Source of the DNA: Arcobacter vandammei
Lineage (GTDB): Bacteria > Campylobacterota > Campylobacteria > Campylobacterales > Arcobacteraceae
Assembly (NCBI RefSeq): GCF_016106035.1
Contig: NZ_JADKPZ010000005.1
Span: 1 to 64,000 of the forward strand
Length of the DNA stretch: 64,000 bases
Reading direction: 5' to 3'
The position numbers were made by a program, and so were the translations under genes. Under the pieces are notes generated by a model. The model was not told where the DNA came from. It saw only the letters and a program-made list of their open reading frames with translations, and did not search any database. Below, piece after piece: positions 1 through 64,000 of this stretch (position 1 is the first letter of the stretch; the number at the start of each line of letters is the position of its first letter).

Positions 1-111
1 CAATCACACTAACTCCAAATATTTTATTTAGAGTTATTTTATTTATTTTTATTAATAAAGTGGTGCATTTTTACTTTGCACTACTGGTACATTTTACCTT
101 TGCATTTGACA
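1..111. mobile_element. Probable IS21-family end (partial, leaves the window to the left)
   Basis: Two imperfect tandem 24-bp units lie at 61-84 and 85-108 (TGGTGCATTTTTACTTTGCA... and TGGTACATTTTACCTTTGCA...). They are followed by TTTGACA ending near 111. Read on the minus strand the end is TGTCAAATGCAAAGG... and then repeated GCAAAG(T)AAAA...CACCA blocks, which is how IS21-family termini look: TG start and internal terminal repeats. No istA or istB is visible because the window starts here. Positions 1-60 are AT-rich with no recognisable gene. The family assignment is an inference from end structure only. Confidence 0.4.
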
Positions 112-138
112 AATGCCATAAATCGGAAAAAAGAATAA

Positions 139-354
139 CCAAATGTAGCTTTATCAGATGTTAGAGTTTCAGAACCATTAAATTGGATAGAAATAGAGGG
201 AATTGAAATAAATAAAGATATATATGAATATTTAAATAAAGTTTGTGAGGAAATAGAACTTTGTCATTTAAATGATTATACAGGAGCTTTAACACAAGAG
301 CAAAAAGAGTATATAAAGAAAAATAGATGGAGTACAGATAAAGTTTGGAAATAA
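139..354 (+). pseudogene. 3' remnant of an unidentified gene beside the IS end
   Basis: This frame is open for 71 codons and ends at TAA 352-354. Its composition looks coding (for example NWIEIEGIEINK and QEQKEYIKKNRW), but it has no ATG, GTG or TTG start at its 5' end and is closed upstream by a stop at 136-138. Its position just after a probable IS terminus suggests the C-terminal piece of a gene cut by transposition. I do not recognise the family. The 355-479 stretch after it holds nothing I can name. Confidence 0.35.
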
Positions 355-479
355 AAACCACAAAAAGAAGATAAAGGAAGTTCTAATCCTTGGAGATAGG
401 ATACTATCCAATAAACCTAGAGTTTGACAACAAAGGATGCTTTACTTTATAAATAATGAACTAAAAGAGTTTTAAATAC

Positions 480-509
480 TTGACAAACTTTGACTCAATT
501 TGCTATAAT
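480..509 (+). promoter_or_regulatory. Sigma-70 promoter of hrcA-grpE-dnaK
   Basis: A -35 TTGACA lies at 480-485 and a -10 TATAAT at 504-509, with an 18-nt spacer and an extended -10 TG at 501-502. The predicted transcription start falls inside the CIRCE operator just downstream, as expected for HrcA repression. Confidence 0.8.
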
Positions 510-512
510 TCT

Positions 513-539
513 TTAGCAGTTTGAGATATAGAGTGCTAA
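513..539 (+). promoter_or_regulatory. CIRCE operator (HrcA binding site)
   Basis: The left arm TTAGCAGTT (513-521), a 9-nt spacer and the right arm GAGTGCTAA (531-539) match the CIRCE consensus TTAGCACTC-N9-GAGTGCTAA. The right arm is perfect and the left arm has two mismatches. It overlaps the start region of the hrcA promoter, so the operon is expected to be autorepressed by HrcA and induced by heat. Confidence 0.88.
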
Positions 540-560
540 ATCATAGAAAGGTTAAATAAA

Positions 561-1352
561 GTGATAGATAAAAAAGAGTTTTTATTACAATCAATTATAA
601 AAGCATATATCGAACACTTAGAACCAATTGGCTCAAAAGAGCTAAAATCTATGTACGATTTAGAGTATTCAACTGCGACAATTAGAGGTTATTTTAAAAA
701 ATTAGGCGATGAAGGTTTTTTAGCTCAAGAGCATATAAGTAGTGGAAGAACTCCTACAAATGAGGCTTTAAAACAATACTGGTTGGGAAAACTAAATTTC
801 CCAATAAGTGGTGTAAATATAAAAGCTGTAAAATATTTAGCAGATGATTTAGGAGTAACTGTTTTTCTAAAAAAAGAGAAAAACGATATTTTAGAAAACC
901 TAATAAATGTAGAGAATAGATATATAATTTTGGAATTTACAAGCTTTGCTGTTAGCATAAAATTTAGCTCAGCTTTATATAAATTTTTGAGTGATTTTTT
1001 GCAAAATAGCTTAGATGATATTTTAAAAATATCAAAAGATGTCGGAGCTTATGAGCTTTATAGTGCGATAAATTTTAGCTTACAAAATAGTGATTTTGAG
1101 ATTTTTAACTATAAAGAGTTTTTATCTTTGGCACTAAATTTTGATTTTGATGAGTTTACAATAAATAGATTTTTAAAAGGCACAATTTTAGATGAACTAA
1201 AAGAGGGCTTATATTTTGATGGTTTTTTACCACAAGATTATATAGGAGTTTGTAAATTCTGCAAAATCAATAATGAAGATGTAAAAATGTTTGTTGTTGG
1301 TCGATTATCAAAAGATTATGAATACTTTTTTGAACAAATTAAAAATTTTTAA
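561..1352 (+). CDS. hrcA: Heat-inducible transcription repressor HrcA
   Basis: HrcA is a cytoplasmic repressor that binds CIRCE and represses chaperone operons. The 263-residue product starts at GTG. Residues 1-75 form the winged-helix DNA-binding part, including IGSKEL, STATIRGYFKKL and the signature SSGRTPTNEAL. The remainder is the shorter Campylobacterota form; HrcA elsewhere is usually about 330-345 residues. A CIRCE site lies 21 bp upstream, and grpE follows 9 bp downstream after an AAGGAG ribosome site. The operon hrcA-grpE-dnaK is as in Campylobacter jejuni. Confidence 0.93.
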   Translation: MIDKKEFLLQSIIKAYIEHLEPIGSKELKSMYDLEYSTATIRGYFKKLGDEGFLAQEHISSGRTPTNEALKQYWLGKLNFPISGVNIKAVKYLADDLGVTVFLKKEKNDILENLINVENRYIILEFTSFAVSIKFSSALYKFLSDFLQNSLDDILKISKDVGAYELYSAINFSLQNSDFEIFNYKEFLSLALNFDFDEFTINRFLKGTILDELKEGLYFDGFLPQDYIGVCKFCKINNEDVKMFVVGRLSKDYEYFFEQIKNF

Positions 1353-1361
1353 GGAGATAAA

Positions 1362-1931
1362 ATGAGTGAAGTAAAACAAGATGTTGATTTAGAAGAAGAG
1401 ATAGAAAAAACAGAAAGTTGTAGTGAAGAGTCAAAGTGTTGCGAAGAAAATGAGCAAAAAGAGGAGACTCTTGAAGATGTAGTAGCTAGACTTGAAAATG
1501 AGTTAAAAGAGAGTGAAGATAAGTTCTTAAGAGTTCATGCTGATTTTGAAAATATCAAAAAAAGATTAGAAAAAGAGAAGTTTATGGCAATAGATTATGC
1601 AAGTGAGAAGTTTGCAAAAGATTTATTAACTCCACTTGATACACTTGAAATGGCATTACAGTCAGCAAATGCAAATATTAGTGCTGAAGAGCTTTTACCA
1701 AAATTAAAAGAGGGAATAGAGCTTACAATTAAAAGCTTTTTAACAACTTTTGAAAAACACAATATCACAAAAGTTGCAACAGATGGTGAGTTTGATCCAA
1801 ATTTACACGATGCAGTTATGAAAGTAGATAGTAGTGAACATGAAAGTGGACAAATTGTTGCAGAGTTGCAAACTGGATATTTGTTAAAAGATAGGTTATT
1901 GCGACCAGCGATGGTTTCAATAGCAAATTAA
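1362..1931 (+). CDS. grpE: GrpE, nucleotide exchange factor for DnaK
   Basis: GrpE is a cytoplasmic cochaperone that releases ADP from DnaK. The 189-residue product has an acidic N-terminus (about residues 1-40), a long coiled coil (EDVVARLENELKESEDKFLR, FENIKKRLEKEK) and the C-terminal beta domain with LLPKLKEGIELTIKSF and the typical end GYLLKDRLLRPAMVSIAN. AAGGAG lies 9 nt upstream of the ATG. It is the second gene of the HrcA-controlled operon. A 210-bp gap with a large inverted repeat separates it from dnaK, so dnaK may have extra regulation. Confidence 0.95.
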   Translation: MSEVKQDVDLEEEIEKTESCSEESKCCEENEQKEETLEDVVARLENELKESEDKFLRVHADFENIKKRLEKEKFMAIDYASEKFAKDLLTPLDTLEMALQSANANISAEELLPKLKEGIELTIKSFLTTFEKHNITKVATDGEFDPNLHDAVMKVDSSEHESGQIVAELQTGYLLKDRLLRPAMVSIAN

Positions 1932-1937
1932 TTTATA

Positions 1938-2050
1938 TAGAAACTTCATATAAACTCATCTCGACAAGAGTTTACCACATTTGGTAACCCAAAGCTGAAG
2001 CTTTGACCAAATGGGCAAAATTGTCTCTTTTCGTTTATATTTTGTTTCTA
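1938..2050. repeat. 113-bp nested imperfect inverted repeat between grpE and dnaK
   Basis: The outer arms are TAGAAAC (1938-1944) / GTTTCTA (2044-2050), TATAAAC (1949-1955) / GTTTATA (2033-2039) and AAGAG (1966-1970) / CTCTT (2025-2029). The centre is a hairpin: ATTTGGT (1979-1985) / ACCAAAT (2006-2012) enclosing CAAAGC-TGAA-GCTTTG (1990-2005) with a four-base bulge. The whole gap could fold into one long stem. It may be a MITE-like repeat, a processing site or a regulatory RNA of dnaK; the sequence alone does not decide. Confidence 0.6.
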
Positions 2051-2141
2051 CTGGTGCGAAAAGCAATTCGACCGCAATGTCATAAAACTATAAATTAGAA
2101 TTGAAAATTAAAAAAACAAAACTTAATAAAAGGATAAGAAA

Positions 2142-4025
2142 ATGAGTAAAGTAATAGGTATAGATTTAGGAACAACAAACTCTTGTGTTGCTGTTTATGA
2201 AAATGGTGAAGCAAAAATTATTCCAAATAAAGAGGGAAAAAATACAACTCCATCAATTGTTGCATATACAGATAAAGGTGAAGTTTTAGTTGGTGATCCA
2301 GCAAAAAGACAAGCTATCACAAACCCAGAAAAAACAATATATTCTATAAAAAGAATTATGGGACTTATGATGAATGAAGAGAATGCAAAAGCAGCTCAAG
2401 GGAAAGTTGGATATAAAATAGTTGATAGAAATGGAGCAGCAGCAGTTGAAATTGCTGGAAAAGTTTACACTCCACAAGAAATTTCAGCAAAAATTTTAGG
2501 AAAATTAAAAGCTGATGCTGAAGAGTATTTAGGTGCAAAAGTTACAGATGCAGTTATTACAGTTCCTGCATATTTTAATGATGCACAAAGAAAAGCAACT
2601 CAAGAAGCAGGAACAATTGCAGGATTAAATGTACTAAGAATTATAAATGAGCCAACAGCGGCATCTTTAGCTTATGGACTTGATAAAAAAGGTGAAGAGA
2701 AAGTTTTAGTTTACGATTTAGGTGGAGGAACTTTTGACGTTACAGTTTTAGAAATTGGTGATGGAACTTTTGAAGTTTTAAGTACAGATGGAAATGCTTT
2801 CTTAGGTGGAGATGATTTTGATAATGCAATTATTGATTGGTTAGCAGATGAGTTCAAAAGTGAAAATGGATTTGACATTAAAAACGATAAAATGGCACTT
2901 CAAAGATTAAAAGATGCAGCTGAAAATGCTAAAAAAGAGCTAAGCTCAGCTGAAAGTACAGAGATTAACTTACCATTTATCTCTATGGGAAATGCAGGTC
3001 CAGTTCACTTAGTAAAATCTTTAACAAGAGCAAAATTTGAAGCTATGACTGAAAAATTAATTGATGAAACACTATCTCATATCAAAGTTGCACTAAAAGA
3101 GGCAAGTCTTGATAAAGGTGATATTGATGAGATTATTATGGTTGGTGGAAGTACAAGATTACCAAAAGCAAATCAAGTAGTACGTGAGTTTTTTGGAAAA
3201 GATTTAAATAAAGGTGTAAATCCTGATGAAGTTGTTGCTGCTGGTGCTGCTGTTCAAGCTGGAGTTTTAAGAGGAGATGTTAAAGATGTTCTTTTACTAG
3301 ATGTTACACCATTAAGCTTAGGAATTGAGACTTTAGGTGGAGTTATGACAAAATTAATCGAAAAAGGTACAACAATTCCAGTTAAAAAATCTCAAGTTTT
3401 CTCAACAGCTGATGATAACCAACCAGCAGTTTCTATCCATGTTTCTCAAGGAGAAAGAGAGTTTGCAAGAGATAATAAATCTTTAGGTATGTTTGAACTT
3501 TCAGATATTCCAGCAGCTCCAAGAGGTGTTCCTCAAATTGAAGTAACATTTGATATTGATGCGAATGGTGTTTTAAATGTAAGTGCAAAAGATAAAGGAA
3601 CAGGAAAAGAGAATAAAATCACAATCTCTGGAAGTTCTGGATTAAGTGATGATGAGATAGCAAAAATGGTAGCTGAAGCTGAAGCAAACAAAGATGCAGA
3701 TGCTAAGAAAAAAGCTCTAATTGAAACTAGAAATCAAGCAGATGCAATGCTTCACACTACTAGAAAAACTTTAGAAGAGAATGAAAATGCTATTTTAGAA
3801 GAAGAGAAAAAAGCAATTATTGACTCAGCTGCTTCTTTAGAAGAAATTTTAAAAGATGAAAATGCAACAAAAGAGCAAATTGATGAAAAACTAAAAGTTT
3901 TAACAGAAAAATCTCACAAATTAGCAGAAGCTATGTATAAAAAAGAGGGTGAGCAAGGTCAAGGTGGACAAGCAAACCAAAAAGCAAAAAAAGATGACGA
4001 TGTTATCGATGCAGAAGTAGAGTAA
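2142..4025 (+). CDS. dnaK: Chaperone DnaK (Hsp70)
   Basis: DnaK is the ATP-dependent cytoplasmic chaperone that works with DnaJ and GrpE. The 627-residue length is normal. The ATPase domain starts [14 protein letters not shown] (phosphate 1), with [12 protein letters not shown] around residue 190 and [13 protein letters not shown] around residue 335. The substrate domain includes [14 protein letters not shown] near 385, and the C-terminal tail ends [16 protein letters not shown] lies upstream of the ATG. The stop codon sits in the loop of a 9-bp hairpin that abuts the next start codon. Confidence 0.98.
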
Positions 4026-4035
4026 TCTCTACTTC
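4014..4035 (+). promoter_or_regulatory. Hairpin over the dnaK stop, adjoining the next ATG
   Basis: GAAGTAGAG (4014-4022), loop TAAT (4023-4026) and CTCTACTTC (4027-4035) form a perfect 9-bp stem. The dnaK stop codon TAA lies in the loop region and the 3' arm ends one base before the ATG at 4036. There is no U-run, so it is not a standard intrinsic terminator. It could damp translation of the downstream gene or protect the 3' end of dnaK mRNA. Confidence 0.55.
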
Positions 4036-4338
4036 ATGCAAACACTATTTTTCCTATTTTTAACTTTTATTATAGTAATATTTTTACTATATATCTTTTT
4101 TAAATCAAAACAAAACCGACTTTCTAAACTTTTAAATGGGACTTGTCCTAGATGTTTGGAAACAAAAAAGATTTTTTTTGATGAAGCTACAAAAACAAAA
4201 TTTACAAAAGAGATTATTGAAACAAGAGTCTTAAAAGACTATGGTTGTTCGGGAATCAAAGATGTTGAATTTTCTTGTAAAAGTTGTGATTTAAAAGAGA
4301 TACACTCTATAAATTCTCAAAATGGATGTCATATATGA
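4036..4338 (+). CDS. Small membrane-anchored protein with two CxxC pairs
   Basis: The 100-residue product has an N-terminal transmembrane helix (about residues 3-23) and a soluble tail with CPRC (about 37-40) and CKSC (about 82-85), plus two more cysteines. This suggests a zinc ribbon or metal site. I do not recognise a named family. The start has no clear Shine-Dalgarno site and lies against a hairpin, so it may be translated by coupling to dnaK. The stop overlaps the mltA start (ATGA), which implies co-expression with the lipoprotein downstream. Confidence 0.6.
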   Translation: MQTLFFLFLTFIIVIFLLYIFFKSKQNRLSKLLNGTCPRCLETKKIFFDEATKTKFTKEIIETRVLKDYGCSGIKDVEFSCKSCDLKEIHSINSQNGCHI

Positions 4339-5465
4339 AAAATTTATTATTTTTATTTTTAGCTATTTTTATAATTTCTGGATGTTCAAAAAAACAAGAA
4401 CAAATTCCACAAGCTCCAGTTATTGAAAAAACAAAAGAAGTAGTTATAGAAGAGCAAAATAGTGAAGTTGAAAATGGTATGCAAAAAGTATCTTTTTTAG
4501 AAATTGATGGCTTTTTTGAGGATGATTTAAATCATGCTTTAGAGGTTTTTAAAAAAGATTGTAAAAAATCAAAAAGATATGACGAATTTAAAAATGTATG
4601 TAAAAAAGCAGAGTTTGAAAAAGATGGAAGAAAATTTTTTATGTTAAATTTTGAACCATATAAACTTTTTGATAGTAAAGCAAAGGATGAGGGGACAATC
4701 ACAGGTTATTATGAACCACTTTTATATGGAAGTCTAAAAAAAACTTCAAGATATAAATATCCAATTTATTACACTCCAAAAAATTTGATAATTACAGATA
4801 GAGTAAACTCAAATGGAAGTAAGAGAGGCAAAATTGTAAAAGGTAAAATCGTACCTTATGATACAAGAGAGCAGATAGAGAAAAATCCAAAAAATCCAAA
4901 TTTAGTTCCAATAGCTTATGTTGATGATAAGTTTGATTTGTTTTTCTTGCATATTCAAGGAAGTGGAAAAATAAAGCTTGATACTGGAGAGCTTTTAAAT
5001 GTGGGATATGCTGAACAAAATGGTTGGCCATATGTTAGTATAGGCTCATATTTAATTGAAAAAAACTATATTACAAAAGATGAGATGAGTGTTCAAGCTA
5101 TGAAAGATTTCTTTGTGGCTAATCCAAAAATTATGGATGAAGTTTTTAAATCAAATCCTAGTTATGTATTTTTTAAAGTTTCTCCAAATGGAGCAACAGG
5201 AGCTTTAAATACCGTTTTAACAGCAAAAAGAAATTTAGCAGTTGATAGAAGTTATATTCCTCTTGGAATGCCAGTATTCTTAAGCACAAAAAATCCTGTT
5301 ACAAAAGAGCCATTAAATCAAATGATGGTTGCAGCTGATGTTGGTGGAGCTATTAAAGGTGAAATTAGAGCTGACTTTTTTTGGGGATTTGGTGATGAAG
5401 CTTTTAATTATGCTGGAAGAATGAAAGAAAAAGGAAAAATGTATATTTTAAAACCTAAGTATTAA
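4335..5465 (+). CDS. mltA: Membrane-bound lytic murein transglycosylase A
   Basis: MltA cleaves peptidoglycan glycan strands to 1,6-anhydromuropeptides. The 376-residue product starts with a lipoprotein signal ending ISGC (Cys about residue 17). GTITGYYEPLL near residue 120 and YVDDKFDLFFLHIQGSGK near 195 are typical of the MltA domain. The C-terminal 3D domain has conserved aspartates (VAADVGGAIKG, RADFFWGFGDEA). I chose ATG 4335 over the in-frame ATG 4326 because it gives a clean lipoprotein signal and the 4-nt ATGA overlap with the upstream stop. Confidence 0.88.
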   Translation: MKNLLFLFLAIFIISGCSKKQEQIPQAPVIEKTKEVVIEEQNSEVENGMQKVSFLEIDGFFEDDLNHALEVFKKDCKKSKRYDEFKNVCKKAEFEKDGRKFFMLNFEPYKLFDSKAKDEGTITGYYEPLLYGSLKKTSRYKYPIYYTPKNLIITDRVNSNGSKRGKIVKGKIVPYDTREQIEKNPKNPNLVPIAYVDDKFDLFFLHIQGSGKIKLDTGELLNVGYAEQNGWPYVSIGSYLIEKNYITKDEMSVQAMKDFFVANPKIMDEVFKSNPSYVFFKVSPNGATGALNTVLTAKRNLAVDRSYIPLGMPVFLSTKNPVTKEPLNQMMVAADVGGAIKGEIRADFFWGFGDEAFNYAGRMKEKGKMYILKPKY

Positions 5466-5468
5466 AAG

Positions 5469-5497
5469 ATGGTTGTTGTATTACATACAACAACCAT
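5469..5497. terminator. Bidirectional hairpin between mltA and the convergent small gene
   Basis: ATGGTTGTTGTA (5469-5480), loop TTACA and TACAACAACCAT (5486-5497) form a perfect 12-bp stem. It begins 3 bp after the mltA stop and includes the last codons of the minus-strand gene ending at 5481. Confidence 0.6.
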
Positions 5498-5723
5498 TTC
5501 CACAACATGAACTTATAGGTTCATCTTTATAAAATTTTATAACAAGATTATTAAACATCTCTTGTATTTGGAATTCATGTTTTTTGCAAAATGTTCTATT
5601 CATAATATTTTTCATTTCAATTGCTTTTAATAAAGCATCATCTTTTGAAGCAAACTCTATATTATTTTCTAAATCACTCTTTTTAAAACAAGAACATTGG
5701 TCTTGAACAATAATTTTAAACAT
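5481..5723 (-). CDS. Conserved-looking 80-residue protein with Cys-rich tail
   Basis: I do not recognise the family. The 80-residue soluble protein has CSCF near the N-terminus, a central C and the C-terminal tail SSCCGNGCCM, seven to eight cysteines in all. Metal or Fe-S binding, or a redox role, is possible. It is read towards mltA and ends inside the shared terminator, so the codons for the final CCM lie in the hairpin stem. The ATG is preceded by an AAGG ribosome site (minus strand, near 5730). Confidence 0.6.
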   Translation of the reverse strand: MFKIIVQDQCSCFKKSDLENNIEFASKDDALLKAIEMKNIMNRTFCKKHEFQIQEMFNNLVIKFYKDEPISSCCGNGCCM

Positions 5724-5805
5724 AAAAATACCTTTAAATAATAAAAATTAAAGGCGAAATTTTATCAAATTTTATATATTAAAGCAAATTAATAAGAAAA
5801 AAGGG

Positions 5806-5811
5806 TATAAT
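5806..5811 (+). promoter_or_regulatory. -10 element of the psd promoter
   Basis: GGGTATAAT ends 26 bp upstream of the psd ATG. The -10 hexamer TATAAT is perfect and the -35 region is AT-rich and weak, as is usual for Campylobacterota promoters. Confidence 0.55.
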
Positions 5812-5837
5812 CTACTCATAATTTTAAAAGGAAACTG

Positions 5838-6644
5838 ATGCATATTACAAATCTTTTATCACAATATTTTGGAAAATTCGCAAAAACAAAATTCCCAAGC
5901 TTTATTCAAAAAATAATAAATTCAAGTTATGTTAGATTAATGAAGTTAGATATGACAGAATTTAAGAATGCAAAACATTATAAATCTTTAAATGAACTTT
6001 TTACAAGAGAACTAATTATAGATAGAAAAATTGATAATAGCTCAAATATTTTTATATCTCCAACAGATAGTTTAATAACAGAGTGCGGAGAACTTAAAAA
6101 AGATATAGCCTTACAAATAAAAGGTATGGAATATAGTGTTGAAGAGCTTTTAACTTATCACTGTAGCAACAATTTTGATAAATTGGAAAATGGAGATTTT
6201 ATGAATTTTTATCTATCTCCAAAAGATTATCACAGATACCACTCTCCAATAGATTTTAAATTAAAAAAATTAATTCATATTCCAGGTAAGTTATATCCTG
6301 TAAATTTAAAATATCTAAATAAAGAGTTTGAACTATTTGTACAAAATGAAAGAGTTGTATTAGAGTGTGAAAGTGAAGGAAAACTATTTTATATGGTTTT
6401 TGTAGGAGCTTTAAATGTTGGTCAAATGGTATTTACTTTTGAACCACAAGTTGAGACAAATAAAGATACAAAAGAGATAAAAGTTTATACTTATGAAAAT
6501 ATAGAAATTTCAAAAGCTGACTGTTTGGGGTATTTTAAAATGGGTTCAACTGTTGTAATGATTTGGGAAAAAGATTTTGTAACAATAGAAAATCTTTTAA
6601 ATCAAAATATAAAATTTGGGCAAAAGATTTCTACAATAAGATAA
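5838..6644 (+). CDS. psd: Phosphatidylserine decarboxylase proenzyme
   Basis: Psd makes phosphatidylethanolamine from phosphatidylserine at the inner membrane. The 268-residue length is normal. YHRYHSPIDF near residue 135 is the conserved His-rich segment. MGST near residues 235-238 is the variant of the LGST site where the proenzyme self-cleaves to form the pyruvoyl group; the serine is present. An AAGGAAA ribosome site precedes the ATG. The next gene starts 4 bp after the stop, so the two are probably co-transcribed. Confidence 0.93.
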   Translation: MHITNLLSQYFGKFAKTKFPSFIQKIINSSYVRLMKLDMTEFKNAKHYKSLNELFTRELIIDRKIDNSSNIFISPTDSLITECGELKKDIALQIKGMEYSVEELLTYHCSNNFDKLENGDFMNFYLSPKDYHRYHSPIDFKLKKLIHIPGKLYPVNLKYLNKEFELFVQNERVVLECESEGKLFYMVFVGALNVGQMVFTFEPQVETNKDTKEIKVYTYENIEISKADCLGYFKMGSTVVMIWEKDFVTIENLLNQNIKFGQKISTIR

Positions 6645-6647
6645 ACA

Positions 6648-8681
6648 ATGAATACAAAACTTTTTTTCAAAATTGCTTGGTTACTAATAGTTAGTCTTTT
6701 GCTATATATAGCTTTTGTTATATTTTTCTTATCTCCAAAGATAAATGATTATTTATCAAATATTGAGCTTGAAATATCAAAAGGACAATTTGAGAAAATA
6801 GCTCAAGCTATAAATAATGAATCAAGAAAGTATGAAGATAAAGAGCAGTTAATTGGGCAAGTTAAACTAATTGTTTCTAGTTTGACTTTGGGAAAAGCTG
6901 GATATGTATTTATTTTTGATAAAGATGGAAAAATTATTTTTGACCCAAGTGGAGAGTTTGCTTCAAAATCTTTGGAAGATGTAATAATTCCAGGAGTTGG
7001 AAAAAAATATCTTTATGAAGAGATGAAAACACACTCTCTTACAAAAGAGCCACTAGAGTACGATTGGAATAGAATTTATGATCCATATAACTACTCATAT
7101 AAAAAAGTATCATGGGTTATCCATAATGATAAATTTGATTGGTATATAGCCTCAAATGTTTATAAAGAGGATTTTTTAAACTTTACAGAAGGGGTTAATT
7201 CTTTAATTTTAAATATCTCAATTCTACTTTTTGCTGTTTTAACACTAATTGGTATATTTATTACAGTTAAAATTGTTGCTCCAATAAATAAAATGTTAGC
7301 AGAAGTAAATAAGATAAATATTGTATCAAATTTAGATAGAACAGGAAAAACGAAAGATGAGATGGTTTATCTTTCAAAACAATTTAATACTTTAGTTGAT
7401 GAAGTTGAGTCAAATAGAAAAAATATAGAGCTTCAAGAAAAAGTATTTAAAGATAAGTTATATTTTGATGGATTAACTGGAATTAGAAATAGGGTTGCTC
7501 TTGAAGATGATATAAAAGATGTAGAATTTGTTTCTGTTGTTTTAGTTGATATTGACTCTTTTGCAGATATAAATGAACTTTATGGGTTTAATGTTGGAGA
7601 TTTAGTTTTAGTTGAAACAGCAAAAGTTTTAGAACAATTTTCAGAAAAATTTGGGGTAACTCCATATAGACTTTATGGAAATGTTTTTGCTTTAGTAAAT
7701 ACAACTATGATGAATTTTACAAAGTATGATGAGTTTATTAGTGAAAGCTTGAAAGTTTTCAAAGAGAATCCACTATTTATAGAAAAAGAGAATTTAGAAA
7801 TTTTTATAAATGTAACATTGGGAATTTCAATTGCTCAAGATGAGCCTTTAAAAGCAGCTACAATAGCTTTAAATAGAGCAAAAAAATCTAGTAAAAGATT
7901 TTTTGTTTATAATGCAGAAATTGATACAAAAGAGTCAATTAAAAACTCAATTTATTGGCGAGAAAAGATAAAAGAAGCGATTCAAAATGATTGTGTTGTT
8001 CCATTTTTTCAGCCAATTTATAATACTGAAAATGAGATAGTAAAATATGAAGCTCTAATGAGAATAAAAGATTTTGATATGCATGGAAAAGAGATTTTTC
8101 ATTTACCATACTTATTTTTAGATACAGCATTTAAAACAAAACAGTATTTGCAGTTGGCAAACCAGATGTTAGGTAAGATTATAAGACTTCTTCCTACAAC
8201 ACAAAAATATATCTCTTTTAATATTAGTTTTGATGATATTATGAATAATGATTTTATTGAGATGCTAGATAAATATATTGATAAATTAGATATTGAAAAT
8301 AAAGCAAAATTAGTATTTGAGATTTTGGAAAGTGATTCTATAAGTGAGTATCAAATACTTGATGATTTCATAAGTAAATATAGAAAACAAGGTGTAAAAA
8401 TTGCGATTGATGATTTTGGAACAGGTTATTCAAACTTTGCTCATATTTTAAAAATAAGACCAGATTTTATAAAAATAGATGGCTCTTTAATAAAAAATAT
8501 TACAACAGATAAAAATTCTAGTGAAATGGTAAAATCAATTATTGACTTCTCAAAAGCTTTAAATATTAAAATAACTGCTGAATTTGTACACAATGAAGAA
8601 GTTTATAAAAGATTAATAGATATGCAAGTTGATGAATTCCAAGGTTTCTATTTAGGAAGACCTGAAGCAACAATTGAGTAA
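6648..8681 (+). CDS. Membrane CACHE-HAMP-GGDEF-EAL protein, probable c-di-GMP phosphodiesterase
   Basis: The 677-residue product has TM1 (about 8-28), a periplasmic CACHE-type sensor (GYVFIFDKDGKIIFDPSG, then NDKFDWYIASNVYKEDF), TM2 (about 185-207), HAMP, GGDEF and EAL domains. The GGDEF site is degenerate (LYGNVFALV near residue 342), so cyclase activity is unlikely. The EAL domain keeps YEALMR, FNIS, FEILES, DDFGTGYSN and KIDGSLI, so c-di-GMP hydrolysis is likely. It follows psd by 4 bp. The ligand is unknown. Confidence 0.88.
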   Translation: MNTKLFFKIAWLLIVSLLLYIAFVIFFLSPKINDYLSNIELEISKGQFEKIAQAINNESRKYEDKEQLIGQVKLIVSSLTLGKAGYVFIFDKDGKIIFDPSGEFASKSLEDVIIPGVGKKYLYEEMKTHSLTKEPLEYDWNRIYDPYNYSYKKVSWVIHNDKFDWYIASNVYKEDFLNFTEGVNSLILNISILLFAVLTLIGIFITVKIVAPINKMLAEVNKINIVSNLDRTGKTKDEMVYLSKQFNTLVDEVESNRKNIELQEKVFKDKLYFDGLTGIRNRVALEDDIKDVEFVSVVLVDIDSFADINELYGFNVGDLVLVETAKVLEQFSEKFGVTPYRLYGNVFALVNTTMMNFTKYDEFISESLKVFKENPLFIEKENLEIFINVTLGISIAQDEPLKAATIALNRAKKSSKRFFVYNAEIDTKESIKNSIYWREKIKEAIQNDCVVPFFQPIYNTENEIVKYEALMRIKDFDMHGKEIFHLPYLFLDTAFKTKQYLQLANQMLGKIIRLLPTTQKYISFNISFDDIMNNDFIEMLDKYIDKLDIENKAKLVFEILESDSISEYQILDDFISKYRKQGVKIAIDDFGTGYSNFAHILKIRPDFIKIDGSLIKNITTDKNSSEMVKSIIDFSKALNIKITAEFVHNEEVYKRLIDMQVDEFQGFYLGRPEATIE

Positions 8682-8742
8682 TTTAATATAATAAAAAGTA
8701 TATTTTAGTAAGAATTAATAAATTTAATACTAAGGAGAATTT

Positions 8743-8967
8743 ATGTCACAAACTACAAAAATTTCAGAGCTTGAACTAGCTGGAACAAAACAAGGTAAAA
8801 TCATTGTTTCAAATGTAACTGAACCTTATGGAAAAGATACAGCAGATGTTGTAAGTATTGCAATTGCTTTAAATGGTGAAGATATTCAATGGAAAGCTCA
8901 TATTCCATATGAAAATATAGATGGAGTAATTGAAGCTTTACAAAAAGCAAAAGATATTAAAAAGTAA
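8743..8967 (+). CDS. Small conserved-looking protein of unknown function
   Basis: The 74-residue soluble protein has an AAGGAG ribosome site upstream (TAAGGAGAATTTATG). It looks like a compact alpha/beta fold: beta-rich centre (GKIIVSNVTEPYG, VVSIAIALNGEDIQWKAHIP) and a C-terminal helix (VIEALQKAKDIKK). It lies 48 bp before the RimB/RimK-like pair, with a possible -10 (GATATAATTA) between them. I do not recognise a family. Confidence 0.7.
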   Translation: MSQTTKISELELAGTKQGKIIVSNVTEPYGKDTADVVSIAIALNGEDIQWKAHIPYENIDGVIEALQKAKDIKK

Positions 8968-9014
8968 TCTTTAAGCTTTTTCTTGTGATATAATTAAGCA
9001 AAAAAAGGCTTCTT

Positions 9015-9428
9015 ATGTCACAACTACAAATAATTGGAAGAGTAGAGCCTATATCTATTTTAGATTTAGAACTTTTTGATTTAGATGCAAAGATAGATAC
9101 AGGTGCTTATTCAAATTCCCTACATTGCGATGATATAACTATAGAAGATAAAATGGTGAGTTTTAGACTATTAGATAAAATTCATCCAGCCTATCACAAT
9201 AAAAAAATACAAATGCCACTTTATGAAGAGAGAAAAGTAAAAAGCTCAAATGGAACTGCACAAAATAGAGCCTTTATTCAAGTAAAAGTGAAGTTTGCAG
9301 ATAAAACATATAAAACTGTAGTCTCCTTAACAAATCGTGCTGATATGAAATACCCAATGCTAATTGGAAGAAAATTTATGAAAAATCGTTTTTTAGTTGA
9401 TGTATCAAAGAAAAATTTAACAAAATAG
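9015..9428 (+). CDS. RimB/RloA-like retropepsin-fold protease ('ATP-dependent zinc protease' family)
   Basis: The 137-residue product has the aspartic signature DAKIDTGAYSNSLHC near residues 26-40 and a second conserved part, MLIGRKFMKNRFLVDVS, near the end. These are typical of the PF05618 family. Members found beside RimK-type ATP-grasp ligases are thought to process the poly-glutamate tails these ligases add. The gene for a RimK-like enzyme follows after 9 bp, which supports that link; the function here is inferred. Confidence 0.85.
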   Translation: MSQLQIIGRVEPISILDLELFDLDAKIDTGAYSNSLHCDDITIEDKMVSFRLLDKIHPAYHNKKIQMPLYEERKVKSSNGTAQNRAFIQVKVKFADKTYKTVVSLTNRADMKYPMLIGRKFMKNRFLVDVSKKNLTK

Positions 9429-9437
9429 GAGTGAAAA

Positions 9438-10370
9438 ATGTTGGTTTATATTTTATCAAGAAATGAAAACTTGTACTCTACAAAAAGATTATATGAAGAG
9501 GCTTTAAATAAAGCTTGGGAAGTAAAAGTTATAGATTATTTAAAATGTACAATTGAGATTATGAAAAATGAACTTGTTGTAAATTATGAAGGAAAAGTTT
9601 TACCAATTCCAGATGCTATAATTCCACGAATTGGAGCTAGTAGAACTTTTTATGGAGCTGCTATGGTGCGACACTTTGAGATGCAAGATGTTTTTAGCAC
9701 AACAGGAAATTTAGCACTTACAAGAAGTAGAGATAAGCTAAGAAGTCTTCAAGTTTTATCAAAAAATGGAGTTGATTTACCAAGAACAGTTTTTGCTTCA
9801 AACAAATCAAGTGCAAAAGATGTTATTGCTTTAAGTGGTGGAACTCCTTTGGTTTTAAAAATTCTTGAAGGAACTCAAGGAGTTGGAGTTGTTTTAGTTG
9901 ATAGCAAAAAAGCCGCAAAATCTGTACTTGATGCATTTTATGGAATGGATGTAAACTTACTTGTACAGGAGTATATAGAAGAAGCAGGTGGAAGTGATAT
10001 AAGGGTTTTTGTTGTAAATGGTGAAGTTGTTGCTGCTATGAAGCGACAAGGAGCAGAGGGAGATTTTAGATCAAACCTTCATCAAGGTGGAAATGCAAGT
10101 GTTTATAAGTTAAATAGAAAAGAGAAAGCAACAGCTCTAGCAGCAGCGAAAGCTATGGGTTTAGGAGTTTGTGGAGTTGATATGATAATCTCAAAAAGAG
10201 GACCTTTGGTTATGGAAGTAAACTCAAGTCCAGGATTAGAGGGTATTGAGAAATCTACAAATATAAATGTAGCAGGAAAAATTATGGATTATATTGAACA
10301 AAATGTAAAACCTAGTTGCCCAATAAACCCTGTAAAAAGAAAAATAAAAAAAGATACAATAGGTGCATAA
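9438..10370 (+). CDS. rimK: RimK-family ATP-grasp alpha-L-glutamate ligase
   Basis: RimK adds glutamate residues to the C-terminus of ribosomal protein S6 in E. coli. The 310-residue product has the RimK pre-ATP-grasp start (LVYILSRNENLYSTKRL). The ATP-grasp core follows with KILEGTQGVGV near residue 140, LVQEYIEEAGGSDIRVFVVNG near 178, and the metal-binding end GVDMIISKRGPLVMEVNSSPG near 245. The GGAGTG site gives the start. It forms an operon with the RimB-like protease upstream. The actual substrate could differ from S6. Confidence 0.88.
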   Translation: MLVYILSRNENLYSTKRLYEEALNKAWEVKVIDYLKCTIEIMKNELVVNYEGKVLPIPDAIIPRIGASRTFYGAAMVRHFEMQDVFSTTGNLALTRSRDKLRSLQVLSKNGVDLPRTVFASNKSSAKDVIALSGGTPLVLKILEGTQGVGVVLVDSKKAAKSVLDAFYGMDVNLLVQEYIEEAGGSDIRVFVVNGEVVAAMKRQGAEGDFRSNLHQGGNASVYKLNRKEKATALAAAKAMGLGVCGVDMIISKRGPLVMEVNSSPGLEGIEKSTNINVAGKIMDYIEQNVKPSCPINPVKRKIKKDTIGA

Positions 10371-10382
10371 AATTAGAGATTT

Positions 10383-10403
10383 TAGCCTATTATTTATAGG
10401 CTA
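10383..10403. terminator. Bidirectional hairpin between rimK and the rhodanese gene
   Basis: TAGCCTA (10383-10389) and TAGGCTA (10397-10403) form a 7-bp stem around TTATTTA. It lies 12 bp after the rimK stop and overlaps the stop codon of the convergent gene (10390-10392). Confidence 0.5.
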
Positions 10404-10746
10404 CAGTCTCTCTATTTTCATCTAACCAAGCAGCCATTCCACCTTCTAAATGAGCAACATTTGTGTAACCTTGACTTAACAAAAAAGTCCCAATCATTCT
10501 AGTTCTATTTGCATGAGCACAGATTAAAATAAATTTTTGATCTTTTGCTTTTACATATTTTTGGAACTCATTTAACCATTTCTCTATATCATAATTCCCA
10601 AAATCATCGAAAAATGTAAGTGGAATACTGTTTTTTATAATTCCAGTAGCTATAAATTCACCTTCTCTTCTAACATCAATCATTATAATATTTTCAGTTT
10701 CTAGCTTCTCTATATCATCTGGACTAATTTCTGTTAAATTTGCCAT
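10390..10746 (-). CDS. Rhodanese-like domain protein
   Basis: The 118-residue single-domain protein has the rhodanese start MIDVRREGEF near residue 22 and the active-site loop ILICAHANRTR near residue 74. The catalytic cysteine is followed by the usual Arg-containing loop (C-x5-R here: CAHANRT). The end GGMAAWLDENRE is typical. It probably transfers sulfane sulfur or is a persulfide carrier in the cytoplasm, since no signal peptide is seen. An AGGAGAG ribosome site precedes the ATG on the minus strand. Confidence 0.88.
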   Translation of the reverse strand: MANLTEISPDDIEKLETENIIMIDVRREGEFIATGIIKNSIPLTFFDDFGNYDIEKWLNEFQKYVKAKDQKFILICAHANRTRMIGTFLLSQGYTNVAHLEGGMAAWLDENRETVAYK

Positions 10747-10878
10747 AATTCTCTCCTAAAAAATGAAATATTATCATAAAAATTTATAATTTATTAAAAA
10801 CTAAATATTATAAATATTAATAAACAAACTCTTTACAAAGATTAAATATAATATAAAAATTTTTTTTGGGGGTATTAA

Positions 10879-11241
10879 ATGAAGAGATATTTATTTATAT
10901 TTTTATTGTCAGTAACTGCACTTCTCTCTTATGAAGAGCTTACGATTGATGATTTTGATGAAAAGCTAAAAGGTAAAAATGCTATTGTTGATTTTTATGC
11001 ACCATGGTGTCCACCTTGTAAAATTTTAGCAAATAATTTGGAAGATTTTGAGATACAAAAGCCTGAAGATGTTGAGATTTTCAAAGTAAATATTGAAAAT
11101 GAATTAGTTTTGGCAAAAAAATATGGTGTGCGAAAGTTACCAACTTTGATTTACTTTAAAGATGGTAAGGCATTTAAGCAAGATGTTGGAATAAAAACAG
11201 CTGATGAACTTATTGAAATCAGCAAAACAGAGTTTAAATAG
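10879..11241 (+). CDS. Exported thioredoxin-like protein
   Basis: The 120-residue product has an N-terminal signal (MKRYLFIFLLSVTALLSY). A thioredoxin fold follows with FYAPWCPPCK near residue 41 and the cis-proline segment RKLPTLIYFKDG near residue 88. It is probably a periplasmic disulfide reductase. dsbD follows after 9 bp, so this protein is a likely partner that receives electrons from DsbD. A GGGGGT-rich ribosome site lies before the ATG. Confidence 0.85.
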   Translation: MKRYLFIFLLSVTALLSYEELTIDDFDEKLKGKNAIVDFYAPWCPPCKILANNLEDFEIQKPEDVEIFKVNIENELVLAKKYGVRKLPTLIYFKDGKAFKQDVGIKTADELIEISKTEFK

Positions 11242-11250
11242 GGGAATTTT

Positions 11251-13035
11251 ATGAAAAAGATTATTTTATTTTTATCACTTTTTATATACTCATTTTCTTT
11301 GGAGTTAGGAAACAAAGTATTAGAACCAGAAGAAGCTTTTAAAGTAAATTTTGAAAAGCAAGAGAACAGTTTAAATATAAAACTTGAACTTGGAAAAGAT
11401 ATATATTTGTATGATGATAAACTTCAAGTAAATATTACAAAACCAAAAAAAGTGGAGCTTATCAAAGATTTAAAGCTTCCAAAACCAGTGGAATATGATG
11501 GCTTTATAGTACATTTGGAAGATTTAAATATAGATATTCCATATAGTTTATTAAAAGAGAAAATTAGCTCAAATAAGTTTGAAATAGAGTTTAAATTTCA
11601 AGGTTGTTCAAAAGCTGGGCTTTGCTATGCACCTATGAGTGAAAAACAGGTTATTTTCTTTGAAGCTGATGTAAAAGAGCAAGTTATTGAACCTGCAAAA
11701 GAAGAAGCCAAAGAAAATCAGGCAAGTCAAAAAGAAGATAGCAAAATAGCTACAACTGAAGTTTTAAATGAAACAGATATTATTGCAAACACATTTAAAG
11801 ACTCTAGCACTTTGATTGTTCTTGCTACATTTTTTGGATTTGGATTACTTTTAGCATTTACACCTTGTGTATTTCCAATGATTCCAATTCTTTCATCAAT
11901 TATTGTAAAAGCTTCACAAAATGAAACAATGAGTGCAAGAAAAGGCTTTACAATGTCTTTAGTTTATGTACTTGCTATGAGTTTTGCTTATTCACTTGCA
12001 GGTATTATTGCAGGAGTTTTTGGAGCAAATTTACAAGCATCTTTGCAAAATCCTTATGTTTTAGTTGCTTTTGCTTTGATTTTTATAGCCCTTGCATTTT
12101 CAATGTTTGGATATTTTGAAATAAGACTTCCAACATCTTTGCAAAATAGAATAAATAAAACAAGTGAAGGAAAAGAGCAGCAAGGAATGCTAGGAATTGC
12201 TATTATGGGGTTTCTTTCAGCACTTATAGTTGGACCTTGTGTAGCCCCTCCACTTGCAGGTGCTTTAGTATATATTGGTCAAACAGGAGATGCAGTTCTA
12301 GGAGGTATGGCACTATTTGTAATGAGCCTTGGAATGGGAGTTCCACTTCTTTTAATAGGACTTGGAGCTGGGAAATTTATGCCAAAACCAGGTGGATGGA
12401 TGGAAGGTGTTACAAAAATCTTTGGAATAATTATGCTAGGAGTTGCTATTTGGCTTCTTGATAGAGTTTTAAATGCAAGTGTTTCAATGATTTTATGGGC
12501 ATTACTATTTATTGGGGCTGCAATTTATTTAAAAGTTTATACTCATATTATTTCAAAACTAATAACAAATGTTTTATATATTTTAGGAGCAGTTTTGCTT
12601 ATTGGTGCAATAAGTGGTGCTACAAATCCACTAAAACCACTTGAAAAGTTTACAAGTGGTGTTGCAGTTAAAGAAGAAGCAAAACTAAACTTTACATATA
12701 TTAAAAACCTTGATGAGCTTGAAATTGCAATTAAAAACTCTTCAAAACCAGTAATTTTGGATTTTTGGGCTTCTTGGTGTGTATCTTGCAAAGAGTTAGA
12801 TGAGATTACATTTAAGAATAGTGAAGTTATAGAAAAGCTTAAAAACTTCACACTTTTAAAAGTTGATGTTACACAAAACAGTGATGATGATAAAGCAATA
12901 CAAAAAAGATTTGCTATTGTAGGACCACCAGCACTTGTTTTTTGGGATAAAGATAAAAATGAAGTAAAAAGTGCAAAAATTGTTGGATATAAAAATCCAA
13001 AAGAGTTTTTGGAAATAGTAAATAAGAATTTTTAA
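11251..13035 (+). CDS. dsbD: Thiol:disulfide interchange protein DsbD
   Basis: DsbD carries electrons from cytoplasmic thioredoxin to periplasmic partners. The 594-residue product shows a signal peptide; a periplasmic alpha domain with the Cys pair in FQGCSKAGLCYAP near residue 118; and an eight-helix membrane domain with the paired cysteines in FTPCVFPMIPIL and VGPCVAPPLAG. A C-terminal thioredoxin domain has WASWCVSCKE near residue 508. All three redox-active Cys pairs are present. It forms an operon with the thioredoxin upstream. Confidence 0.95.
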   Translation: MKKIILFLSLFIYSFSLELGNKVLEPEEAFKVNFEKQENSLNIKLELGKDIYLYDDKLQVNITKPKKVELIKDLKLPKPVEYDGFIVHLEDLNIDIPYSLLKEKISSNKFEIEFKFQGCSKAGLCYAPMSEKQVIFFEADVKEQVIEPAKEEAKENQASQKEDSKIATTEVLNETDIIANTFKDSSTLIVLATFFGFGLLLAFTPCVFPMIPILSSIIVKASQNETMSARKGFTMSLVYVLAMSFAYSLAGIIAGVFGANLQASLQNPYVLVAFALIFIALAFSMFGYFEIRLPTSLQNRINKTSEGKEQQGMLGIAIMGFLSALIVGPCVAPPLAGALVYIGQTGDAVLGGMALFVMSLGMGVPLLLIGLGAGKFMPKPGGWMEGVTKIFGIIMLGVAIWLLDRVLNASVSMILWALLFIGAAIYLKVYTHIISKLITNVLYILGAVLLIGAISGATNPLKPLEKFTSGVAVKEEAKLNFTYIKNLDELEIAIKNSSKPVILDFWASWCVSCKELDEITFKNSEVIEKLKNFTLLKVDVTQNSDDDKAIQKRFAIVGPPALVFWDKDKNEVKSAKIVGYKNPKEFLEIVNKNF

Positions 13036-13084
13036 ATTAAATAAATTTGTTATATAATAACTCCTTTTTTAGGGAGTTATTTGT

Positions 13085-13828
13085 ATGGAATTTACACTAG
13101 AATTTTTAATATTTGCTTCTATTGTCATTTTTTTATCTGCATTAGTTCAAGCAACTATTGGGTTTGGTTTTCCGATGATTGCAACTCCTCTTCTAGCTAT
13201 GGTTACAGATATGAAAACTGCTGTGATATATGTTGCTATTCCAACACTTTTATTAAATCTGAGTGCATTAATACTTGAGAAGGATTTATTTAAAGCTATT
13301 AAAAAATTCTTTCCATTGGCTTTTATGGCTATGATTGGAAGTGCAATAGGCACACAAATTTTGATTTATAGTAACTCAGAGTTTTTCAAACTTCTTTTAG
13401 CTATTTCAATACTTTTTTATCTTTTTAGTCAAAAATTTTCTTTTTCTATGCCTTGGGTAGCAAACAAACCAGTTTTATCAACAGTGATTTTTGGGCTTAG
13501 TGCAGGTATTATTGGTGGCTTAACAAATGTTATGGCTTTAGTTTTAATAATATACTCTTTGGAGTCAAAACATACAAAAAAAGAGATTATTCAATCTTCA
13601 AATTTATGTTTTCTATTTGGAAAAATTATTCAAATTATACTATTTGTATATCATGGTTCTTTTTCTCAAGAGATATTAGAACTCTCTTTCTACAATTTAA
13701 TAATAGTTGCAGTTTGTATAGCAATAGGATTTAATTTAAAAAATAGAGTTGAAAATAGTTATTTTAAGGTAATTAAGTGGTTTTTGTTTTTTATGGCAAT
13801 AGCTTTGATAGGACAAACTCTATTTTAA
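13085..13828 (+). CDS. TauE/SafE-family membrane permease
   Basis: The 247-residue protein has seven to eight predicted membrane helices in the two-half TauE/SafE arrangement: QATIGFGFPMIATPLLAMV in the first half and GLSAGIIGGLTNVMALVLIIY in the second. Members export sulfite, sulfoacetate or other organosulfur anions; the substrate here is unknown. A GGGAG ribosome site precedes the ATG. A rho-independent hairpin at its stop is shared with the convergent anion transporter. Confidence 0.85.
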   Translation: MEFTLEFLIFASIVIFLSALVQATIGFGFPMIATPLLAMVTDMKTAVIYVAIPTLLLNLSALILEKDLFKAIKKFFPLAFMAMIGSAIGTQILIYSNSEFFKLLLAISILFYLFSQKFSFSMPWVANKPVLSTVIFGLSAGIIGGLTNVMALVLIIYSLESKHTKKEIIQSSNLCFLFGKIIQIILFVYHGSFSQEILELSFYNLIIVAVCIAIGFNLKNRVENSYFKVIKWFLFFMAIALIGQTLF

Positions 13829-13849
13829 AAGAGAGTTTACCTCTCTTTT
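13827..13849. terminator. Bidirectional terminator, TauE/SafE gene and DASS transporter gene
   Basis: AAAAGAGAG (13827-13835), loop TTTAC and CTCTCTTTT (13841-13849) form a 9-bp stem. A-runs and T-runs on both sides fit intrinsic termination in both directions. Confidence 0.75.
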
Positions 13850-13857
13850 AAATTCTT

Positions 13858-15264
13858 TTATATAAATATAAATACTCCAGCTAGAATAAACAGTAAATAT
13901 AGTAAACCAAATATTCCACCTAAAAGCCACCATTTAGCTTGTGAAATATATCCAGCTCCATACCAAATAGGTGCAGGACCAGTTGCATAAGGAGTAAGAA
14001 TACCCATAACTCCTAAACTTCCAGCTAGTAAAATTGTAAATGTAAGAATCGACTCAGCAGGTAAGAATTGAGTTGCAATTACCATAAACAATGGAACTAA
14101 AGCTGTAACATGGGCAGTTGTACTAGCAAAGAAATAGTGTAGTGCATAGAACAATAAAAGTAAAGCAATAATAAGTGCCATAGGACTTAAACCAGATAAC
14201 ATAGCTTCAGAGTTTTGACCAATGTAATCTAAAATACCAACTTTTTTTAATCCATCTGCAAGTGCAACTAAAGTAGCAAACCAAATAAATACATTAAATG
14301 CTGCTTTTTCTCCAAGTAAGTCATCCCAAGAGATAACTCCTGATAAAACCATTACAGAAACTACACAAATAGCAGTTGTTGTTGCATCAATACCTACTTC
14401 TTTCCCAAAAATCCAAAGAATTAGAGCAACTGTTGCAAGTCCTGCCATTAAATACTCTTTAAATGTTACACCACCTAATTTTTTTAACTCTTCAGCAGCC
14501 CATGCTGGTGCTTCTGGAGATTTTTTTTGAGTTGGTGGATATAAAACATAAGTTAGCCAAGGAGTTAAAATAAATAGTGGCAACATAAGTGGAATCATAA
14601 TTTTTGCCCACTCCATCCAAGTTATTGCATGTCCTGTACTTTTGCTTATTAAATCAACAGCTAGTAAGTTTGGTGCAAGTGCTGTTAAAAACATAGAACT
14701 TGTTACACAAGTTGTTGCAATTGCAACCCAAGAGATGTAAGCACCAATCTTTCGCGGTTCATTATCTGGATATGAGTTGAAAATATGTGGAATATTAATA
14801 GCAACTGGATAGACACTTCCTCCGCTTCTTGCAGTGTTTGAAGGCATAAATGGAGCTAAAATTAAGTCAGAAAATGCAACAGCATATCCAAGTCCAAGAG
14901 TACTTTTCCCCATATATTTAACCATAATTAAAGAAACTCTTCTTCCAAGTCCTGTTTTTTTGTAACCAAGAGCAAACATAAATGCAGCAAAAATTAACCA
15001 AATAACACTATTACCAAATCCGCTTAATGCCCAATTTATACTAACTTTTGCATTTCCCATAAGCCCTAAAGCTGCTATTAATGAAACTCCAGCAAATCCT
15101 ATAAGTGCTGCTGGAACTGGTTCTAAGATTAGCCCTACAACAATTGCCAAGAAAATTGCTAGAAAATGCCAAGCATTTTGTGACAATCCTTCGGGTGCTG
15201 GAATAAACCATAAAACTAATGCAACTAATACAGGTATTAGTAGACCTATACTTTTTTTAGACAT
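13858..15264 (-). CDS. DASS-family anion:sodium symporter / dicarboxylate translocator
   Basis: The 468-residue polytopic membrane protein has 11-13 hydrophobic segments. The SNT-like motif MPSNTARSGGSVYPV near residue 140 and SLGVMGILTPYATGPAPI near residue 415 are conserved in the CitT / 2-oxoglutarate-malate (DASS, SLC13) family. It probably imports C4-dicarboxylates, citrate or 2-oxoglutarate. A GGGG ribosome site precedes the ATG on the minus strand. The nearest divergent gene is the SGNH hydrolase at 15393. Confidence 0.88.
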   Translation of the reverse strand: MSKKSIGLLIPVLVALVLWFIPAPEGLSQNAWHFLAIFLAIVVGLILEPVPAALIGFAGVSLIAALGLMGNAKVSINWALSGFGNSVIWLIFAAFMFALGYKKTGLGRRVSLIMVKYMGKSTLGLGYAVAFSDLILAPFMPSNTARSGGSVYPVAINIPHIFNSYPDNEPRKIGAYISWVAIATTCVTSSMFLTALAPNLLAVDLISKSTGHAITWMEWAKIMIPLMLPLFILTPWLTYVLYPPTQKKSPEAPAWAAEELKKLGGVTFKEYLMAGLATVALILWIFGKEVGIDATTTAICVVSVMVLSGVISWDDLLGEKAAFNVFIWFATLVALADGLKKVGILDYIGQNSEAMLSGLSPMALIIALLLLFYALHYFFASTTAHVTALVPLFMVIATQFLPAESILTFTILLAGSLGVMGILTPYATGPAPIWYGAGYISQAKWWLLGGIFGLLYLLFILAGVFIFI

Positions 15265-15392
15265 ATCGTCCCCTTTCTATTAAAGTTATGTAATTATAAT
15301 ATAAATATATTACAAAACATATATAAGCAAGAATTAATAATAGCTATATTTAAAATATTTGCTATAATTTCACAAAAATTTTGGAGAAAAAG

Positions 15393-16016
15393 ATGAAAAT
15401 ATTTTTGATATGTTTTTTATTTATTGTTGGATTATTTTCTCAAGAGTGGAAAATACAAAATGATCCATATTATAAACATAAAGTGAGCCAATTTCTTATG
15501 CTAAAAGATGATACAAATGCAAAAATTATGATGTTGGGAGATTCAATTACAGATGAAGGTGAGTGGAGTGAACTTTGGGGAGAAGTTGTACAAAATAGAG
15601 GAATTAGCGGAGATACTACAAGTGGAGTTTTGGATAGATTAAATACAGTTAGCCCAAATATAAAAGAGGTTTATATAATGATTGGTGTAAACGATATTAT
15701 GAGGGGAACAAAATATGAAACTGTATTTGAGAACTACAAAAAAATTGTTGAATTCTTTAAAAAAACAGGAGTGAAAATAAGTATTCAATCAACTTTATAT
15801 ATTGGGGAGAGTAGAAAAAAAGATTTTAATAGTGAAGTTGAGAATTTAAATAATAGTTTAAAAGATTTTGCAAATAAAGAGGGAGTAAATTTTATAGACT
15901 TAAATCCATTTTTAGCTCCTAATAAGGTGTTAAAACAAGAGTTCACAAAAGATGATTTGCATCTAAATGGTGATGCTTATAAAGTTTGGATAACAAAAAT
16001 AAAGAAGCAAAATTAA
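15393..16016 (+). CDS. Exported SGNH/GDSL hydrolase
   Basis: The 207-residue product has a signal peptide (MKIFLICFLFIVGLFSQ) and SGNH blocks: I MMLGDSITDEGEW, II NRGISGDTTSG, III IMIGVNDIMRG, V DDLHLNGDAY. Catalytic Ser, Gly, Asn and the Asp-x-x-His pair are present. It may be an acyl- or carbohydrate-esterase acting in the periplasm; the substrate is unknown. I chose ATG 15393 over TTG 15381 because GGAG at 15383-15386 is then well spaced. A -10 TATAAT lies at 15363-15368. Confidence 0.87.
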   Translation: MKIFLICFLFIVGLFSQEWKIQNDPYYKHKVSQFLMLKDDTNAKIMMLGDSITDEGEWSELWGEVVQNRGISGDTTSGVLDRLNTVSPNIKEVYIMIGVNDIMRGTKYETVFENYKKIVEFFKKTGVKISIQSTLYIGESRKKDFNSEVENLNNSLKDFANKEGVNFIDLNPFLAPNKVLKQEFTKDDLHLNGDAYKVWITKIKKQN

Positions 16017-16075
16017 GGAATTAATTCTTCTTTTGATATAATAAAAGACTTTTAAAAATGACAAAGGGTGGTTTT

Positions 16076-17017
16076 ATGCAAGAAAAACAGTTACAAGAAG
16101 ATGAAATAGATTTAAAAGAGCTATTTAAAACTATTTGGGATAAAAGAATTTTTATAGCTATTTTTACTTTGGTAGTTACGGTTTTATCAGCTATTTATGT
16201 TTATACTAAAACTCCAATATATGAAGCAAAGGCTTTAATTGAAATTGGAGAGTATAAATTAAATAATAACACTAAAACATCTGTTGATGATACAGCAAGT
16301 TTGGATAAGAAGCTAAATACATTATTTGTTGATATGGAAAAAAATAACCAAAATAAAACTTCAGAGATTACAAATATTTCAGTAGTAAAAGGTCTAAAAA
16401 ACTTTTTAGAGATAAAAAGTGAAGCTATTTCAAACGAAGCAGCTAAAAATGAGATTTTAAAAGTTTTAGCATTTACTCAATCTGAACATGAAAAAGTTCT
16501 TGATGATGTTAAGAAACAAAAAGAGTTAGAATTAAAGATGATAGATCTTCAAATTTCTGATATTAAATCAAAATCAGTTGCATTAATAGATAAGAAATTA
16601 GAAAATAATGCAAATAGATTAGCAAGTTTAGAGGAACAATTAAAATTTGTAGATGAAAATCTTAAAAAAATTGATACTTTAAATCCATCTTTAGCTGCTT
16701 TAAAATTAATGGAGAAAAAAGATATTACAACTTTAATAAATAATCTTACTGTGCAAACTTTTGAACTTGAAAGTAAAAAAGATGAGTTATTGACAACTAC
16801 TTTATATAAGTTAGAAGAAAATAAAAAAACTATTGAAGTTCTTCTTTTACCTCATAATTATAAGAATAGCCAAATTGTTGGAGACATTATGACAAATGAT
16901 TTTCCAACAAAACCTAAAAAATCTCTTACAATCGCAGTTGCTTTTGTTACAGGATTTATTTTATCTATTTTTGTTGTATTTGTATTAAATTTTATTAGAA
17001 CATCAAAAGATAAGTAA
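16076..17017 (+). CDS. Wzz-type chain-length determinant protein
   Basis: The 313-residue product has the usual polysaccharide co-polymerase layout. TM1 (about 28-46) is followed by a periplasmic coiled-coil domain, then FPTKPKKSLTIAVAFVTGFILSIFVVFVLNF, the proline-rich motif and TM2 at the end. It probably controls chain length of an O-antigen or capsule polymer, although no polymerase gene is in view. I chose ATG 16076 because AAGGGTGG lies 8 nt upstream; ATG 16058 would place this site inside the gene. The next gene starts 4 bp after the stop. Confidence 0.85.
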   Translation: MQEKQLQEDEIDLKELFKTIWDKRIFIAIFTLVVTVLSAIYVYTKTPIYEAKALIEIGEYKLNNNTKTSVDDTASLDKKLNTLFVDMEKNNQNKTSEITNISVVKGLKNFLEIKSEAISNEAAKNEILKVLAFTQSEHEKVLDDVKKQKELELKMIDLQISDIKSKSVALIDKKLENNANRLASLEEQLKFVDENLKKIDTLNPSLAALKLMEKKDITTLINNLTVQTFELESKKDELLTTTLYKLEENKKTIEVLLLPHNYKNSQIVGDIMTNDFPTKPKKSLTIAVAFVTGFILSIFVVFVLNFIRTSKDK

Positions 17018-17020
17018 TTT

Positions 17021-17626
17021 ATGTTGATAAAAAGCAATAGTATAAAATTTCTATCGCTTTTTATCTCTCTTTTTTTCTTAATTTACCTCTTTTATCTTAT
17101 CTACTCTTCATTTTTTATAGTTAAAAATCAATTTACTGATATTGGAAGTTTAACTTATGTAAATCAAGTAAGATTGGATGAATATACAAAAAATTTGAGT
17201 GATTTTTTAACAAAAGATTGTAATAAAGACTCTATTTGTGAAGTTCAAAATATCTTAGATTTTGTTACAAAAATTCCTTATAAAATAAATGAAAGTATCG
17301 CAAAAAGCCCAAAAAAAGTTGTTGAGCAAAATTTTGGAGATTGTGATGACAAATCAAATCTACTTATATCTTTACTTAAACAAAAAAATTATGAAGCCTA
17401 TTTTGTTTTAGTTCCTGAACATATTTTTGTGATTGTACATCTTGAAAATATAGATTTAAAAAAGCCATCTTTATATTTAAATGCTAAAAGATTTTATATC
17501 TTAGAAAGCACAGCAACAGCTTCAAAAATAGGCTTTCCACTAAAATATAAATTAGGTGAAATTGAAGCTATTATTGACCCATTTATAAATAAAAAGCTTA
17601 TAATAAATAGTTTGGAGTACAAATGA
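17021..17626 (+). CDS. Membrane-anchored transglutaminase-like protein
   Basis: The 201-residue protein has an N-terminal transmembrane helix (about 9-30). A periplasmic domain carries the transglutaminase-like triad order: Cys in FGDCDDKSNLLISLL near residue 107, and His in VPEHIFVIVHL near residues 130-137. Such proteins can be proteases or amidases. It lies between the Wzz-like gene (4-bp gap) and a Cys-rich protein (ATGA overlap), so all three are probably one transcript. The substrate is unknown. Confidence 0.72.
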   Translation: MLIKSNSIKFLSLFISLFFLIYLFYLIYSSFFIVKNQFTDIGSLTYVNQVRLDEYTKNLSDFLTKDCNKDSICEVQNILDFVTKIPYKINESIAKSPKKVVEQNFGDCDDKSNLLISLLKQKNYEAYFVLVPEHIFVIVHLENIDLKKPSLYLNAKRFYILESTATASKIGFPLKYKLGEIEAIIDPFINKKLIINSLEYK

Positions 17627-18051
17627 CATACAAAGAGTGGTTTTTAAATCAAGGTAATTTGCATAAAGAAGTTATGAAAAAGCTTGAAAATTTCACAAAA
17701 GATGAGATTTTAGAGTATTTTAAATTTGAAAATATGCAAAAAAATGAACCAGATTTTTGCTTACTTTACAAAGAAAATAAGAAATGTCACGATATAGAGG
17801 ATTTAAATTGCTATTTATGTGCTTGTCCACATTTTAGATTTAATGATTCTGGTCTAAGTGTTAATCAAGATAAAAAAACTATATATTCAATTTGTAGTAT
17901 AAATTCAAGAAAAGGAAGCCAGTTTGAAGGCGATGATTATATTCATCAAGATTGTTCAAACTGTGATATTCCGCATAAAAAAAATTATATAAAAAAAAGA
18001 TTTAATATAAATTGGTTTGAGATTATGAAAGATTCAGAAACTCATTTTTAA
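17623..18051 (+). CDS. Cys-rich protein, possible metal-binding 'cysteine-rich small domain'
   Basis: The 142-residue soluble protein has about ten cysteines in two clusters: CHDIEDLNCYLCACPHFRF near residue 55 and CSIN...CSNCDIPH near residues 95-115. The pattern recalls the zinc-binding Cys-rich small domain (PF04071), which is a suggestion only. Its ATG overlaps the upstream stop (ATGA). Its last 29 bp overlap the 3' end of the convergent pseudouridine synthase gene, which is unusual. Confidence 0.65.
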   Translation: MTYKEWFLNQGNLHKEVMKKLENFTKDEILEYFKFENMQKNEPDFCLLYKENKKCHDIEDLNCYLCACPHFRFNDSGLSVNQDKKTIYSICSINSRKGSQFEGDDYIHQDCSNCDIPHKKNYIKKRFNINWFEIMKDSETHF

Positions 18052-18982
18052 TTTCATCATTTTTTGAGTAGATTTTATATTTTATATTTTTATAATAAAA
18101 CTCTAAATAATTTGCATGAAGCCACAATCTATGGGATTTTGTAACTTTTTCTCTATCTTCTTTACTTAAAGTTTTGTTTAGATAATTTTCTGCATTTTCA
18201 TCATCAATTCCATAAATTGGATCTCCAAAAATTGTATGCCCAATTGAGTGAAGATGAACTCTTATTTGATGTTGGCGACCTGTTAGTGGCAGGGCTTCAA
18301 CTAGAGTCAAATCTCTTTTTTCATTGTATTTTAATGGTTTTATAATAGTAATTGACTCTTTTCCTCCTTCATCCTCTGAACAAGTTTTCATTCTAACTCC
18401 AATTAAAAGACCTTCTCTATCAAGTGGTTTATCAATTTTTATCTCTTTTTCTATTTTTCCTTCTACAATTGCAAGATAAGATTTATGATACTTTTTATCT
18501 TGAAACATATCTTTTAACTCTATTTCGCTTTTTTTGTTTTTCCCAACAATCACAAGTCCACTTGTTTCAGCATCTATTCTATGAATTAAATTTGCATCTT
18601 CACCAAAATGAAATCTTATTTCATCTAGTAAAGAGTACTCTGTATGTTTAGAAATAGGGTGAACCATCAAATGAGATGGTTTATCAAAAATAGCAAAATC
18701 TTTGAACTCCAAAAGAGGCTTTAATCCTCTTGTATTTCCTTCAAAAAGCCCTATATAAATATGTTCACAATTTACTTTTTCGCCAGAGCTAAAAGCACTC
18801 ATATCTTCTTTGAAAACTCTACCTTTAGATACCAATCTTTGGGCAACTTGAGTTGAAAATCCCAAATAATGGGATAGTAGAATTTGGATTTTTTTATCTT
18901 TTATCGCTTTAAATTTTTTAAGTACAAATGGCAAAATTCTCTTCCTAATTTTAAGTTCACAATGGATACAATGTCTATTCAT
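18023..18982 (-). CDS. RluA-family pseudouridine synthase
   Basis: The 319-residue product isomerises uridines in rRNA or tRNA. The conserved catalytic block LIHRIDAETSGLVIVGK is near residue 133 (Asp is the nucleophile). TGRQHQIRVHLHSIGHTIFGDPIYG near residue 235 is the second family signature. An S4-like segment (LSHYLGFSTQVAQRLVSKGRVF) lies near residue 45. The N-terminus carries CIHC. The exact target is not decided by sequence. Its 3' end overlaps the plus-strand Cys-rich gene. Confidence 0.9.
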   Translation of the reverse strand: MNRHCIHCELKIRKRILPFVLKKFKAIKDKKIQILLSHYLGFSTQVAQRLVSKGRVFKEDMSAFSSGEKVNCEHIYIGLFEGNTRGLKPLLEFKDFAIFDKPSHLMVHPISKHTEYSLLDEIRFHFGEDANLIHRIDAETSGLVIVGKNKKSEIELKDMFQDKKYHKSYLAIVEGKIEKEIKIDKPLDREGLLIGVRMKTCSEDEGGKESITIIKPLKYNEKRDLTLVEALPLTGRQHQIRVHLHSIGHTIFGDPIYGIDDENAENYLNKTLSKEDREKVTKSHRLWLHANYLEFYYKNIKYKIYSKNDEIKNEFLNLS

Positions 18983-19036
18983 TTTAAAACAAAATTGTAC
19001 ATAAAATTTAATAAAATATGATTAGAAGGGTTATTT

Positions 19037-20365
19037 ATGGTTGAAAGATATGCTAGAAAACAGATGAGTGATAAGTGGACTCAAGAAGCAAGATATGCAG
19101 CTTGGTTAGAAGTTGAAAAAGCAGCTGTAAAAGCTTGGAATAAACTAGGGCTTATTCCTGATAGTGATTGCGAAAAAATTGTAAAAAATGCAAAATTTTC
19201 TGTGGAGAGAATTGAAGAGATAGAGGCTATTACAAAACACGATTTAATTGCTTTTAATACAAGTGTAAGTGAGAGTTTAGGCGAAGAGTCAAGATGGTTT
19301 CACTATGGAATGACAAGTTCAGATGCTGTTGATACAGGTGTCGCTTTGCAAATGAGAGATTCTTTAGAAATAATCATTGAAGATGTAAAAATGTTACTTC
19401 TTAGTATAGAAAAAAGAGCAAAAGAGCATAAATATACTTTAATGGTAGGAAGAAGCCACGGAATACACGGTGAACCAATTACTTTTGGTCTTACACTTGC
19501 TGTTTGGTATGATGAAGTAAAAAGACACCTAAAAAATCTTGAAGAGACTATGGAAGTTATTGCTGTTGGTCAAATATCTGGGGCTATGGGAAATTTTGCT
19601 CATGCTCCACTTGAGCTTGAAGAGTATGCAATGGCAGAATTAGGTTTAAAACCAGAGCCTTGCAGTAATCAAGTAATTCATAGAGATAGATATGCAAGAC
19701 TTGCTACATCTTTAGCTCTTTTAGCTTCAAGTGTTGAAAAATTTGCTGTTCAAGTGCGACACTTACAAAGAACAGAAGTTTATGAAGCTGAAGAGTATTT
19801 TGCAGCTGGGCAAAAAGGCTCATCTGCAATGCCACACAAAAGAAACCCGATACTAACTGAAAATATTACAGGACTTGCAAGAATGATAAGAGCTTATGTA
19901 ACTCCAGCTCTTGAAAATGTAGCTTTATGGCATGAAAGAGATATTTCTCACAGCTCAACAGAGAGATTTTGGCTTCCAGATGCATTTATAACAACAGATT
20001 TTATGCTTCATAGAATGAATAGTGTTATTGCAAATCTTACAGTAATGCCTGAAAATATGATGAAAAACTTAAATCTTACTGGTGGATTAGTTTTCTCTCA
20101 AAGAGTTTTATTAGAGCTTCCACTTCAAGGTGTAAGCAGAGAAGATGCATATAAAATTGTTCAAAGAAATGCAATGAAGGTTTGGAGTGAAATTCAACAA
20201 GGAAAAGCAACAACAAATGAAAAAGGTGAAAGCTTATATCTTCAATATCTACTTGCTGATGATGAGTTAAGAAAATCTTTGAGTGAAGAAAAAATAAGAG
20301 AGTGTTTTAATTTTGATTACTATACAAAAAATGTAGATGCAATATTTAATAGAGTTTTTAAATAG
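19037..20365 (+). CDS. purB: Adenylosuccinate lyase
   Basis: PurB splits SAICAR to AICAR and adenylosuccinate to AMP in purine synthesis. The 442-residue product has TSSDAVDTGVALQM near residue 95, the catalytic histidine region GRSHGIHGEP near 140, and the fumarase-superfamily signature GSSAMPHKRNPILTEN near 262. It lies 16 bp before nrdA in the same direction, which links two steps of nucleotide supply. The purC-purS-purQ genes are further along the window. Confidence 0.96.
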   Translation: MVERYARKQMSDKWTQEARYAAWLEVEKAAVKAWNKLGLIPDSDCEKIVKNAKFSVERIEEIEAITKHDLIAFNTSVSESLGEESRWFHYGMTSSDAVDTGVALQMRDSLEIIIEDVKMLLLSIEKRAKEHKYTLMVGRSHGIHGEPITFGLTLAVWYDEVKRHLKNLEETMEVIAVGQISGAMGNFAHAPLELEEYAMAELGLKPEPCSNQVIHRDRYARLATSLALLASSVEKFAVQVRHLQRTEVYEAEEYFAAGQKGSSAMPHKRNPILTENITGLARMIRAYVTPALENVALWHERDISHSSTERFWLPDAFITTDFMLHRMNSVIANLTVMPENMMKNLNLTGGLVFSQRVLLELPLQGVSREDAYKIVQRNAMKVWSEIQQGKATTNEKGESLYLQYLLADDELRKSLSEEKIRECFNFDYYTKNVDAIFNRVFK

Positions 20366-20381
20366 TTTTTAGGGGTAAAAA

Positions 20382-22766
20382 ATGACAATTATGATTCAAA
20401 AAAGAAATGGTAGAAAAGAGGTTTTGGATATTACAAAAATCCAAAAAATGACTATTGATGCAACAAAAGATTTAGAAGGTGTTAGTCAAAGTGAACTAGA
20501 ACTTGATTCTCATATAAAATTTATTGATGGAATGAGTTCAAGTGATATTCAAGATGCTTTAATAAAAACAGCAGTTGAAAAAATAGATATTGATGTTCCA
20601 AATTGGACCTTTGTTGCTGCAAGACTATTTTTATATGATTTATACCATAAAGTTGGAATTGCAACAAATGGAATAAAAGGTGAAGCTTATTGTCATTTAA
20701 AAAATTATATTGATTTTGGAATAGGTGCAGGAAGATTAATTCCAAATTTAGCAAATGGTTATGATTTAGATGATTTAAATGCTTATTTAAAACCTGAACG
20801 AGATTTTTTATTTAACTATTTAGGAATTAAAACTCTATATGATAGATATTTAATCAAAGATAGCCAAGCAAGACCAATTGAGTTGCCACAACAGATGTTT
20901 ATGGCAATAGCTATGTTCTTAGCTCAAAATGAAGATGATAAACAAAACAGAGCAAAAGAGTTTTATGATGTAGTTTCAAAATTTGAAGTGATGCTTGCAA
21001 CTCCAACTTTATCAAATGCAAGAACAAATAGACACCAACTAAGCTCTTGTTATATTGGAAGTAGCCCTGATAATATTGAAGGGATTTTTGATGGTTACAA
21101 AGAGATGGCACTACTATCTAAATATGGTGGTGGAATTGGTTGGGATTGGAATCAAATAAGAAGTCTTGGTGGTGCTATTGATGGACACAAAAGTGCTGCT
21201 GGTGGAACAGTTCCATTTTTAAAAATCACAAATGATATTGCTATTGCTGTTGATCAGTTGGGGACTAGAAAAGGTGCTATTGCTGTTTATTTAGAGCCTT
21301 GGCATATGGATATAGTTGATTTTGTAGATTTAAAGAAAAATTCTGGAGAAGAAAGAAGAAGAGCACACGATTTATTCCCTGCTTTATGGATAAGTGATTT
21401 GTTTATGAAAAGAGTTTTAGAAGACTCTTACTGGACACTATTTGACCCTGTTGAAGTAAAGGATTTAAGTGAGTGCTATGGAGATGAGTTTGAAGCAAAA
21501 TATATAGCTTATGAAAAAGATGAAAATATCACAAAAGATAGAATGAAAGCAAAAGATTTATGGAAAAAAATCTTAACTTCATACTTTGAAAGTGGAAGTC
21601 CATTTTTATGCTTCAAAGATACTGCAAATAGGGTTAATCCAAACTCTCATGTAGGACATATTAGAAGTTCAAATCTTTGTACAGAGATTTTCCAAAATAC
21701 AAATCCAAATCACTATAAAATAAAATTAGAGTTTGAAGATGGAACATTTAACTATTTTGAAGAAGAAGATTTAGTTTTAGTTGATGGAGGGCTTACAAAG
21801 AAAGCAAATAAAGTAACAGCACTTGATAGTATAAATGGTAAAAAAATATTTATAGTTGAAAAAGAGAAAATAGATGGAGATACAGCAGTTTGTAATCTTG
21901 CTAGTATAAATCTATCAAAAATAAATACAAAAAATGATATACAAAGAGTTGTTCCAACAGCTGTTAGAATGCTTGATAATGTAATTGATTTGAATTTTTA
22001 TCCACTTAGAAAAGTAAAAGCAACAAACCTAAAAAGTAGAAGTATAGGACTTGGAGTTATGGGAGAAGCTGAGATGTTAGCTTCAGAAAAAATAGCTTGG
22101 GGAAGTAGTGAACACTTCAAAAAAATTGATGAAGTTATGGAAGAAATTTCGTACAATACAATAAAATCTAGTTCAAATTTAGCACTTGAAAAAGGTACTT
22201 ATCCAACTTTTGAAGGTTCAAATTGGAGTAAAGGTTTAATGCCACACGATTTTGCACCACAAAGTGTAAATGCACTAGTAGAAAAAGATTTGTTTGATAG
22301 CTCTTGCGATTGGGAAAGTTTAAGAGAAAAAGTAAAAAAAGATGGAATGAGAAATGGTTATTTAATGGCAATTGCACCAACTTCATCTATTTCTATTTTA
22401 GTTGGAACAACTCAAGCAATTGAACCTGTTTATAAAAGAAAATGGTTTGAAGAAAATTTAAGTGGATTAATTCCTGTTGTTGTACCAAAGCTAAGCCCTG
22501 AAACTTGGAATTTTTATACTCCAGCTTTTGAAATAGATCAATTAGATTTAATAAAAGCAGCAGCAATTAGACAAAAATGGATAGATCAAGGTCAAAGTAC
22601 AAATATTTTTATGAGTTTAGATAAGGCAAGTGGAAAATATCTTCACGAAATTTATACACTTGCTTGGAAATTAGGTCTTAAATCAACATACTATTTAAGA
22701 AGTCAAAGCCCAGAAGCAAAAAATGATGTAGAAGATAGAAGTATGGAGTGTGCTGGTTGCCAATAA
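20382..22766 (+). CDS. nrdA: Ribonucleoside-diphosphate reductase, alpha subunit (class Ia)
   Basis: NrdA reduces NDPs to dNDPs. The 794-residue product has an N-terminal ATP-cone (MIQKRNGRKEVLDITKIQKM), the active-site cysteines in HQLSSCYIGSS (near 220) and SNLCTEIF (near 432), the paired reductant cysteine AVCNLASINLSK, and the C-terminal shuttle pair MECAGCQ. A segment of about 45 residues (HYKIKLEFEDGTFNYFEEED to about INGKK) lies between the last two core motifs, as I recall in Campylobacter NrdA. GGGG lies upstream of the ATG. nrdB follows after 29 bp. Confidence 0.97.
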   Translation: MTIMIQKRNGRKEVLDITKIQKMTIDATKDLEGVSQSELELDSHIKFIDGMSSSDIQDALIKTAVEKIDIDVPNWTFVAARLFLYDLYHKVGIATNGIKGEAYCHLKNYIDFGIGAGRLIPNLANGYDLDDLNAYLKPERDFLFNYLGIKTLYDRYLIKDSQARPIELPQQMFMAIAMFLAQNEDDKQNRAKEFYDVVSKFEVMLATPTLSNARTNRHQLSSCYIGSSPDNIEGIFDGYKEMALLSKYGGGIGWDWNQIRSLGGAIDGHKSAAGGTVPFLKITNDIAIAVDQLGTRKGAIAVYLEPWHMDIVDFVDLKKNSGEERRRAHDLFPALWISDLFMKRVLEDSYWTLFDPVEVKDLSECYGDEFEAKYIAYEKDENITKDRMKAKDLWKKILTSYFESGSPFLCFKDTANRVNPNSHVGHIRSSNLCTEIFQNTNPNHYKIKLEFEDGTFNYFEEEDLVLVDGGLTKKANKVTALDSINGKKIFIVEKEKIDGDTAVCNLASINLSKINTKNDIQRVVPTAVRMLDNVIDLNFYPLRKVKATNLKSRSIGLGVMGEAEMLASEKIAWGSSEHFKKIDEVMEEISYNTIKSSSNLALEKGTYPTFEGSNWSKGLMPHDFAPQSVNALVEKDLFDSSCDWESLREKVKKDGMRNGYLMAIAPTSSISILVGTTQAIEPVYKRKWFEENLSGLIPVVVPKLSPETWNFYTPAFEIDQLDLIKAAAIRQKWIDQGQSTNIFMSLDKASGKYLHEIYTLAWKLGLKSTYYLRSQSPEAKNDVEDRSMECAGCQ

Positions 22767-22795
22767 GCAAAGCACTTTTTTTATAAAGGAAAGAT

Positions 22796-23818
22796 ATGGA
22801 AAGAAAGACGATTTATAACCCAAATTCAAAAGAGAGCCTAAACGATAGAAGAGTTTTTGGTGGAGATAGTGATGGAATGATAAATTTCACTAGAATGAAG
22901 TACCAATGGGCATTGAATTTATGGGATATGATGGAAGCAAACACTTGGTTTCCACGAGAAGTTCAAATGACTCAAGATGCCAAAGATTATAAATATTTAA
23001 CACCATCTGAAAAAAGAATGTATGATTTAGTTCTATCTCAACTTATTTTTATGGACTCTTTACAAACAAATAATTTAATGGATAATATAAATCCATATAT
23101 AACTGCGCCTGAAATAAATGCTTGTTTAAGCAGACAATCTTATGAAGAGGCAAACCATAGTAAATCTTATGCGGTTATGGTTGAAAGTATTTCTGATAAT
23201 ACAGACTTAATCTATGATATGTGGAAAAATGATGCAAAATTGAAAGAGAAAAATACTTATATTGCAAGTGTTTATGAAGGTTTATCAAATGGTGAATTAA
23301 CAGATGAAAAACTTCTTTTGGCTATGTTTGCAAATCAAATTTTAGAAGGGCTTTACTTTTATGCAGGTTTTGCAGCTATTTATGCTTTGGGGAAAAGTGG
23401 GAAAATGCTTGGAAGTTCTCAAATGATTAGATTTATTCAAAGAGATGAAGTTACTCACTTAATACTATTTCAAAATATGATAAATTCTGTGAGAAAAGAA
23501 AGACCTGAACTTTTTACAAGTGAATTAGAAGATAAAGTTAGAGCTATGTTTAGAAAAGCTGTTGATTTAGAGGCTTCCTGGGGTGCTCATATTACTCAAG
23601 GTCAAATTCTTGGATTTACAGATAATATAATTAGACAATATATTGAATACTTAGCAGATAGAAGACTTGAAGCTGTAGGATATAAGGCTGAATACAATGT
23701 AAAACATCCAATTCCATGGGTTGATGGATATGCAAGTTTTAATGACCAAAGAACAAATTTCTTTGAAGGAAATGTAGTAAACTACTCAAAAGGTAGTATA
23801 GATTTTGATGATTTCTAA
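22796..23818 (+). CDS. nrdB: Ribonucleoside-diphosphate reductase, beta subunit
   Basis: NrdB holds the diiron-tyrosyl radical cofactor. The 340-residue product carries the iron ligands in the helices DSLQTNN...[16 protein letters not shown] (EANH near residue 118) and [13 protein letters not shown], and in [13 protein letters not shown] near residue 215. The C-terminal tail contacts NrdA. An AAAGGAAAG ribosome site precedes the ATG. It is the third gene of purB-nrdA-nrdB and is followed after 11 bp by an OmpA-like gene. Confidence 0.97.
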
Positions 23819-23829
23819 TAGGAGCTTTG

Positions 23830-24813
23830 ATGTCTTTCTTTAAAAAAATATTTTATCTTTTACTAATATTTTTAGTTTTAAATATAATTACAGTTTATAA
23901 TTTTGATTATAGAGCTACAAATAGTGAAGATAGTAACTTTTTTACTTCAATAAACAAAAAACTTAGCTCAATTTTTGATAAAAAAGTTGAGAGTACACCT
24001 TTTAGTTTTGTTGTAGAAAAGAGTGATGATATTTTAAAGTTAAGTGCTATTTTAGCAAATGAAAGCGATGCAAAAACTCTATTAAATGCTCTTAAAATTG
24101 ATAAAGAGATAGGACTTACATATAAAGATGGAGTTGTTATTGATTATTTATTACTAGAAAAAATAAAACCTTTTATTGAAGAGTTCAAAAAAAGTGCCAT
24201 AAATGGTTCTAAAATAGTTTTTGATGAAAATGGGCTAAAAGTAAATGCAGAGATAAAAGATGAAGATAGTATTACAATTTTAGATGAGTTAAATAAAAAA
24301 AACCATTTAAATGCTTCTTTGGATATGAAAGTTTTAGTAAAAAATCAAGATATGATAAATCAAGAAATTGAAGATGTTAAACATATTGTTGAAACTAATT
24401 TAAAAAAAGACGAGATACAAAAAGAAGTTATACCAACTATAGAAGATATTCAAAATCAAATTAATAATATTTTAAAAGAGAATAAAATTACATTTGCAAG
24501 AGCAAGTACAAATTTAACTCCAGAATCACTTAAAACTATTGAAAATATAGTAAATATTCTAAAAAACTATAATTATTTAATAGAAGTAGGTGGGCATACA
24601 GATTCAAAAGGAAATCCGACATTAAATCAGCAACTATCTGATAAAAGAGCTGCTAGTGTAAAAAACAGTTTAATTAAATTTGGGATAAATAAAGATTTAG
24701 TAAAATCTTTTGGTTATGGAAATCAATTCCCAATTGCACAAGAGGATGAGTTAGGTTTATCTGAAGAGAATAGAAGAGTTGAAATCTTACTAAAAGAGAA
24801 AGGGAGTAATTAA
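23830..24813 (+). CDS. Inner-membrane-anchored OmpA-like protein
   Basis: The 327-residue product has an N-terminal transmembrane helix (FFKKIFYLLLIFLVLNIITV), a low-complexity middle that includes BON-like or helical segments, and a C-terminal OmpA peptidoglycan-binding domain. That domain has FARASTNLTPESLKTIENIV, VGGHTDSKGN and SDKRAASVKNSLI ending NRRVEILL. It probably tethers the inner membrane to the cell wall. I chose ATG 23830 because GGAG (23821-23824) is then 5 nt away. The next gene starts 1 bp after the stop. Confidence 0.85.
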   Translation: MSFFKKIFYLLLIFLVLNIITVYNFDYRATNSEDSNFFTSINKKLSSIFDKKVESTPFSFVVEKSDDILKLSAILANESDAKTLLNALKIDKEIGLTYKDGVVIDYLLLEKIKPFIEEFKKSAINGSKIVFDENGLKVNAEIKDEDSITILDELNKKNHLNASLDMKVLVKNQDMINQEIEDVKHIVETNLKKDEIQKEVIPTIEDIQNQINNILKENKITFARASTNLTPESLKTIENIVNILKNYNYLIEVGGHTDSKGNPTLNQQLSDKRAASVKNSLIKFGINKDLVKSFGYGNQFPIAQEDELGLSEENRRVEILLKEKGSN

Positions 24814-24814
24814 A

Positions 24815-25207
24815 ATGCTTGAAATAGCTTTACAGATTATTTTAAATCTACTTATTGCACTAGTTATTGGTATATTTATAGGCTATATTATTGGTAAATC
24901 AAAAACTACAAAACTTGTTGAAAATAAAGAGGAAAAATTAGATTATAAGAAACCTACAAAAGATAATCTAAAAAAGATTAAAGGTATTGATTCAAAATTA
25001 GAGTTTGAGCTAAATAGAATGGGAATAAATAGCTTTAAACAAATAGCAGAGTGGTCAAAAGAAGATAAAATAACTATAGGTGCTTCTATAAATGCTGAAA
25101 GCTCTATTGAAGAGTTTTCTTGGATCGAACAAGCAAAAATTTTAGCTTCAGGTGAAGAGACTATATATAGTCAAAAAGTTGAGAACAAAGAGATAAATGT
25201 AGCATAA
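24815..25207 (+). CDS. Single-pass membrane protein with a helix-hairpin-helix-like domain
   Basis: The 130-residue protein has a transmembrane helix with small-residue motifs (ALVIGIFIGYIIGK, about residues 12-28). A soluble part DNLKKIKGIDSKLEFELNRM...FKQIAEWS resembles the HhH domain seen in many bacterial TM-HhH proteins. These domains bind DNA or mediate assembly, but the role of this membrane type is unknown. It forms a tight pair with the OmpA-like gene. Its stop lies in a shared terminator. Confidence 0.75.
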   Translation: MLEIALQIILNLLIALVIGIFIGYIIGKSKTTKLVENKEEKLDYKKPTKDNLKKIKGIDSKLEFELNRMGINSFKQIAEWSKEDKITIGASINAESSIEEFSWIEQAKILASGEETIYSQKVENKEINVA

Positions 25208-25226
25208 TTTTATGTTACATTTATCT
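25191..25226. terminator. Bidirectional hairpin shared by two convergent stop codons
   Basis: AGATAAATGTA (25191-25201) pairs with TACATTTATCT (25216-25226), and the inner bases GCATAA/TTATGT extend the stem with one wobble. The plus-strand stop (25205-25207) and the minus-strand stop (25225-25227) both fall in or at the hairpin. Confidence 0.65.
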
Positions 25227-26448
25227 ATATTTTCATATCTATTATGAAGTAATTTTCTCCATTTTTATGTTCATAATTTAATTTATATTTATGTAAATTT
25301 ACAATTGTTTTTACAATATAAAGCCCCAGACCAAAACCGCTACTTCTTTTATCTTCTTGGTAAAAAGCATCTGTGTAAAACTCTAAACTATTTTTTAATG
25401 CTTCCCCTTTTGAAACAACTTTAATAGTTTGGTTATTTGCTTCTATTCTAGCTTTTTTATCTATGCTAAATTTTAAAGCATTATCAATTAAGTTTTTAAG
25501 AGCAATAGACATCATATAAATATCAACATCAAAAGTGAAATCTTCTATATTTTTTTCTATATTTTGTGGATTTATTAGCATTAATTCTATGGTTTTGTCA
25601 AATACAACACTAAAATCAACTTTTTCTTTGTAAATCATACCATTTTTAGAAGTAAGCTTTTCAACAGTTGCTAACTCCTTTATAATGTCATCCATTCTTT
25701 TAAAAGCTCTTTGAAGATTATTTCTTGTTTTCTCATTTTCTAGGGTTTCAGCAATAAACATAGCTTTAGTAATAGGAGTTTTAAGTTCGTGCATCATATT
25801 TCTCATAAATAAATCTTTTGATTTTGATTGATTATTTATAATATTTATAGCTTCATTAAAATTTTTAGCTATTGTTCCTACTTCATCATTACCTGTATAG
25901 TTTAGTTTTATATCTTTATTACCTTTTGAAAACTCAATAATTTGTCTATTTAAAACCTTTAAAGGTCTTAATTTTCTATTTAAAATTTCATATAAAAATA
26001 GGAAAATAAGTAGAGCAATAATAAATCCAACCGAGATAAAAGCAACACTATAATTATAATGATTTGTATCTTTTAGCATAATATTATAACCATATTGCTG
26101 TACATAAATATAGTATGTGTCATCATATTTGTAAACTCTATAAGTTCCTAAATAGTTTTGAGTAATTGTCAATTCTTGAGCATTATTTATAATCTCTAAA
26201 ATTCTATCTCTATTATCCATAGGTCTTACATTAAATTTTTTATAAAGTTCGATTAATCGTTCATTTGTAGGGTGATCTTGAAAAAGTATTAAGAAATTTT
26301 CTGCAATTAGTTCATATCTATTTTGTAAACTTAAATCATGTCTCTCTTTATCATATTTGATAAACATAGAAAAGGTTATAAAAATAGATATAAATGCCAA
26401 TGTAAATATAATATTTACAAAGGTAGAAATAGAGATATTTTTTATCAT
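25225..26448 (-). CDS. cprS: CprS-like sensor histidine kinase
   Basis: The 407-residue kinase has TM1 (about 10-30), a periplasmic sensor of about 100 residues, TM2 (about 133-153), HAMP (DEVGTIAKNFNEAI near 190), HisKA with the phospho-acceptor in MMHELKTP (His about 220), and an ATPase domain with NLIDNALKF and GFGLGLYIVK. Its ATG overlaps the stop of the response regulator gene (4 bp). With htrA upstream, gene order equals the cprRS-htrA locus of C. jejuni, which controls envelope and biofilm traits. The symbol is by synteny. Confidence 0.85.
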   Translation of the reverse strand: MIKNISISTFVNIIFTLAFISIFITFSMFIKYDKERHDLSLQNRYELIAENFLILFQDHPTNERLIELYKKFNVRPMDNRDRILEIINNAQELTITQNYLGTYRVYKYDDTYYIYVQQYGYNIMLKDTNHYNYSVAFISVGFIIALLIFLFLYEILNRKLRPLKVLNRQIIEFSKGNKDIKLNYTGNDEVGTIAKNFNEAINIINNQSKSKDLFMRNMMHELKTPITKAMFIAETLENEKTRNNLQRAFKRMDDIIKELATVEKLTSKNGMIYKEKVDFSVVFDKTIELMLINPQNIEKNIEDFTFDVDIYMMSIALKNLIDNALKFSIDKKARIEANNQTIKVVSKGEALKNSLEFYTDAFYQEDKRSSGFGLGLYIVKTIVNLHKYKLNYEHKNGENYFIIDMKI

Positions 26449-27107
26449 ATTAGTTGATAACCAATACCTCTAACTGATTTTATATATTGTCTACTATTAT
26501 CTATATTTGCTAATTTAGTTCTAATTCTTGAGATAATTACATCAATATTTTTTAAAGATGAATCATCCTCTATATTATCACTTGTGTAGATAAAATCTTC
26601 TCTTGAAACAACTCCATGATTTCTTTGAATTAGAAGTTTTAAAATATCATATTCAGCTAGAGTAAGATTTAAAGTTACACCTTTAAAAATTATTTGAATA
26701 TCGCTCTCTCTTAGCTCAAAAATTTGATTTTCATTTTCTTTTTTTGATAAAGAGTTTGAATCAACTCTTTTTAAAATTGTTTTAATTCTAGCTTGAAGTT
26801 CTCTTGGATTATATGGTTTTGGTAGATAATCATCAGCTCCTCTTTCTAATCCCATAACTTTGTCCAAAATATCATCTCTTGCTGAACTAATAATAATTGG
26901 AATTTGAGATTTCTCTCTTATTTTTGGAATAAGCTCCAATCCATCTATTTCAGGTAAAGTCAAATCAAGAATTAACAGCTGATATTCTTTGTTTAAATCC
27001 AACATAGATAAGCCATTGTAAGGGCTATCTGTCGTTGTAACTTCTATATCAAACGATTTTAAATAATCAGTGATGATTTGAGCTAACTCCAAATCATCTT
27101 CAATCAT
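26445..27107 (-). CDS. cprR: CprR-like OmpR-family response regulator
   Basis: The product has a receiver domain (acidic pair EDD near the start, phospho-acceptor Asp in LLILDLTLPEIDGLEL, Lys in YLPKPYNPREL) and a winged-helix output domain (DVIISRIRTKLA...IKSVRGIGYQL). ATG 27107 is the first conventional start but gives MIEDD, missing the usual leading strand, and has no ribosome site. AAGGAT lies at 27128-27133, correctly spaced for ATT codons at 27120-27122 or 27117-27119, which would give M(I)KILMIEDD. The real start is therefore probably a few codons upstream. It lies between htrA and cprS. Confidence 0.88.
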   Translation of the reverse strand: MIEDDLELAQIITDYLKSFDIEVTTTDSPYNGLSMLDLNKEYQLLILDLTLPEIDGLELIPKIREKSQIPIIISSARDDILDKVMGLERGADDYLPKPYNPRELQARIKTILKRVDSNSLSKKENENQIFELRESDIQIIFKGVTLNLTLAEYDILKLLIQRNHGVVSREDFIYTSDNIEDDSSLKNIDVIISRIRTKLANIDNSRQYIKSVRGIGYQLI

Positions 27108-27134
27108 AAGTATTTTAATAATGGCTTATCCTTT

Positions 27135-28556
27135 TTATTGAATTACAAACATTACAGTTTGTCCATATCTATTTACATAAACTCTTTTATGCTTTTCATT
27201 ATATTTTTTCAAAGCAGTTTCAATATTTGAGAAGTTTTTAATCTCTATATCTTCAATTTGTACAATTATATCTCCAGCTAAAAAACCTGCTTTTTCAGCC
27301 TTTGACTTTGGTTCTACATCTGTAACTAAAACTCCACTTGCATCACTAGATAGTCTATACTTTTTTATCGCTTCATTTGTTAAATTATTTAGTTTTAACC
27401 CTCCAAGCAGCGTGCTAGACTCGTTTTGTATATCAATTAAAGATGTTCTATCACCTAAGATTATATCTAAATTTATATCTTTTCCATCTCTTTCAATTCC
27501 CAAATTAACTTTTTCATTTGGTTTAAAAGATGCTATTGTATTTTGTAAAGCATTTCTATCTTTTATCGCTTTTCCGTTTATAGAATAGATTAAATCTCCT
27601 CTTTTTAAACCATATTTAGAAGCTGGAGTATCATTTGAAATATCTAAAACAACAGCTCCTTCATTTCTCTTGTAAACTAATTTTGAATCTTTTTCTAGTT
27701 CAGCTATTACAACTCCCAAATAACCTCTTGTAACTTTTCCGTCGCTTACAAGTTTACCTACAACATCTTTTACCATATCAACAGGAATAGCAAATCCAAT
27801 CCCATCATTTCCACCACTTTTTGATAAAATTGCAGTATTTATTCCAATTAATGCCCCACGGCTATCAACCAATGCTCCACCACTATTTCCAGGATTTATA
27901 GAAGCATCAGTTTGGATATAGTTTTCATATTTATTTATTCCAACTTTATTTTTATTTAGTGCTGAAATAATACCTTGAGTTACAGTATTTCCAACTCCAA
28001 AAGGGTTTCCAATAGCAAAAGTAACATCACCTACAAGTAAAGAGCTAGAATCACCTAGTTTTATAGGAGTTAAGTTTTTACTTGCATCAATTTTTACAAC
28101 AGCAATATCGCTATCGCTATCTTTTCCTATTAGTTTGGCACTATATTCAGTTGGGTCATCTCCAATAGTTACACTTATTTCATCTGCATTTTCTACAACA
28201 TGGTTATTTGTTACGATATATCCATCTTTTGTAACAATAACACCAGAACCCAATGATCTTTGAACTCTATCTTGTTTAAATTGATTTGTGAACTCTTCTC
28301 CAAAAAACTTTTTGAAAAATGGATCATCAAACATCTGCATAGGTAGAGTATTGATATTTGAGTTTATATTCTTTTTTGTCGAGATATTAACAATAGAGTT
28401 TACAGAAGACTTGATACTATTGTTATAAGATAAAATTTCATTTGACGAATTTGGGCTTATTCTTTGTGGATTTCTATCCATCTCTTCAAACTCTATATTT
28501 TTTCCAAAGAGTGAAGAAGCCAATAAAATAGATGTGAAAAATAGTTTTTTATTCAA
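27135..28556 (-). CDS. htrA: HtrA/DegP-type periplasmic serine protease
   Basis: HtrA is a periplasmic protease and chaperone. The 473-residue product has a signal peptide (LFFTSILLASSLFG) and a trypsin-like domain with His in VTNNHVVENAD near residue 117, Asp in DSDSDIAVVKID near 147 and Ser in PGNSGGALV near 222. Two PDZ domains follow (about 265-350 and 375-465). The regulator gene follows closely downstream with no terminator between, so envelope stress protease and two-component system are probably co-transcribed, as in C. jejuni. Confidence 0.94.
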   Translation of the reverse strand: MNKKLFFTSILLASSLFGKNIEFEEMDRNPQRISPNSSNEILSYNNSIKSSVNSIVNISTKKNINSNINTLPMQMFDDPFFKKFFGEEFTNQFKQDRVQRSLGSGVIVTKDGYIVTNNHVVENADEISVTIGDDPTEYSAKLIGKDSDSDIAVVKIDASKNLTPIKLGDSSSLLVGDVTFAIGNPFGVGNTVTQGIISALNKNKVGINKYENYIQTDASINPGNSGGALVDSRGALIGINTAILSKSGGNDGIGFAIPVDMVKDVVGKLVSDGKVTRGYLGVVIAELEKDSKLVYKRNEGAVVLDISNDTPASKYGLKRGDLIYSINGKAIKDRNALQNTIASFKPNEKVNLGIERDGKDINLDIILGDRTSLIDIQNESSTLLGGLKLNNLTNEAIKKYRLSSDASGVLVTDVEPKSKAEKAGFLAGDIIVQIEDIEIKNFSNIETALKKYNEKHKRVYVNRYGQTVMFVIQ

Positions 28557-28650
28557 ATTTAAATCCTTAAATATTAAAATTTATAATTGAAGAAATATAA
28601 CGAATTAGTGTAAACTATTCTACAATAAAAGGTTAATAAAGAGTAAACTT

Positions 28651-28675
28651 AAAATAGGAGAAATTCTCCTATTTT
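28651..28675 (-). terminator. ilvD terminator
   Basis: AAAATAGGAG (28651-28660), loop AAATT and CTCCTATTTT (28666-28675) form a perfect 10-bp stem 3 bp beyond the ilvD stop on the minus strand, separating ilvD from htrA. Confidence 0.75.
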
Positions 28676-28678
28676 AAA

Positions 28679-30367
28679 TTAAAGGTCAGTTCTTAAAACT
28701 GCACCACTACTTGCATTTGTAACTAATGCTCTATACTGCCCAAGCCAAGAAGATTTAATTGGTTTTTTAAGTGGAGTAAACTCTGCTTTTCTTCTTTTTA
28801 TCTCATCATCACTTAAATCTACACTTAAGATATATTTATCAACATCAATATTTATAATATCGCCATCTTTAAGCAATCCTATCATTCCACCCTCAGCTGC
28901 TTCTGGACTTACATGCCCAATAGATGCCCCTCTTGTTGCTCCACTAAATCTTCCGTCTGTTATTAGTGCAACACTATCTCCAAGTCCCATTCCCATAATT
29001 AAACTTGTTGGTGCTAACATCTCTTGCATTCCAGGACCACCTTTTGGACCTTCATAACGAATTACAACAACATCCCCAGCTTTTACCTTTCCGCTAACTA
29101 TTCCTTTTATAGCTTCTGCTTGTCCGTCAAAACAAACAGCTTTTCCACTCATAGCTCTAGCTCCTGTAATTCCAGCAGTTTTAATAACAGCTCCTTGCTC
29201 TGCTAGATTTCCATATAAAATAGCAAGTCCACCAACTTCAGAATATGGATTATCTATTGTATGAATAATTGATGTATCTTTTATAGTTGCATCTTTTATT
29301 CTCTCTTTTAGAGTTTCGCCAGTAACTGTTAAGTTATCAAGTAAAATATCATCTCCTCTTTTACTCATTTCGTGCATTACGGCACTTACTCCACCAGCTT
29401 TATTTATATCTTCCATATGAACAGTTGTTAAACTTGGAGAGATTTTTGCAATATGTGAAACTCTTTTTGAAATAGCATTTATATCTTTTAACTCAAAATT
29501 AACACCAGCTTCTTTTGCAATAGCTAACATATGTAAAACAGTGTTTGAGCTTCCACCCATTGCCATATCAACAGCAAAAGCATTTTTAACAGCTTTTTCA
29601 TTTAAAATATTTCTCAATTTAAATTTATCTCTATTATCACGGTCAAGTGCCATTTCGCAAACTCTTCTAGCTGCTTTTCTATATAGCTCTTCTCTCTCTT
29701 TTGTAAGTGCAAGAATTGTTCCATTACCTGGAAGTGCAATCCCCATAGCTTCCATAAGTGTATTCATAGAGTTTGCTGTAAACATACCAGAACAGCTTCC
29801 TCCACCTGGACAGGCATTACACTCAATATCTTTTAACTCTTCTTCAGTTATTTCACCAGCTTCAAATTTTCCAACAGCTTCAAATGCAGTTGCTAAATCT
29901 ATTGGTGTTCCATCTTTTGTATAACCTTTTTGCATAGCTCCACCACTTACAAAAACAGTTGGAACATTTACTCTTAAAGCTCCCATAATCATACCAGGTA
30001 CGATTTTATCACAGTTTGGAATAGCTATCATGGCATCTAGTTTATGTGCATTCATAACTGTTTCTATTGAGTTTGCTATTAATTCTCTACTTGGAAGTGA
30101 AAAAAGCATTCCATCGTGTCCCATAGCAATTCCATCATCAACTCCAATTGTATTAAACTCAAATGGAACACAACCCATACTTCTAATCTCATCTTTTATT
30201 ATTTTAGAAACTTTATCTAAAAAGAAATGTCCTGGAATAATCTCAATAAAAGAGTTTGCAACTCCAATAAATGGTTTATTAAAATCATCGTCTTTAAGTC
30301 CAGTTGCTCTTAAAAGAGATCTATGTGGGGCTCTATCGTAACCTTTTTTTACTTCATCACTTCTCAT
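28679..30367 (-). CDS. ilvD: Dihydroxy-acid dehydratase
   Basis: IlvD is an Fe-S enzyme in valine, leucine and isoleucine synthesis. The 562-residue product starts [21 protein letters not shown]. Cluster cysteines are in [10 protein letters not shown] (near residue 118) and [19 protein letters not shown] (near 190). [16 protein letters not shown] and [11 protein letters not shown] near the C-terminus are typical. I chose ATG 30367 with AAGGAT upstream; the frame stays open 40 codons further but that part is leader-like, not dehydratase sequence. A terminator follows. Confidence 0.96.
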
Positions 30368-30480
30368 AATTATCCTTATTTGAATTTTTAAAAATATGCT
30401 TAGATTATACAAATATTCGTTTTTATATATTATTAAATTAACACTTTTTTGAGAAATTATGATATTTGTCAAAAAACATC

Positions 30481-30509
30481 TTGACAAAAAGAAAAAAAGC
30501 TATTATAAT
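30481..30509 (+). promoter_or_regulatory. Strong sigma-70 promoter of the tRNA cluster
   Basis: A perfect TTGACA (30481-30486), a 17-nt spacer and a perfect TATAAT (30504-30509) lie 47 bp before tRNA-Leu. Confidence 0.85.
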
Positions 30510-30555
30510 TCCAGTCCATTTTAAGTAAAAGCTTAAAAAGGTTCTTAAAAAATAT

Positions 30556-30642
30556 GCGAGTGTGGCGGAACAGGTAGACGCGCGGGACTTAAAATCCCGT
30601 TCCAGTTTTGGAGTGTGGGTTCGATTCTCACCATTCGCACCA
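30556..30642 (+). tRNA. tRNA-Leu (UAA)
   Basis: The acceptor arm GCGAGTG pairs with CATTCGC, followed by A and an encoded CCA. The anticodon stem CGGGA/TCCCG encloses the loop CTTAAAA, giving anticodon UAA. A long variable arm and the TTCGATT T-loop are present, as expected for class II tRNA-Leu; 87 nt. Confidence 0.95.
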
Positions 30643-30651
30643 CTTAAGAGT

Positions 30652-30740
30652 AGAGGATTGACAGAGTTGGTCGATTGTACCGGTTTTGAAAACCGGCGAG
30701 GTTCACGCCTCCGAGGGTTCGAATCCCTTGTCCTCTGCCA
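30652..30740 (+). tRNA. tRNA-Ser (UGA)
   Basis: The acceptor arm AGAGGAT pairs with GTCCTCT, then G and an encoded CCA. The anticodon loop TTTGAAA is closed by CCGGT/ACCGG, giving anticodon UGA. The long variable arm CGAGGTTCACGCCTCCG and T-loop TTCGAAT mark a class II serine tRNA; 89 nt, 9 bp after tRNA-Leu. Confidence 0.95.
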
Positions 30741-30781
30741 CTTAAAAAATTAATCAAATCTTTCTTTTGATTTATTCATTT

Positions 30782-30857
30782 GGAGCTATAGCAAAGTTGG
30801 TAATGCCTCGGATTGCAAATCCGACATGCGTTGGTTCGAGTCCGACTAGCTCCTCCA
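30782..30857 (+). tRNA. tRNA-Cys (GCA)
   Basis: GGAGCTA pairs with TAGCTCC, then T and an encoded CCA. The anticodon loop TTGCAAA is closed by TCGGA/TCCGA, giving anticodon GCA. The T-loop is TTCGAGT. It is the last gene of the cluster and the border of the accessory segment. Confidence 0.94.
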
Positions 30858-31000
30858 ATTTTCTATTTTATACAATTCAACAGACTTTTTTATAGCACTT
30901 AAAATTTAAAAAATCTTTCTTAAATATCAATAGTTAAAGTTTTCATAAATATCCTTTTGAAATTTAGTTTTTGGTTATATCATATTTGGTTTTTATTTTT

Positions 31001-31025
31001 TCGGAACTGACACTTTAGTGTCAGC
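31001..31025 (-). repeat. Palindromic repeat, copy 1 (minus orientation)
   Basis: CTGACACT-TT-AGTGTCAG (31007-31024) is a perfect 8-bp-arm palindrome preceded by TCGGAA. Read on the minus strand it is GCTGACACTAAAGTGTCAG followed by TTCCGA, the family pattern. On the plus strand it is followed by CTCTTTTTTT and could act as a terminator for the tRNA cluster. Confidence 0.75.
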
Positions 31026-31034
31026 TCTTTTTTT

Positions 31035-31061
31035 GGCTAGGGCTAAAGCCTTAGTTCCGAT
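31035..31061 (+). repeat. Palindromic repeat, copy 2
   Basis: CTAGGGCT-AA-AGCCTTAG (31037-31054) has 8-bp arms with one mismatch (G-T wobble in RNA), followed by TTCCGAT (31055-31061). It overlaps the left 48-bp direct repeat. Confidence 0.7.
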
Positions 31062-31096
31062 TAGTTTTTATATTTTTTAATTAATTTGTTTTTTAT
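31049..31096 (+). repeat. Left 48-bp direct repeat of the micropeptide cassette
   Basis: It matches 31457-31504 with two mismatches over 48 bp (starting CCTTAGTT and ending TTTGTTTTTTAT here). The two copies are offset by 408 bp and flank the promoter, leader and micropeptide. Confidence 0.85.
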
Positions 31097-31118
31097 AATA
31101 TAGATAAAGAGTGGTAAC

Positions 31119-31147
31119 AGGATAGGTTGATAAGTCCTATCCCTTTT
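31119..31147 (+). terminator. Hairpin with short T-run left of the micropeptide gene
   Basis: GGATAGG (31120-31126) pairs with CCTATCC (31136-31142) and is followed by CTTTT on the plus strand. It may end plus-strand read-through from the tRNA side. On the minus strand it lies just after the micropeptide stop but has no U-run there. Confidence 0.4.
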
Positions 31148-31155
31148 ATTAGTAT
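31127..31155 (+). promoter_or_regulatory. Possible antisense promoter opposite the micropeptide gene
   Basis: TTGATA (31127-31132), a 17-nt spacer and TAGTAT (31150-31155) fit a sigma-70 promoter with one mismatch in the -35 and two in the -10. Transcription would start near 31162 and run through the micropeptide gene on the opposite strand. Confidence 0.35.
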
Positions 31156-31211
31156 GCTTTAGTAACTAGTACAAAACAAACTAAAATTATTACCACTATA
31201 AGAGTATTCAA
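31149..31211 (-). CDS. 20-residue hydrophobic micropeptide, Ibs-like type I toxin candidate
   Basis: The predicted peptide MNTLIVVIILVCFVLVTKAY starts at TTG 31211 and stops at TAA 31149-31151. GGAG (31217-31220) lies 5 nt upstream, an ideal ribosome site. The peptide is one hydrophobic helix. It closely resembles the Ibs toxins of E. coli (for example MMRLVIILIVLLLISFSAY), including length, Ile/Val/Leu core and final AY. It follows a leader with a strong promoter and terminator, and a possible antisense RNA lies opposite. No other gene is near on this strand. Toxicity is not shown by sequence. Confidence 0.55.
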   Translation of the reverse strand: MNTLIVVIILVCFVLVTKAY

Positions 31212-31300
31212 AGTAGCTCCTTTTTAGTCGCTCCCACCCTTTAAACTGCTACACTACCCGCAAAAAAAAGGGTAAAGCCAGAAGCTTTACCCTTTTCTAC
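31162..31300 (+). ncRNA. Candidate antisense RNA (Sib-like) to the micropeptide mRNA
   Basis: If the promoter at 31127-31155 is active, an RNA of about 140 nt would start near 31162, cover most of the micropeptide ORF and its ribosome site, and end after the 13-bp hairpin at 31266-31296 (plus-strand tail TTTT). Length and arrangement resemble Sib RNAs, which are antisense to ibs in E. coli. This is inference from promoter and hairpin positions only. Confidence 0.3.
31262..31296 (-). terminator. Strong intrinsic terminator between leader and micropeptide
   Basis: On the minus strand, AAAAGGGTAAAGC (31296-31284), loop TTCTG and GCTTTACCCTTTT (31278-31266) form a 13-bp stem followed by further T's, eight T's in all (31269-31262). 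Confidence 0.85.
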
Positions 31301-31347
31301 GACTTTGTGGATTATCAGCCCACATAAGATACTTTTATACTCTTATC
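31262..31347 (-). ncRNA. Leader RNA / small RNA ending at an intrinsic terminator
   Basis: From the consensus promoter at 31354-31382 an RNA would start near 31347 and end at the T-run 31269-31262, about 86 nt. It could form a 5' hairpin (ATAAGAGTAT...GTATCTTAT), GTGG-GCTGATAAT-CCAC, then the terminator. A 12-codon ORF (31325-31287, MWADNPQSRRKG) ends inside the terminator stem, but it has no good ribosome site. It may be an attenuator for the micropeptide gene 50 bp further on, or a separate small RNA. I do not recognise a known RNA family. Confidence 0.5.
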
Positions 31348-31353
31348 GGTCGG

Positions 31354-31382
31354 ATTATACCAAAGCATAAAACAGTTGTCAA
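31354..31382 (-). promoter_or_regulatory. Consensus sigma-70 promoter of the leader/micropeptide cassette
   Basis: On the minus strand TTGACA (31382-31377), a 17-nt spacer and TATAAT (31359-31354) match the consensus perfectly. This is as good as the tRNA promoter and rare in such AT-rich, weak -35 genomes. Confidence 0.8.
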
Positions 31383-31440
31383 TATTTTTATAAAATGGTT
31401 TATAATTTTTATAAAATATTATTGTATTTTTCATATACTA

Positions 31441-31469
31441 AAACTAAGGTCATAGACCTTAGTTTCGAT
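31441..31469 (+). repeat. Palindromic repeat, copy 3 (variant)
   Basis: CTAAGGTC-ATA-GACCTTAG (31444-31462) is a perfect 8-bp-arm palindrome (extending to AAACTAAGGTC on the outside) followed by TTTCGAT, one base different from TTCCGAT. The centre is 3 nt instead of 2. It overlaps the right direct repeat. Confidence 0.65.
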
Positions 31470-31504
31470 TAGTTTTTATATTTTTTAATTAATTTGTTTT
31501 TCAT
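31457..31504 (+). repeat. Right 48-bp direct repeat of the micropeptide cassette
   Basis: It is nearly identical to 31049-31096 (two mismatches) and begins inside palindromic repeat copy 3, as the left copy begins inside copy 2. The remaining 31505-31585 shows no gene I can support. Confidence 0.85.
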
Positions 31505-31585
31505 AGAAAATAAAAATATCTTAACAAAAGCCTATTTTATGGCATTCTTAAAAATTTCTTTTCTTTTTTAAACAAAATTTGTTTT

Positions 31586-31750
31586 TTATTTATCCAAATC
31601 AATATCAAACTTTTTTGCCATATCTTCCAAAGATATATAACTCTCTTTCGGTTCTTTTTTTCTATTTTGAATAACTTCAAAAATCTCTTTATGCTCTAAA
31701 AACTCTTCTTGTTTTTTAAATTTTTCATACTCTTTTGTCGAAATAACCAT
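31586..31750 (-). CDS. 54-residue antitoxin-like protein without a visible toxin
   Basis: The short acidic/basic protein begins MVISTKEYEKFKKQEEF and ends SLEDMAKKFDIDLDK. A good AAGGAGTAAATT ribosome site precedes the ATG. The size, charge and C-terminal SLEDMAKKFDID pattern recall antitoxins of ParE/RelE-type systems, but no toxin ORF lies downstream (31505-31585). It follows the restriction-associated ORF by 21 bp on the same strand, so it is probably in that operon. The role is inferred and uncertain. Confidence 0.55.
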   Translation of the reverse strand: MVISTKEYEKFKKQEEFLEHKEIFEVIQNRKKEPKESYISLEDMAKKFDIDLDK

Positions 31751-31771
31751 AATTTACTCCTTATTATAAAA

Positions 31772-32197
31772 CTATATAAAATATAACTCATCATTTTCTA
31801 TATTAAATTTAATATTAGATTTTTCTTCTAAAAAATATACCCCAAAATCATTATCCCAAAGAACAATAAAACTAACTTCTAACAACACATATTGTTTTTT
31901 TTCAAAATATAATAAAACAAATTTTCCAGTAAAATAATCTAATTCTTCAATAAATAAATTTACTTTTCTTTCTTCTAGCATACATTTTGTTAAATCTTCA
32001 GAGGAATCCCCATTTGCCATTATATTGTTCTTAATTATATTATATTGCTTTTTAGTGCTTTTATCTTCAATTATATATGGATAATTTATTCTCTTTTTTG
32101 CTAAATCAAATCTACTTTTATTAGATATATCTTTACTATTTCCTAAAATCTCAGAATAAGCAAAACCATTTAACTCACTTCCCCAATTATTAAACAT
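31772..32197 (-). CDS. Second part of a probably split protein in the restriction operon
   Basis: The 141-residue ORF begins MFNNWGSELNGF. The same frame stays open and coding-like back to 32356, with RYLDIEHFHLDDIQDKRTSE and LLYVYYSKDNVYFIDIFNHK upstream of the ATG. It has no conventional start there. The neighbouring ORF (32338-32667) ends exactly where this frame opens, so the two look like one gene with a one-base frameshift. I do not know the family; the ...H.HL...RT..LLYVY...YFIDI pattern occurs, as far as I recall, in small proteins near phage-defence genes. Confidence 0.55.
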   Translation of the reverse strand: MFNNWGSELNGFAYSEILGNSKDISNKSRFDLAKKRINYPYIIEDKSTKKQYNIIKNNIMANGDSSEDLTKCMLEERKVNLFIEELDYFTGKFVLLYFEKKQYVLLEVSFIVLWDNDFGVYFLEEKSNIKFNIENDELYFI

Positions 32198-32337
32198 AAC
32201 TTCTAAAATTTCTTTATCTAAGAAATTCTTATGATTAAATATATCTATAAAATATACATTATCTTTTGAATAATATACATATAGTAATTCAGAAGTTCTT
32301 TTGTCTTGAATATCATCTAAATGAAAATGCTCTATAT

Positions 32338-32667
32338 CTAAATATCTAACATACTGTCATTGTAAAACTCATTTTGCTTATGATGTTTAGAAAGTCGATT
32401 AAAAATATTATTAAATGTACCATTTTCAAAACTATTTTTTATATCTTTTATAACTTTTTCATACTTATTATAATTTGAGTTTTTTAAAATTTCTTTTGAA
32501 AAGATGACAGTTTTTATTCCTTCTCGCAATTTTCTTTTTCTTTGTAATTTTATTGCTTTCATTAATAAATCTTCAACCTTTTCAAAAGATTTTAAAGAAC
32601 TATTTTGTTTTAAAATACTTTCTTTTAAACTCTCCTTCCATTCGTGTAAACTCATTAATACCTTCAT
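32338..32667 (-). CDS. First part of a probably split protein downstream of the restriction-modification gene
   Basis: The 109-residue, lysine-rich, helical product (KVLMSLHEWKESLKESILK, RKRKLREGIKTVIF) starts at ATG 32667, directly after the stop of the upstream gene (TAA ATG). It ends SKHHKQNEFYNDSMLDI-stop at 32338. The next frame continues with a coding-like sequence; adding one T to the ATTTAG at the stop would join them as ...SMLDILDIEHFHLDD. The product is probably a truncated or frameshifted version of a roughly 300-residue protein of unknown role. Confidence 0.55.
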   Translation of the reverse strand: MKVLMSLHEWKESLKESILKQNSSLKSFEKVEDLLMKAIKLQRKRKLREGIKTVIFSKEILKNSNYNKYEKVIKDIKNSFENGTFNNIFNRLSKHHKQNEFYNDSMLDI

Positions 32668-35649
32668 TTATTTTTCTTCAACAATATTAATCTCATCTTC
32701 TGTTAAATCATAGAGTTTATAAACCATATTATCTATCTCTTTATCTGTAATATTTATTTGTTCTTGTATTTCCAAAACCTCTTTTTTATCATTTTCAAAA
32801 AGTCTTTGCCAGTCGTTTTTGAAATTTCTTTCTTCTAATTTATCGGCAAATTTTATTTTCTTTGTTTTTGAATACTCTTTTACAAAATCATCAAACTCTA
32901 ATTCTTCAAATTTTTGCAGTTTTGTAGGAACTTTTTCTAGTTTTAATTCAGAAATAAAATTCTCTTTTGTTTCTTGAAGTTTTTTATTTAATTCAAGCAT
33001 TAAATCTGCTTTTTCAATAAATGGTTTTTGATTGGATAAATTAATGTAAGGCAACTCTAGTATTTGAGAGCCTTTAATTTTTGGAAATATAATCTTATTG
33101 TCTGAAAATTTATTTATAAAATAAAAGAACATTAATTTGGAATTTAATAAAGACAATAAATATTTTAAGTTTTGATTATCACAAGTTCTATTTATAATAT
33201 AAGTTGTTTGGTCTGTATAAAGCTTTTTATCATCATAAGTTGTTACTATATTTTTTCCTAGAATTTGTCTTATAACTAATTTTTCTTGTTCAAAAATTTC
33301 TTTACTTCTAAATGCTTGATTTGTATATAATTTTTCATTCTCCAATGTATAATCTATGTATATATCATCGAAAGTGTTTGAATACTTAAATATATTTTTA
33401 CCAAGTATAAAAGGCTTATAGTTTTCATTTTTAATATTATTGAAAAGTAGTTCTTTTCTAACTTTAATCCCATTTTTAACTTCAAAAAAGTTTTTTAATG
33501 CAAGATGTTTTCCTATTTTTTGAATTATTGGTAAATTATTCATATTAATTTTTTCATTAATAATATAATCTTGTTCTATAAAAATAGTTTGTAAAATATC
33601 ATACTTAAAAATAATTTCTGAGTTTTCTATTGAAAAAATATTAGTTTTATCGGATTTTTTATTTTTTATAATTGTAAATACAACAGTTTTTACACTAGCA
33701 TCTTCAAAAATATCTTGATTACTTGTAGCAAAAGAAGATAGATTGTAATTATCTAATATATATTTTCTTAATGGTTTATCAAAATCATTTACTAAAAATG
33801 CTGAAGGAGTTATAAAAGATAAATATCCACTAGATTTTAATAAATTAATAGATAATTCAATAAAAAGTTTATATAAATCTAATTGATAAGAAGTTGTACA
33901 ATATTTATTTATAAAATAAGCTTTTTCTTTTTCTAAAAACAATTCTCGACTTCGTACATACGGCGGATTACCAATAACAATATCAAAACCACCATTTTCA
34001 AATATTTCTTTAAACTCTTCTTCCCAAACAAAAGCATTTGAAACTACACTTTTATCATCTATTAAAGAGTTTCCACATTTGATTTTATCACTAAGTTTTG
34101 TAAGCACTCTACCCTTTTGTGCAGTTCTTAGCCAAAGACTAAGTTTTGCTATTTCTACTGCATCTTCATTTATATCTACACCATAAAGATTGTTTTCTAA
34201 AACTGTTTCTTCTACCATATATGAAGCAAACAAATCTCCCATAAGTGCCAAATCATTTTGCAAAATTTTATGTTCATTTATCAAAAATTCCAAAGCTTGA
34301 TTTAAAAAAGCACCACTTCCACACGCTGGGTCTAGGATTTTTAGATTTAGAAGCCAATCTTTGTAAGTTAGTAGATTTTGTTTTATTTGTTCTTTTGCCT
34401 TTTTATTTGCTGAGACTAAAGTCTCAGTTCCGATGAAACCGATATTTAGTTCTTCTCTTTTTTCTTTACAAATTTTCCCCAAAGTATTTTCAACTATATA
34501 TTTTGTGATGTATTCTGGAGTATAAAAAACACCATCTTTTTTTCTTTTTGATTTTGATTTATCAAAATCTATATTTTCTATATTTGCTTGAAGCTCTTCC
34601 AAATCAGTCAATGATTGTTCAAAAATATGACCTAAAATATTTACAGATATTTCGCTAACAAAATCATAGTTTGATAGTTTTTGAGCTTTTTCATCTAAGA
34701 TTTCATCATCTATAATCAAGCTATCAAGAAGTTCATCTTTTGCAAAAAGTCCGCCATTATATTTTGGAATTTGTAGTTTATCATTTCCATTGTTTATGGC
34801 TTCAAAGTAAAATTTATAAATATCATAAAGTTTGTAAGAGGTAAATTTCTGATTTGTAAACTCTTCTCTTATCTCTTTTATTGTGTTTGTATTTAAAAGC
34901 CCTCTATCTTCTGCAAAAAGTATAAATATTATTCTATCACATAGCTTTTGAGTGAGTCTTAGCAATGTTGATTTGTCTAAAACAGCTAAGGTTAAAACCT
35001 TAGTTCCAAAATTGTTTTTTACAATATTATCAAAAAGGGCTGTTCTAAAATCTGAAAAATCTTTATATAGCTCTTTTGAGATATTTTGTTCAAAAAGATT
35101 TGATTTCTCTTTGATTTTTAGTGGAATTTGCTCTTTAATGCTTTCAAATGATAGCATTAGATGAAGTTTTTTAAACTTTTCATAATCAAGATTAAAAAGA
35201 TTAAATTTCTCATAAGCTGTACTTTTTTCTATATAAAATCTTAGCTCATCAAAGTTTGAGATTATCACATATTGTGCATTTGAGTGTTGTGATAGATAAT
35301 AAAAGGCTTGTTGTTGGACTTTGTCAAGATTTTTTGTATCTTGTGCTTTTAGTTCGATTACTCCTATGATTTTATTATCAAGATAAAAAACTCCATCAGC
35401 TTTTTTGCTATCTGTTTCATTTTTCTTTTCTCGTTCAAGATTAAAAGAGTTTGGATTTGAAGTTTTTAGAGTATATCCTAAACAAAGCTCAAAAATATCT
35501 TTTAAAAAGCCATCTTGATACTCTTCTTCTTTAAAATCTTTTATAGCTTCTACTTTTGCTTTGTAGTTTTGGTAAGCTGCATATCTTGATGCGATTAAAC
35601 TCTCATCTTGTTTGAAAGTTTTTAAAACACTATTTTGAAAAATTGACAT
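32668..35649 (-). CDS. Eco57I-like type IIG restriction-modification enzyme
   Basis: The 993-residue protein combines nuclease, methyltransferase and target recognition. The N-terminal PD-(D/E)xK-like motif is ADGVFYLDNKIIGVIELKAQ near residue 95. The amino-methyltransferase motifs are LDPACGSGAFLNQ near residue 437 (SAM binding) and FDIVIGNPPYVRSRELF near 560 (NPPY, adenine N6). The C-terminal third is the recognition domain, and a helical tail ends in ETTI-like NIVEEK. Two palindromic repeats lie in frame (residues about 214-221 and 405-413). No separate S subunit gene is present. Next to a tRNA cluster, it looks acquired. Confidence 0.9.
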   Translation of the reverse strand: MSIFQNSVLKTFKQDESLIASRYAAYQNYKAKVEAIKDFKEEEYQDGFLKDIFELCLGYTLKTSNPNSFNLEREKKNETDSKKADGVFYLDNKIIGVIELKAQDTKNLDKVQQQAFYYLSQHSNAQYVIISNFDELRFYIEKSTAYEKFNLFNLDYEKFKKLHLMLSFESIKEQIPLKIKEKSNLFEQNISKELYKDFSDFRTALFDNIVKNNFGTKVLTLAVLDKSTLLRLTQKLCDRIIFILFAEDRGLLNTNTIKEIREEFTNQKFTSYKLYDIYKFYFEAINNGNDKLQIPKYNGGLFAKDELLDSLIIDDEILDEKAQKLSNYDFVSEISVNILGHIFEQSLTDLEELQANIENIDFDKSKSKRKKDGVFYTPEYITKYIVENTLGKICKEKREELNIGFIGTETLVSANKKAKEQIKQNLLTYKDWLLNLKILDPACGSGAFLNQALEFLINEHKILQNDLALMGDLFASYMVEETVLENNLYGVDINEDAVEIAKLSLWLRTAQKGRVLTKLSDKIKCGNSLIDDKSVVSNAFVWEEEFKEIFENGGFDIVIGNPPYVRSRELFLEKEKAYFINKYCTTSYQLDLYKLFIELSINLLKSSGYLSFITPSAFLVNDFDKPLRKYILDNYNLSSFATSNQDIFEDASVKTVVFTIIKNKKSDKTNIFSIENSEIIFKYDILQTIFIEQDYIINEKINMNNLPIIQKIGKHLALKNFFEVKNGIKVRKELLFNNIKNENYKPFILGKNIFKYSNTFDDIYIDYTLENEKLYTNQAFRSKEIFEQEKLVIRQILGKNIVTTYDDKKLYTDQTTYIINRTCDNQNLKYLLSLLNSKLMFFYFINKFSDNKIIFPKIKGSQILELPYINLSNQKPFIEKADLMLELNKKLQETKENFISELKLEKVPTKLQKFEELEFDDFVKEYSKTKKIKFADKLEERNFKNDWQRLFENDKKEVLEIQEQINITDKEIDNMVYKLYDLTEDEINIVEEK
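34409..34434 (+). repeat. Palindromic repeat, copy 4, inside the restriction-modification gene
   Basis: CTGAGACT-AA-AGTCTCAG (34410-34427) is a perfect 8-bp-arm palindrome followed by TTCCGAT. On the minus strand it is read in frame as GGA ACT GAG ACT TTA GTC TCA GCA, giving GTETLVSA, about 30 residues before methyltransferase motif I. Confidence 0.8.
34985..35007 (+). repeat. Palindromic repeat, copy 5, inside the restriction-modification gene
   Basis: CTAAGGTT-AA-AACCTTAG (34986-35003) is a perfect 8-bp-arm palindrome followed by TTCC. On the minus strand it is read in the same repeat frame as copy 4: GGA ACT AAG GTT TTA ACC TTA GCT, giving GTKVLTLA near residue 214. Confidence 0.8.
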
Positions 35650-35811
35650 AAATAAACCTTGTATATTTTTATTTGATAAGTTTTATTTCATTATATCTTT
35701 TTAGTATTAAAAATTTAAATTTGTTATTTAACAATTATTTCACAACTAATTTGATACTATTTCGCAATTTATTTCTTATATAGAATAAAATACAAAAAAA
35801 AGGAAAACAAA

Positions 35812-36165
35812 ATGAAAAAAATTTTATTAGCATCTGCAGTTGCAGTAGCACTATTTACAGGTTGTAACGAAGACAAAAAACCAGCTGAAACAAAAGTAGA
35901 AGCAGCTAAAACTGAAGCGGCAAAAGTTGTTGAATCTGTAAAAGAGGAAGCTAAAGCAACTGTTGAAGCTACAAAAGAAGAGGCAAAAGAATCTGTTTCA
36001 AATGCAGTAGAAGAAGCAAAAGAAGCTACAGCTGAAGCAAAAGAGCAAGTTGTAAATACAACAGAAGAAGTTAAAGAAGAGGCAAAATCTGCTATAGAAG
36101 CTGTAAAAGAAACAGCTACTGAAGCAAAAGAAGCATTAACAACTCCTGCTGAAGATAAAAAATAA
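35812..36165 (+). CDS. Ala/Glu/Lys-rich helical lipoprotein
   Basis: The 117-residue product has a lipoprotein signal (MKKILLASAVAVALFTGC, Cys 18). About 95 residues of near-repeating EAKEA/VKEEA/TEEVKEE heptad- or 11-residue-like units predict a long helix or coiled coil, and it ends TPAEDKK. It may be a periplasmic spacer or stress lipoprotein; no family can be named from low-complexity sequence. AAAGGAAAAC precedes the ATG. A strong terminator follows. The long divergent gap to the restriction gene holds its promoter. Confidence 0.75.
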   Translation: MKKILLASAVAVALFTGCNEDKKPAETKVEAAKTEAAKVVESVKEEAKATVEATKEEAKESVSNAVEEAKEATAEAKEQVVNTTEEVKEEAKSAIEAVKETATEAKEALTTPAEDKK

Positions 36166-36168
36166 TTA

Positions 36169-36197
36169 TATAAATCCGTGAATTTCACGGATTTATA
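36169..36197. terminator. Bidirectional terminator after the lipoprotein gene
   Basis: TATAAATCCGTGA (36169-36181), loop ATT and TCACGGATTTATA (36185-36197) form a perfect 13-bp stem. The stop codon of the convergent gene (36193-36195) lies in the stem. Confidence 0.8.
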
Positions 36198-37167
36198 ATA
36201 AAACTCCATTTAAAAAATAGTACCTAATTAAATAAAAACTCACAATAAAAACAAAAATTAGATTAAATACCAAAGATAGTTTCAAAAATCTATATATATT
36301 TTGAACTCTTGAAAAAATATTTGCACAAATAGAGAAGAAAAGTGCCAAAAATAGGCTACTCCAAATAAAATATCCTATAAAATAGTACTCACTTTGAAGC
36401 ATACAAAATGGGCATTGATGAGTTGGAAGCTCATAAATATAAGGCGAGAAGAAATAAGTTACACTAAAATATGAGATATATGTAAATAAAAAGTTAAATA
36501 AAAGTAACAATAAAGCCATTTTTTGAATAGCTAAAATAAGTAATAAAATAGCCAAAAGATAAAATAATAAAACTAAACCATTTATACTTAAACCAAAAGG
36601 AATAGGGCTTGAAATAGCACTTTGTCCATAGATTATAGAGCAACAAGAGACTTCTTTGTTTACTGGAATATTATATAAAAAATAGAAATCTAAAACTAGC
36701 TCAATAGTAAAAAATAGGAAAAAGATAGAGAAAAATATAAATTTTAATTTTGTATATTTATAATCTTTTTGTTTTAAATCAATAGAGTTTAAAAAAAGCC
36801 AAAAGCCAATGAAAAATAGATTTACAATTTTTAATAAAAGAGCAAATTCTCCAAAATTATTTGAAGAGAAAATTCCAGCAGCACACATAGCTCCACTTAC
36901 TAAATAACTTAAACTATCAATTCCATAGATAAAATAAAAAAAGATAAAAATCTTTGAAAAAAGTGCAAAAGAGATGATTAAAATTACTAAATATGCTCTT
37001 TTTTCTAAAGTATATTGGAAAGAAGTGCTTTTTTTGTAATCCCAATTTTTGATTATTGAAAGAGATATTAAAAAAGAGATAAAAAGCAAAAAATATATAG
37101 ATATTTGTGAAAAAATAAAAACTAAAATTTCATTTGATAAGAAAATACTACTCAAAAATCTCTCCAT
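36193..37167 (-). CDS. Polytopic membrane protein with a CPFC motif
   Basis: The 324-residue protein has about nine predicted membrane helices. Cysteines occur at three places: GAMCAAGIFSSN in the first third, EVSCCSIIYGQ in the middle and THQCPFCMLQSEYY in the last third. The CPFC pair near a membrane surface suggests thiol-disulfide or metal chemistry. I do not recognise a named family. It overlaps the ABC ATPase gene by 20 bp when started at ATG 37167; a TTG at 37179 is also in frame. It is the last gene of the exporter operon. Confidence 0.65.
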   Translation of the reverse strand: MERFLSSIFLSNEILVFIFSQISIYFLLFISFLISLSIIKNWDYKKSTSFQYTLEKRAYLVILIISFALFSKIFIFFYFIYGIDSLSYLVSGAMCAAGIFSSNNFGEFALLLKIVNLFFIGFWLFLNSIDLKQKDYKYTKLKFIFFSIFFLFFTIELVLDFYFLYNIPVNKEVSCCSIIYGQSAISSPIPFGLSINGLVLLFYLLAILLLILAIQKMALLLLLFNFLFTYISYFSVTYFFSPYIYELPTHQCPFCMLQSEYYFIGYFIWSSLFLALFFSICANIFSRVQNIYRFLKLSLVFNLIFVFIVSFYLIRYYFLNGVLL

Positions 37168-37819
37168 TTTTAAGCTCAAAAGCTTTATCTATAAAATCTT
37201 GATTAAAAAATATCTCATCATGACTTGCAATAATTATAGTTTTTCCAAGTTTTTTTAACTCTTTTAAAGTCTCTATAAAATCTTCAGAGTTATTAAAATC
37301 AAGAGCTGAGGTTGGCTCATCGCAAAGTATTAGGTTTGCACTATTTACCAAAGCTCTTGCAATCGCACATCTTTGTTTTTCTCCACCACTTAAATTTAAA
37401 ACCAACTCATCTTTTTTGTGGGAAATATTTGCCAAACTCATAGCTGTTTTTACTTTTTCATCTATTTGTTTTTGTGAAAAACCCAAAGGAATTAATGGCA
37501 AAGAGATATTCTCTTCTACACTAAATTCTGAAAAAAGATTAAAAAACTGAAAAATAAATCCTACATTTTCTGCTCTAAAACTGCTTGAGTGAATATCTGG
37601 AAATTTTGAGATTAACTCATTTTCATAAAAAACTTCTCCACTTGTTGGTTTTTGTAAAGTTGCTATAATTGAAAGAAGAGTTGATTTTCCACTTCCACTT
37701 CTGCCTTTTAAAAGTACACAAGAGCCTTTTTCTATTTTTATATTTATATTTTTTAGAGCAAAAAACTCTTTTTTTGTATCTTCATAGAAGATTTTATTTA
37801 GGTTTCTTATCTCTATCAT
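37148..37819 (-). CDS. ABC transporter ATP-binding protein, LolD/MacB type
   Basis: The 223-residue ATPase has Walker A LLKGRSGSGKSTLLS near residue 38, Q-loop, signature NLSGGEKQRCAIARAL near 142, Walker B NLILCDEPTSALD near 162 and the switch His in IIIASHDEIFF. The length and sequence fit the LolD/MacB/FtsE group, which works with FtsX-like permeases. Its ATG overlaps the permease stop by 4 bp. The substrate is not indicated by the ATPase itself. Confidence 0.9.
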   Translation of the reverse strand: MIEIRNLNKIFYEDTKKEFFALKNINIKIEKGSCVLLKGRSGSGKSTLLSIIATLQKPTSGEVFYENELISKFPDIHSSSFRAENVGFIFQFFNLFSEFSVEENISLPLIPLGFSQKQIDEKVKTAMSLANISHKKDELVLNLSGGEKQRCAIARALVNSANLILCDEPTSALDFNNSEDFIETLKELKKLGKTIIIASHDEIFFNQDFIDKAFELKNGEIFE

Positions 37820-38907
37820 TTTAGACTTTCATATGCATTTATTGCAGATGTTTTCCAAGTTGGAATTAAAACAGCACTTAAAAAAGGAATCATAAAAAAT
37901 AAAAATATTGTAATAATAGATGAAATATCAAAATATATATCAAAAATAAAATCGTTTTCTATATTTGAAAATCCTATAAAAATATATTTAAAAATAGGTG
38001 CTTGTAAAACAAAAACAAAGATAAATGCAAAAATAAGACCCAATAAAAAAGCAACAAAAGATAAAATAAAATTTTCTGCCATTTTTATTTTTATAATATC
38101 TTTTATACTAAAGCCTAAAGCCTTTAAAATCGCTATTTGTTTTTTTTCATTTGAACTAATTTGTGAATATCTTTGAAAAACTATTAGGCTAAGAGTAAAA
38201 ATCACTATGGTAAAAAGAGTTAAAAAAAATCCACCTTTATAGTTGAAAATATTTTCGTATGATTTTTTTATATCAGTTTTTTCTATGATTTTAAGATTAT
38301 TATCCAATTTGAAGATTTTTTCTCGTATATTTGCTCGTTCTAGCTCATTTCTTACATCAAAACCAATATCACTTGCAAATTCTTTATCTATTTGTAAAAG
38401 CTCTTTAGCAATATCTAAATTCATAATAATTACATCATTTGCTATTAAATTTTCCTCTTTTTCTAAGGTTTCTTTTATTTTGAAACTTTTGTTGTGTATA
38501 GAAAATTCATTAAAAAAATGGTATTTATTTAATATTTTTTTTACACCATTTCCAATAATAATTGAATCTTTATCAAAATTTTCAAGACCAATAATTGTAA
38601 AATAAATATCTTCACTTAAAAATTTATATTGACCATAGACTCTTTGTTTTGTATTTGAAATACCTCTGATTTTTTTAAGTTTTGAAATTAAATCTAAGCT
38701 TATATCTTTATTGAAACTATTTTTTACAATAAAATCATTATGATTTTCAAGAGTTTTATAGAGGCTATTTTGTAGTGAATCTTTTATAAAAAAACTTGTC
38801 AAACAAAGAAAAACTATAAGAGTTGAGATTATTAAGATAGGAATATGTTTTGATTTATGTTTAAATAACATCAAAAATACAAAGTTTAAAAAAACACTAT
38901 TTTTCAT
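37816..38907 (-). CDS. FtsX/MacB-type ABC transporter permease
   Basis: The 363-residue permease has TM1 (about 18-40), a large extracytoplasmic domain and three C-terminal helices (FFLTLFTIVIFTLSLIVF, FILSFVAFLLGLIFAF and IITIFLFFMIPFLSAVLIP). This is the layout of type VII ABC systems such as MacB and LolCE. It ends AINAYESLK, as LolC/MacB permeases often do. ATG 38907 is preferred to TTG 38913. It overlaps the small membrane gene upstream by 11 bp. Confidence 0.85.
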   Translation of the reverse strand: MKNSVFLNFVFLMLFKHKSKHIPILIISTLIVFLCLTSFFIKDSLQNSLYKTLENHNDFIVKNSFNKDISLDLISKLKKIRGISNTKQRVYGQYKFLSEDIYFTIIGLENFDKDSIIIGNGVKKILNKYHFFNEFSIHNKSFKIKETLEKEENLIANDVIIMNLDIAKELLQIDKEFASDIGFDVRNELERANIREKIFKLDNNLKIIEKTDIKKSYENIFNYKGGFFLTLFTIVIFTLSLIVFQRYSQISSNEKKQIAILKALGFSIKDIIKIKMAENFILSFVAFLLGLIFAFIFVFVLQAPIFKYIFIGFSNIENDFIFDIYFDISSIITIFLFFMIPFLSAVLIPTWKTSAINAYESLK

Positions 38908-39181
38908 ATACAAAATCCAAATATGAACTTTTGAAATTTAAATTATTTAAATCTTTTTGTACAGTTATATAATCTTTAAATCTCTCTTCATAATTTTTTG
39001 TTGAGTATGCAAAATTTGAGATATTGCTATATTTTGAAATTTCTTTACTATTTTGATTTTGTGTCTTATAGAAAAATAATAAAAAGATAATAAAAATAAG
39101 TAGAGAAAAAATTGATGATATTGAAAAAATTGTATAAGCTTTAATATCCTTCTCCTTGTCAAAATATAATAATTTTAGCAA
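38897..39181 (-). CDS. Small membrane-anchored protein of the ABC exporter operon
   Basis: The 94-residue protein has one transmembrane helix (about residues 19-42: TIFSISSIFSLLIFIIFLLFF) and a charged extracytoplasmic tail with no cysteine. It is the first gene of a four-gene overlapping cluster with permease, ATPase and CPFC membrane protein. I do not recognise a family. It could be an adaptor of the exporter. Confidence 0.6.
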   Translation of the reverse strand: MLKLLYFDKEKDIKAYTIFSISSIFSLLIFIIFLLFFYKTQNQNSKEISKYSNISNFAYSTKNYEERFKDYITVQKDLNNLNFKSSYLDFVYEK

Positions 39182-39240
39182 TTTTAAGTTAAGTAAGTGT
39201 TAAAAAAGGGTATAATCGCACGAATTTTTAAGGAGAGTTT

Positions 39241-39612
39241 ATGGCAAATAAGAATCAAATTGATGAATTAAAAGCAATTTTACTTGAAAGAAAGGAGAGT
39301 CTTTCAAAAAATATTCACAATAGTATTGATAGTATTGATCAATTAAAAAATCAAGATATAAATGACGATTTGGATTATGCAGATTTTGTGAGTGATTCTT
39401 TTACAGAGGGGATGATTGCAAATCATCAGTTAGATGAACTTAAACAAATAGAAGTATCTCTAAAAAAGATACAAGCTGGAACTTACGGTATTTGTGATAT
39501 GTGTGGGGTTAATATTCCAATTGGAAGATTAAAAGCAAAACCATTTGCTAGATTTTGTACAGAGTGTAGAACTGTTTTTGAACAAGAAAGTATAAAAAGA
39601 GCAAAAGCTTGA
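39241..39612 (+). CDS. dksA: DksA/TraR-family transcription factor
   Basis: DksA binds the RNA polymerase secondary channel and works with ppGpp. The 123-residue product has the N-terminal coiled-coil half and a C4 zinc finger, GICDMCGVNIPIGRLKAKPFARFCTECR, near residues 84-111. DDLDYADFVSD near residue 40 corresponds to the coiled-coil tip area. AAGGAGAG precedes the ATG and TATAAT lies at 39211-39216. truD overlaps its end by 4 bp (TTGA). Confidence 0.93.
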   Translation: MANKNQIDELKAILLERKESLSKNIHNSIDSIDQLKNQDINDDLDYADFVSDSFTEGMIANHQLDELKQIEVSLKKIQAGTYGICDMCGVNIPIGRLKAKPFARFCTECRTVFEQESIKRAKA

Positions 39613-40607
39613 TAAGAAGAGTTTATCCTTTAAATGATAAAACTCTAAATTTTAAGTTTTCACAAAATGAAGAGGATTTTATAGTTGAAGAACAAGCTAT
39701 AAAATTCTCTGGTGCTGGAAATTTTGTAGTTTTAGAGGTAAAAAAACAAAACTGTGATACTTGGGAATTAATCGATAGATTATCAAAATTTCTAGGTGTT
39801 TTCTCAAATGAAATAGGTTATGCTGGTCTAAAAGACAAAAGAGCTACAACAACTCAATATATTACAATCCCAAAAAAATATTCAAAAGAGATAAAAAATT
39901 TTAGATCAAAGAAAATAGAGTTAAAAGAGCTTTGTTTGCATAATAAAAAGCTAAATATTGGTGATTTAGAAGGAAATAGATTTAAAATAAATCTTTATGA
40001 AGTTGAGAAAAATGATATTTTTCATATAGAAAAAATTATTAAAATAATTTCAAAATTTGGTATGCCAAACTATTTTGGTTACCAAAGATTTGGAAAAGAT
40101 GTAAAAGATAATTTAGAAAAAGCAAAAGAGATTATTTTAGAAGATAGCAAAATAAAAGATAAAAAAGTTTCAAAAATGCTTCTTAGTGCTTATCAAAGTA
40201 CTTTTTTTAATGCTTGGCTTGTTGAAAGATTGAAGCTAGAAAAAACTGAATTCAAACTTTTAAATGGAGATATTTTTTATGATATAAAAAGTGCTAAACT
40301 TTTTACTCCAAAAACTATAAATGATAAAATATTAAATGACTTTAAAGAACAGCAAATTACTCCAACTGGGCTTTTACCTGGAAGAGATGTTTTTAAAGCA
40401 AGAGATGAAGCCCTCAAAATTGAACAAAGATTTGATGATAGTTCTATTGTTGAAAAAGGTTATAGAAGAGAAGCTATAGTCTTCCCTAAAAATATTACTT
40501 GCAAGTATAATATGGAAAATAAAATGTGTAGTTTAGATTTTGTTTTACCAAAAGGCTCTTATGCTACTGTTTTAATTGAGTTTTTGGCAAATAGAAATTT
40601 TTCGTAA
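39609..40607 (+). CDS. truD: tRNA pseudouridine synthase D
   Basis: TruD makes pseudouridine 13 in tRNAs. The 332-residue product has the catalytic motif GYAGLKDKRATTTQY near residue 75 (Asp is the nucleophile), PNYFGYQRFGKD near residue 152, and LPGRDVFKARDEAL near residue 255. It starts with TTG that overlaps the dksA stop, indicating translational coupling. A convergent terminator follows at 40621-40649. Confidence 0.93.
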   Translation: MIRRVYPLNDKTLNFKFSQNEEDFIVEEQAIKFSGAGNFVVLEVKKQNCDTWELIDRLSKFLGVFSNEIGYAGLKDKRATTTQYITIPKKYSKEIKNFRSKKIELKELCLHNKKLNIGDLEGNRFKINLYEVEKNDIFHIEKIIKIISKFGMPNYFGYQRFGKDVKDNLEKAKEIILEDSKIKDKKVSKMLLSAYQSTFFNAWLVERLKLEKTEFKLLNGDIFYDIKSAKLFTPKTINDKILNDFKEQQITPTGLLPGRDVFKARDEALKIEQRFDDSSIVEKGYRREAIVFPKNITCKYNMENKMCSLDFVLPKGSYATVLIEFLANRNFS

Positions 40608-40620
40608 GTAGATTTTTAAA

Positions 40621-40649
40621 AAATTTAGTGGGTTTAAACCACTAAATTT
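40621..40649. terminator. Bidirectional terminator, truD and bamB-like gene
   Basis: AAATTTAGTGG (40621-40631) pairs with CCACTAAATTT (40639-40649) around GTTTAAA, an 11-bp stem between two convergent genes. Confidence 0.7.
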
Positions 40650-40653
40650 ATAT

Positions 40654-41637
40654 TTATGGAAGAAGTGCTTGTTTTGAACCGTAGTAGATTGTATTTCCTA
40701 TTGCTATCATTCTTTCTTCATTATCAAAGCTGAAATCATAAACTGTATCTTTTGTAAAATCTTTATCTATATTTATTAAATAACCTTGAGACTCAACAGC
40801 ATATAAAGAGTTTGTAACAGCTAAAGCATGGAATTTAGCATATTTATATTTTTTCTTTGCTTGTTCTTCTAAACTTGAAGATAATTTGATTAATTGACCA
40901 TCAATAGTTGCTATAAATATATCTTTTCCAGAAACAACAACATCTCTAATTCTATAGCTTTTTGACAAAATCTCTTTTGGAGAGATAGAAACTATTTTAT
41001 TTGAACTAGCAACAATTAGTGTTTGCTCATCTTCAATTACACCTAATTCTATGATATTGTTAATCTCATTTTCGTGATCAACAGCAATATTTTTAATTTG
41101 TTCATTATTTATAGATGAAACAATTAAAACTCTACCATTTAAAGTAGGGAATAAAATTAAGTTACCAAAAAATAGTGGATTTGCAACTCTTGTATCATTT
41201 GCTAATGAAAGAGGTAAATACTCTTTAAATAGAGTTTTATTTGAAGATAAATCAATTAATTCCATAGTATTGTTAGAGTGAACAATAGCTAGTTTATTAT
41301 CTTTAATAGAAGCTGCAACGATAGGGTCTTTCATAGGTCTTTCTTCATTTCCTATTAAGATTTTATCAATATAGTTTGTAGCTATTATTTTCCCATCTTC
41401 TGTTGTATTTAAAAACTCAAAACCTTTTGGAAGTTCAATAGTTGAAACACCAGCTTTTGTAACAAATTTGTTATCATCTAATGTTGCACCAACTTTATTA
41501 AATGATTTGATATTAGCACCAATTGAACTTTTGTCTAGCTCAATATTGCTACTTGTCTCTTTTGGCTCATAATATTTTTTACCAGAACAAGCTGTAAATA
41601 AAATTAAAGCAAGTGATGAAATTAAAATAGATCTCAT
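40654..41637 (-). CDS. BamB-like beta-propeller lipoprotein
   Basis: The 327-residue product starts with a lipoprotein signal (MRSILISSLALILFTAC, Cys 17). The rest is short beta repeats with LAIVHSNNTMELIDLSSNK, LFPTLNGRVLIVSS and FIATIDGQLIKLSS, typical of PQQ-type propellers. BamB helps the BAM complex insert outer-membrane proteins. The YfgM-like gene lies 9 bp upstream on the same strand, the same neighbourhood as yfgM-bamB in E. coli, which supports the call. Confidence 0.8.
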   Translation of the reverse strand: MRSILISSLALILFTACSGKKYYEPKETSSNIELDKSSIGANIKSFNKVGATLDDNKFVTKAGVSTIELPKGFEFLNTTEDGKIIATNYIDKILIGNEERPMKDPIVAASIKDNKLAIVHSNNTMELIDLSSNKTLFKEYLPLSLANDTRVANPLFFGNLILFPTLNGRVLIVSSINNEQIKNIAVDHENEINNIIELGVIEDEQTLIVASSNKIVSISPKEILSKSYRIRDVVVSGKDIFIATIDGQLIKLSSSLEEQAKKKYKYAKFHALAVTNSLYAVESQGYLINIDKDFTKDTVYDFSFDNEERMIAIGNTIYYGSKQALLP

Positions 41638-41646
41638 ATTTTTTCC

Positions 41647-42225
41647 TTATTTTGTAAGTAGATAGTGGTTTAATAAATTTACTAATTCAATAGTTTTTGA
41701 ATCTTCTGAAATTTTCGATATTGTATCTTTTGACTCTTGATATTTACCTTCATTTGCCAAAATTAATGCCTTATTAAAAAGAGCATAATCTTTTAGTAAA
41801 AAATCGCTTTTCATAGATAAATTATTTAAAGCTTCAATATTATTTCCGCTTTTTGCAAGTTCAAACTCTAAAAGTTCTTTTAAAATTGGTAAAGAAATAT
41901 CTTCTTTTGCATTACTCTCTTTTGCTTTTGTATATAAAGCAATTTCATAAAGAGATTTACTTTTCTCTTTTAGAGTTAAAAGAGCTTTTTCATCACCATT
42001 TTCTAAATAATTACTTAGAAGAGTATTTGCCTCATATCTATTTGCTTCATCAAGACTATTTTTTATAAAATAGAATATTGAACCAAGAATAATCACAATT
42101 ATTAAAGCAAAAAATAGATTTTTATATTTTTTAAAAAATCTCTCACCTTTTACAAAGCCTTCAAGAAGTTTTTCTTCATTGCTCAATTCATTTTTAATAT
42201 AATTTACATCGTCTTTTATGCTCAT
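41647..42225 (-). CDS. YfgM-like membrane-anchored tetratricopeptide protein
   Basis: The 192-residue protein has a cytosolic start (SIKDDVNYIKNELSNEEKLL), one transmembrane helix (about 36-53: LFFALIIVIILGSIFYFI) and a helical periplasmic part with TPR-like pairs (LSNYLENGDEKALLTLKEK, ALILANEGKYQESKDTI). YfgM in E. coli works with SecYEG and periplasmic chaperones. The bamB-like gene follows. Confidence 0.78.
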   Translation of the reverse strand: MSIKDDVNYIKNELSNEEKLLEGFVKGERFFKKYKNLFFALIIVIILGSIFYFIKNSLDEANRYEANTLLSNYLENGDEKALLTLKEKSKSLYEIALYTKAKESNAKEDISLPILKELLEFELAKSGNNIEALNNLSMKSDFLLKDYALFNKALILANEGKYQESKDTISKISEDSKTIELVNLLNHYLLTK

Positions 42226-42339
42226 TTAATTAACCTTTTTTAAAACTAATTGATATATTACAAAATTTTAAATAAAATATTACTTTTATGAATTTTTTTG
42301 TATAATATTGGGCTATAAATTTTAAAGGTTGAAAAGATT

Positions 42340-43638
42340 ATGAATAGATTATTAGTTGCTACTTCCGTTGCATTTTTACTAAGTTCTAGCCTATTTGCAA
42401 AAGAAAAAGTAGAAGAACCTGCACAAACAAGATTTGAATCCCTATCAAAACTTACAAAAGTAATAGGAACAGTTGAAAAATACTATGTTGATGATATAAA
42501 ATTACAAGAAATTGTTGATAAAGCATTAAAAGGTTTAATGCAAGAACTTGATGCTCATTCAAGTTATTTGGATAAAAAAGCTTCTAAAGAGATGAGTATT
42601 CAAACTCAAGGTGAGTTTGGTGGACTTGGAATTACTGTTGGAATGAGAGATGGAGCTTTAACTGTTATTTCTCCAATTGATGATACTCCAGCATATAAAG
42701 CAGGAGTTAAATCTCTTGATATTATTTTAAAAATAAATGAAACTGCTACTATTGGAATGACTTTAGATGAAGCTGTAAGTATGATGAGAGGTGAGCCAAA
42801 TACTGATATTAAGCTTACATTAGTAAGAAAAGGTGACCCAAAACCAATAGAAGTAAAAATGAAAAGAGATATTATAAAAGTTCAATCTGTTTTTGCAAAA
42901 AAACTTGAAGATGAAAATGTTTTATATCTTAGAATTTCAAGTTTTGATACAAAAGTTTCAACAGAGCTAGAAAAAGCAATTAAAGAAAATAAAGATGTTA
43001 AAGGAATAATTCTTGATTTAAGAAATAATCCAGGAGGACTTCTAAATCAAGCAATCGGTGTTGTTGATATGTTTGTAAGAAGTGGAATTATTGTTTCACA
43101 AAAAGGAAGAGATGCTTCTGATGAAGAGAAATTTGAAGCGAGTAAAATGGGGTTTAAAACAGATTTACCTTTAGTTGTTCTTGTAAATGAAGGTTCAGCA
43201 TCGGCTTCTGAAATTGTAAGTGGAGCTTTACAAGACCATAAAAGAGCAGTTGTAATTGGTGAAAAGACTTTTGGAAAAGGTTCAGTTCAAGCTGTTCTTC
43301 CAATTGATAACGAAAAAACTGAAAATATCAAACTTACAATTGCAAAATATTATTTACCAAGCGGAAGAACAATTCAGGCTGAAGGTGTTACACCAGATGT
43401 TGTTGCATCAGCTGGAAAAGTTACAAAAAATGATGATAGTGCTATAAAAATTAAAGAAGCAGACCTTAAAAAACATCTTGAAGGTGAGTTAAATAAAGTT
43501 GATGAAAAAATCAAAGAAGAGGTAAAAGCTGTAAGAGATGAGAGTAAAAAAATCATTACAAAAGATGATTTAATGGAAGATAATCAACTAAACACTTCTT
43601 TAGCAATTTTAAAAAGTTTAATTATTATGAATAAATAG
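42340..43638 (+). CDS. ctpA: S41-family C-terminal processing peptidase
   Basis: The 432-residue exported protease has a signal peptide (LLVATSVAFLLSSSLFA), a PDZ domain (about 90-175: GEFGGLGITVG, SPAYKAG-like DTPAYKAGVKSLDII, MRGEP) and the S41 catalytic part. That part has VLVNEGSASASEIVSGALQDH (Ser about 287) and GEKTFGKGSVQAV (Lys about 312). Substrates may include cell-wall hydrolases or lipoproteins. TATAAT at 42301-42306 is a likely -10. purC follows after 8 bp. Confidence 0.93.
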   Translation: MNRLLVATSVAFLLSSSLFAKEKVEEPAQTRFESLSKLTKVIGTVEKYYVDDIKLQEIVDKALKGLMQELDAHSSYLDKKASKEMSIQTQGEFGGLGITVGMRDGALTVISPIDDTPAYKAGVKSLDIILKINETATIGMTLDEAVSMMRGEPNTDIKLTLVRKGDPKPIEVKMKRDIIKVQSVFAKKLEDENVLYLRISSFDTKVSTELEKAIKENKDVKGIILDLRNNPGGLLNQAIGVVDMFVRSGIIVSQKGRDASDEEKFEASKMGFKTDLPLVVLVNEGSASASEIVSGALQDHKRAVVIGEKTFGKGSVQAVLPIDNEKTENIKLTIAKYYLPSGRTIQAEGVTPDVVASAGKVTKNDDSAIKIKEADLKKHLEGELNKVDEKIKEEVKAVRDESKKIITKDDLMEDNQLNTSLAILKSLIIMNK

Positions 43639-43646
43639 GAAAGATA

Positions 43647-44600
43647 ATGAATATTGAAAAAATAAAAAAATTGGGTCTTTGGCCAGATAGCAAAAAAACT
43701 ACAACACAAAAAGGTTTAGATGAACTTGAAACTTTGGGTTATAATCTTTTTTACATAGGAAAGAATGCAGACTTATATAGTTGCATAGGAGATGAGCCAA
43801 AAGTATTGCTTGTTAGAAGTGATAGAACTTCTGTTTTTGATATTCCTTTAAATCTTGAAATAGAAGGAAAAGGGAAAATCCAAACTGCTATTTCAAATTT
43901 TGGAGCTAGTTTTGCAAAAAAAGCTGGAATTAGAACAGCTATTTTAGATGAGAATGTTCCTTCTAGTGTAAAAGAGTTTTCAAGATGCCAAATGATGGAA
44001 CTTTGTAAACCTCTTGAAGCTACTATTGATGGAGAACTTGTGCAGTTTGAGTTGATTTTTAGAAACTATTTAACTGGTTCACTTTTCCAAGCTATAAAAG
44101 ATGGAATTGACCCTTATGGTCTAAATTTACCAAGTGATTTAAAAGAGTGGCATAAATTTGATAGTGCAATTTTTACACCTACAACAAAAGGTTTAAAAGA
44201 TGAGCCATTAAAAGCTAGTAGTGTAAAAGATAAATTTTCAGAGATAATTTCAAGTTTAGAAAAATTATTCAAAGATTTTACAGATTTTGCAAAAACAAGA
44301 GGAATAGTTGTAGTTGATACTAAATTTGAGATTTTTGTAGATAAAGATGGAAATTGGGTTTTAGGAGATGAAGTTTTAACTCCAGAAAGCTCAAGATTTA
44401 TAGCTTTAGAAGATTTTGAAAAATCAAATTTTATCTCTATGGATAAACAAATTTTAAGAGATTTCGGTAAAAAAGAGAACTGGAAAGAGCAATCAAAATC
44501 TTTAAAAGCTGGTGAGAAACTAGCTGTTGTTGTTCCACAAGAGATAAAAGATAAAATTTTAAGTGGTTATAACACAATTTTAGAAAGATTAAGCAAATAA
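43647..44600 (+). CDS. purC: SAICAR synthase (long form)
   Basis: PurC joins CAIR and aspartate in purine synthesis. The 317-residue length is longer than the 237-residue E. coli enzyme and like the long form. LVRSDRTSVFDIPL near residue 58, FRNYLTGSLFQAIKDG near 138, VVVDTKFEIFVDKDG near 222 and LGDEVLTPESSRF near 242 are the conserved substrate-binding segments. purS and purQ follow, so the ctpA-purC-purS-purQ stretch is probably one transcript. Confidence 0.93.
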   Translation: MNIEKIKKLGLWPDSKKTTTQKGLDELETLGYNLFYIGKNADLYSCIGDEPKVLLVRSDRTSVFDIPLNLEIEGKGKIQTAISNFGASFAKKAGIRTAILDENVPSSVKEFSRCQMMELCKPLEATIDGELVQFELIFRNYLTGSLFQAIKDGIDPYGLNLPSDLKEWHKFDSAIFTPTTKGLKDEPLKASSVKDKFSEIISSLEKLFKDFTDFAKTRGIVVVDTKFEIFVDKDGNWVLGDEVLTPESSRFIALEDFEKSNFISMDKQILRDFGKKENWKEQSKSLKAGEKLAVVVPQEIKDKILSGYNTILERLSK

Positions 44601-44648
44601 ATTTTTGGCTATAATCCAAAAAATAATATATTATAAAGGTACAAGAAT

Positions 44649-44894
44649 ATGAAAGCAATTGTAAATGTAGGATTAAAAAAAGGTGTTTTAGATGACCAAG
44701 GGAAAGCTATTAATCATGCTTTAGGAACTTTGGGATTTAAAGATTTAATCTCTGATGTTAGAGTTGGAAAACAAATTATTATTGAACTAAACTCAAGTGA
44801 CAAAGAGAGTGCTAAAGCAGAAGTTACAAAAATGTGTGAAAAGTTACTAGCTAACACAGTTATTGAAGATTATAGTGTAGAGATAGTAGGTTAA
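44649..44894 (+). CDS. purS: FGAM synthase subunit PurS
   Basis: PurS is the small structural subunit of the PurSQL FGAM synthase. The 81-residue product has VNVGLKKGVLDDQGKAINHAL at the start, LGFKDLISDVRVGKQI and MCEKLLANTVIEDYSV, as usual. purQ starts 1 bp after its stop, and purL is not in the window. Confidence 0.94.
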   Translation: MKAIVNVGLKKGVLDDQGKAINHALGTLGFKDLISDVRVGKQIIIELNSSDKESAKAEVTKMCEKLLANTVIEDYSVEIVG

Positions 44895-44895
44895 A

Positions 44896-45567
44896 ATGAA
44901 AGTAGCAGTTCTACAATTTCCAGGAACAAACTGTGAATTTGATGCAAAATATGCATTTGAAAAATTAGGTTGTGAAGTTAATGTAATTTGGCATAAAGAA
45001 GATAAGCTACCAGAAAATACTGATTTAGTTGTAGTTCCTGGTGGATTTTCTTATGGAGATTATTTAAGAAGTGGAGCAATTGCAAGATTTGCAGCTATTA
45101 TGGAAGATGTTAAAAAGTTTGCAAACAATGGCGGTAAAGTTATAGGAATTTGTAATGGTTTTCAAATTTTATTAGAGGCTGGATTATTACCAGGTGCTAT
45201 GAAAAGAAATGATACTTTACACTTTATATCAAAATATCATCATCTAAAAGTAGTTGATAATCAAAATGAATTTTTAAGACTTTTAAAAGTTGGAGATGTT
45301 GTAAATATTCCTGTTGCACATCACGATGGAAATTACTTTATTGATGAAGCTGGATTAAAAGAGCTAGAAATTAATAAGCAAATTTTATTAAGATATTGTG
45401 ATGAAGCTGGAAACTTAGCAAATATGAATGGAAGTGTTTCAAATATTGCAGGAATTTGTAATAAAGAGAGAAATGTATTTGGTTTAATGCCACACCCAGA
45501 ACGAGCAATTGAAGAGATTTTAGGTTCTACTGATGGAGTAAATATGCTGAAAGGGTTTTTAAAATAG
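44896..45567 (+). CDS. purQ: FGAM synthase glutaminase subunit PurQ
   Basis: PurQ supplies ammonia from glutamine to PurL. The 223-residue product is a class I glutamine amidotransferase with the nucleophile Cys in GKVIGICNGFQILLEAGLLP near residue 87 and the His/Glu pair in LMPHPERAIEE near residue 197. The N-terminus VAVLQFPGTNCEFD is typical. Its stop lies in the stem of a terminator. Confidence 0.96.
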   Translation: MKVAVLQFPGTNCEFDAKYAFEKLGCEVNVIWHKEDKLPENTDLVVVPGGFSYGDYLRSGAIARFAAIMEDVKKFANNGGKVIGICNGFQILLEAGLLPGAMKRNDTLHFISKYHHLKVVDNQNEFLRLLKVGDVVNIPVAHHDGNYFIDEAGLKELEINKQILLRYCDEAGNLANMNGSVSNIAGICNKERNVFGLMPHPERAIEEILGSTDGVNMLKGFLK

Positions 45568-45584
45568 AAGTTTTCTTCTATTTT
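45561..45584 (+). terminator. Terminator after purQ
   Basis: AAAATAGAAG (45561-45570), loop TTTT and CTTCTATTTT (45575-45584) form a 10-bp stem followed by T. The purQ stop (45565-45567) lies in the stem. Confidence 0.75.
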
Positions 45585-45592
45585 TAAATAAG

Positions 45593-46663
45593 ATGAAAAA
45601 AGTATATTTACTTTTATTAGCTTTTACAACAATTTTTACAATAAATCTATTTGCTGCAAAAAACTTATATCTAACAGTTTTAAAAGAGCCAAATAGTGTA
45701 TATAAAAATCAGAAATTTGAAGTAAAAGTTAAAGCTTTAATTACTACAAATGATTTCACATCTTTAACAACAAACTTTTCAAATCAATCAAATATTACAG
45801 TTTTAAACCCTAGTTCTCCTTGGAAAAAAATATCAAATGATACTTATGAAAATAGCTTTTATTTTAAAGTTAAATCTTCAAACTTTAGATTACCGCTAAT
45901 TGAAGTAAAACTTTGGAATTCTAGCTCTTTAATTGATATTTCAAGTGTAGAGACAAAAGATATTAGATTTTCAAATATTGGTAAAAGTGATGATAGATTT
46001 TCAAAAGTAATAGCTGATAATATAATTTTAAAAGCATATAAAACAAAGCAGTACAATAATCAAGAAGCTTTAACTATTATTGATATTGATGCTGTAAACT
46101 CTAATTTGGAAGATTTTAATTTAGATAATGTTGTAGAACAGGGTGTTTCAAATATAAAAGAGTGGGAAAATATTCAGAATTTAGTTTACTATTTTGTAAC
46201 TCCAATATATGATAAAAATCTTACATTCACATATTTTAATTCAACTACAAATTCATTTAAAGAGGTAAAAATTCCTTTGATTCTGCAAAATGAGTTGGTA
46301 AGTACGCAAACAGATTTAAATCCAAATGATTCTACTTTTGAAAAATATAAAAAGGTAGCTTCAGCGACAGTTTTTATAATATTTTTGCTTTTATTTATTT
46401 GGAAAAGAAAAAAATATTTAATACCTTTTGTATTAATTACTTTCATTTTTGCTTTAATTTATAACCTTCCAAATGAAAAAGGTAAGATAAAACAAGACTC
46501 TTTTGTATATATTTTACCTACAAAAAATTCAACTGTATTTTTTAAAGCAGATAAAGAGTTAAAAGTAGAAGTGCTAGAGACAAAAGGTCATTTTGTAAAA
46601 GTTTTAGGAATTGAAGATGGATTTATTGGTTGGATAAAGGAGGATAGCTTTGAAAAAAATTAG
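45593..46663 (+). CDS. Exported membrane protein with a C-terminal SH3-like domain
   Basis: The 356-residue protein has a signal peptide (VYLLLLAFTTIFTINLFA) and a large periplasmic part of beta-rich character (BatD-like: LYLTVLKEPNSVYKNQKFEV). Two membrane helices lie near residues 265-300 (TVFIIFLLLFIW, IPFVLITFIFALIY), with a periplasmic SH3-like end (VEVLETKGHFVKVLGIEDGFIGWIKED). It overlaps plsC by 14 bp. It resembles unnamed Campylobacterota envelope proteins; the function is unknown. Confidence 0.65.
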   Translation: MKKVYLLLLAFTTIFTINLFAAKNLYLTVLKEPNSVYKNQKFEVKVKALITTNDFTSLTTNFSNQSNITVLNPSSPWKKISNDTYENSFYFKVKSSNFRLPLIEVKLWNSSSLIDISSVETKDIRFSNIGKSDDRFSKVIADNIILKAYKTKQYNNQEALTIIDIDAVNSNLEDFNLDNVVEQGVSNIKEWENIQNLVYYFVTPIYDKNLTFTYFNSTTNSFKEVKIPLILQNELVSTQTDLNPNDSTFEKYKKVASATVFIIFLLLFIWKRKKYLIPFVLITFIFALIYNLPNEKGKIKQDSFVYILPTKNSTVFFKADKELKVEVLETKGHFVKVLGIEDGFIGWIKEDSFEKN

Positions 46664-47336
46664 AGGACTTATAGTATTTATTCAATTTTCTATAACAGTT
46701 GCTATTGTTGTATTTTTTATGTATTTGTTTAGAAATCAAGCTCATAAAGTTATAAAAATATGGATGAAAGTTCAAATGTTTTTTCTTGGTATTAAGCTTG
46801 AAGTTGAAGGTAAATTGGATGAATCTTGTGATTTGATTATTTTAAATCACCAATCTTTGCTTGATATTATAGTAATGGAACACATTCATAATAGAAATAT
46901 AGCTTGGGTTGCAAAAAAAGAGATAGCTGATCTATTTTTCTTTGGACATATAATCAAAGCTCCACGAATGATTAGTGTTGATAGAGAAAATAAAGCAGGA
47001 TTAATAAAGCTTTTAGCTGATGTAAGAAATAGGTTAGATTTAGGTCGCCCAATTGCAATGTTTCCAGAAGGTACTAGAAGTGATGGAACTTATATGGGAG
47101 AGTTTAAAGCAGGAGCTAAAATGGTTGGGAATAAATTTAACTTAAGAGTTCAACCTGTTGTTATGTTTAATACAAGAAATATTGTAAATTCTCAAAAGAT
47201 GGAAGCTTCCCCTGGAGTTGTAAAAGTTGTATATTTAGAACCAGTTCAGGCTTCAAAAGATACATCTTGGTATGAAGATTGTGAAAAAAATATGAGAGAA
47301 GTTTTTGACAAAGAGTACAAAAATTATGTTTCTTAG
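46650..47336 (+). CDS. plsC: 1-acyl-sn-glycerol-3-phosphate acyltransferase
   Basis: PlsC makes phosphatidic acid at the inner membrane. The 228-residue product has a TM helix (about 9-25), the H-x4-D motif LNHQSLLDIIV near residue 67 and the glycerophosphate site MFPEGTRSDG near residue 138. It starts with TTG at 46650, supported by AAGGAGG at 46637-46643, and overlaps the previous gene. crcB starts inside its end. Confidence 0.92.
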   Translation: MKKIRGLIVFIQFSITVAIVVFFMYLFRNQAHKVIKIWMKVQMFFLGIKLEVEGKLDESCDLIILNHQSLLDIIVMEHIHNRNIAWVAKKEIADLFFFGHIIKAPRMISVDRENKAGLIKLLADVRNRLDLGRPIAMFPEGTRSDGTYMGEFKAGAKMVGNKFNLRVQPVVMFNTRNIVNSQKMEASPGVVKVVYLEPVQASKDTSWYEDCEKNMREVFDKEYKNYVS

Positions 47337-47712
47337 TTGGCAAACTATATTTGCAGTTGGAATTGGTGGAGCTATTGGCTCAATTTTAAGGGCTTATACT
47401 GTATTTTTTCAACAAAAATATTATCCAGTAGATTTTCCTTTAGGAATTTTAATTGTAAATATAATTGGCTCATTTATAATAGGTTTTTTATACATCTATT
47501 TTTCATCTTATATTGTATCAACTAATATGAGATTTCTTTTAATAACTGGTTTTTTAGGTGGCTTAACAACTTTTTCTACCTTTGCACTTGATAGCTATTT
47601 GCTCTTTGGAACATCTTTAAATCTTGCTATTTTAAATATTGTTTTAAGTCTTGGTGGTTCACTCTTTGCTGTTGCAATTGGTGTAAAAATAGCACAAATA
47701 ATTTTCAAGTAG
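47326..47712 (+). CDS. crcB: Fluoride channel CrcB/Fluc
   Basis: CrcB exports fluoride. The 128-residue product has four membrane helices with GIGGAIGSILRAY at the start, the conserved Asn in LIVNIIGSFIIGF near residue 45 and the hallmark GFLGGLTTFSTFALDS near residue 73. I chose ATG 47326 over the in-frame TTG 47305 because it gives the normal N-terminus; it overlaps plsC by 11 bp. No fluoride riboswitch is seen because the gene begins inside plsC. Confidence 0.92.
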   Translation: MFLSWQTIFAVGIGGAIGSILRAYTVFFQQKYYPVDFPLGILIVNIIGSFIIGFLYIYFSSYIVSTNMRFLLITGFLGGLTTFSTFALDSYLLFGTSLNLAILNIVLSLGGSLFAVAIGVKIAQIIFK

Positions 47713-47771
47713 AAAAAAATTTAAGCAATATGAAGTTATAATAATTTCAATATCAAAAAAAAGGATAATTT

Positions 47772-48002
47772 ATGGGTATGCCAAGTGGAATGCAATTGTT
47801 GGTAATTGTTTTAATAGTATTAATTTTGTTTGGTGGTAAAAAAATACCTGAACTTGCAAAAGGTTTAGGAAGTGGTATTAAAAACTTTAAAAAAGCTGTA
47901 AAAGAAGATGATGAAGAAGTTGCAACTGCTTCAAAAATTGAGGAAAATGACAAAAAAGCTGAAACAAAACAATCAACAGCAACTGAGTCAAAACAATCAT
48001 AA
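47772..48002 (+). CDS. tatA: Twin-arginine translocase subunit TatA, copy 1
   Basis: TatA forms the pore of the Tat export system. The 76-residue product has an N-terminal helix ([20 protein letters not shown]), the amphipathic helix [17 protein letters not shown] and an acidic, polar tail. AAAGGATAA precedes the ATG. A second tatA follows after 17 bp. The shared 69-bp identical stretch is unusual. Confidence 0.92.
47812..47880 (+). repeat. 69-bp direct repeat within tatA copy 1
   Basis: The 69 bp from TAATAGTATTAATTTTG to GGAAGTGGTATTA are identical to 48060-48128, including third codon positions, while the sequences on both sides differ. Confidence 0.9.
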
Positions 48003-48019
48003 TTTTATAAAGGATTTTT

Positions 48020-48238
48020 ATGAGTATGCCAAGTGGAATGGAACTTTTAATAATAGTTCTAATAGTATTAATTTTGTTTGGTGGTAAAAAAATACCTGAA
48101 CTTGCAAAAGGTTTAGGAAGTGGTATTAGAAACTTCAAAAAAGCTATAAAAGAAGATGATGAAGCTTTAGCAAAAAATGAAGAAAATGAGAAAAAAGAGC
48201 AAATACCAACACAAAATGAAGAGATAAAAAAATCATAA
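48020..48238 (+). CDS. Twin-arginine translocase subunit TatA, copy 2
   Basis: The 72-residue product matches copy 1 through the membrane and amphipathic helices ([20 protein letters not shown], then [20 protein letters not shown]) but has an unrelated Glu/Lys-rich tail. It could serve as a TatA/TatE- or TatB-like partner. argS follows after 10 bp. No tatB or tatC is in the window. Confidence 0.88.
48060..48128 (+). repeat. 69-bp direct repeat within tatA copy 2
   Basis: It is identical to 47812-47880; the offset is 248 bp. Confidence 0.9.
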
Positions 48239-48248
48239 GAGAATAGCA

Positions 48249-49838
48249 TTGCAAAATATAGTTAAAGAATTTATAGAAAAAGTATTAGAAAAAAGTATTG
48301 TATTAGAGAAACCAAAAGATAGCTCTTTAGGTCATTTTGCAACTCCTGTTGCATTTAGTTTGGCTAAAGAGCTTAAAAAATCTCCTATGATTTTGGCAGA
48401 TGAGCTGGTTTTAAAATTAGAGAATAAAGATTATTTTGAAAAAGTTGAAGCTGTAAAGGGCTTTATCAATTTTACTTTATCAAAAAAATTTATTGAAAAA
48501 CTTACAAATGAAGCATTAAAAAATAGTGAAGATTTTGCAAAAGGTTCTTATAAAGATGAAAAAATTCTTTTAGAGTATGTTTCAGCAAACCCAACTGGAC
48601 CACTTCATATAGGACATGCTAGAGGAGCTATCTTTGGAGATAGTTTGGCAAAAGTTGGTAAATATTTAGGTTATGATATTTCAACAGAGTATTATATAAA
48701 TGATGCTGGTGCTCAAATGGATTTATTAGGACTTTCTGTAAATCTTGCTGCTAGAGAGTTTATATTTAATGAAGATGTAATCTATCCTGAAGTTTATTAT
48801 AGAGGTGATTACTTAGTAGATATTGCAAATTTAGTAATTGATAAATTTGGAAAAGATTATATTTATAATGAAGATAATTTTAAAGAGATAGCACTTTTTG
48901 GAAAAGATTTTGTTATGAATTTAATTATAAAAGATTTAAAAGATTTGGGAATAGAGTTTGATAATTTTGTTTCTGAAAAATCTTTATATAGCTCTTGGGA
49001 AAGTACAAAATCTGTGCTAGAAAAAAATGGTTCACTTTATAATAAAGATGACAAAACTTACTTAAAATCTACCCAATTTGGTGATGATAGTGATAGAGTT
49101 GTTGTAAGAGATAATGGAATACCAACATATTTAGCAGGAGATATAATCTATCATAAAAATAAATATGATAGAGATTTTGATAGATATATAAATATTTGGG
49201 GAGCTGATCATCACGGATATATTACAAGGGTGAAAGCTGCTATTGAATTCTTAGGAAATGACTCTTCAAAGTTAGAAATTCTTCTATCTCAAATGGTTCA
49301 ACTTTTAAAAGGTGGTGAACCCTATAAAATGAGTAAGAGAAGAGGAACAGTTATCTTGATGTCAGATATTACTGAAGAGATAGGTAGTGATGCTTTAAGA
49401 TTTGTTTTCCTTACAAAAAAAAGTGATACTCACTTAGAATTTGATATTGATATGTTAAAAAATCAAGATTCAACTAATCCAATTTTTTATATAAATTATG
49501 CACATGCAAGAATAAATCAAGTTTTTGTAAAAGCTGGTATATCAAATGATGATGTTAAAGATATAAGTTTTGAGAATTTAAATAGTGATTCTTTGAATTT
49601 AGTTTATGAATCTTTACTTTTGAAAGCTGTTTTAGAAGATGCTTTTGCAAAAAGAGAGATGCAAAAAATCACTGAATACTTGTATAGCTTAGCTTCAAGT
49701 GTACATAGATTTTATAATGAGCATAAAATTGTTGGAAGTGAAAATGAAAAAGCTTACTTAAAAGTTTTAAGTATGGCAAAATTAAGCATAAAAGTTGGAC
49801 TTAAACTTTTAGGAATTGAAGCAAAAGAGATTATGTAA
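48249..49838 (+). CDS. argS: Arginyl-tRNA synthetase
   Basis: ArgRS charges tRNA-Arg. The 529-residue class I enzyme has YVSANPTGPLHIGHARGAIF (HIGH near 122), GADHHGYITRVKAAI near 318, KMSKRRGTVILMSD near 360 (KMSKR-like) and the DALR anticodon-binding end (YINYAHARINQVF, VHRFYNEHKIV). The start is TTG 48249, 10 bp after the second tatA. It ends in a bidirectional terminator facing the nadD-rsfS gene. Confidence 0.95.
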   Translation: MQNIVKEFIEKVLEKSIVLEKPKDSSLGHFATPVAFSLAKELKKSPMILADELVLKLENKDYFEKVEAVKGFINFTLSKKFIEKLTNEALKNSEDFAKGSYKDEKILLEYVSANPTGPLHIGHARGAIFGDSLAKVGKYLGYDISTEYYINDAGAQMDLLGLSVNLAAREFIFNEDVIYPEVYYRGDYLVDIANLVIDKFGKDYIYNEDNFKEIALFGKDFVMNLIIKDLKDLGIEFDNFVSEKSLYSSWESTKSVLEKNGSLYNKDDKTYLKSTQFGDDSDRVVVRDNGIPTYLAGDIIYHKNKYDRDFDRYINIWGADHHGYITRVKAAIEFLGNDSSKLEILLSQMVQLLKGGEPYKMSKRRGTVILMSDITEEIGSDALRFVFLTKKSDTHLEFDIDMLKNQDSTNPIFYINYAHARINQVFVKAGISNDDVKDISFENLNSDSLNLVYESLLLKAVLEDAFAKREMQKITEYLYSLASSVHRFYNEHKIVGSENEKAYLKVLSMAKLSIKVGLKLLGIEAKEIM

Positions 49839-49846
49839 TCTCTTTT
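49823..49846. terminator. Bidirectional terminator, argS and nadD-rsfS
   Basis: AAAAGAGATT (49823-49832), loop ATGT and AATCTCTTTT (49837-49846) form a 10-bp stem with A/T tails; the argS stop lies in it. Confidence 0.78.
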
Positions 49847-49848
49847 CT

Positions 49849-50715
49849 TTAATCTTTAGGTTTTACAAAACTTTCTAAAAACTCTTCAATATTATATTTT
49901 TCTCTATATTTTTCACTCATTAAATGAATAAAAACATCACCTAAATCAATAACAGTCCAGTTGTCATCTTCATCAACTCTTAAAAACTCTTCACCTTTTG
50001 GTTTTAAATCAATTTTTAAGTGATCTAATAATGCACTTGCATGTTTTGGATTTAAAGTTGTAGCAATAACAACATAATCAACTAAATACTCTTTTGATGT
50101 TAAATCAAACACTTCAATATCAACAGCTTTTTTATCTTCTAAAATTGCTTTTATATTTTCAATTCTATTATTCAAAATTTTTCCTTTTTTTAAATATTTT
50201 AGGTCTTCCCAAATCTCTTTTGGTACATAATCTAAATCTAAATTCTCTCTTAGTTTTGTAGAGCTAATATCTATATTTATATCAAGAGTTTTAAAATCTT
50301 TTGATATTAAGTTATAGCCAATTCTAAGTGCTACAACAAATTCTAAACTCTCTTTTAGTTCATCTATATTATGCCATCTATGAAGAGATTTTAGATTGTC
50401 TTCACCTATTATAAAATAGATTTTACTAGGCTTGTATAGGTCTTTAATATATCTAATTGTCTCATAAGTATAGCTTAGTTTTTTTTGCTTTATCTCAAAA
50501 TCACTAATTTCAACTTTAGGATTATTTTTAAAAACTTTCTTAAGTAGTTCAAATCTTACATTTGGCTCAAATAAAAACTCTTTTTTAAATGGATTTAGAT
50601 AGGTTGGAATGATTATAAGTTTATCAATATCTAGCTCTTTTAATGCTGTTTCAACAATAGCTTTGTGTGCTATGTGAATAGGATCAAAACTGCCACCAAA
50701 AATTGCAATTTTCAA
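49849..50715 (-). CDS. nadD: NadD-RsfS fusion: nicotinate-nucleotide adenylyltransferase and ribosome silencing factor
   Basis: The 288-residue protein joins two activities. Residues 1-175 are NadD (NaMN to NaAD in NAD synthesis): GGSFDPIHIAHKAI with the HxxH motif, PTYLNPFK, YFIIGEDNL and DINIDISSTKLRENL. Residues about 184-288 are RsfS/Iojap, which blocks subunit joining: IKAILEDKKAVDIEVFDL, DYVVIATTLNPKHASALLD, WTVIDLGDVFIHLM. In many bacteria the two are adjacent separate genes; here there is no stop or start between them in a single open frame. Confidence 0.9.
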   Translation of the reverse strand: MKIAIFGGSFDPIHIAHKAIVETALKELDIDKLIIIPTYLNPFKKEFLFEPNVRFELLKKVFKNNPKVEISDFEIKQKKLSYTYETIRYIKDLYKPSKIYFIIGEDNLKSLHRWHNIDELKESLEFVVALRIGYNLISKDFKTLDINIDISSTKLRENLDLDYVPKEIWEDLKYLKKGKILNNRIENIKAILEDKKAVDIEVFDLTSKEYLVDYVVIATTLNPKHASALLDHLKIDLKPKGEEFLRVDEDDNWTVIDLGDVFIHLMSEKYREKYNIEEFLESFVKPKD

Positions 50716-50805
50716 CTATTTTTTGCCTTTGTTTTATAATTAAATATTATTATAGCAATTTTTGGATAAAATATTTGCTATTTAGAATTTTTATAAAGGG
50801 AATAA

Positions 50806-51804
50806 ATGGCTATTAAAGTTGCAATAAATGGATTTGGAAGAATAGGAAGATGTGTAGCTAGAATTATTGCTACAAGAGACGATGTTGAGTTAGTTGCAAT
50901 CAATGACACAGCAAAACCAGATATGCTTGAATATATCACAAAATATGATACAGTTCACGGAACTTTTAATGGAGATGTTAAAGTTGAAAATGGTTATTTA
51001 AAAATGGGAAAAATAAATGCCAAATTGTATTCAACTAGAGATGCTAGTGAATTAACTTTTACAAAAGATTGTGGAGCTGATATTGTTTTAGAGTGTACAG
51101 GAGCATATTTGACAAAAGAGTCTTGTCAAGTACATATAAATAATGGTGCGAAAAAAGTTGTAATGTCAGCACCTGCAAAAGATGATACAAAAACTTATGT
51201 TGTTGGAGTAAATGAACACACTTATGAAGGTGAAAAAATAGTATCAAATGCTTCTTGTACAACAAACTGCTTAGGACCAATAGCAAAAATTATTGATGAT
51301 GCATTTGGAATTGAAAAAGGTTTAATGACAACTATTCACTCATATACAAATGACCAAAATATTTTAGATGTAAAACATAAATCTGATAAAAGAAGAGCAA
51401 GAGCAGGTGCACAAAATATGATACCTACAAGTACAGGTGCTGCAAAAGCTATGAGATTAATTATGCCTCAACTAGATGGTAAACTTCACGGACAAAGTGT
51501 AAGAGTTCCAACTCCAAATGTATCAATGGTAGATGTAAATTTTGTAATCAAAAAAGATACAACAAAAGAGGAAATAAACGAACTTTTCACAAAAAAATCA
51601 AAAGAACTTGCTGGAATAGTTGCAGTTGATAATGATATGTTAGTGTCAAGTGATATTATTGGAAATACAAACTCTACAATAATTGCAAGTGATTTAACAC
51701 AAGTAATTGGTGGAAATATGATAAAAGTTATGAGTTGGTATGATAATGAGTGGGGTTATTCAGCAAGACTTGTTGATTTAGCTGTTTATGTAGCAAATAA
51801 GTAA
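50806..51804 (+). CDS. gap: Glyceraldehyde-3-phosphate dehydrogenase
   Basis: The 332-residue enzyme has the NAD fold [13 protein letters not shown] at the start, the active site [15 protein letters not shown] (Cys about 151), and [13 protein letters not shown] and [13 protein letters not shown] near the end. It begins a tight glycolysis/gluconeogenesis operon gap-pgk-tpiA, with 8 bp to pgk. In Arcobacter-type metabolism it is likely to serve gluconeogenesis. Confidence 0.97.
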
Positions 51805-51812
51805 GGAATAAA

Positions 51813-53009
51813 ATGCAATTACAAGAGCTTAAAAATATAGATATAGCAGGAAAAAAAGTATTTATTAGATGTGATTTTAATGTTCCTGTTGATGAGTACA
51901 ATAATATTACAGATGATAGAAGAATACGAAGTGCTTTAAATACTATTAGATATTGTATAGACAATGATTGTTCAGTGATTTTAGCAAGTCATTTTGGAAG
52001 ACCAAAAGGTGGATTTGAAGAGAAATATTCACTTCTTCCAATAGCTAAAAGATTACATATTTTACTAAAACAAGAGATAAAACTAGCTCCAAATGTTGTA
52101 GATGACGAGACATTAAAAATGGCAAAAGAGTTAAAAGCTGGTGAAATTATGCTTTTAGAAAATATGAGATTTGAAGCAGGTGAAACTAAAAATGATGAAG
52201 AGTTAAGTAAAAAACTAGCATCTATGGCTGAAGTTTATGTAAATGATGCCTTTGGTGTTTCACATAGAGCTCACTCATCTGTTGAGGGAATTGCAAAATA
52301 TTTTGATATGAATCATAAAGCAGCTGGATTTTTACTAGCAAAAGAGATTAAATTTTTTCACCATATAGTTGAAAATCCAAAAAGACCATTTGTTTCAATA
52401 GTTGGTGGTTCAAAAGTATCTGGAAAACTTGAAGCTTTATATAATCTTGTTCCAAAGGTTGATAAGATAGTTATTGGTGGAGGGATGGCATTTACATTCT
52501 TAAAAGCTTTAGGATATGAAATTGGAAAATCACTTGTTGAAGAGGATTTAATCCCTGAAGCTATAAAAATTATGGATTTAGCAAAAAAAGAGGATACAAA
52601 ACTATATTTACCTGTTGATATAGTTGCTGCTGAAGCTTTTGATTCTGAAGCAATAGCAAAAATTGTTCCAGTTCAAGAGATGCCAAAAGCTTGGATTGGG
52701 CTTGATATAGGACCTGCAACTGCCCTACTATTTAGTGAAGTGTTAAGCGATGCAAACACTATTTTGTGGAATGGACCAATGGGTGTTTATGAGATGGAAA
52801 AATTTGCAAAAGGTAGTACAAAAATATCTCATGCAGTAGCTAGTTCTTATGCTACAACTGTTGTTGGTGGTGGAGATACAGCTGATTTAGTAAGAATAAC
52901 TGGCGATGAAGCTGATATGACATTTATATCTACAGGTGGAGGAGCTTCGCTTGAACTTATTGAAGGAAAAATTCTTCCAGGTGTAAAAGCACTTGTTATT
53001 GAGGAATAA
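51813..53009 (+). CDS. pgk: Phosphoglycerate kinase
   Basis: The 398-residue enzyme has [16 protein letters not shown] near residue 14, [16 protein letters not shown] near 53, [13 protein letters not shown] near 195 and the nucleotide site GGGDTADLV near 353. It lies between gap and tpiA with 8- and 3-bp gaps. Confidence 0.97.
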
Positions 53010-53012
53010 TTT

Positions 53013-54547
<1,535 letters not shown>

Positions 54548-54552
54548 TTTAT

Positions 54553-54671
54553 AAAATGTATCTTTTTGCCAAAATCTTCGTTTACAAAAAATCTTAAGCA
54601 CTCACTTACAAAAGTAAGCTCGTTTGCTTAAGATTTTTCAAGCCTTGATTTTGACTAAGAATATCCATTTT
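54553..54671. repeat. 119-bp nested inverted repeat between fabI and lysA
   Basis: The core is AAAAATCTTAAGCA (54587-54600) and TGCTTAAGATTTTT (54625-54638), perfect 14-bp arms. They enclose the hairpin CTTAC-AAAA-GTAAG (54605-54618). Outer arms are CAAAATC (54570-54576) / GATTTTG (54647-54653) and AAAATGTAT / ATATCCATTTT (54553-54561 / 54661-54671, one mismatch). The layout is like the element before dnaK, but the sequence differs. It could include the fabI terminator. Confidence 0.65.
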
Positions 54672-54790
54672 CTAGGTTTTATTAAGAAAAAGAGTAAAAT
54701 CACTTTCGATAATAGAGTTAATTTTTTAAAATTTTAAGAACTTTTTTTAAAGTTTTTAAAATTTTAAAACCAAATTTATGAAGGATAATT

Positions 54791-55999
54791 ATGAATATAG
54801 ACTTTAAAGCATTAGCACAAAAATATCAAACACCTTATTATGTATATGATTTTGACCATATTACAAAACAATATACAGAATTAAAAGAGTCATTTAGAGC
54901 AAGAAAATCTCTAATCGCATATGCTGTTAAAGCAAATTCAAATTTAAGTGTCGTAAAACATCTTGCAAATCTTGGAGCAGGTGCTGATTGTGTTAGTATT
55001 GGTGAGGTAAGAAGAGCCTTAACAGTTGGTATTCCTTCTTATAAGATTATTTTTTCAGGAGTTGGAAAAAGTGATGATGAGATAAAACAGGCTTTAGAAC
55101 TTGATATTTTAATGATAAATGTTGAAAGTGCAGCAGAGTTAAATAGAGTTGAAATAATAGCAAAAGAGTTAGGAAAAGTTGCAAGAATTTCTATTAGAGT
55201 AAATCCAAATATTGATCCAAAAACTCATCCTTATATCTCAACAGGACTTCATGAAAATAAATTTGGAGTAGATATTGATACAGCAAAAAGAATGTATATT
55301 CAGTGTAAAAATAGTGAGTTTTTAGAGCCAACAGGTATTCATTGTCATATAGGTTCTCAATTAACAGAGCTTCAACCAATTAAAGATGCAGTTAAAATAG
55401 TTGCTGATTTAGTTAGAAATTTAAAAGCTATTAAAATTGAGCTATCTTTTATGGATGTTGGTGGAGGATTAGGAATTGTTTATGATGATGAGAAACTAAT
55501 TGATACTTATGAATATGCACAATCAATATTAGATGTTATGTTTGGTCTTGATTTAACAATTGTTTGTGAACCAGGAAGATTTATTGTTGGAAATTCTGGA
55601 GTTTTTGTTACAAAAGTTTTATATGAAAAAATAAATGGAAACAAAAGATTTGTAATTGTTGATGGAGCAATGAATGATTTAATCAGACCTGCACTTTATG
55701 GAGCTTATCATAAAATAGAGGTTTTAAATGAGAATAGAGATTTTAGTGATTGTAATCTTGTAGGACCAGTTTGTGAAAGTGGAGATTTCTTTGCAAAAAA
55801 TATTGAACTTCCTGTAACTTGCCACAATGATTTAGTAGCAATTTATAGTGCTGGAGCTTATGGATTTACGATGAGCAGTAACTACAATACAAGAGGAAGA
55901 GTTGCTGAGATTGCTGTAGAAAATGGAAATGATAGATTAATTAGAAGAAGAGAGAGTTTTGAAGATTTAATTGCACATGAAATTGAATTTATAAAATAG
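54791..55999 (+). CDS. lysA: Diaminopimelate decarboxylase
   Basis: LysA makes lysine from meso-diaminopimelate. The 402-residue PLP enzyme has the Schiff-base lysine in IAYAVKANSNLSVV near residue 47, GLHENKFGVDID near 155, HCHIGSQL near 184, GGGLGIVYDD near 225 and CEPGRFIVGN near 260. AAGGATAATT precedes the ATG. It begins lysA-pheA-hisC-dxs. Confidence 0.96.
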   Translation: MNIDFKALAQKYQTPYYVYDFDHITKQYTELKESFRARKSLIAYAVKANSNLSVVKHLANLGAGADCVSIGEVRRALTVGIPSYKIIFSGVGKSDDEIKQALELDILMINVESAAELNRVEIIAKELGKVARISIRVNPNIDPKTHPYISTGLHENKFGVDIDTAKRMYIQCKNSEFLEPTGIHCHIGSQLTELQPIKDAVKIVADLVRNLKAIKIELSFMDVGGGLGIVYDDEKLIDTYEYAQSILDVMFGLDLTIVCEPGRFIVGNSGVFVTKVLYEKINGNKRFVIVDGAMNDLIRPALYGAYHKIEVLNENRDFSDCNLVGPVCESGDFFAKNIELPVTCHNDLVAIYSAGAYGFTMSSNYNTRGRVAEIAVENGNDRLIRRRESFEDLIAHEIEFIK

Positions 56000-56007
56000 G
56001 TGGAAAT

Positions 56008-57087
56008 ATGGCTATAGAAGATGGTTTAAATGAGATAAGAAATAAGCTTGATTGTATAGATAATAAGCTTCTTGATTTGCTAAATGAGAGAATGGAGCTT
56101 GTTCATCAAGTAGGAGTTATAAAAGCTCAAAGTGGTGGAGCTATTTATAGACCTGAGAGAGAAAAAGCTATTATAGACAGACTTGAAAAGATAAATAAAG
56201 AGAATAAAGGTCTTTTAAATAGAAGTGCTATTGAAGCTCTGTTTTTAGAGATTTTTGCAATTTCAAGAAATTTAGAGTTACCTGAGAATATTGGTTATCT
56301 TGGACCAAAAGGAAGTTTTACACATCAAGCAGCTGAAGCTAGATTTGGAGCTATGAGTTCTTATGTTTCTGTATCTTCAATTAAAGGTATATTTAAAGAG
56401 TTAGAGTCAAAAAAGATAAAATATGGAGTTGTTCCAATAGAGAACTCTTCAAATGGAATAGTAAATGATACAATAAATGGATTTACACATTTTAATTCAA
56501 AAATAGTTGCAGAAGTTGTGTTGAAAATTCATCATACACTAGCAACGACTTGCGATAAAATTGAAGATATAAAAAAGATTTATTCAAAAGATATAGCTTT
56601 TGATCAGTGTAGAAAATTTTTAAATAATTTTGGTCTTGATGAGGTTGAGTTAATTCCTGTTGAAAGTACAACAAAAGCTGCAAAACTAGCAGCTGCTGAA
56701 AAAAACAGTGCTGCAATTTGTGCTCATGTTGCTGCAAAATTGTATAATCTTCCAATATTGTTTGAAAATATTGAAGATAAAGACAATAACAAAACAAGAT
56801 TTTTTATACTAAGTGATTTTGAAAATGCACCAAGTGGAAATGATAAAACTTCACTTCTTGCAAAATTCCCAGATGAACAAGGTGTACTTGTAAAGTTTTT
56901 AAATGATTTAAATGATGCAAAAATAAATCTTACAAAGATAAAATCTCATATTATTGAAGGTGATTCAATATTTTTTATAGATTTTGATGGTCATAAAGAT
57001 GATGAGAATATTAAAAAAGTGCTTGAAAAACATAAAACTAGTGTAAAAATACTAGGTTCTTATGTAAAAGAGATAAAAGATATATAA
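56008..57087 (+). CDS. pheA: Bifunctional chorismate mutase / prephenate dehydratase
   Basis: The 359-residue P-protein catalyses two steps to phenylpyruvate. Chorismate mutase (about 6-90) starts LNEIRNKLDCIDNKLLDLLNE. Prephenate dehydratase (about 97-275) has GYLGPKGSFTHQAAEARF, VPIENSSNGIVNDTI and NKTRFFIL. The C-terminal ACT domain (about 285-359) with ESH-like IKSHII gives feedback control by phenylalanine. AGGTGG precedes the ATG. Confidence 0.95.
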   Translation: MAIEDGLNEIRNKLDCIDNKLLDLLNERMELVHQVGVIKAQSGGAIYRPEREKAIIDRLEKINKENKGLLNRSAIEALFLEIFAISRNLELPENIGYLGPKGSFTHQAAEARFGAMSSYVSVSSIKGIFKELESKKIKYGVVPIENSSNGIVNDTINGFTHFNSKIVAEVVLKIHHTLATTCDKIEDIKKIYSKDIAFDQCRKFLNNFGLDEVELIPVESTTKAAKLAAAEKNSAAICAHVAAKLYNLPILFENIEDKDNNKTRFFILSDFENAPSGNDKTSLLAKFPDEQGVLVKFLNDLNDAKINLTKIKSHIIEGDSIFFIDFDGHKDDENIKKVLEKHKTSVKILGSYVKEIKDI

Positions 57088-57122
57088 ATTATAATAGAAG
57101 TAAATATAAAAGGAAAAATAAA

Positions 57123-58226
57123 ATGAAATTTAATAAAGTATTTAATAATGTTTCAACTTATGAAGCAGGAAAACCAATAGAATTAGTTGTAAGAGAGTAT
57201 GGAATAGATCCAAAAGATGTAGTAAAATTAGCTTCAAATGAGAATCCTTATGGTTGTTCACCAAAGGTTATTTCTAAAGTTGAAAGTATTGTGAAAAATA
57301 TGTATTTATATCCAGATGACTCAATGTTTGAGTTAAAAGATGCTTTAGGAAAAAAATATGATATGGATAGCAAAAATATTATTATTGGTTCTGGAAGCGA
57401 CCAAATTTTAGAGTTTTGTGTTCATGCAAAATGTAAAAAAGGGTCAAATGTTTTAATGGCAAAAACAACTTTTGCTATGTATGAAATCTATGCAAAACAA
57501 GTTGGAGCAAATATCATAAAATGTAAAAAAGATTTACCTGATTTAAAAGAGCTTTTGAAACTATATAAAAAACATGGAGCAGACTTAATCTTTTTATGTG
57601 TTCCTAATAATCCACTTGGTGATTGTTTTGATAAAGATGAAATTTACAAATTTTTAGAGAAAATTGATAAAAATACTTTGGTAGTTGTTGATGGTGCTTA
57701 CAATGAATTTGCAGGTTTTAAAGATGAAAAGAAAAAAATCTGCCCAAAAGATTTAATCACAAAATTCCCAAATAGTGTATATTTAGGAACTTTCTCAAAA
57801 GCTTATTCATTAGGTGGAATGAGAGTTGGTTACGGATTTGGTCAAATAGATATAATCTCAACTTTTTATAAAATAAGAGCTCCTTTTAATATTACAACTT
57901 TAAGTTTAGCAGCTGCTATTGAAGCACTAAAAGATGAAGAGTTTGTGAATGAGTGTATATCTAAAAACTTTATTGAGATGAAAAGATATGAAGAGTATGC
58001 ACAAAATAAAGGCTTTGAATATATTCCATCTTATACAAATTTTATAGCTATTAAATTAGGAAAATATAGTTCAAAAGTTGTATCTCAAAAATTACTAGAG
58101 CGAGGTATGATTATACGAGATTTAACAGGATATGGTTTAAATGCTATTAGAATTACAATTGGAACAAATGAGCAAAATACAAAGTTATTTAAACTTTTAG
58201 ATGAAGTTTTAGCAGAGTTAAACTAG
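57123..58226 (+). CDS. hisC: Histidinol-phosphate aminotransferase
   Basis: The 367-residue class II aminotransferase has LASNENPYGCSPKVI near residue 37, GSGSDQILEF near 90, CVPNNPLGDCFD near 160, DGAYNEFAG near 196 and the PLP lysine in YLGTFSKAYSLGGMRVGYG near 224. The order lysA-pheA-hisC is as in C. jejuni. It may also act on aromatic amino acids. Confidence 0.93.
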   Translation: MKFNKVFNNVSTYEAGKPIELVVREYGIDPKDVVKLASNENPYGCSPKVISKVESIVKNMYLYPDDSMFELKDALGKKYDMDSKNIIIGSGSDQILEFCVHAKCKKGSNVLMAKTTFAMYEIYAKQVGANIIKCKKDLPDLKELLKLYKKHGADLIFLCVPNNPLGDCFDKDEIYKFLEKIDKNTLVVVDGAYNEFAGFKDEKKKICPKDLITKFPNSVYLGTFSKAYSLGGMRVGYGFGQIDIISTFYKIRAPFNITTLSLAAAIEALKDEEFVNECISKNFIEMKRYEEYAQNKGFEYIPSYTNFIAIKLGKYSSKVVSQKLLERGMIIRDLTGYGLNAIRITIGTNEQNTKLFKLLDEVLAELN

Positions 58227-58238
58227 GAGTTTATTATT

Positions 58239-60050
58239 TTGAATATTGAAGTAAAAGGCAAAAATAAAGAAGAGTTAGAAGATTTAGCATCAAAGATACG
58301 AGAGCGAATTATTGATGTAGTTTCAAGAAAAGGTGGACACTTTTCATCAACTTTAGGTGCTGTTGAATTAACTCTTGGAATGCACTATGTTTTTGATATA
58401 GAAAATGATCCTTTTATTTTTGATGTTTCTCATCAATGCTATCCACATAAGCTTCTTACTGGTCGTTGGGAAGAGTTTGAAACTATTAGACAATTTGGTG
58501 GAATGTGTGGTTTTACAAAACCAAAGGAGCATAAGGCTGATTATTTTGTTGCTGGGCATAGTTCTACTTCTATTTCCCTGGCAACTGGAGCTGCTAAAGC
58601 AATTAAGCTAAAAGAGCAAAATAGAGTTCCAGTTGTTATGATTGGAGATGGTTCTATGAGTGCTGGAATGGTTTATGAAGCACTAAATGAACTAGGAGAT
58701 TTAAAACTTCCTGTTGTGATTATTTTAAATGACAATGAAATGAGTATTGCAAAGCCAATAGGTGCTATTTCGAAATATCTTTCAAAAATACTTGCTGGAA
58801 AATTTTATCAAAGTTTTAAAACAAGAGTTGATAAATTTATAAGAAATAATATGCCAGAAGGTACAACTTATCTAGCGAAAAGATTAGAGAGTTCTATTAA
58901 ACTAATCACTCCTGGAATTTTATTTGAAGAGATGGGAATAGATTATATAGGTCCAATTGATGGGCATGATATAGATGAGATTATAGAGACTTTAACTATT
59001 GCAAAAGAGATGAATAAGCCTGTAATTGTACATGCAAGAACAGTAAAAGGCAAAGGCTATAAAATAGCTGAAGGGCAACACGAACATTGGCATGGAGTTG
59101 GTCCTTTTAATGTTGAAGATGGAGAATTTACAAAGAAAGCATCAAGTAAAAGTGCAACAGCTATCTATTCTGAAGCTCTTTTAGATTTAGCCTGTAGATA
59201 TGAAAATGTTGTTGGAGTAACAGCAGCCATGCCAAGTGGAACGGGAATGGATAAATTAATAGATAAATTTCCAGATAGATTTTGGGATGTAGCAATTGCA
59301 GAACAACATGCAGTTACATCAATGGCAGCTATGGCAAAAGAGGGCTTTAAACCTTTTGTTACAATATATTCTACATTTCTACAAAGAGGCTTTGACCAAA
59401 TTATCCACGATGTTTGTATTATGAATTTACCAGTTGTTTTTGCTATGGATAGAGCTGGAATTGTTGGAAATGATGGAGAGACTCATCAAGGAGTTTTTGA
59501 TATAAGCTTTTTAAGATTTATTCCAAATATGATTTTATTTGCTCCAAGAGATAATGAAACATTAAAAAATGCTATTGATTTTTCATATGGTTTAGAAAGT
59601 CCTTGTGCTATTAGGTATCCAAGAGGTTCTTTTAAAGAGTTAGAGTTTAAAGCAACACCTTTTGAGCTTGGTAAAGCAGAGATTTTAAAGCAAGGTTCTA
59701 GTAAGAAACTATTTATAGGTTATGGAGCGGGTGTTTCTAGGGCAATTGAAGTTGAAAAACTTCATGAAGAAGATATTGCAATTTTGGATTTGAGATTTAT
59801 AAAACCAATAGATAAAGAAGTTCTACAAAATTTAGCACAGAAATATGATACTTGGTATGTATTTAGTGATTCTCAAAAGCTAGGTGGTGTTGCTAGTACT
59901 ATTTTAGAAGCTTTGAATGAATTAAATATAAATAGTGTAAAAATAAACTCTTTTGAATATGATGATATGTTTATTGAGCATGGCGATACAAGTGATGTTG
60001 AAAAGTCATTGGAACTACTTCCAAATCAAATACTTTCAAAAATAAAATAA
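58239..60050 (+). CDS. dxs: 1-deoxy-D-xylulose-5-phosphate synthase
   Basis: Dxs begins the MEP isoprenoid pathway from pyruvate and glyceraldehyde-3-phosphate. The 603-residue thiamine-diphosphate enzyme has GGHFSSTLGAVELT near residue 32, VSHQCYPHKLLTG near 65, GDGSMSAGMVYEALNELG near 143, FEEMGIDYIGPIDGHD near 228 and FAMDRAGIVGNDGETHQG near 403. It starts with TTG 58239 (AGGAG upstream). Confidence 0.95.
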   Translation: MNIEVKGKNKEELEDLASKIRERIIDVVSRKGGHFSSTLGAVELTLGMHYVFDIENDPFIFDVSHQCYPHKLLTGRWEEFETIRQFGGMCGFTKPKEHKADYFVAGHSSTSISLATGAAKAIKLKEQNRVPVVMIGDGSMSAGMVYEALNELGDLKLPVVIILNDNEMSIAKPIGAISKYLSKILAGKFYQSFKTRVDKFIRNNMPEGTTYLAKRLESSIKLITPGILFEEMGIDYIGPIDGHDIDEIIETLTIAKEMNKPVIVHARTVKGKGYKIAEGQHEHWHGVGPFNVEDGEFTKKASSKSATAIYSEALLDLACRYENVVGVTAAMPSGTGMDKLIDKFPDRFWDVAIAEQHAVTSMAAMAKEGFKPFVTIYSTFLQRGFDQIIHDVCIMNLPVVFAMDRAGIVGNDGETHQGVFDISFLRFIPNMILFAPRDNETLKNAIDFSYGLESPCAIRYPRGSFKELEFKATPFELGKAEILKQGSSKKLFIGYGAGVSRAIEVEKLHEEDIAILDLRFIKPIDKEVLQNLAQKYDTWYVFSDSQKLGGVASTILEALNELNINSVKINSFEYDDMFIEHGDTSDVEKSLELLPNQILSKIK

Positions 60051-60072
60051 GCCTATACAACTAATTTTCTTT

Positions 60073-60098
60073 AAAATGTCCTTTAAATAGGATATTTT
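60073..60098 (+). terminator. Terminator after dxs
   Basis: AAAATGTCCT (60073-60082), loop TTAAAT and AGGATATTTT (60089-60098) form a 10-bp stem with one wobble, followed by TT. Confidence 0.65.
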
Positions 60099-60211
60099 TT
60101 GTCTTGTATTATAAGATAAAATTATAATAAATTTCAATAAAAACTATAAAATTAATTTTCATTTAATAATTATTATCCTATTATTAACTAATTTTAATTA
60201 GGAGGAATAAT

Positions 60212-61234
60212 ATGAAATTAGCATTATCGCTTTCAATTTTATTAGGTGCAAGTAGTTTATTTGCAAGTCAATCATTAATTACAAAGGCAAAAAATGCGGG
60301 ATTAGAAGCAATCCCAACAGATAAATCAGCTTTGATGAAATTAATTGATGATCCAAAAGATCCAATAACAGATGCAAAAGTTGAATTAGGGAAAAAACTA
60401 TATTTTGATCCAAGACTTTCAAGAAGTAACTTAATCTCATGTAATACATGTCATAACCTTGCTCTTGGTGGAGCAGATGGAGTTCCTGCAGCAATTGGTC
60501 ATGGTTGGACAGCAAATCCATTTCACTTAAACTCTCCAACAGTTTATAACTCAGTATTCTTCAAGGCACAATTTTGGGATGGAAGAAGTCCGCACTTACA
60601 AGACCAAGCAGCAGGACCAATCCAAGCAGCTCCAGAAATGGCAGCACCACCAGCACTTATTGTTGAAAGAATTAACTCTATACCAGCTTATGTAGAAGAG
60701 TTTAAAACAGCTTATGGTAAAGATGTAAAAGTTGATTTCGATAAAATTACTTCTGCAATTGCAACTTTTGAAAGAGTTTTAGTTACTCCGTCAAAATTTG
60801 ATAAATTCTTAGAAGGTGATGAAAATGCACTTAATAAAGCTGAAAAAGAAGGTTTAGATTTATTCTTAGGTAAAGGTTGTACAGCCTGTCATACAGGAAT
60901 TGCTCTTGGTGGAACAATGCAACCATTCCAAATTGCTAACCAATATAAATTTATTAGTGTAGGTGATTTTAAAGGTGATGAGAATGGTATGGTTAAAACT
61001 CCATCTTTAAGAAATATTACTGAAACAGCTCCATATTTCCACAATGGTCAATTCTGGGCTTTAAGTGATGCAGTTAAAGAGATGGGTTCTGTTCAATTAG
61101 GAATTAATATTTCTGATGATGATGCAAGTAAGATTGTAACATTCTTAGGTGCTTTAAAAGGTGATAAACCAGCATTTACTTATCCACAACTTCCAGAGTC
61201 TACAAACAAAACTCCAAAACCATCGTTTGATTAA
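60212..61234 (+). CDS. Periplasmic diheme cytochrome c peroxidase
   Basis: The 340-residue enzyme reduces hydrogen peroxide with electrons from cytochrome c. It has a signal peptide (LALSLSILLGASSLFA) and two heme c sites, CNTCHNLALGG near residue 74 and CTACHTGIALGG near residue 224. FWDGRSPHLQDQA and the conserved loop TAPYFHNGQF with a methionine region at the end are typical. GGAGG lies 7 nt before the ATG. The 60110-60200 upstream region has several AT-rich dyads (TTATAAGATAAAATTATAA) that could bind a PerR/Fur-type regulator; this is speculative. Confidence 0.92.
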   Translation: MKLALSLSILLGASSLFASQSLITKAKNAGLEAIPTDKSALMKLIDDPKDPITDAKVELGKKLYFDPRLSRSNLISCNTCHNLALGGADGVPAAIGHGWTANPFHLNSPTVYNSVFFKAQFWDGRSPHLQDQAAGPIQAAPEMAAPPALIVERINSIPAYVEEFKTAYGKDVKVDFDKITSAIATFERVLVTPSKFDKFLEGDENALNKAEKEGLDLFLGKGCTACHTGIALGGTMQPFQIANQYKFISVGDFKGDENGMVKTPSLRNITETAPYFHNGQFWALSDAVKEMGSVQLGINISDDDASKIVTFLGALKGDKPAFTYPQLPESTNKTPKPSFD

Positions 61235-61258
61235 AACTAAGGCTTTTTGCCTTAGTTT
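61234..61258 (+). terminator. Terminator after the cytochrome c peroxidase gene
   Basis: AAACTAAGGC (61234-61243)-TTTTT-GCCTTAGTTT (61249-61258) is a perfect 10-bp stem, starting at the last base of the stop codon. Confidence 0.75.
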
Positions 61259-61328
61259 ACACTTTTTTAAAACACTTAACTATAAACAAATAACTTTAAG
61301 AGTAAAATCTTTTTTCTAAAGGAAGATT

Positions 61329-62471
61329 TTGAAAAGCAATTTATTAATTATCATATATGGACTTATTGTTACTATGTCGGTTATGTATGCTACACAACCA
61401 CTTCAGCCACTTTTAGCTAAAGAGTTTGATATTACAATTATTGAAGCCTCACAATTTACAGCTATAATTTTATTCTTTTTAGCAATTGCTCCAATAATTT
61501 ATGGATACATTTTAGAAAAAGTAGATGCAAAAAAGATGTTAATAAATGCTTCTATGGTTTTACTTATTACAAATATATTTTTAGGTCTATCAAAAACTTA
61601 TGAATTTTTCTTATTTTTTAGATTTTGTGAAGCTTTGGTAATTCCTGCTATTTTAACCTCTTTGATGAGTATTTTGGCAAATATAGATAAAGAAAATGTA
61701 AAATTTAATATGTCTATTTATGTTGCAGGAACTGTATTTGGTGGGCTTGTTGGAAGAGTTTTTTCAGGCTTTATTGCTTCAATTTTCTCTTATGAGTTTG
61801 TTTTTTACTCTTTATCTTTTGCTATATTGTTATCTATTATTTTGATTAAAAAACTAAATTTTCAAGGTGAAGCAACAATAATAAAACCAAAATTCTCAGA
61901 TATTATTTATATCTTAAAAGATAGAAGATTTTTGATAGTTTATTTTGTAATGTTTTGCTTGTTTTTCGTATTTTCTGGAGTTTTAAATGTTTTACCATTT
62001 AGAGCAAAAAGCTTATCAGAAGATTTTTCAGAGTTTCAAATTGCACTTTTGTATTTAGGTTATGGTATGGGAATTTTGGTATCTTTAAACTCTAAAAAAA
62101 TTGTAAACTTCTTTAAAAATGAGATAAATACGATTTTTGCTTCTATAATCTTTTTTATTTTTACCATTTTATCTTTACTTGTGAGTGATATTTTATACCT
62201 TTTCTTACTTATATTTTTGGTTTGTATAGGAATGTTTACAACTCATACTGTTAGCACTCAACTTGCAAACTCTATGAAAGCTTCGCAAAAATCTCTAACA
62301 TCTGGAATGTATCTTACTTTTTACTATCTTGGTGGTGCAAGTGGTTCTATTTTCCCTTCATATATTTATAAAGCTTTTGGTTGGGATATTATGCTTATTT
62401 GTTTTGTCTTTTTACTTTTATTTGTCTCTTTTGTAGTATTTATAAATATAAAGCTATTTAGAGCTTCATAA
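61329..62471 (+). CDS. Major facilitator superfamily transporter
   Basis: The 380-residue protein has 12 predicted membrane helices. The start MSVMYATQPLQPLLAKEFDI and the loop YVAGTVFGGLVGRVFSGF (MFS motif) resemble YnfM-type drug/metabolite exporters. The substrate is unknown. It starts with TTG 61329, with AAGGAAG 6 nt upstream. Its 3' end overlaps the convergent maf gene by 14 bp. Confidence 0.87.
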   Translation: MKSNLLIIIYGLIVTMSVMYATQPLQPLLAKEFDITIIEASQFTAIILFFLAIAPIIYGYILEKVDAKKMLINASMVLLITNIFLGLSKTYEFFLFFRFCEALVIPAILTSLMSILANIDKENVKFNMSIYVAGTVFGGLVGRVFSGFIASIFSYEFVFYSLSFAILLSIILIKKLNFQGEATIIKPKFSDIIYILKDRRFLIVYFVMFCLFFVFSGVLNVLPFRAKSLSEDFSEFQIALLYLGYGMGILVSLNSKKIVNFFKNEINTIFASIIFFIFTILSLLVSDILYLFLLIFLVCIGMFTTHTVSTQLANSMKASQKSLTSGMYLTFYYLGGASGSIFPSYIYKAFGWDIMLICFVFLLLFVSFVVFINIKLFRAS

Positions 62472-63009
62472 AAGGGATTAGTTTTTCAATACTTAAGCCC
62501 ATAGCCGTACTTTCAAGCCCCACAACACTTTTTATATATGGCTTACAAAATCCTTCAACCATAATAGCTCCTGCTTTTCCAAAGCACTCACCACTATCTA
62601 AGTAGTTTTGCATATCTTTTTTATCAAATTCTTTAAAATCATAAGTTGTAATAGAAATATCTATAAGTTCAATACTTTTACTTTTATAAATCATACAAGA
62701 GATAACACTGGTTTGGTTTCCACTTTGAAGTTCCAGCATAGCTTTTGCATCATCGTAATTTTTTGCTTTTCTCAAAAGCTTTCCTTCACAAGTAACCACA
62801 CTATCAGCAACAAGAAGTGGCATATCAACAACTCCATATTTAGAGTAAAGCTCATCAAATTTCCCTTTGGTAGCTATGTAGCAAAACTCTTTTGGATCTT
62901 GTGTTTTTATACTATCTTCATCAAAATCTCCACCATTTTGTATAAAATCAATTTTAAAATCTCTTAATATTTTTGCTCGTGTAGGTGAATTTGAACCTAG
63001 TCTTATCAA
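62458..63009 (-). CDS. maf: Maf-family nucleoside triphosphate pyrophosphatase
   Basis: Maf proteins remove non-canonical or selected NTPs and affect septum formation. The 183-residue product has the start LGSNSPTRAKILRDFKIDF with the SxxR motif, ATKGKFDELYSKY, LLVADSVVTCEGKLL near residue 68 (catalytic Asp) and SVVGLESTAMGLSIEKLIPF at the end. It is convergent with and overlaps the MFS gene. Confidence 0.9.
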   Translation of the reverse strand: MIRLGSNSPTRAKILRDFKIDFIQNGGDFDEDSIKTQDPKEFCYIATKGKFDELYSKYGVVDMPLLVADSVVTCEGKLLRKAKNYDDAKAMLELQSGNQTSVISCMIYKSKSIELIDISITTYDFKEFDKKDMQNYLDSGECFGKAGAIMVEGFCKPYIKSVVGLESTAMGLSIEKLIPFMKL

Positions 63010-63081
63010 TTTTTTACCTTTTATTTTTCTTTGGATTATACAAAGTTTTACTATAATACATTTTTAAAAAAAAGGTTTATA

Positions 63082-64000
63082 ATGTTGATTTTATCTAGGT
63101 TTTCTGGAGTTTTGATTTTTTTAAGTTTTATTTTTGGTGTATATTCTTATTTTTTTGATAGTAGCTTAAAACTTATTTCAATTTTTTGTATTTGGATAGC
63201 TTCTTTTTTATTATTTTTTACAATCAAAGCCAAAAAACTAACTTTAATTCTTCTTTCTTTTTCTTTTTTGGCTTTTATTTATAGCTATTTAAATGGTTTT
63301 TATATAGATTTTACAAAAGCTTTTAGTATAAATTTAAATCTTTTATTGCTTCTTATAGCTGTAGGATTTTTAAAATTAATAGCAACTCCAAGAAGTGAAA
63401 AAAATATTGAACTTCCAAGTGGAAAAGCATCATTTATAAAAACTTATCTAAGTATTCATCTTTTTGGTTCTATCATAAATATCTCATCTTTGCTTTTAGT
63501 TGCAGATAAAATGTACAAAAAAACAAAGCTCTCGCCACTACAAATTATTGTTTTGACAAGATCATTTGCAAGTGATGCTTACTGGTCACCATTTTTTGTG
63601 GCATTTGCAGCAGCATTAACTTATGCTCCAAATCTAAATACCTTCTCAATACTCTCTTTTGGGCTATTCTTAGCACTTTCTAGTTTTGTTTTGACATATT
63701 TTGAAGTTACAAAAAGTAAGTTTGAAATAGAAAGTTTTAGTGGTTACCCTCTCTCTTTGCAAACTTTGTACTTACCACTTCTTTTAGCTTTTTTTGTTTT
63801 AATAACTCACTATATATATGAAGATTTACAAATAATTTTACTAATATCATCTTTTGCATTTTTACTTACAGTATTGATTTTACCTATAAAAAAGGGTTTC
63901 AAAGATAGTTTTAAAATTCTAAAATTTCATATTATAGATGACTTACCAAAAATGAAGAATGAAATTTCACTTTTTTTAGTAGCTGGACTTTTTGGAATAT
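63082..64000 (+). CDS. Polytopic membrane protein, partial (runs off the window)
   Basis: The frame is open from ATG 63082 (AAAGG 6 nt upstream) to the window end, 306 codons with no stop. It has about eight to nine membrane helices. A conserved-looking stretch, SPLQIIVLTRSFASDAYWSP, near residue 150 and AFAAALTYAPN are in the middle. The layout recalls ion-transporter-superfamily permeases, but I cannot name the family. The gene is truncated only by the window. Confidence 0.7.
   Translation, partial: MLILSRFSGVLIFLSFIFGVYSYFFDSSLKLISIFCIWIASFLLFFTIKAKKLTLILLSFSFLAFIYSYLNGFYIDFTKAFSINLNLLLLLIAVGFLKLIATPRSEKNIELPSGKASFIKTYLSIHLFGSIINISSLLLVADKMYKKTKLSPLQIIVLTRSFASDAYWSPFFVAFAAALTYAPNLNTFSILSFGLFLALSSFVLTYFEVTKSKFEIESFSGYPLSLQTLYLPLLLAFFVLITHYIYEDLQIILLISSFAFLLTVLILPIKKGFKDSFKILKFHIIDDLPKMKNEISLFLVAGLFGI

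Follow-up and report, generated by a model that had tools for sequence, protein, structure and literature searches.

Does a reading frame that joins two housekeeping genes make one protein or two, and does the joining tie their functions together? This question is raised by the window, the whole stretch of 64,000 nucleotides of Arcobacter vandammei DNA analysed here, in which nadD (nicotinate-nucleotide adenylyltransferase) has no stop codon of its own and reads into rsfS (ribosome silencing factor), and in which the start signal of rsfS is intact. With one frame and two predicted housekeeping products the locus is a clear and cheap test case, and it carries a caution, namely that a fused frame need not mean a functional link.

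A single frame with two domains

The first-pass annotation of this DNA described one uninterrupted frame of 288 codons that encodes an intact NadD and an intact RsfS, and named no strand for it. The frame sits on the minus strand, with the following parts.

49849..50715, minus strand: single NadD-RsfS open reading frame, 288 aa, 34.0 kDa (computed), TTG start
50713..50715, minus strand: nadD start codon TTG, with TAG (50718-50716) directly upstream and AAAGG (50730-50726) before it
50176..50715, minus strand: NadD part, nicotinate-nucleotide adenylyltransferase, residues 1-180 (TIGR00482, PF01467, PDB and Foldseek matches)
49849..50175, minus strand: RsfS part, ribosome silencing factor, residues 181-288 (PF02410 and TIGR00090 above cut-off, PDB matches)
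49849..50175, minus strand: predicted separate RsfS product, 108 aa, 12.7 kDa (computed mass)

Both domains were confirmed by Pfam and NCBIfam profiles scoring over their cut-offs. The NadD part is covered by TIGR00482 at residues 5-171 (156.5 bits, curated NCBIfam cut-off 112.45) and by CTP_transf_like (PF01467) at residues 5-157 (88.7 bits, Pfam cut-off 21), and the RsfS part by TIGR00090 at residues 185-279 (90.9 bits, curated NCBIfam cut-off 56.9) and by PF02410 at residues 187-279 (82.6 bits, Pfam cut-off 21.6). The motifs HIAH and ISSTKLR were found in the NadD part, which agrees with the nucleotidyltransferase motifs GGSFDPxHxxH and ISSTxxR, and H14, H17 and S152 are invariant in an alignment of 51 fused proteins. 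Sequence matches in the PDB were 2h29, 8aih and 1kam for the NadD part and 30qz and 9q40 for RsfS. The description of the frame thus holds, with a computed mass of 34.0 kDa where about 33 kDa had been given. The locus is a NadD-YbeB fusion of the Wolinella type, that is, an uninterrupted frame with NadD first and both domains present, and its RsfS is the sole RsfS match in the A. vandammei genome, a draft of 56 contigs. The two-domain frame is not a chance occurrence, since HMMs verify the same frame in a further 84 genomes from the phylum.

An AlphaFold2 model built with the alignment of the 51 fused proteins (mean pLDDT 91.0, pTM 0.71) contains one continuous helix, residues 166-194, that runs from NadD into RsfS. 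In a Foldseek search the best 50 rows were all NadD structures, and no RsfS chain was among these 50 matches listed.

Elsewhere in the window, the plus strand carries two tandem genes for small TatA/B/E-type proteins (47772-48002 and 48020-48238; PF02416, 65.1 and 68.5 bits), preceded upstream by a gene for a CrcB-type protein (47305-47712; PF02537, 84.5 bits). The TatA/B/E-type pair is closely alike over the first ~50 residues and, from the sequences, is possibly a recent duplication.

The junction and a candidate internal start

At the boundary between the two domains the frame holds the signals expected of a gene within a gene, an in-frame TTG at 50175 and a Shine-Dalgarno (SD) motif AAAGGA at 50187-50182, together with two tracts of A and T.

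50173..50175, minus strand: candidate internal rsfS start codon TTG, residue 181 (a TTG shared by all 29 loci of the genus)
50182..50187, minus strand: SD motif AAAGGA, 6 nt upstream of the internal TTG (read from the sequence)
50185..50191, minus strand: A7 homopolymer at the junction (A5 in genome G012, A7 in the separate relatives L004 and L005)
50174..50182, minus strand: A5T4 tract between SD and start (A5T3 in the separate relatives L004 and L005)

Among the 35 Leu-type codons of the frame, TTG is used twice, at the frame start and at residue 181. All 29 loci of the genus, whether fused or separate, have TTG at the rsfS start and AAGG a few bases earlier. The anti-SD sequence was read from the genus member G012, since no 16S gene was found in the A. 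vandammei assembly; the 3' end of the 16S RNA confirmed there, GGATCACCTCCTTT, pairs with AAAGGA. A weak hairpin (-3.3 kcal/mol, z -1.16) lies across the SD and start of the window, a point against internal initiation there.

The way in which the two genes come to share a frame can be followed by comparison with close relatives. Four relatives with separate genes (L004, L005, L007 and L008) read A7GGA5T3 and then GA, and their nadD stops at the TGA within TTGA. The window reads A7GGA5T4, where the one additional T aligns the nadD frame with that of rsfS. In G012 the stretch is A5GGA5T3, which is two A fewer than in the separate relatives and also gives frame zero, so that the two genomes are in frame through unlike tract lengths (A7/T4 in the window versus A5/T3 in G012). 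By path length these genomes are mutual nearest relatives, with 89% nucleotide identity and a fork that the tree does not resolve, and their fusions may go back to one shared origin or to two.

The A7 run raises the thought that slippage also yields free NadD, by a shift of some ribosomes or transcripts into the frame that ends at the TGA within TTGA. The junction is preceded by TTTAAAAAAAGG, and in the separate relatives the shifted frame stops at that TGA. However, a run of seven is short, and most other fused junctions of the phylum, inspected by eye, carry no such run; we consider this an unlikely source of NadD.

Distribution of the fusion

RsfS is matched in 29 of the 31 genomes of the genus; the remaining two are 54% and 87% complete. 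Fused loci number two of the 29, those of A. vandammei and G012, and the other 27 are separate. For the phylum we took an even sample of 397 genomes, 394 of them with an RsfS match, fetched every frame of at least 240 aa and checked it with HMMs for NadD and RsfS. Both domains share one frame in 85 of the 394 RsfS-bearing genomes, spread over 21 of 68 genera and 8 of 13 families. Two groups, g16 (30 of 43 genomes fused) and f10 (18 of 22), account for 48 of these 85 genomes. The fused or separate state has changed at least 26 times on a tree built with FastTree from 267 loci, of which 84 are fused and 183, a part of those existing, are separate. The first-pass annotation had suggested a survey of domain architecture; in this one the fusion recurs in the phylum and is sporadic in the genus.

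That nadD and rsfS are usually neighbours, as had been stated, is borne out by the phylum: NadD lies upstream on the same strand at 271 of 286 loci, 85 of these 271 being fused and 186 separate; the 286 take in all fused loci and a part of the separate ones. The two genes overlap in 120 of 181 separate loci, most commonly by 4 nt (35 loci). With respect to phase, the 186 separate loci divide into 85 in phase 2, 74 in phase 1 and 27 in phase 0.

Since the fused phase of the window hangs on single bases in the A7 and A5T4 tracts, and the assembly is a draft of 56 contigs, one may ask whether a homopolymer error of assembly or sequencing has joined genes that are truly separate, like those at 27 of the 29 genus loci. 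We hold this to be highly improbable, as the nearest relative G012, assembled in two contigs, is also fused with tracts of different length, and the same architecture is found in 85 genomes of the phylum. A one-base error at the junction that concerns the A. vandammei draft alone is conceivable. Assembly artefact as a general cause of fused frames was rejected, for 85 genomes carry the frame, several of them in a single contig.

Fused frames were also met in another phylum. In that of G412, 140 genomes were searched and 135 bear RsfS; among the 11 frames of at least 260 aa that were inspected, three loci have NadD in the RsfS frame (L330, L335 and L337). In the phylum of G411 (139 genomes searched, 137 RsfS-bearing, long frames inspected), NadD was in frame in none of the five inspected RsfS frames of more than 200 aa.

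Some single loci depart in form. The fused frame of L330 (G553), in the other phylum, has AAAGGA followed by ATC at its junction, with no usual start codon. L230 (G236) is a fused frame of 582 aa in which an insert of more than 200 residues, rich in Ala, Ser, Gly and Asn, splits the NadD domain. In the fused L311 (G359) the linker is much shortened, with 12 nt from the end of the NadD profile, and little remains of the C-terminal part of NadD that follows ISSTKLR.

Conservation of the internal start

Of the 85 fused frames, 84 retain a start codon at the beginning of rsfS, preceded at 4-12 nt by an SD core, and 181 of the 186 separate loci have one too; among the control windows, which were 14 codons long and lay in frame elsewhere in the fused frames, 98 of 1385 do. 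The suspicion of internal initiation near residue 184, raised by the first-pass annotation, is well supported by this retention, with the candidate moved to residue 181. At the junction of genome G193, which is fused in the NadD-RsfS order (L057), AAGGAG and TTG are kept.

Further observations bear on the site. In the fused frames, Arg in the SD stretch is encoded by AGG in 23 of 25 cases versus 110 of 864 elsewhere, and Gly by GGA in 24 of 26 versus 249 of 960; the 57 different junctions (83 frames) in this test all bear an SD by construction, which makes it lean its own way, and the start-site and codon counts share ancestry and are thus not independent. In the genus g35, with 12 different fused sequences of 82.5% median nucleotide identity, synonymous diversity is 0.064 at ten junction columns versus a frame mean of 0.367. 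Only two of 184 ten-column windows are as low, both at the junction, and the junction value was reached by none of 20000 column shuffles, the ten columns having been picked after the profile was viewed; when windows of six codons are used, one RsfS stretch falls below the junction and one NadD stretch equals it. All nine fused sequences of g29, whose identity falls as low as 60%, have the ATG, set in a linker where nearly all columns vary. The g16 clade of 26 sequences gave no junction-specific dip in synonymous change, its sequences being too alike. The conservation of the SD could in part be inheritance from recent separate ancestors.

One may then ask whether the internal start has fallen out of use, RsfS being made solely within NadD-RsfS. 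L312 (G368) may be such a case, as it alone among the 85 fused frames lacks a junction start backed by an SD, and judging from this locus a fusion-only state of RsfS seems possible. As an account of the window we find it rather unlikely, for the site is kept in 84 of 85 frames, and codon choice and synonymous conservation point to its use. In A. vandammei a separate 12.7-kDa RsfS is probably also made from the TTG at 50175.

Selection on the fused frame

The large share of fused genomes in f10 and g16 would fit a bifunctional protein kept by selection, through whose NadD-RsfS link the NAD state governs the joining of subunits during starvation. The helix of residues 166-194 in the AlphaFold2 model would make such a coupling rigid, and an 'NAD-dependent ribosomal modification' has been predicted for Iojap/YbeB (PMC3223725). 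However, in the consulted part of the same source, pyrophosphatase or NAD cleavage activity was not detected for either E. coli YbeB or the W. succinogenes NadD-YbeB (PMC3223725).

In a rough test on 48 independent same-genus pairs whose members differ in spacing, a small number, selection for the fused frame was not seen. Phase is kept in 12 of the 30 separate-separate pairs, near the one third expected of random length changes, and where a pair includes a fused member (18 pairs), both members are fused in 5 and only one is in 13. As far as these sequences tell, the outcome is about what drift alone would give. Junction length is constant within the 293-aa g16 clade and in fused g35, and in these constant-spacing clades, and in f10, selection for the fused frame is conceivable.

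At the start of a contig in G371 (L304:3-803), the frame of rsfS is continuous with that of a TPR-repeat protein in place of NadD, and rsfS keeps its own AAAGGT and TTG. We read this frame, from its sequence, as a run-on from whichever gene is upstream.

The first-pass annotation had the fusion tie NAD synthesis to the control of ribosome subunit joining, and this part of it is not supported. Only 2 of 29 loci in the genus are fused, the state has changed at least 26 times in the phylum, the fused frame is not favoured in the pairs, rsfS can be in frame with an unrelated TPR protein, and the separate rsfS start is conserved. No evidence that links NAD synthesis to ribosome silencing was found in our analysis. 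A selected bifunctional protein is, on these grounds, improbable, and we infer that the fusion is tolerated rather than selected.

The RsfS of Staphylococcus aureus binds to uL14 and keeps the subunits from associating (PMC7125091, consulted in part). One may speculate, as a very long shot, that in f10 and in the 293-aa g16 clade no free NadD is made, that NadD carried on RsfS docks at uL14, and that free RsfS competes with it, the product ratio and the NadD substrate setting the degree of silencing. If this were true, all the NaMN adenylyltransferase of these bacteria would sit on the ribosome silencing factor through a rigid helix, a pool of RsfS from the internal start would compete for the same uL14 site of the 50S subunit, and the ratio of the two products together with substrate binding by NadD would set how strongly ribosomes stay apart.

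A model of the locus

The reading that we consider likely is a frame fused by insertion or deletion and tolerated, with free RsfS made in addition from the intact internal start. According to this model, nadD and rsfS would ancestrally have been neighbours, with the nadD stop at or just past the rsfS start, an arrangement found in most of the examined relatives with separate genes. Gains and losses of bases at the junction would shift the reading phase between the two genes, and a length change in the A/T tract would have brought phase zero, with loss of the nadD stop. Ribosomes translating nadD would then continue into rsfS and produce the 34-kDa NadD-RsfS, and ribosomes would also initiate at AAAGGA and TTG 50175 to give the free 12.7-kDa RsfS, with no free 21-kDa NadD expected. 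In the separate relatives the overlap would permit re-initiation after the nadD stop; fusion would remove this coupling and leave internal initiation. Both domains are expected to function as in the separate proteins.

The nadD-rsfS junction, then, drifts in phase, and about one fifth of the sampled genomes are fused, nearly all of them retaining the separate start site. This suggests that free RsfS could go unnoticed wherever such a frame is annotated as a single protein.

Comparison with known systems

The separate nadD and rsfS of relatives have the same order, the same domains and the same kind of rsfS start signal as the window. The difference lies in nadD, which in the relatives ends at a stop codon of its own that frequently overlaps with the rsfS start and in the window has no such codon. 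MALSU1, the mitochondrial relative of RsfS, likewise has an RsfS-like domain with additional N-terminal sequence; the sequence match is confined to the RsfS part, and we know of no NadD part in MALSU1. Solved MALSU1 chains exist, which we take to be ribosome complexes.

Wolinella belongs to the same phylum as the organism of the window. In a comparative-genomics table published in 2011, the Iojap entry includes a fusion of NadD with YbeB from Wolinella succinogenes (PMC3223725), so the fusion architecture is not new and has been in print since then. That protein unites the same two families as the frame of the window, YbeB being RsfS; it comes from another genus and family, and the consulted part of the source does not mention an internal start (PMC3223725). 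No report of a retained internal rsfS start in NadD-RsfS frames was found in the literature searched, which was mostly without subscription papers and in part covered by excerpts. What this analysis usefully adds to the published record is the conservation of the internal start and the repeated emergence of the fused frame.

The closest parallels to the predicted two products are the gene-within-gene systems rpn (PMC10327210) and hrcQ (PMC8553256). As described in the consulted parts of these reports, one frame gives two products in each, the shorter being the C-terminal domain made from an internal start. Those cases were shown by experiment, with a short product that acts on or with the long one (PMC10327210, PMC8553256). 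The short product of the window would also, unlike those of rpn and hrcQ (PMC10327210, PMC8553256), correspond to an ancestral separate gene.
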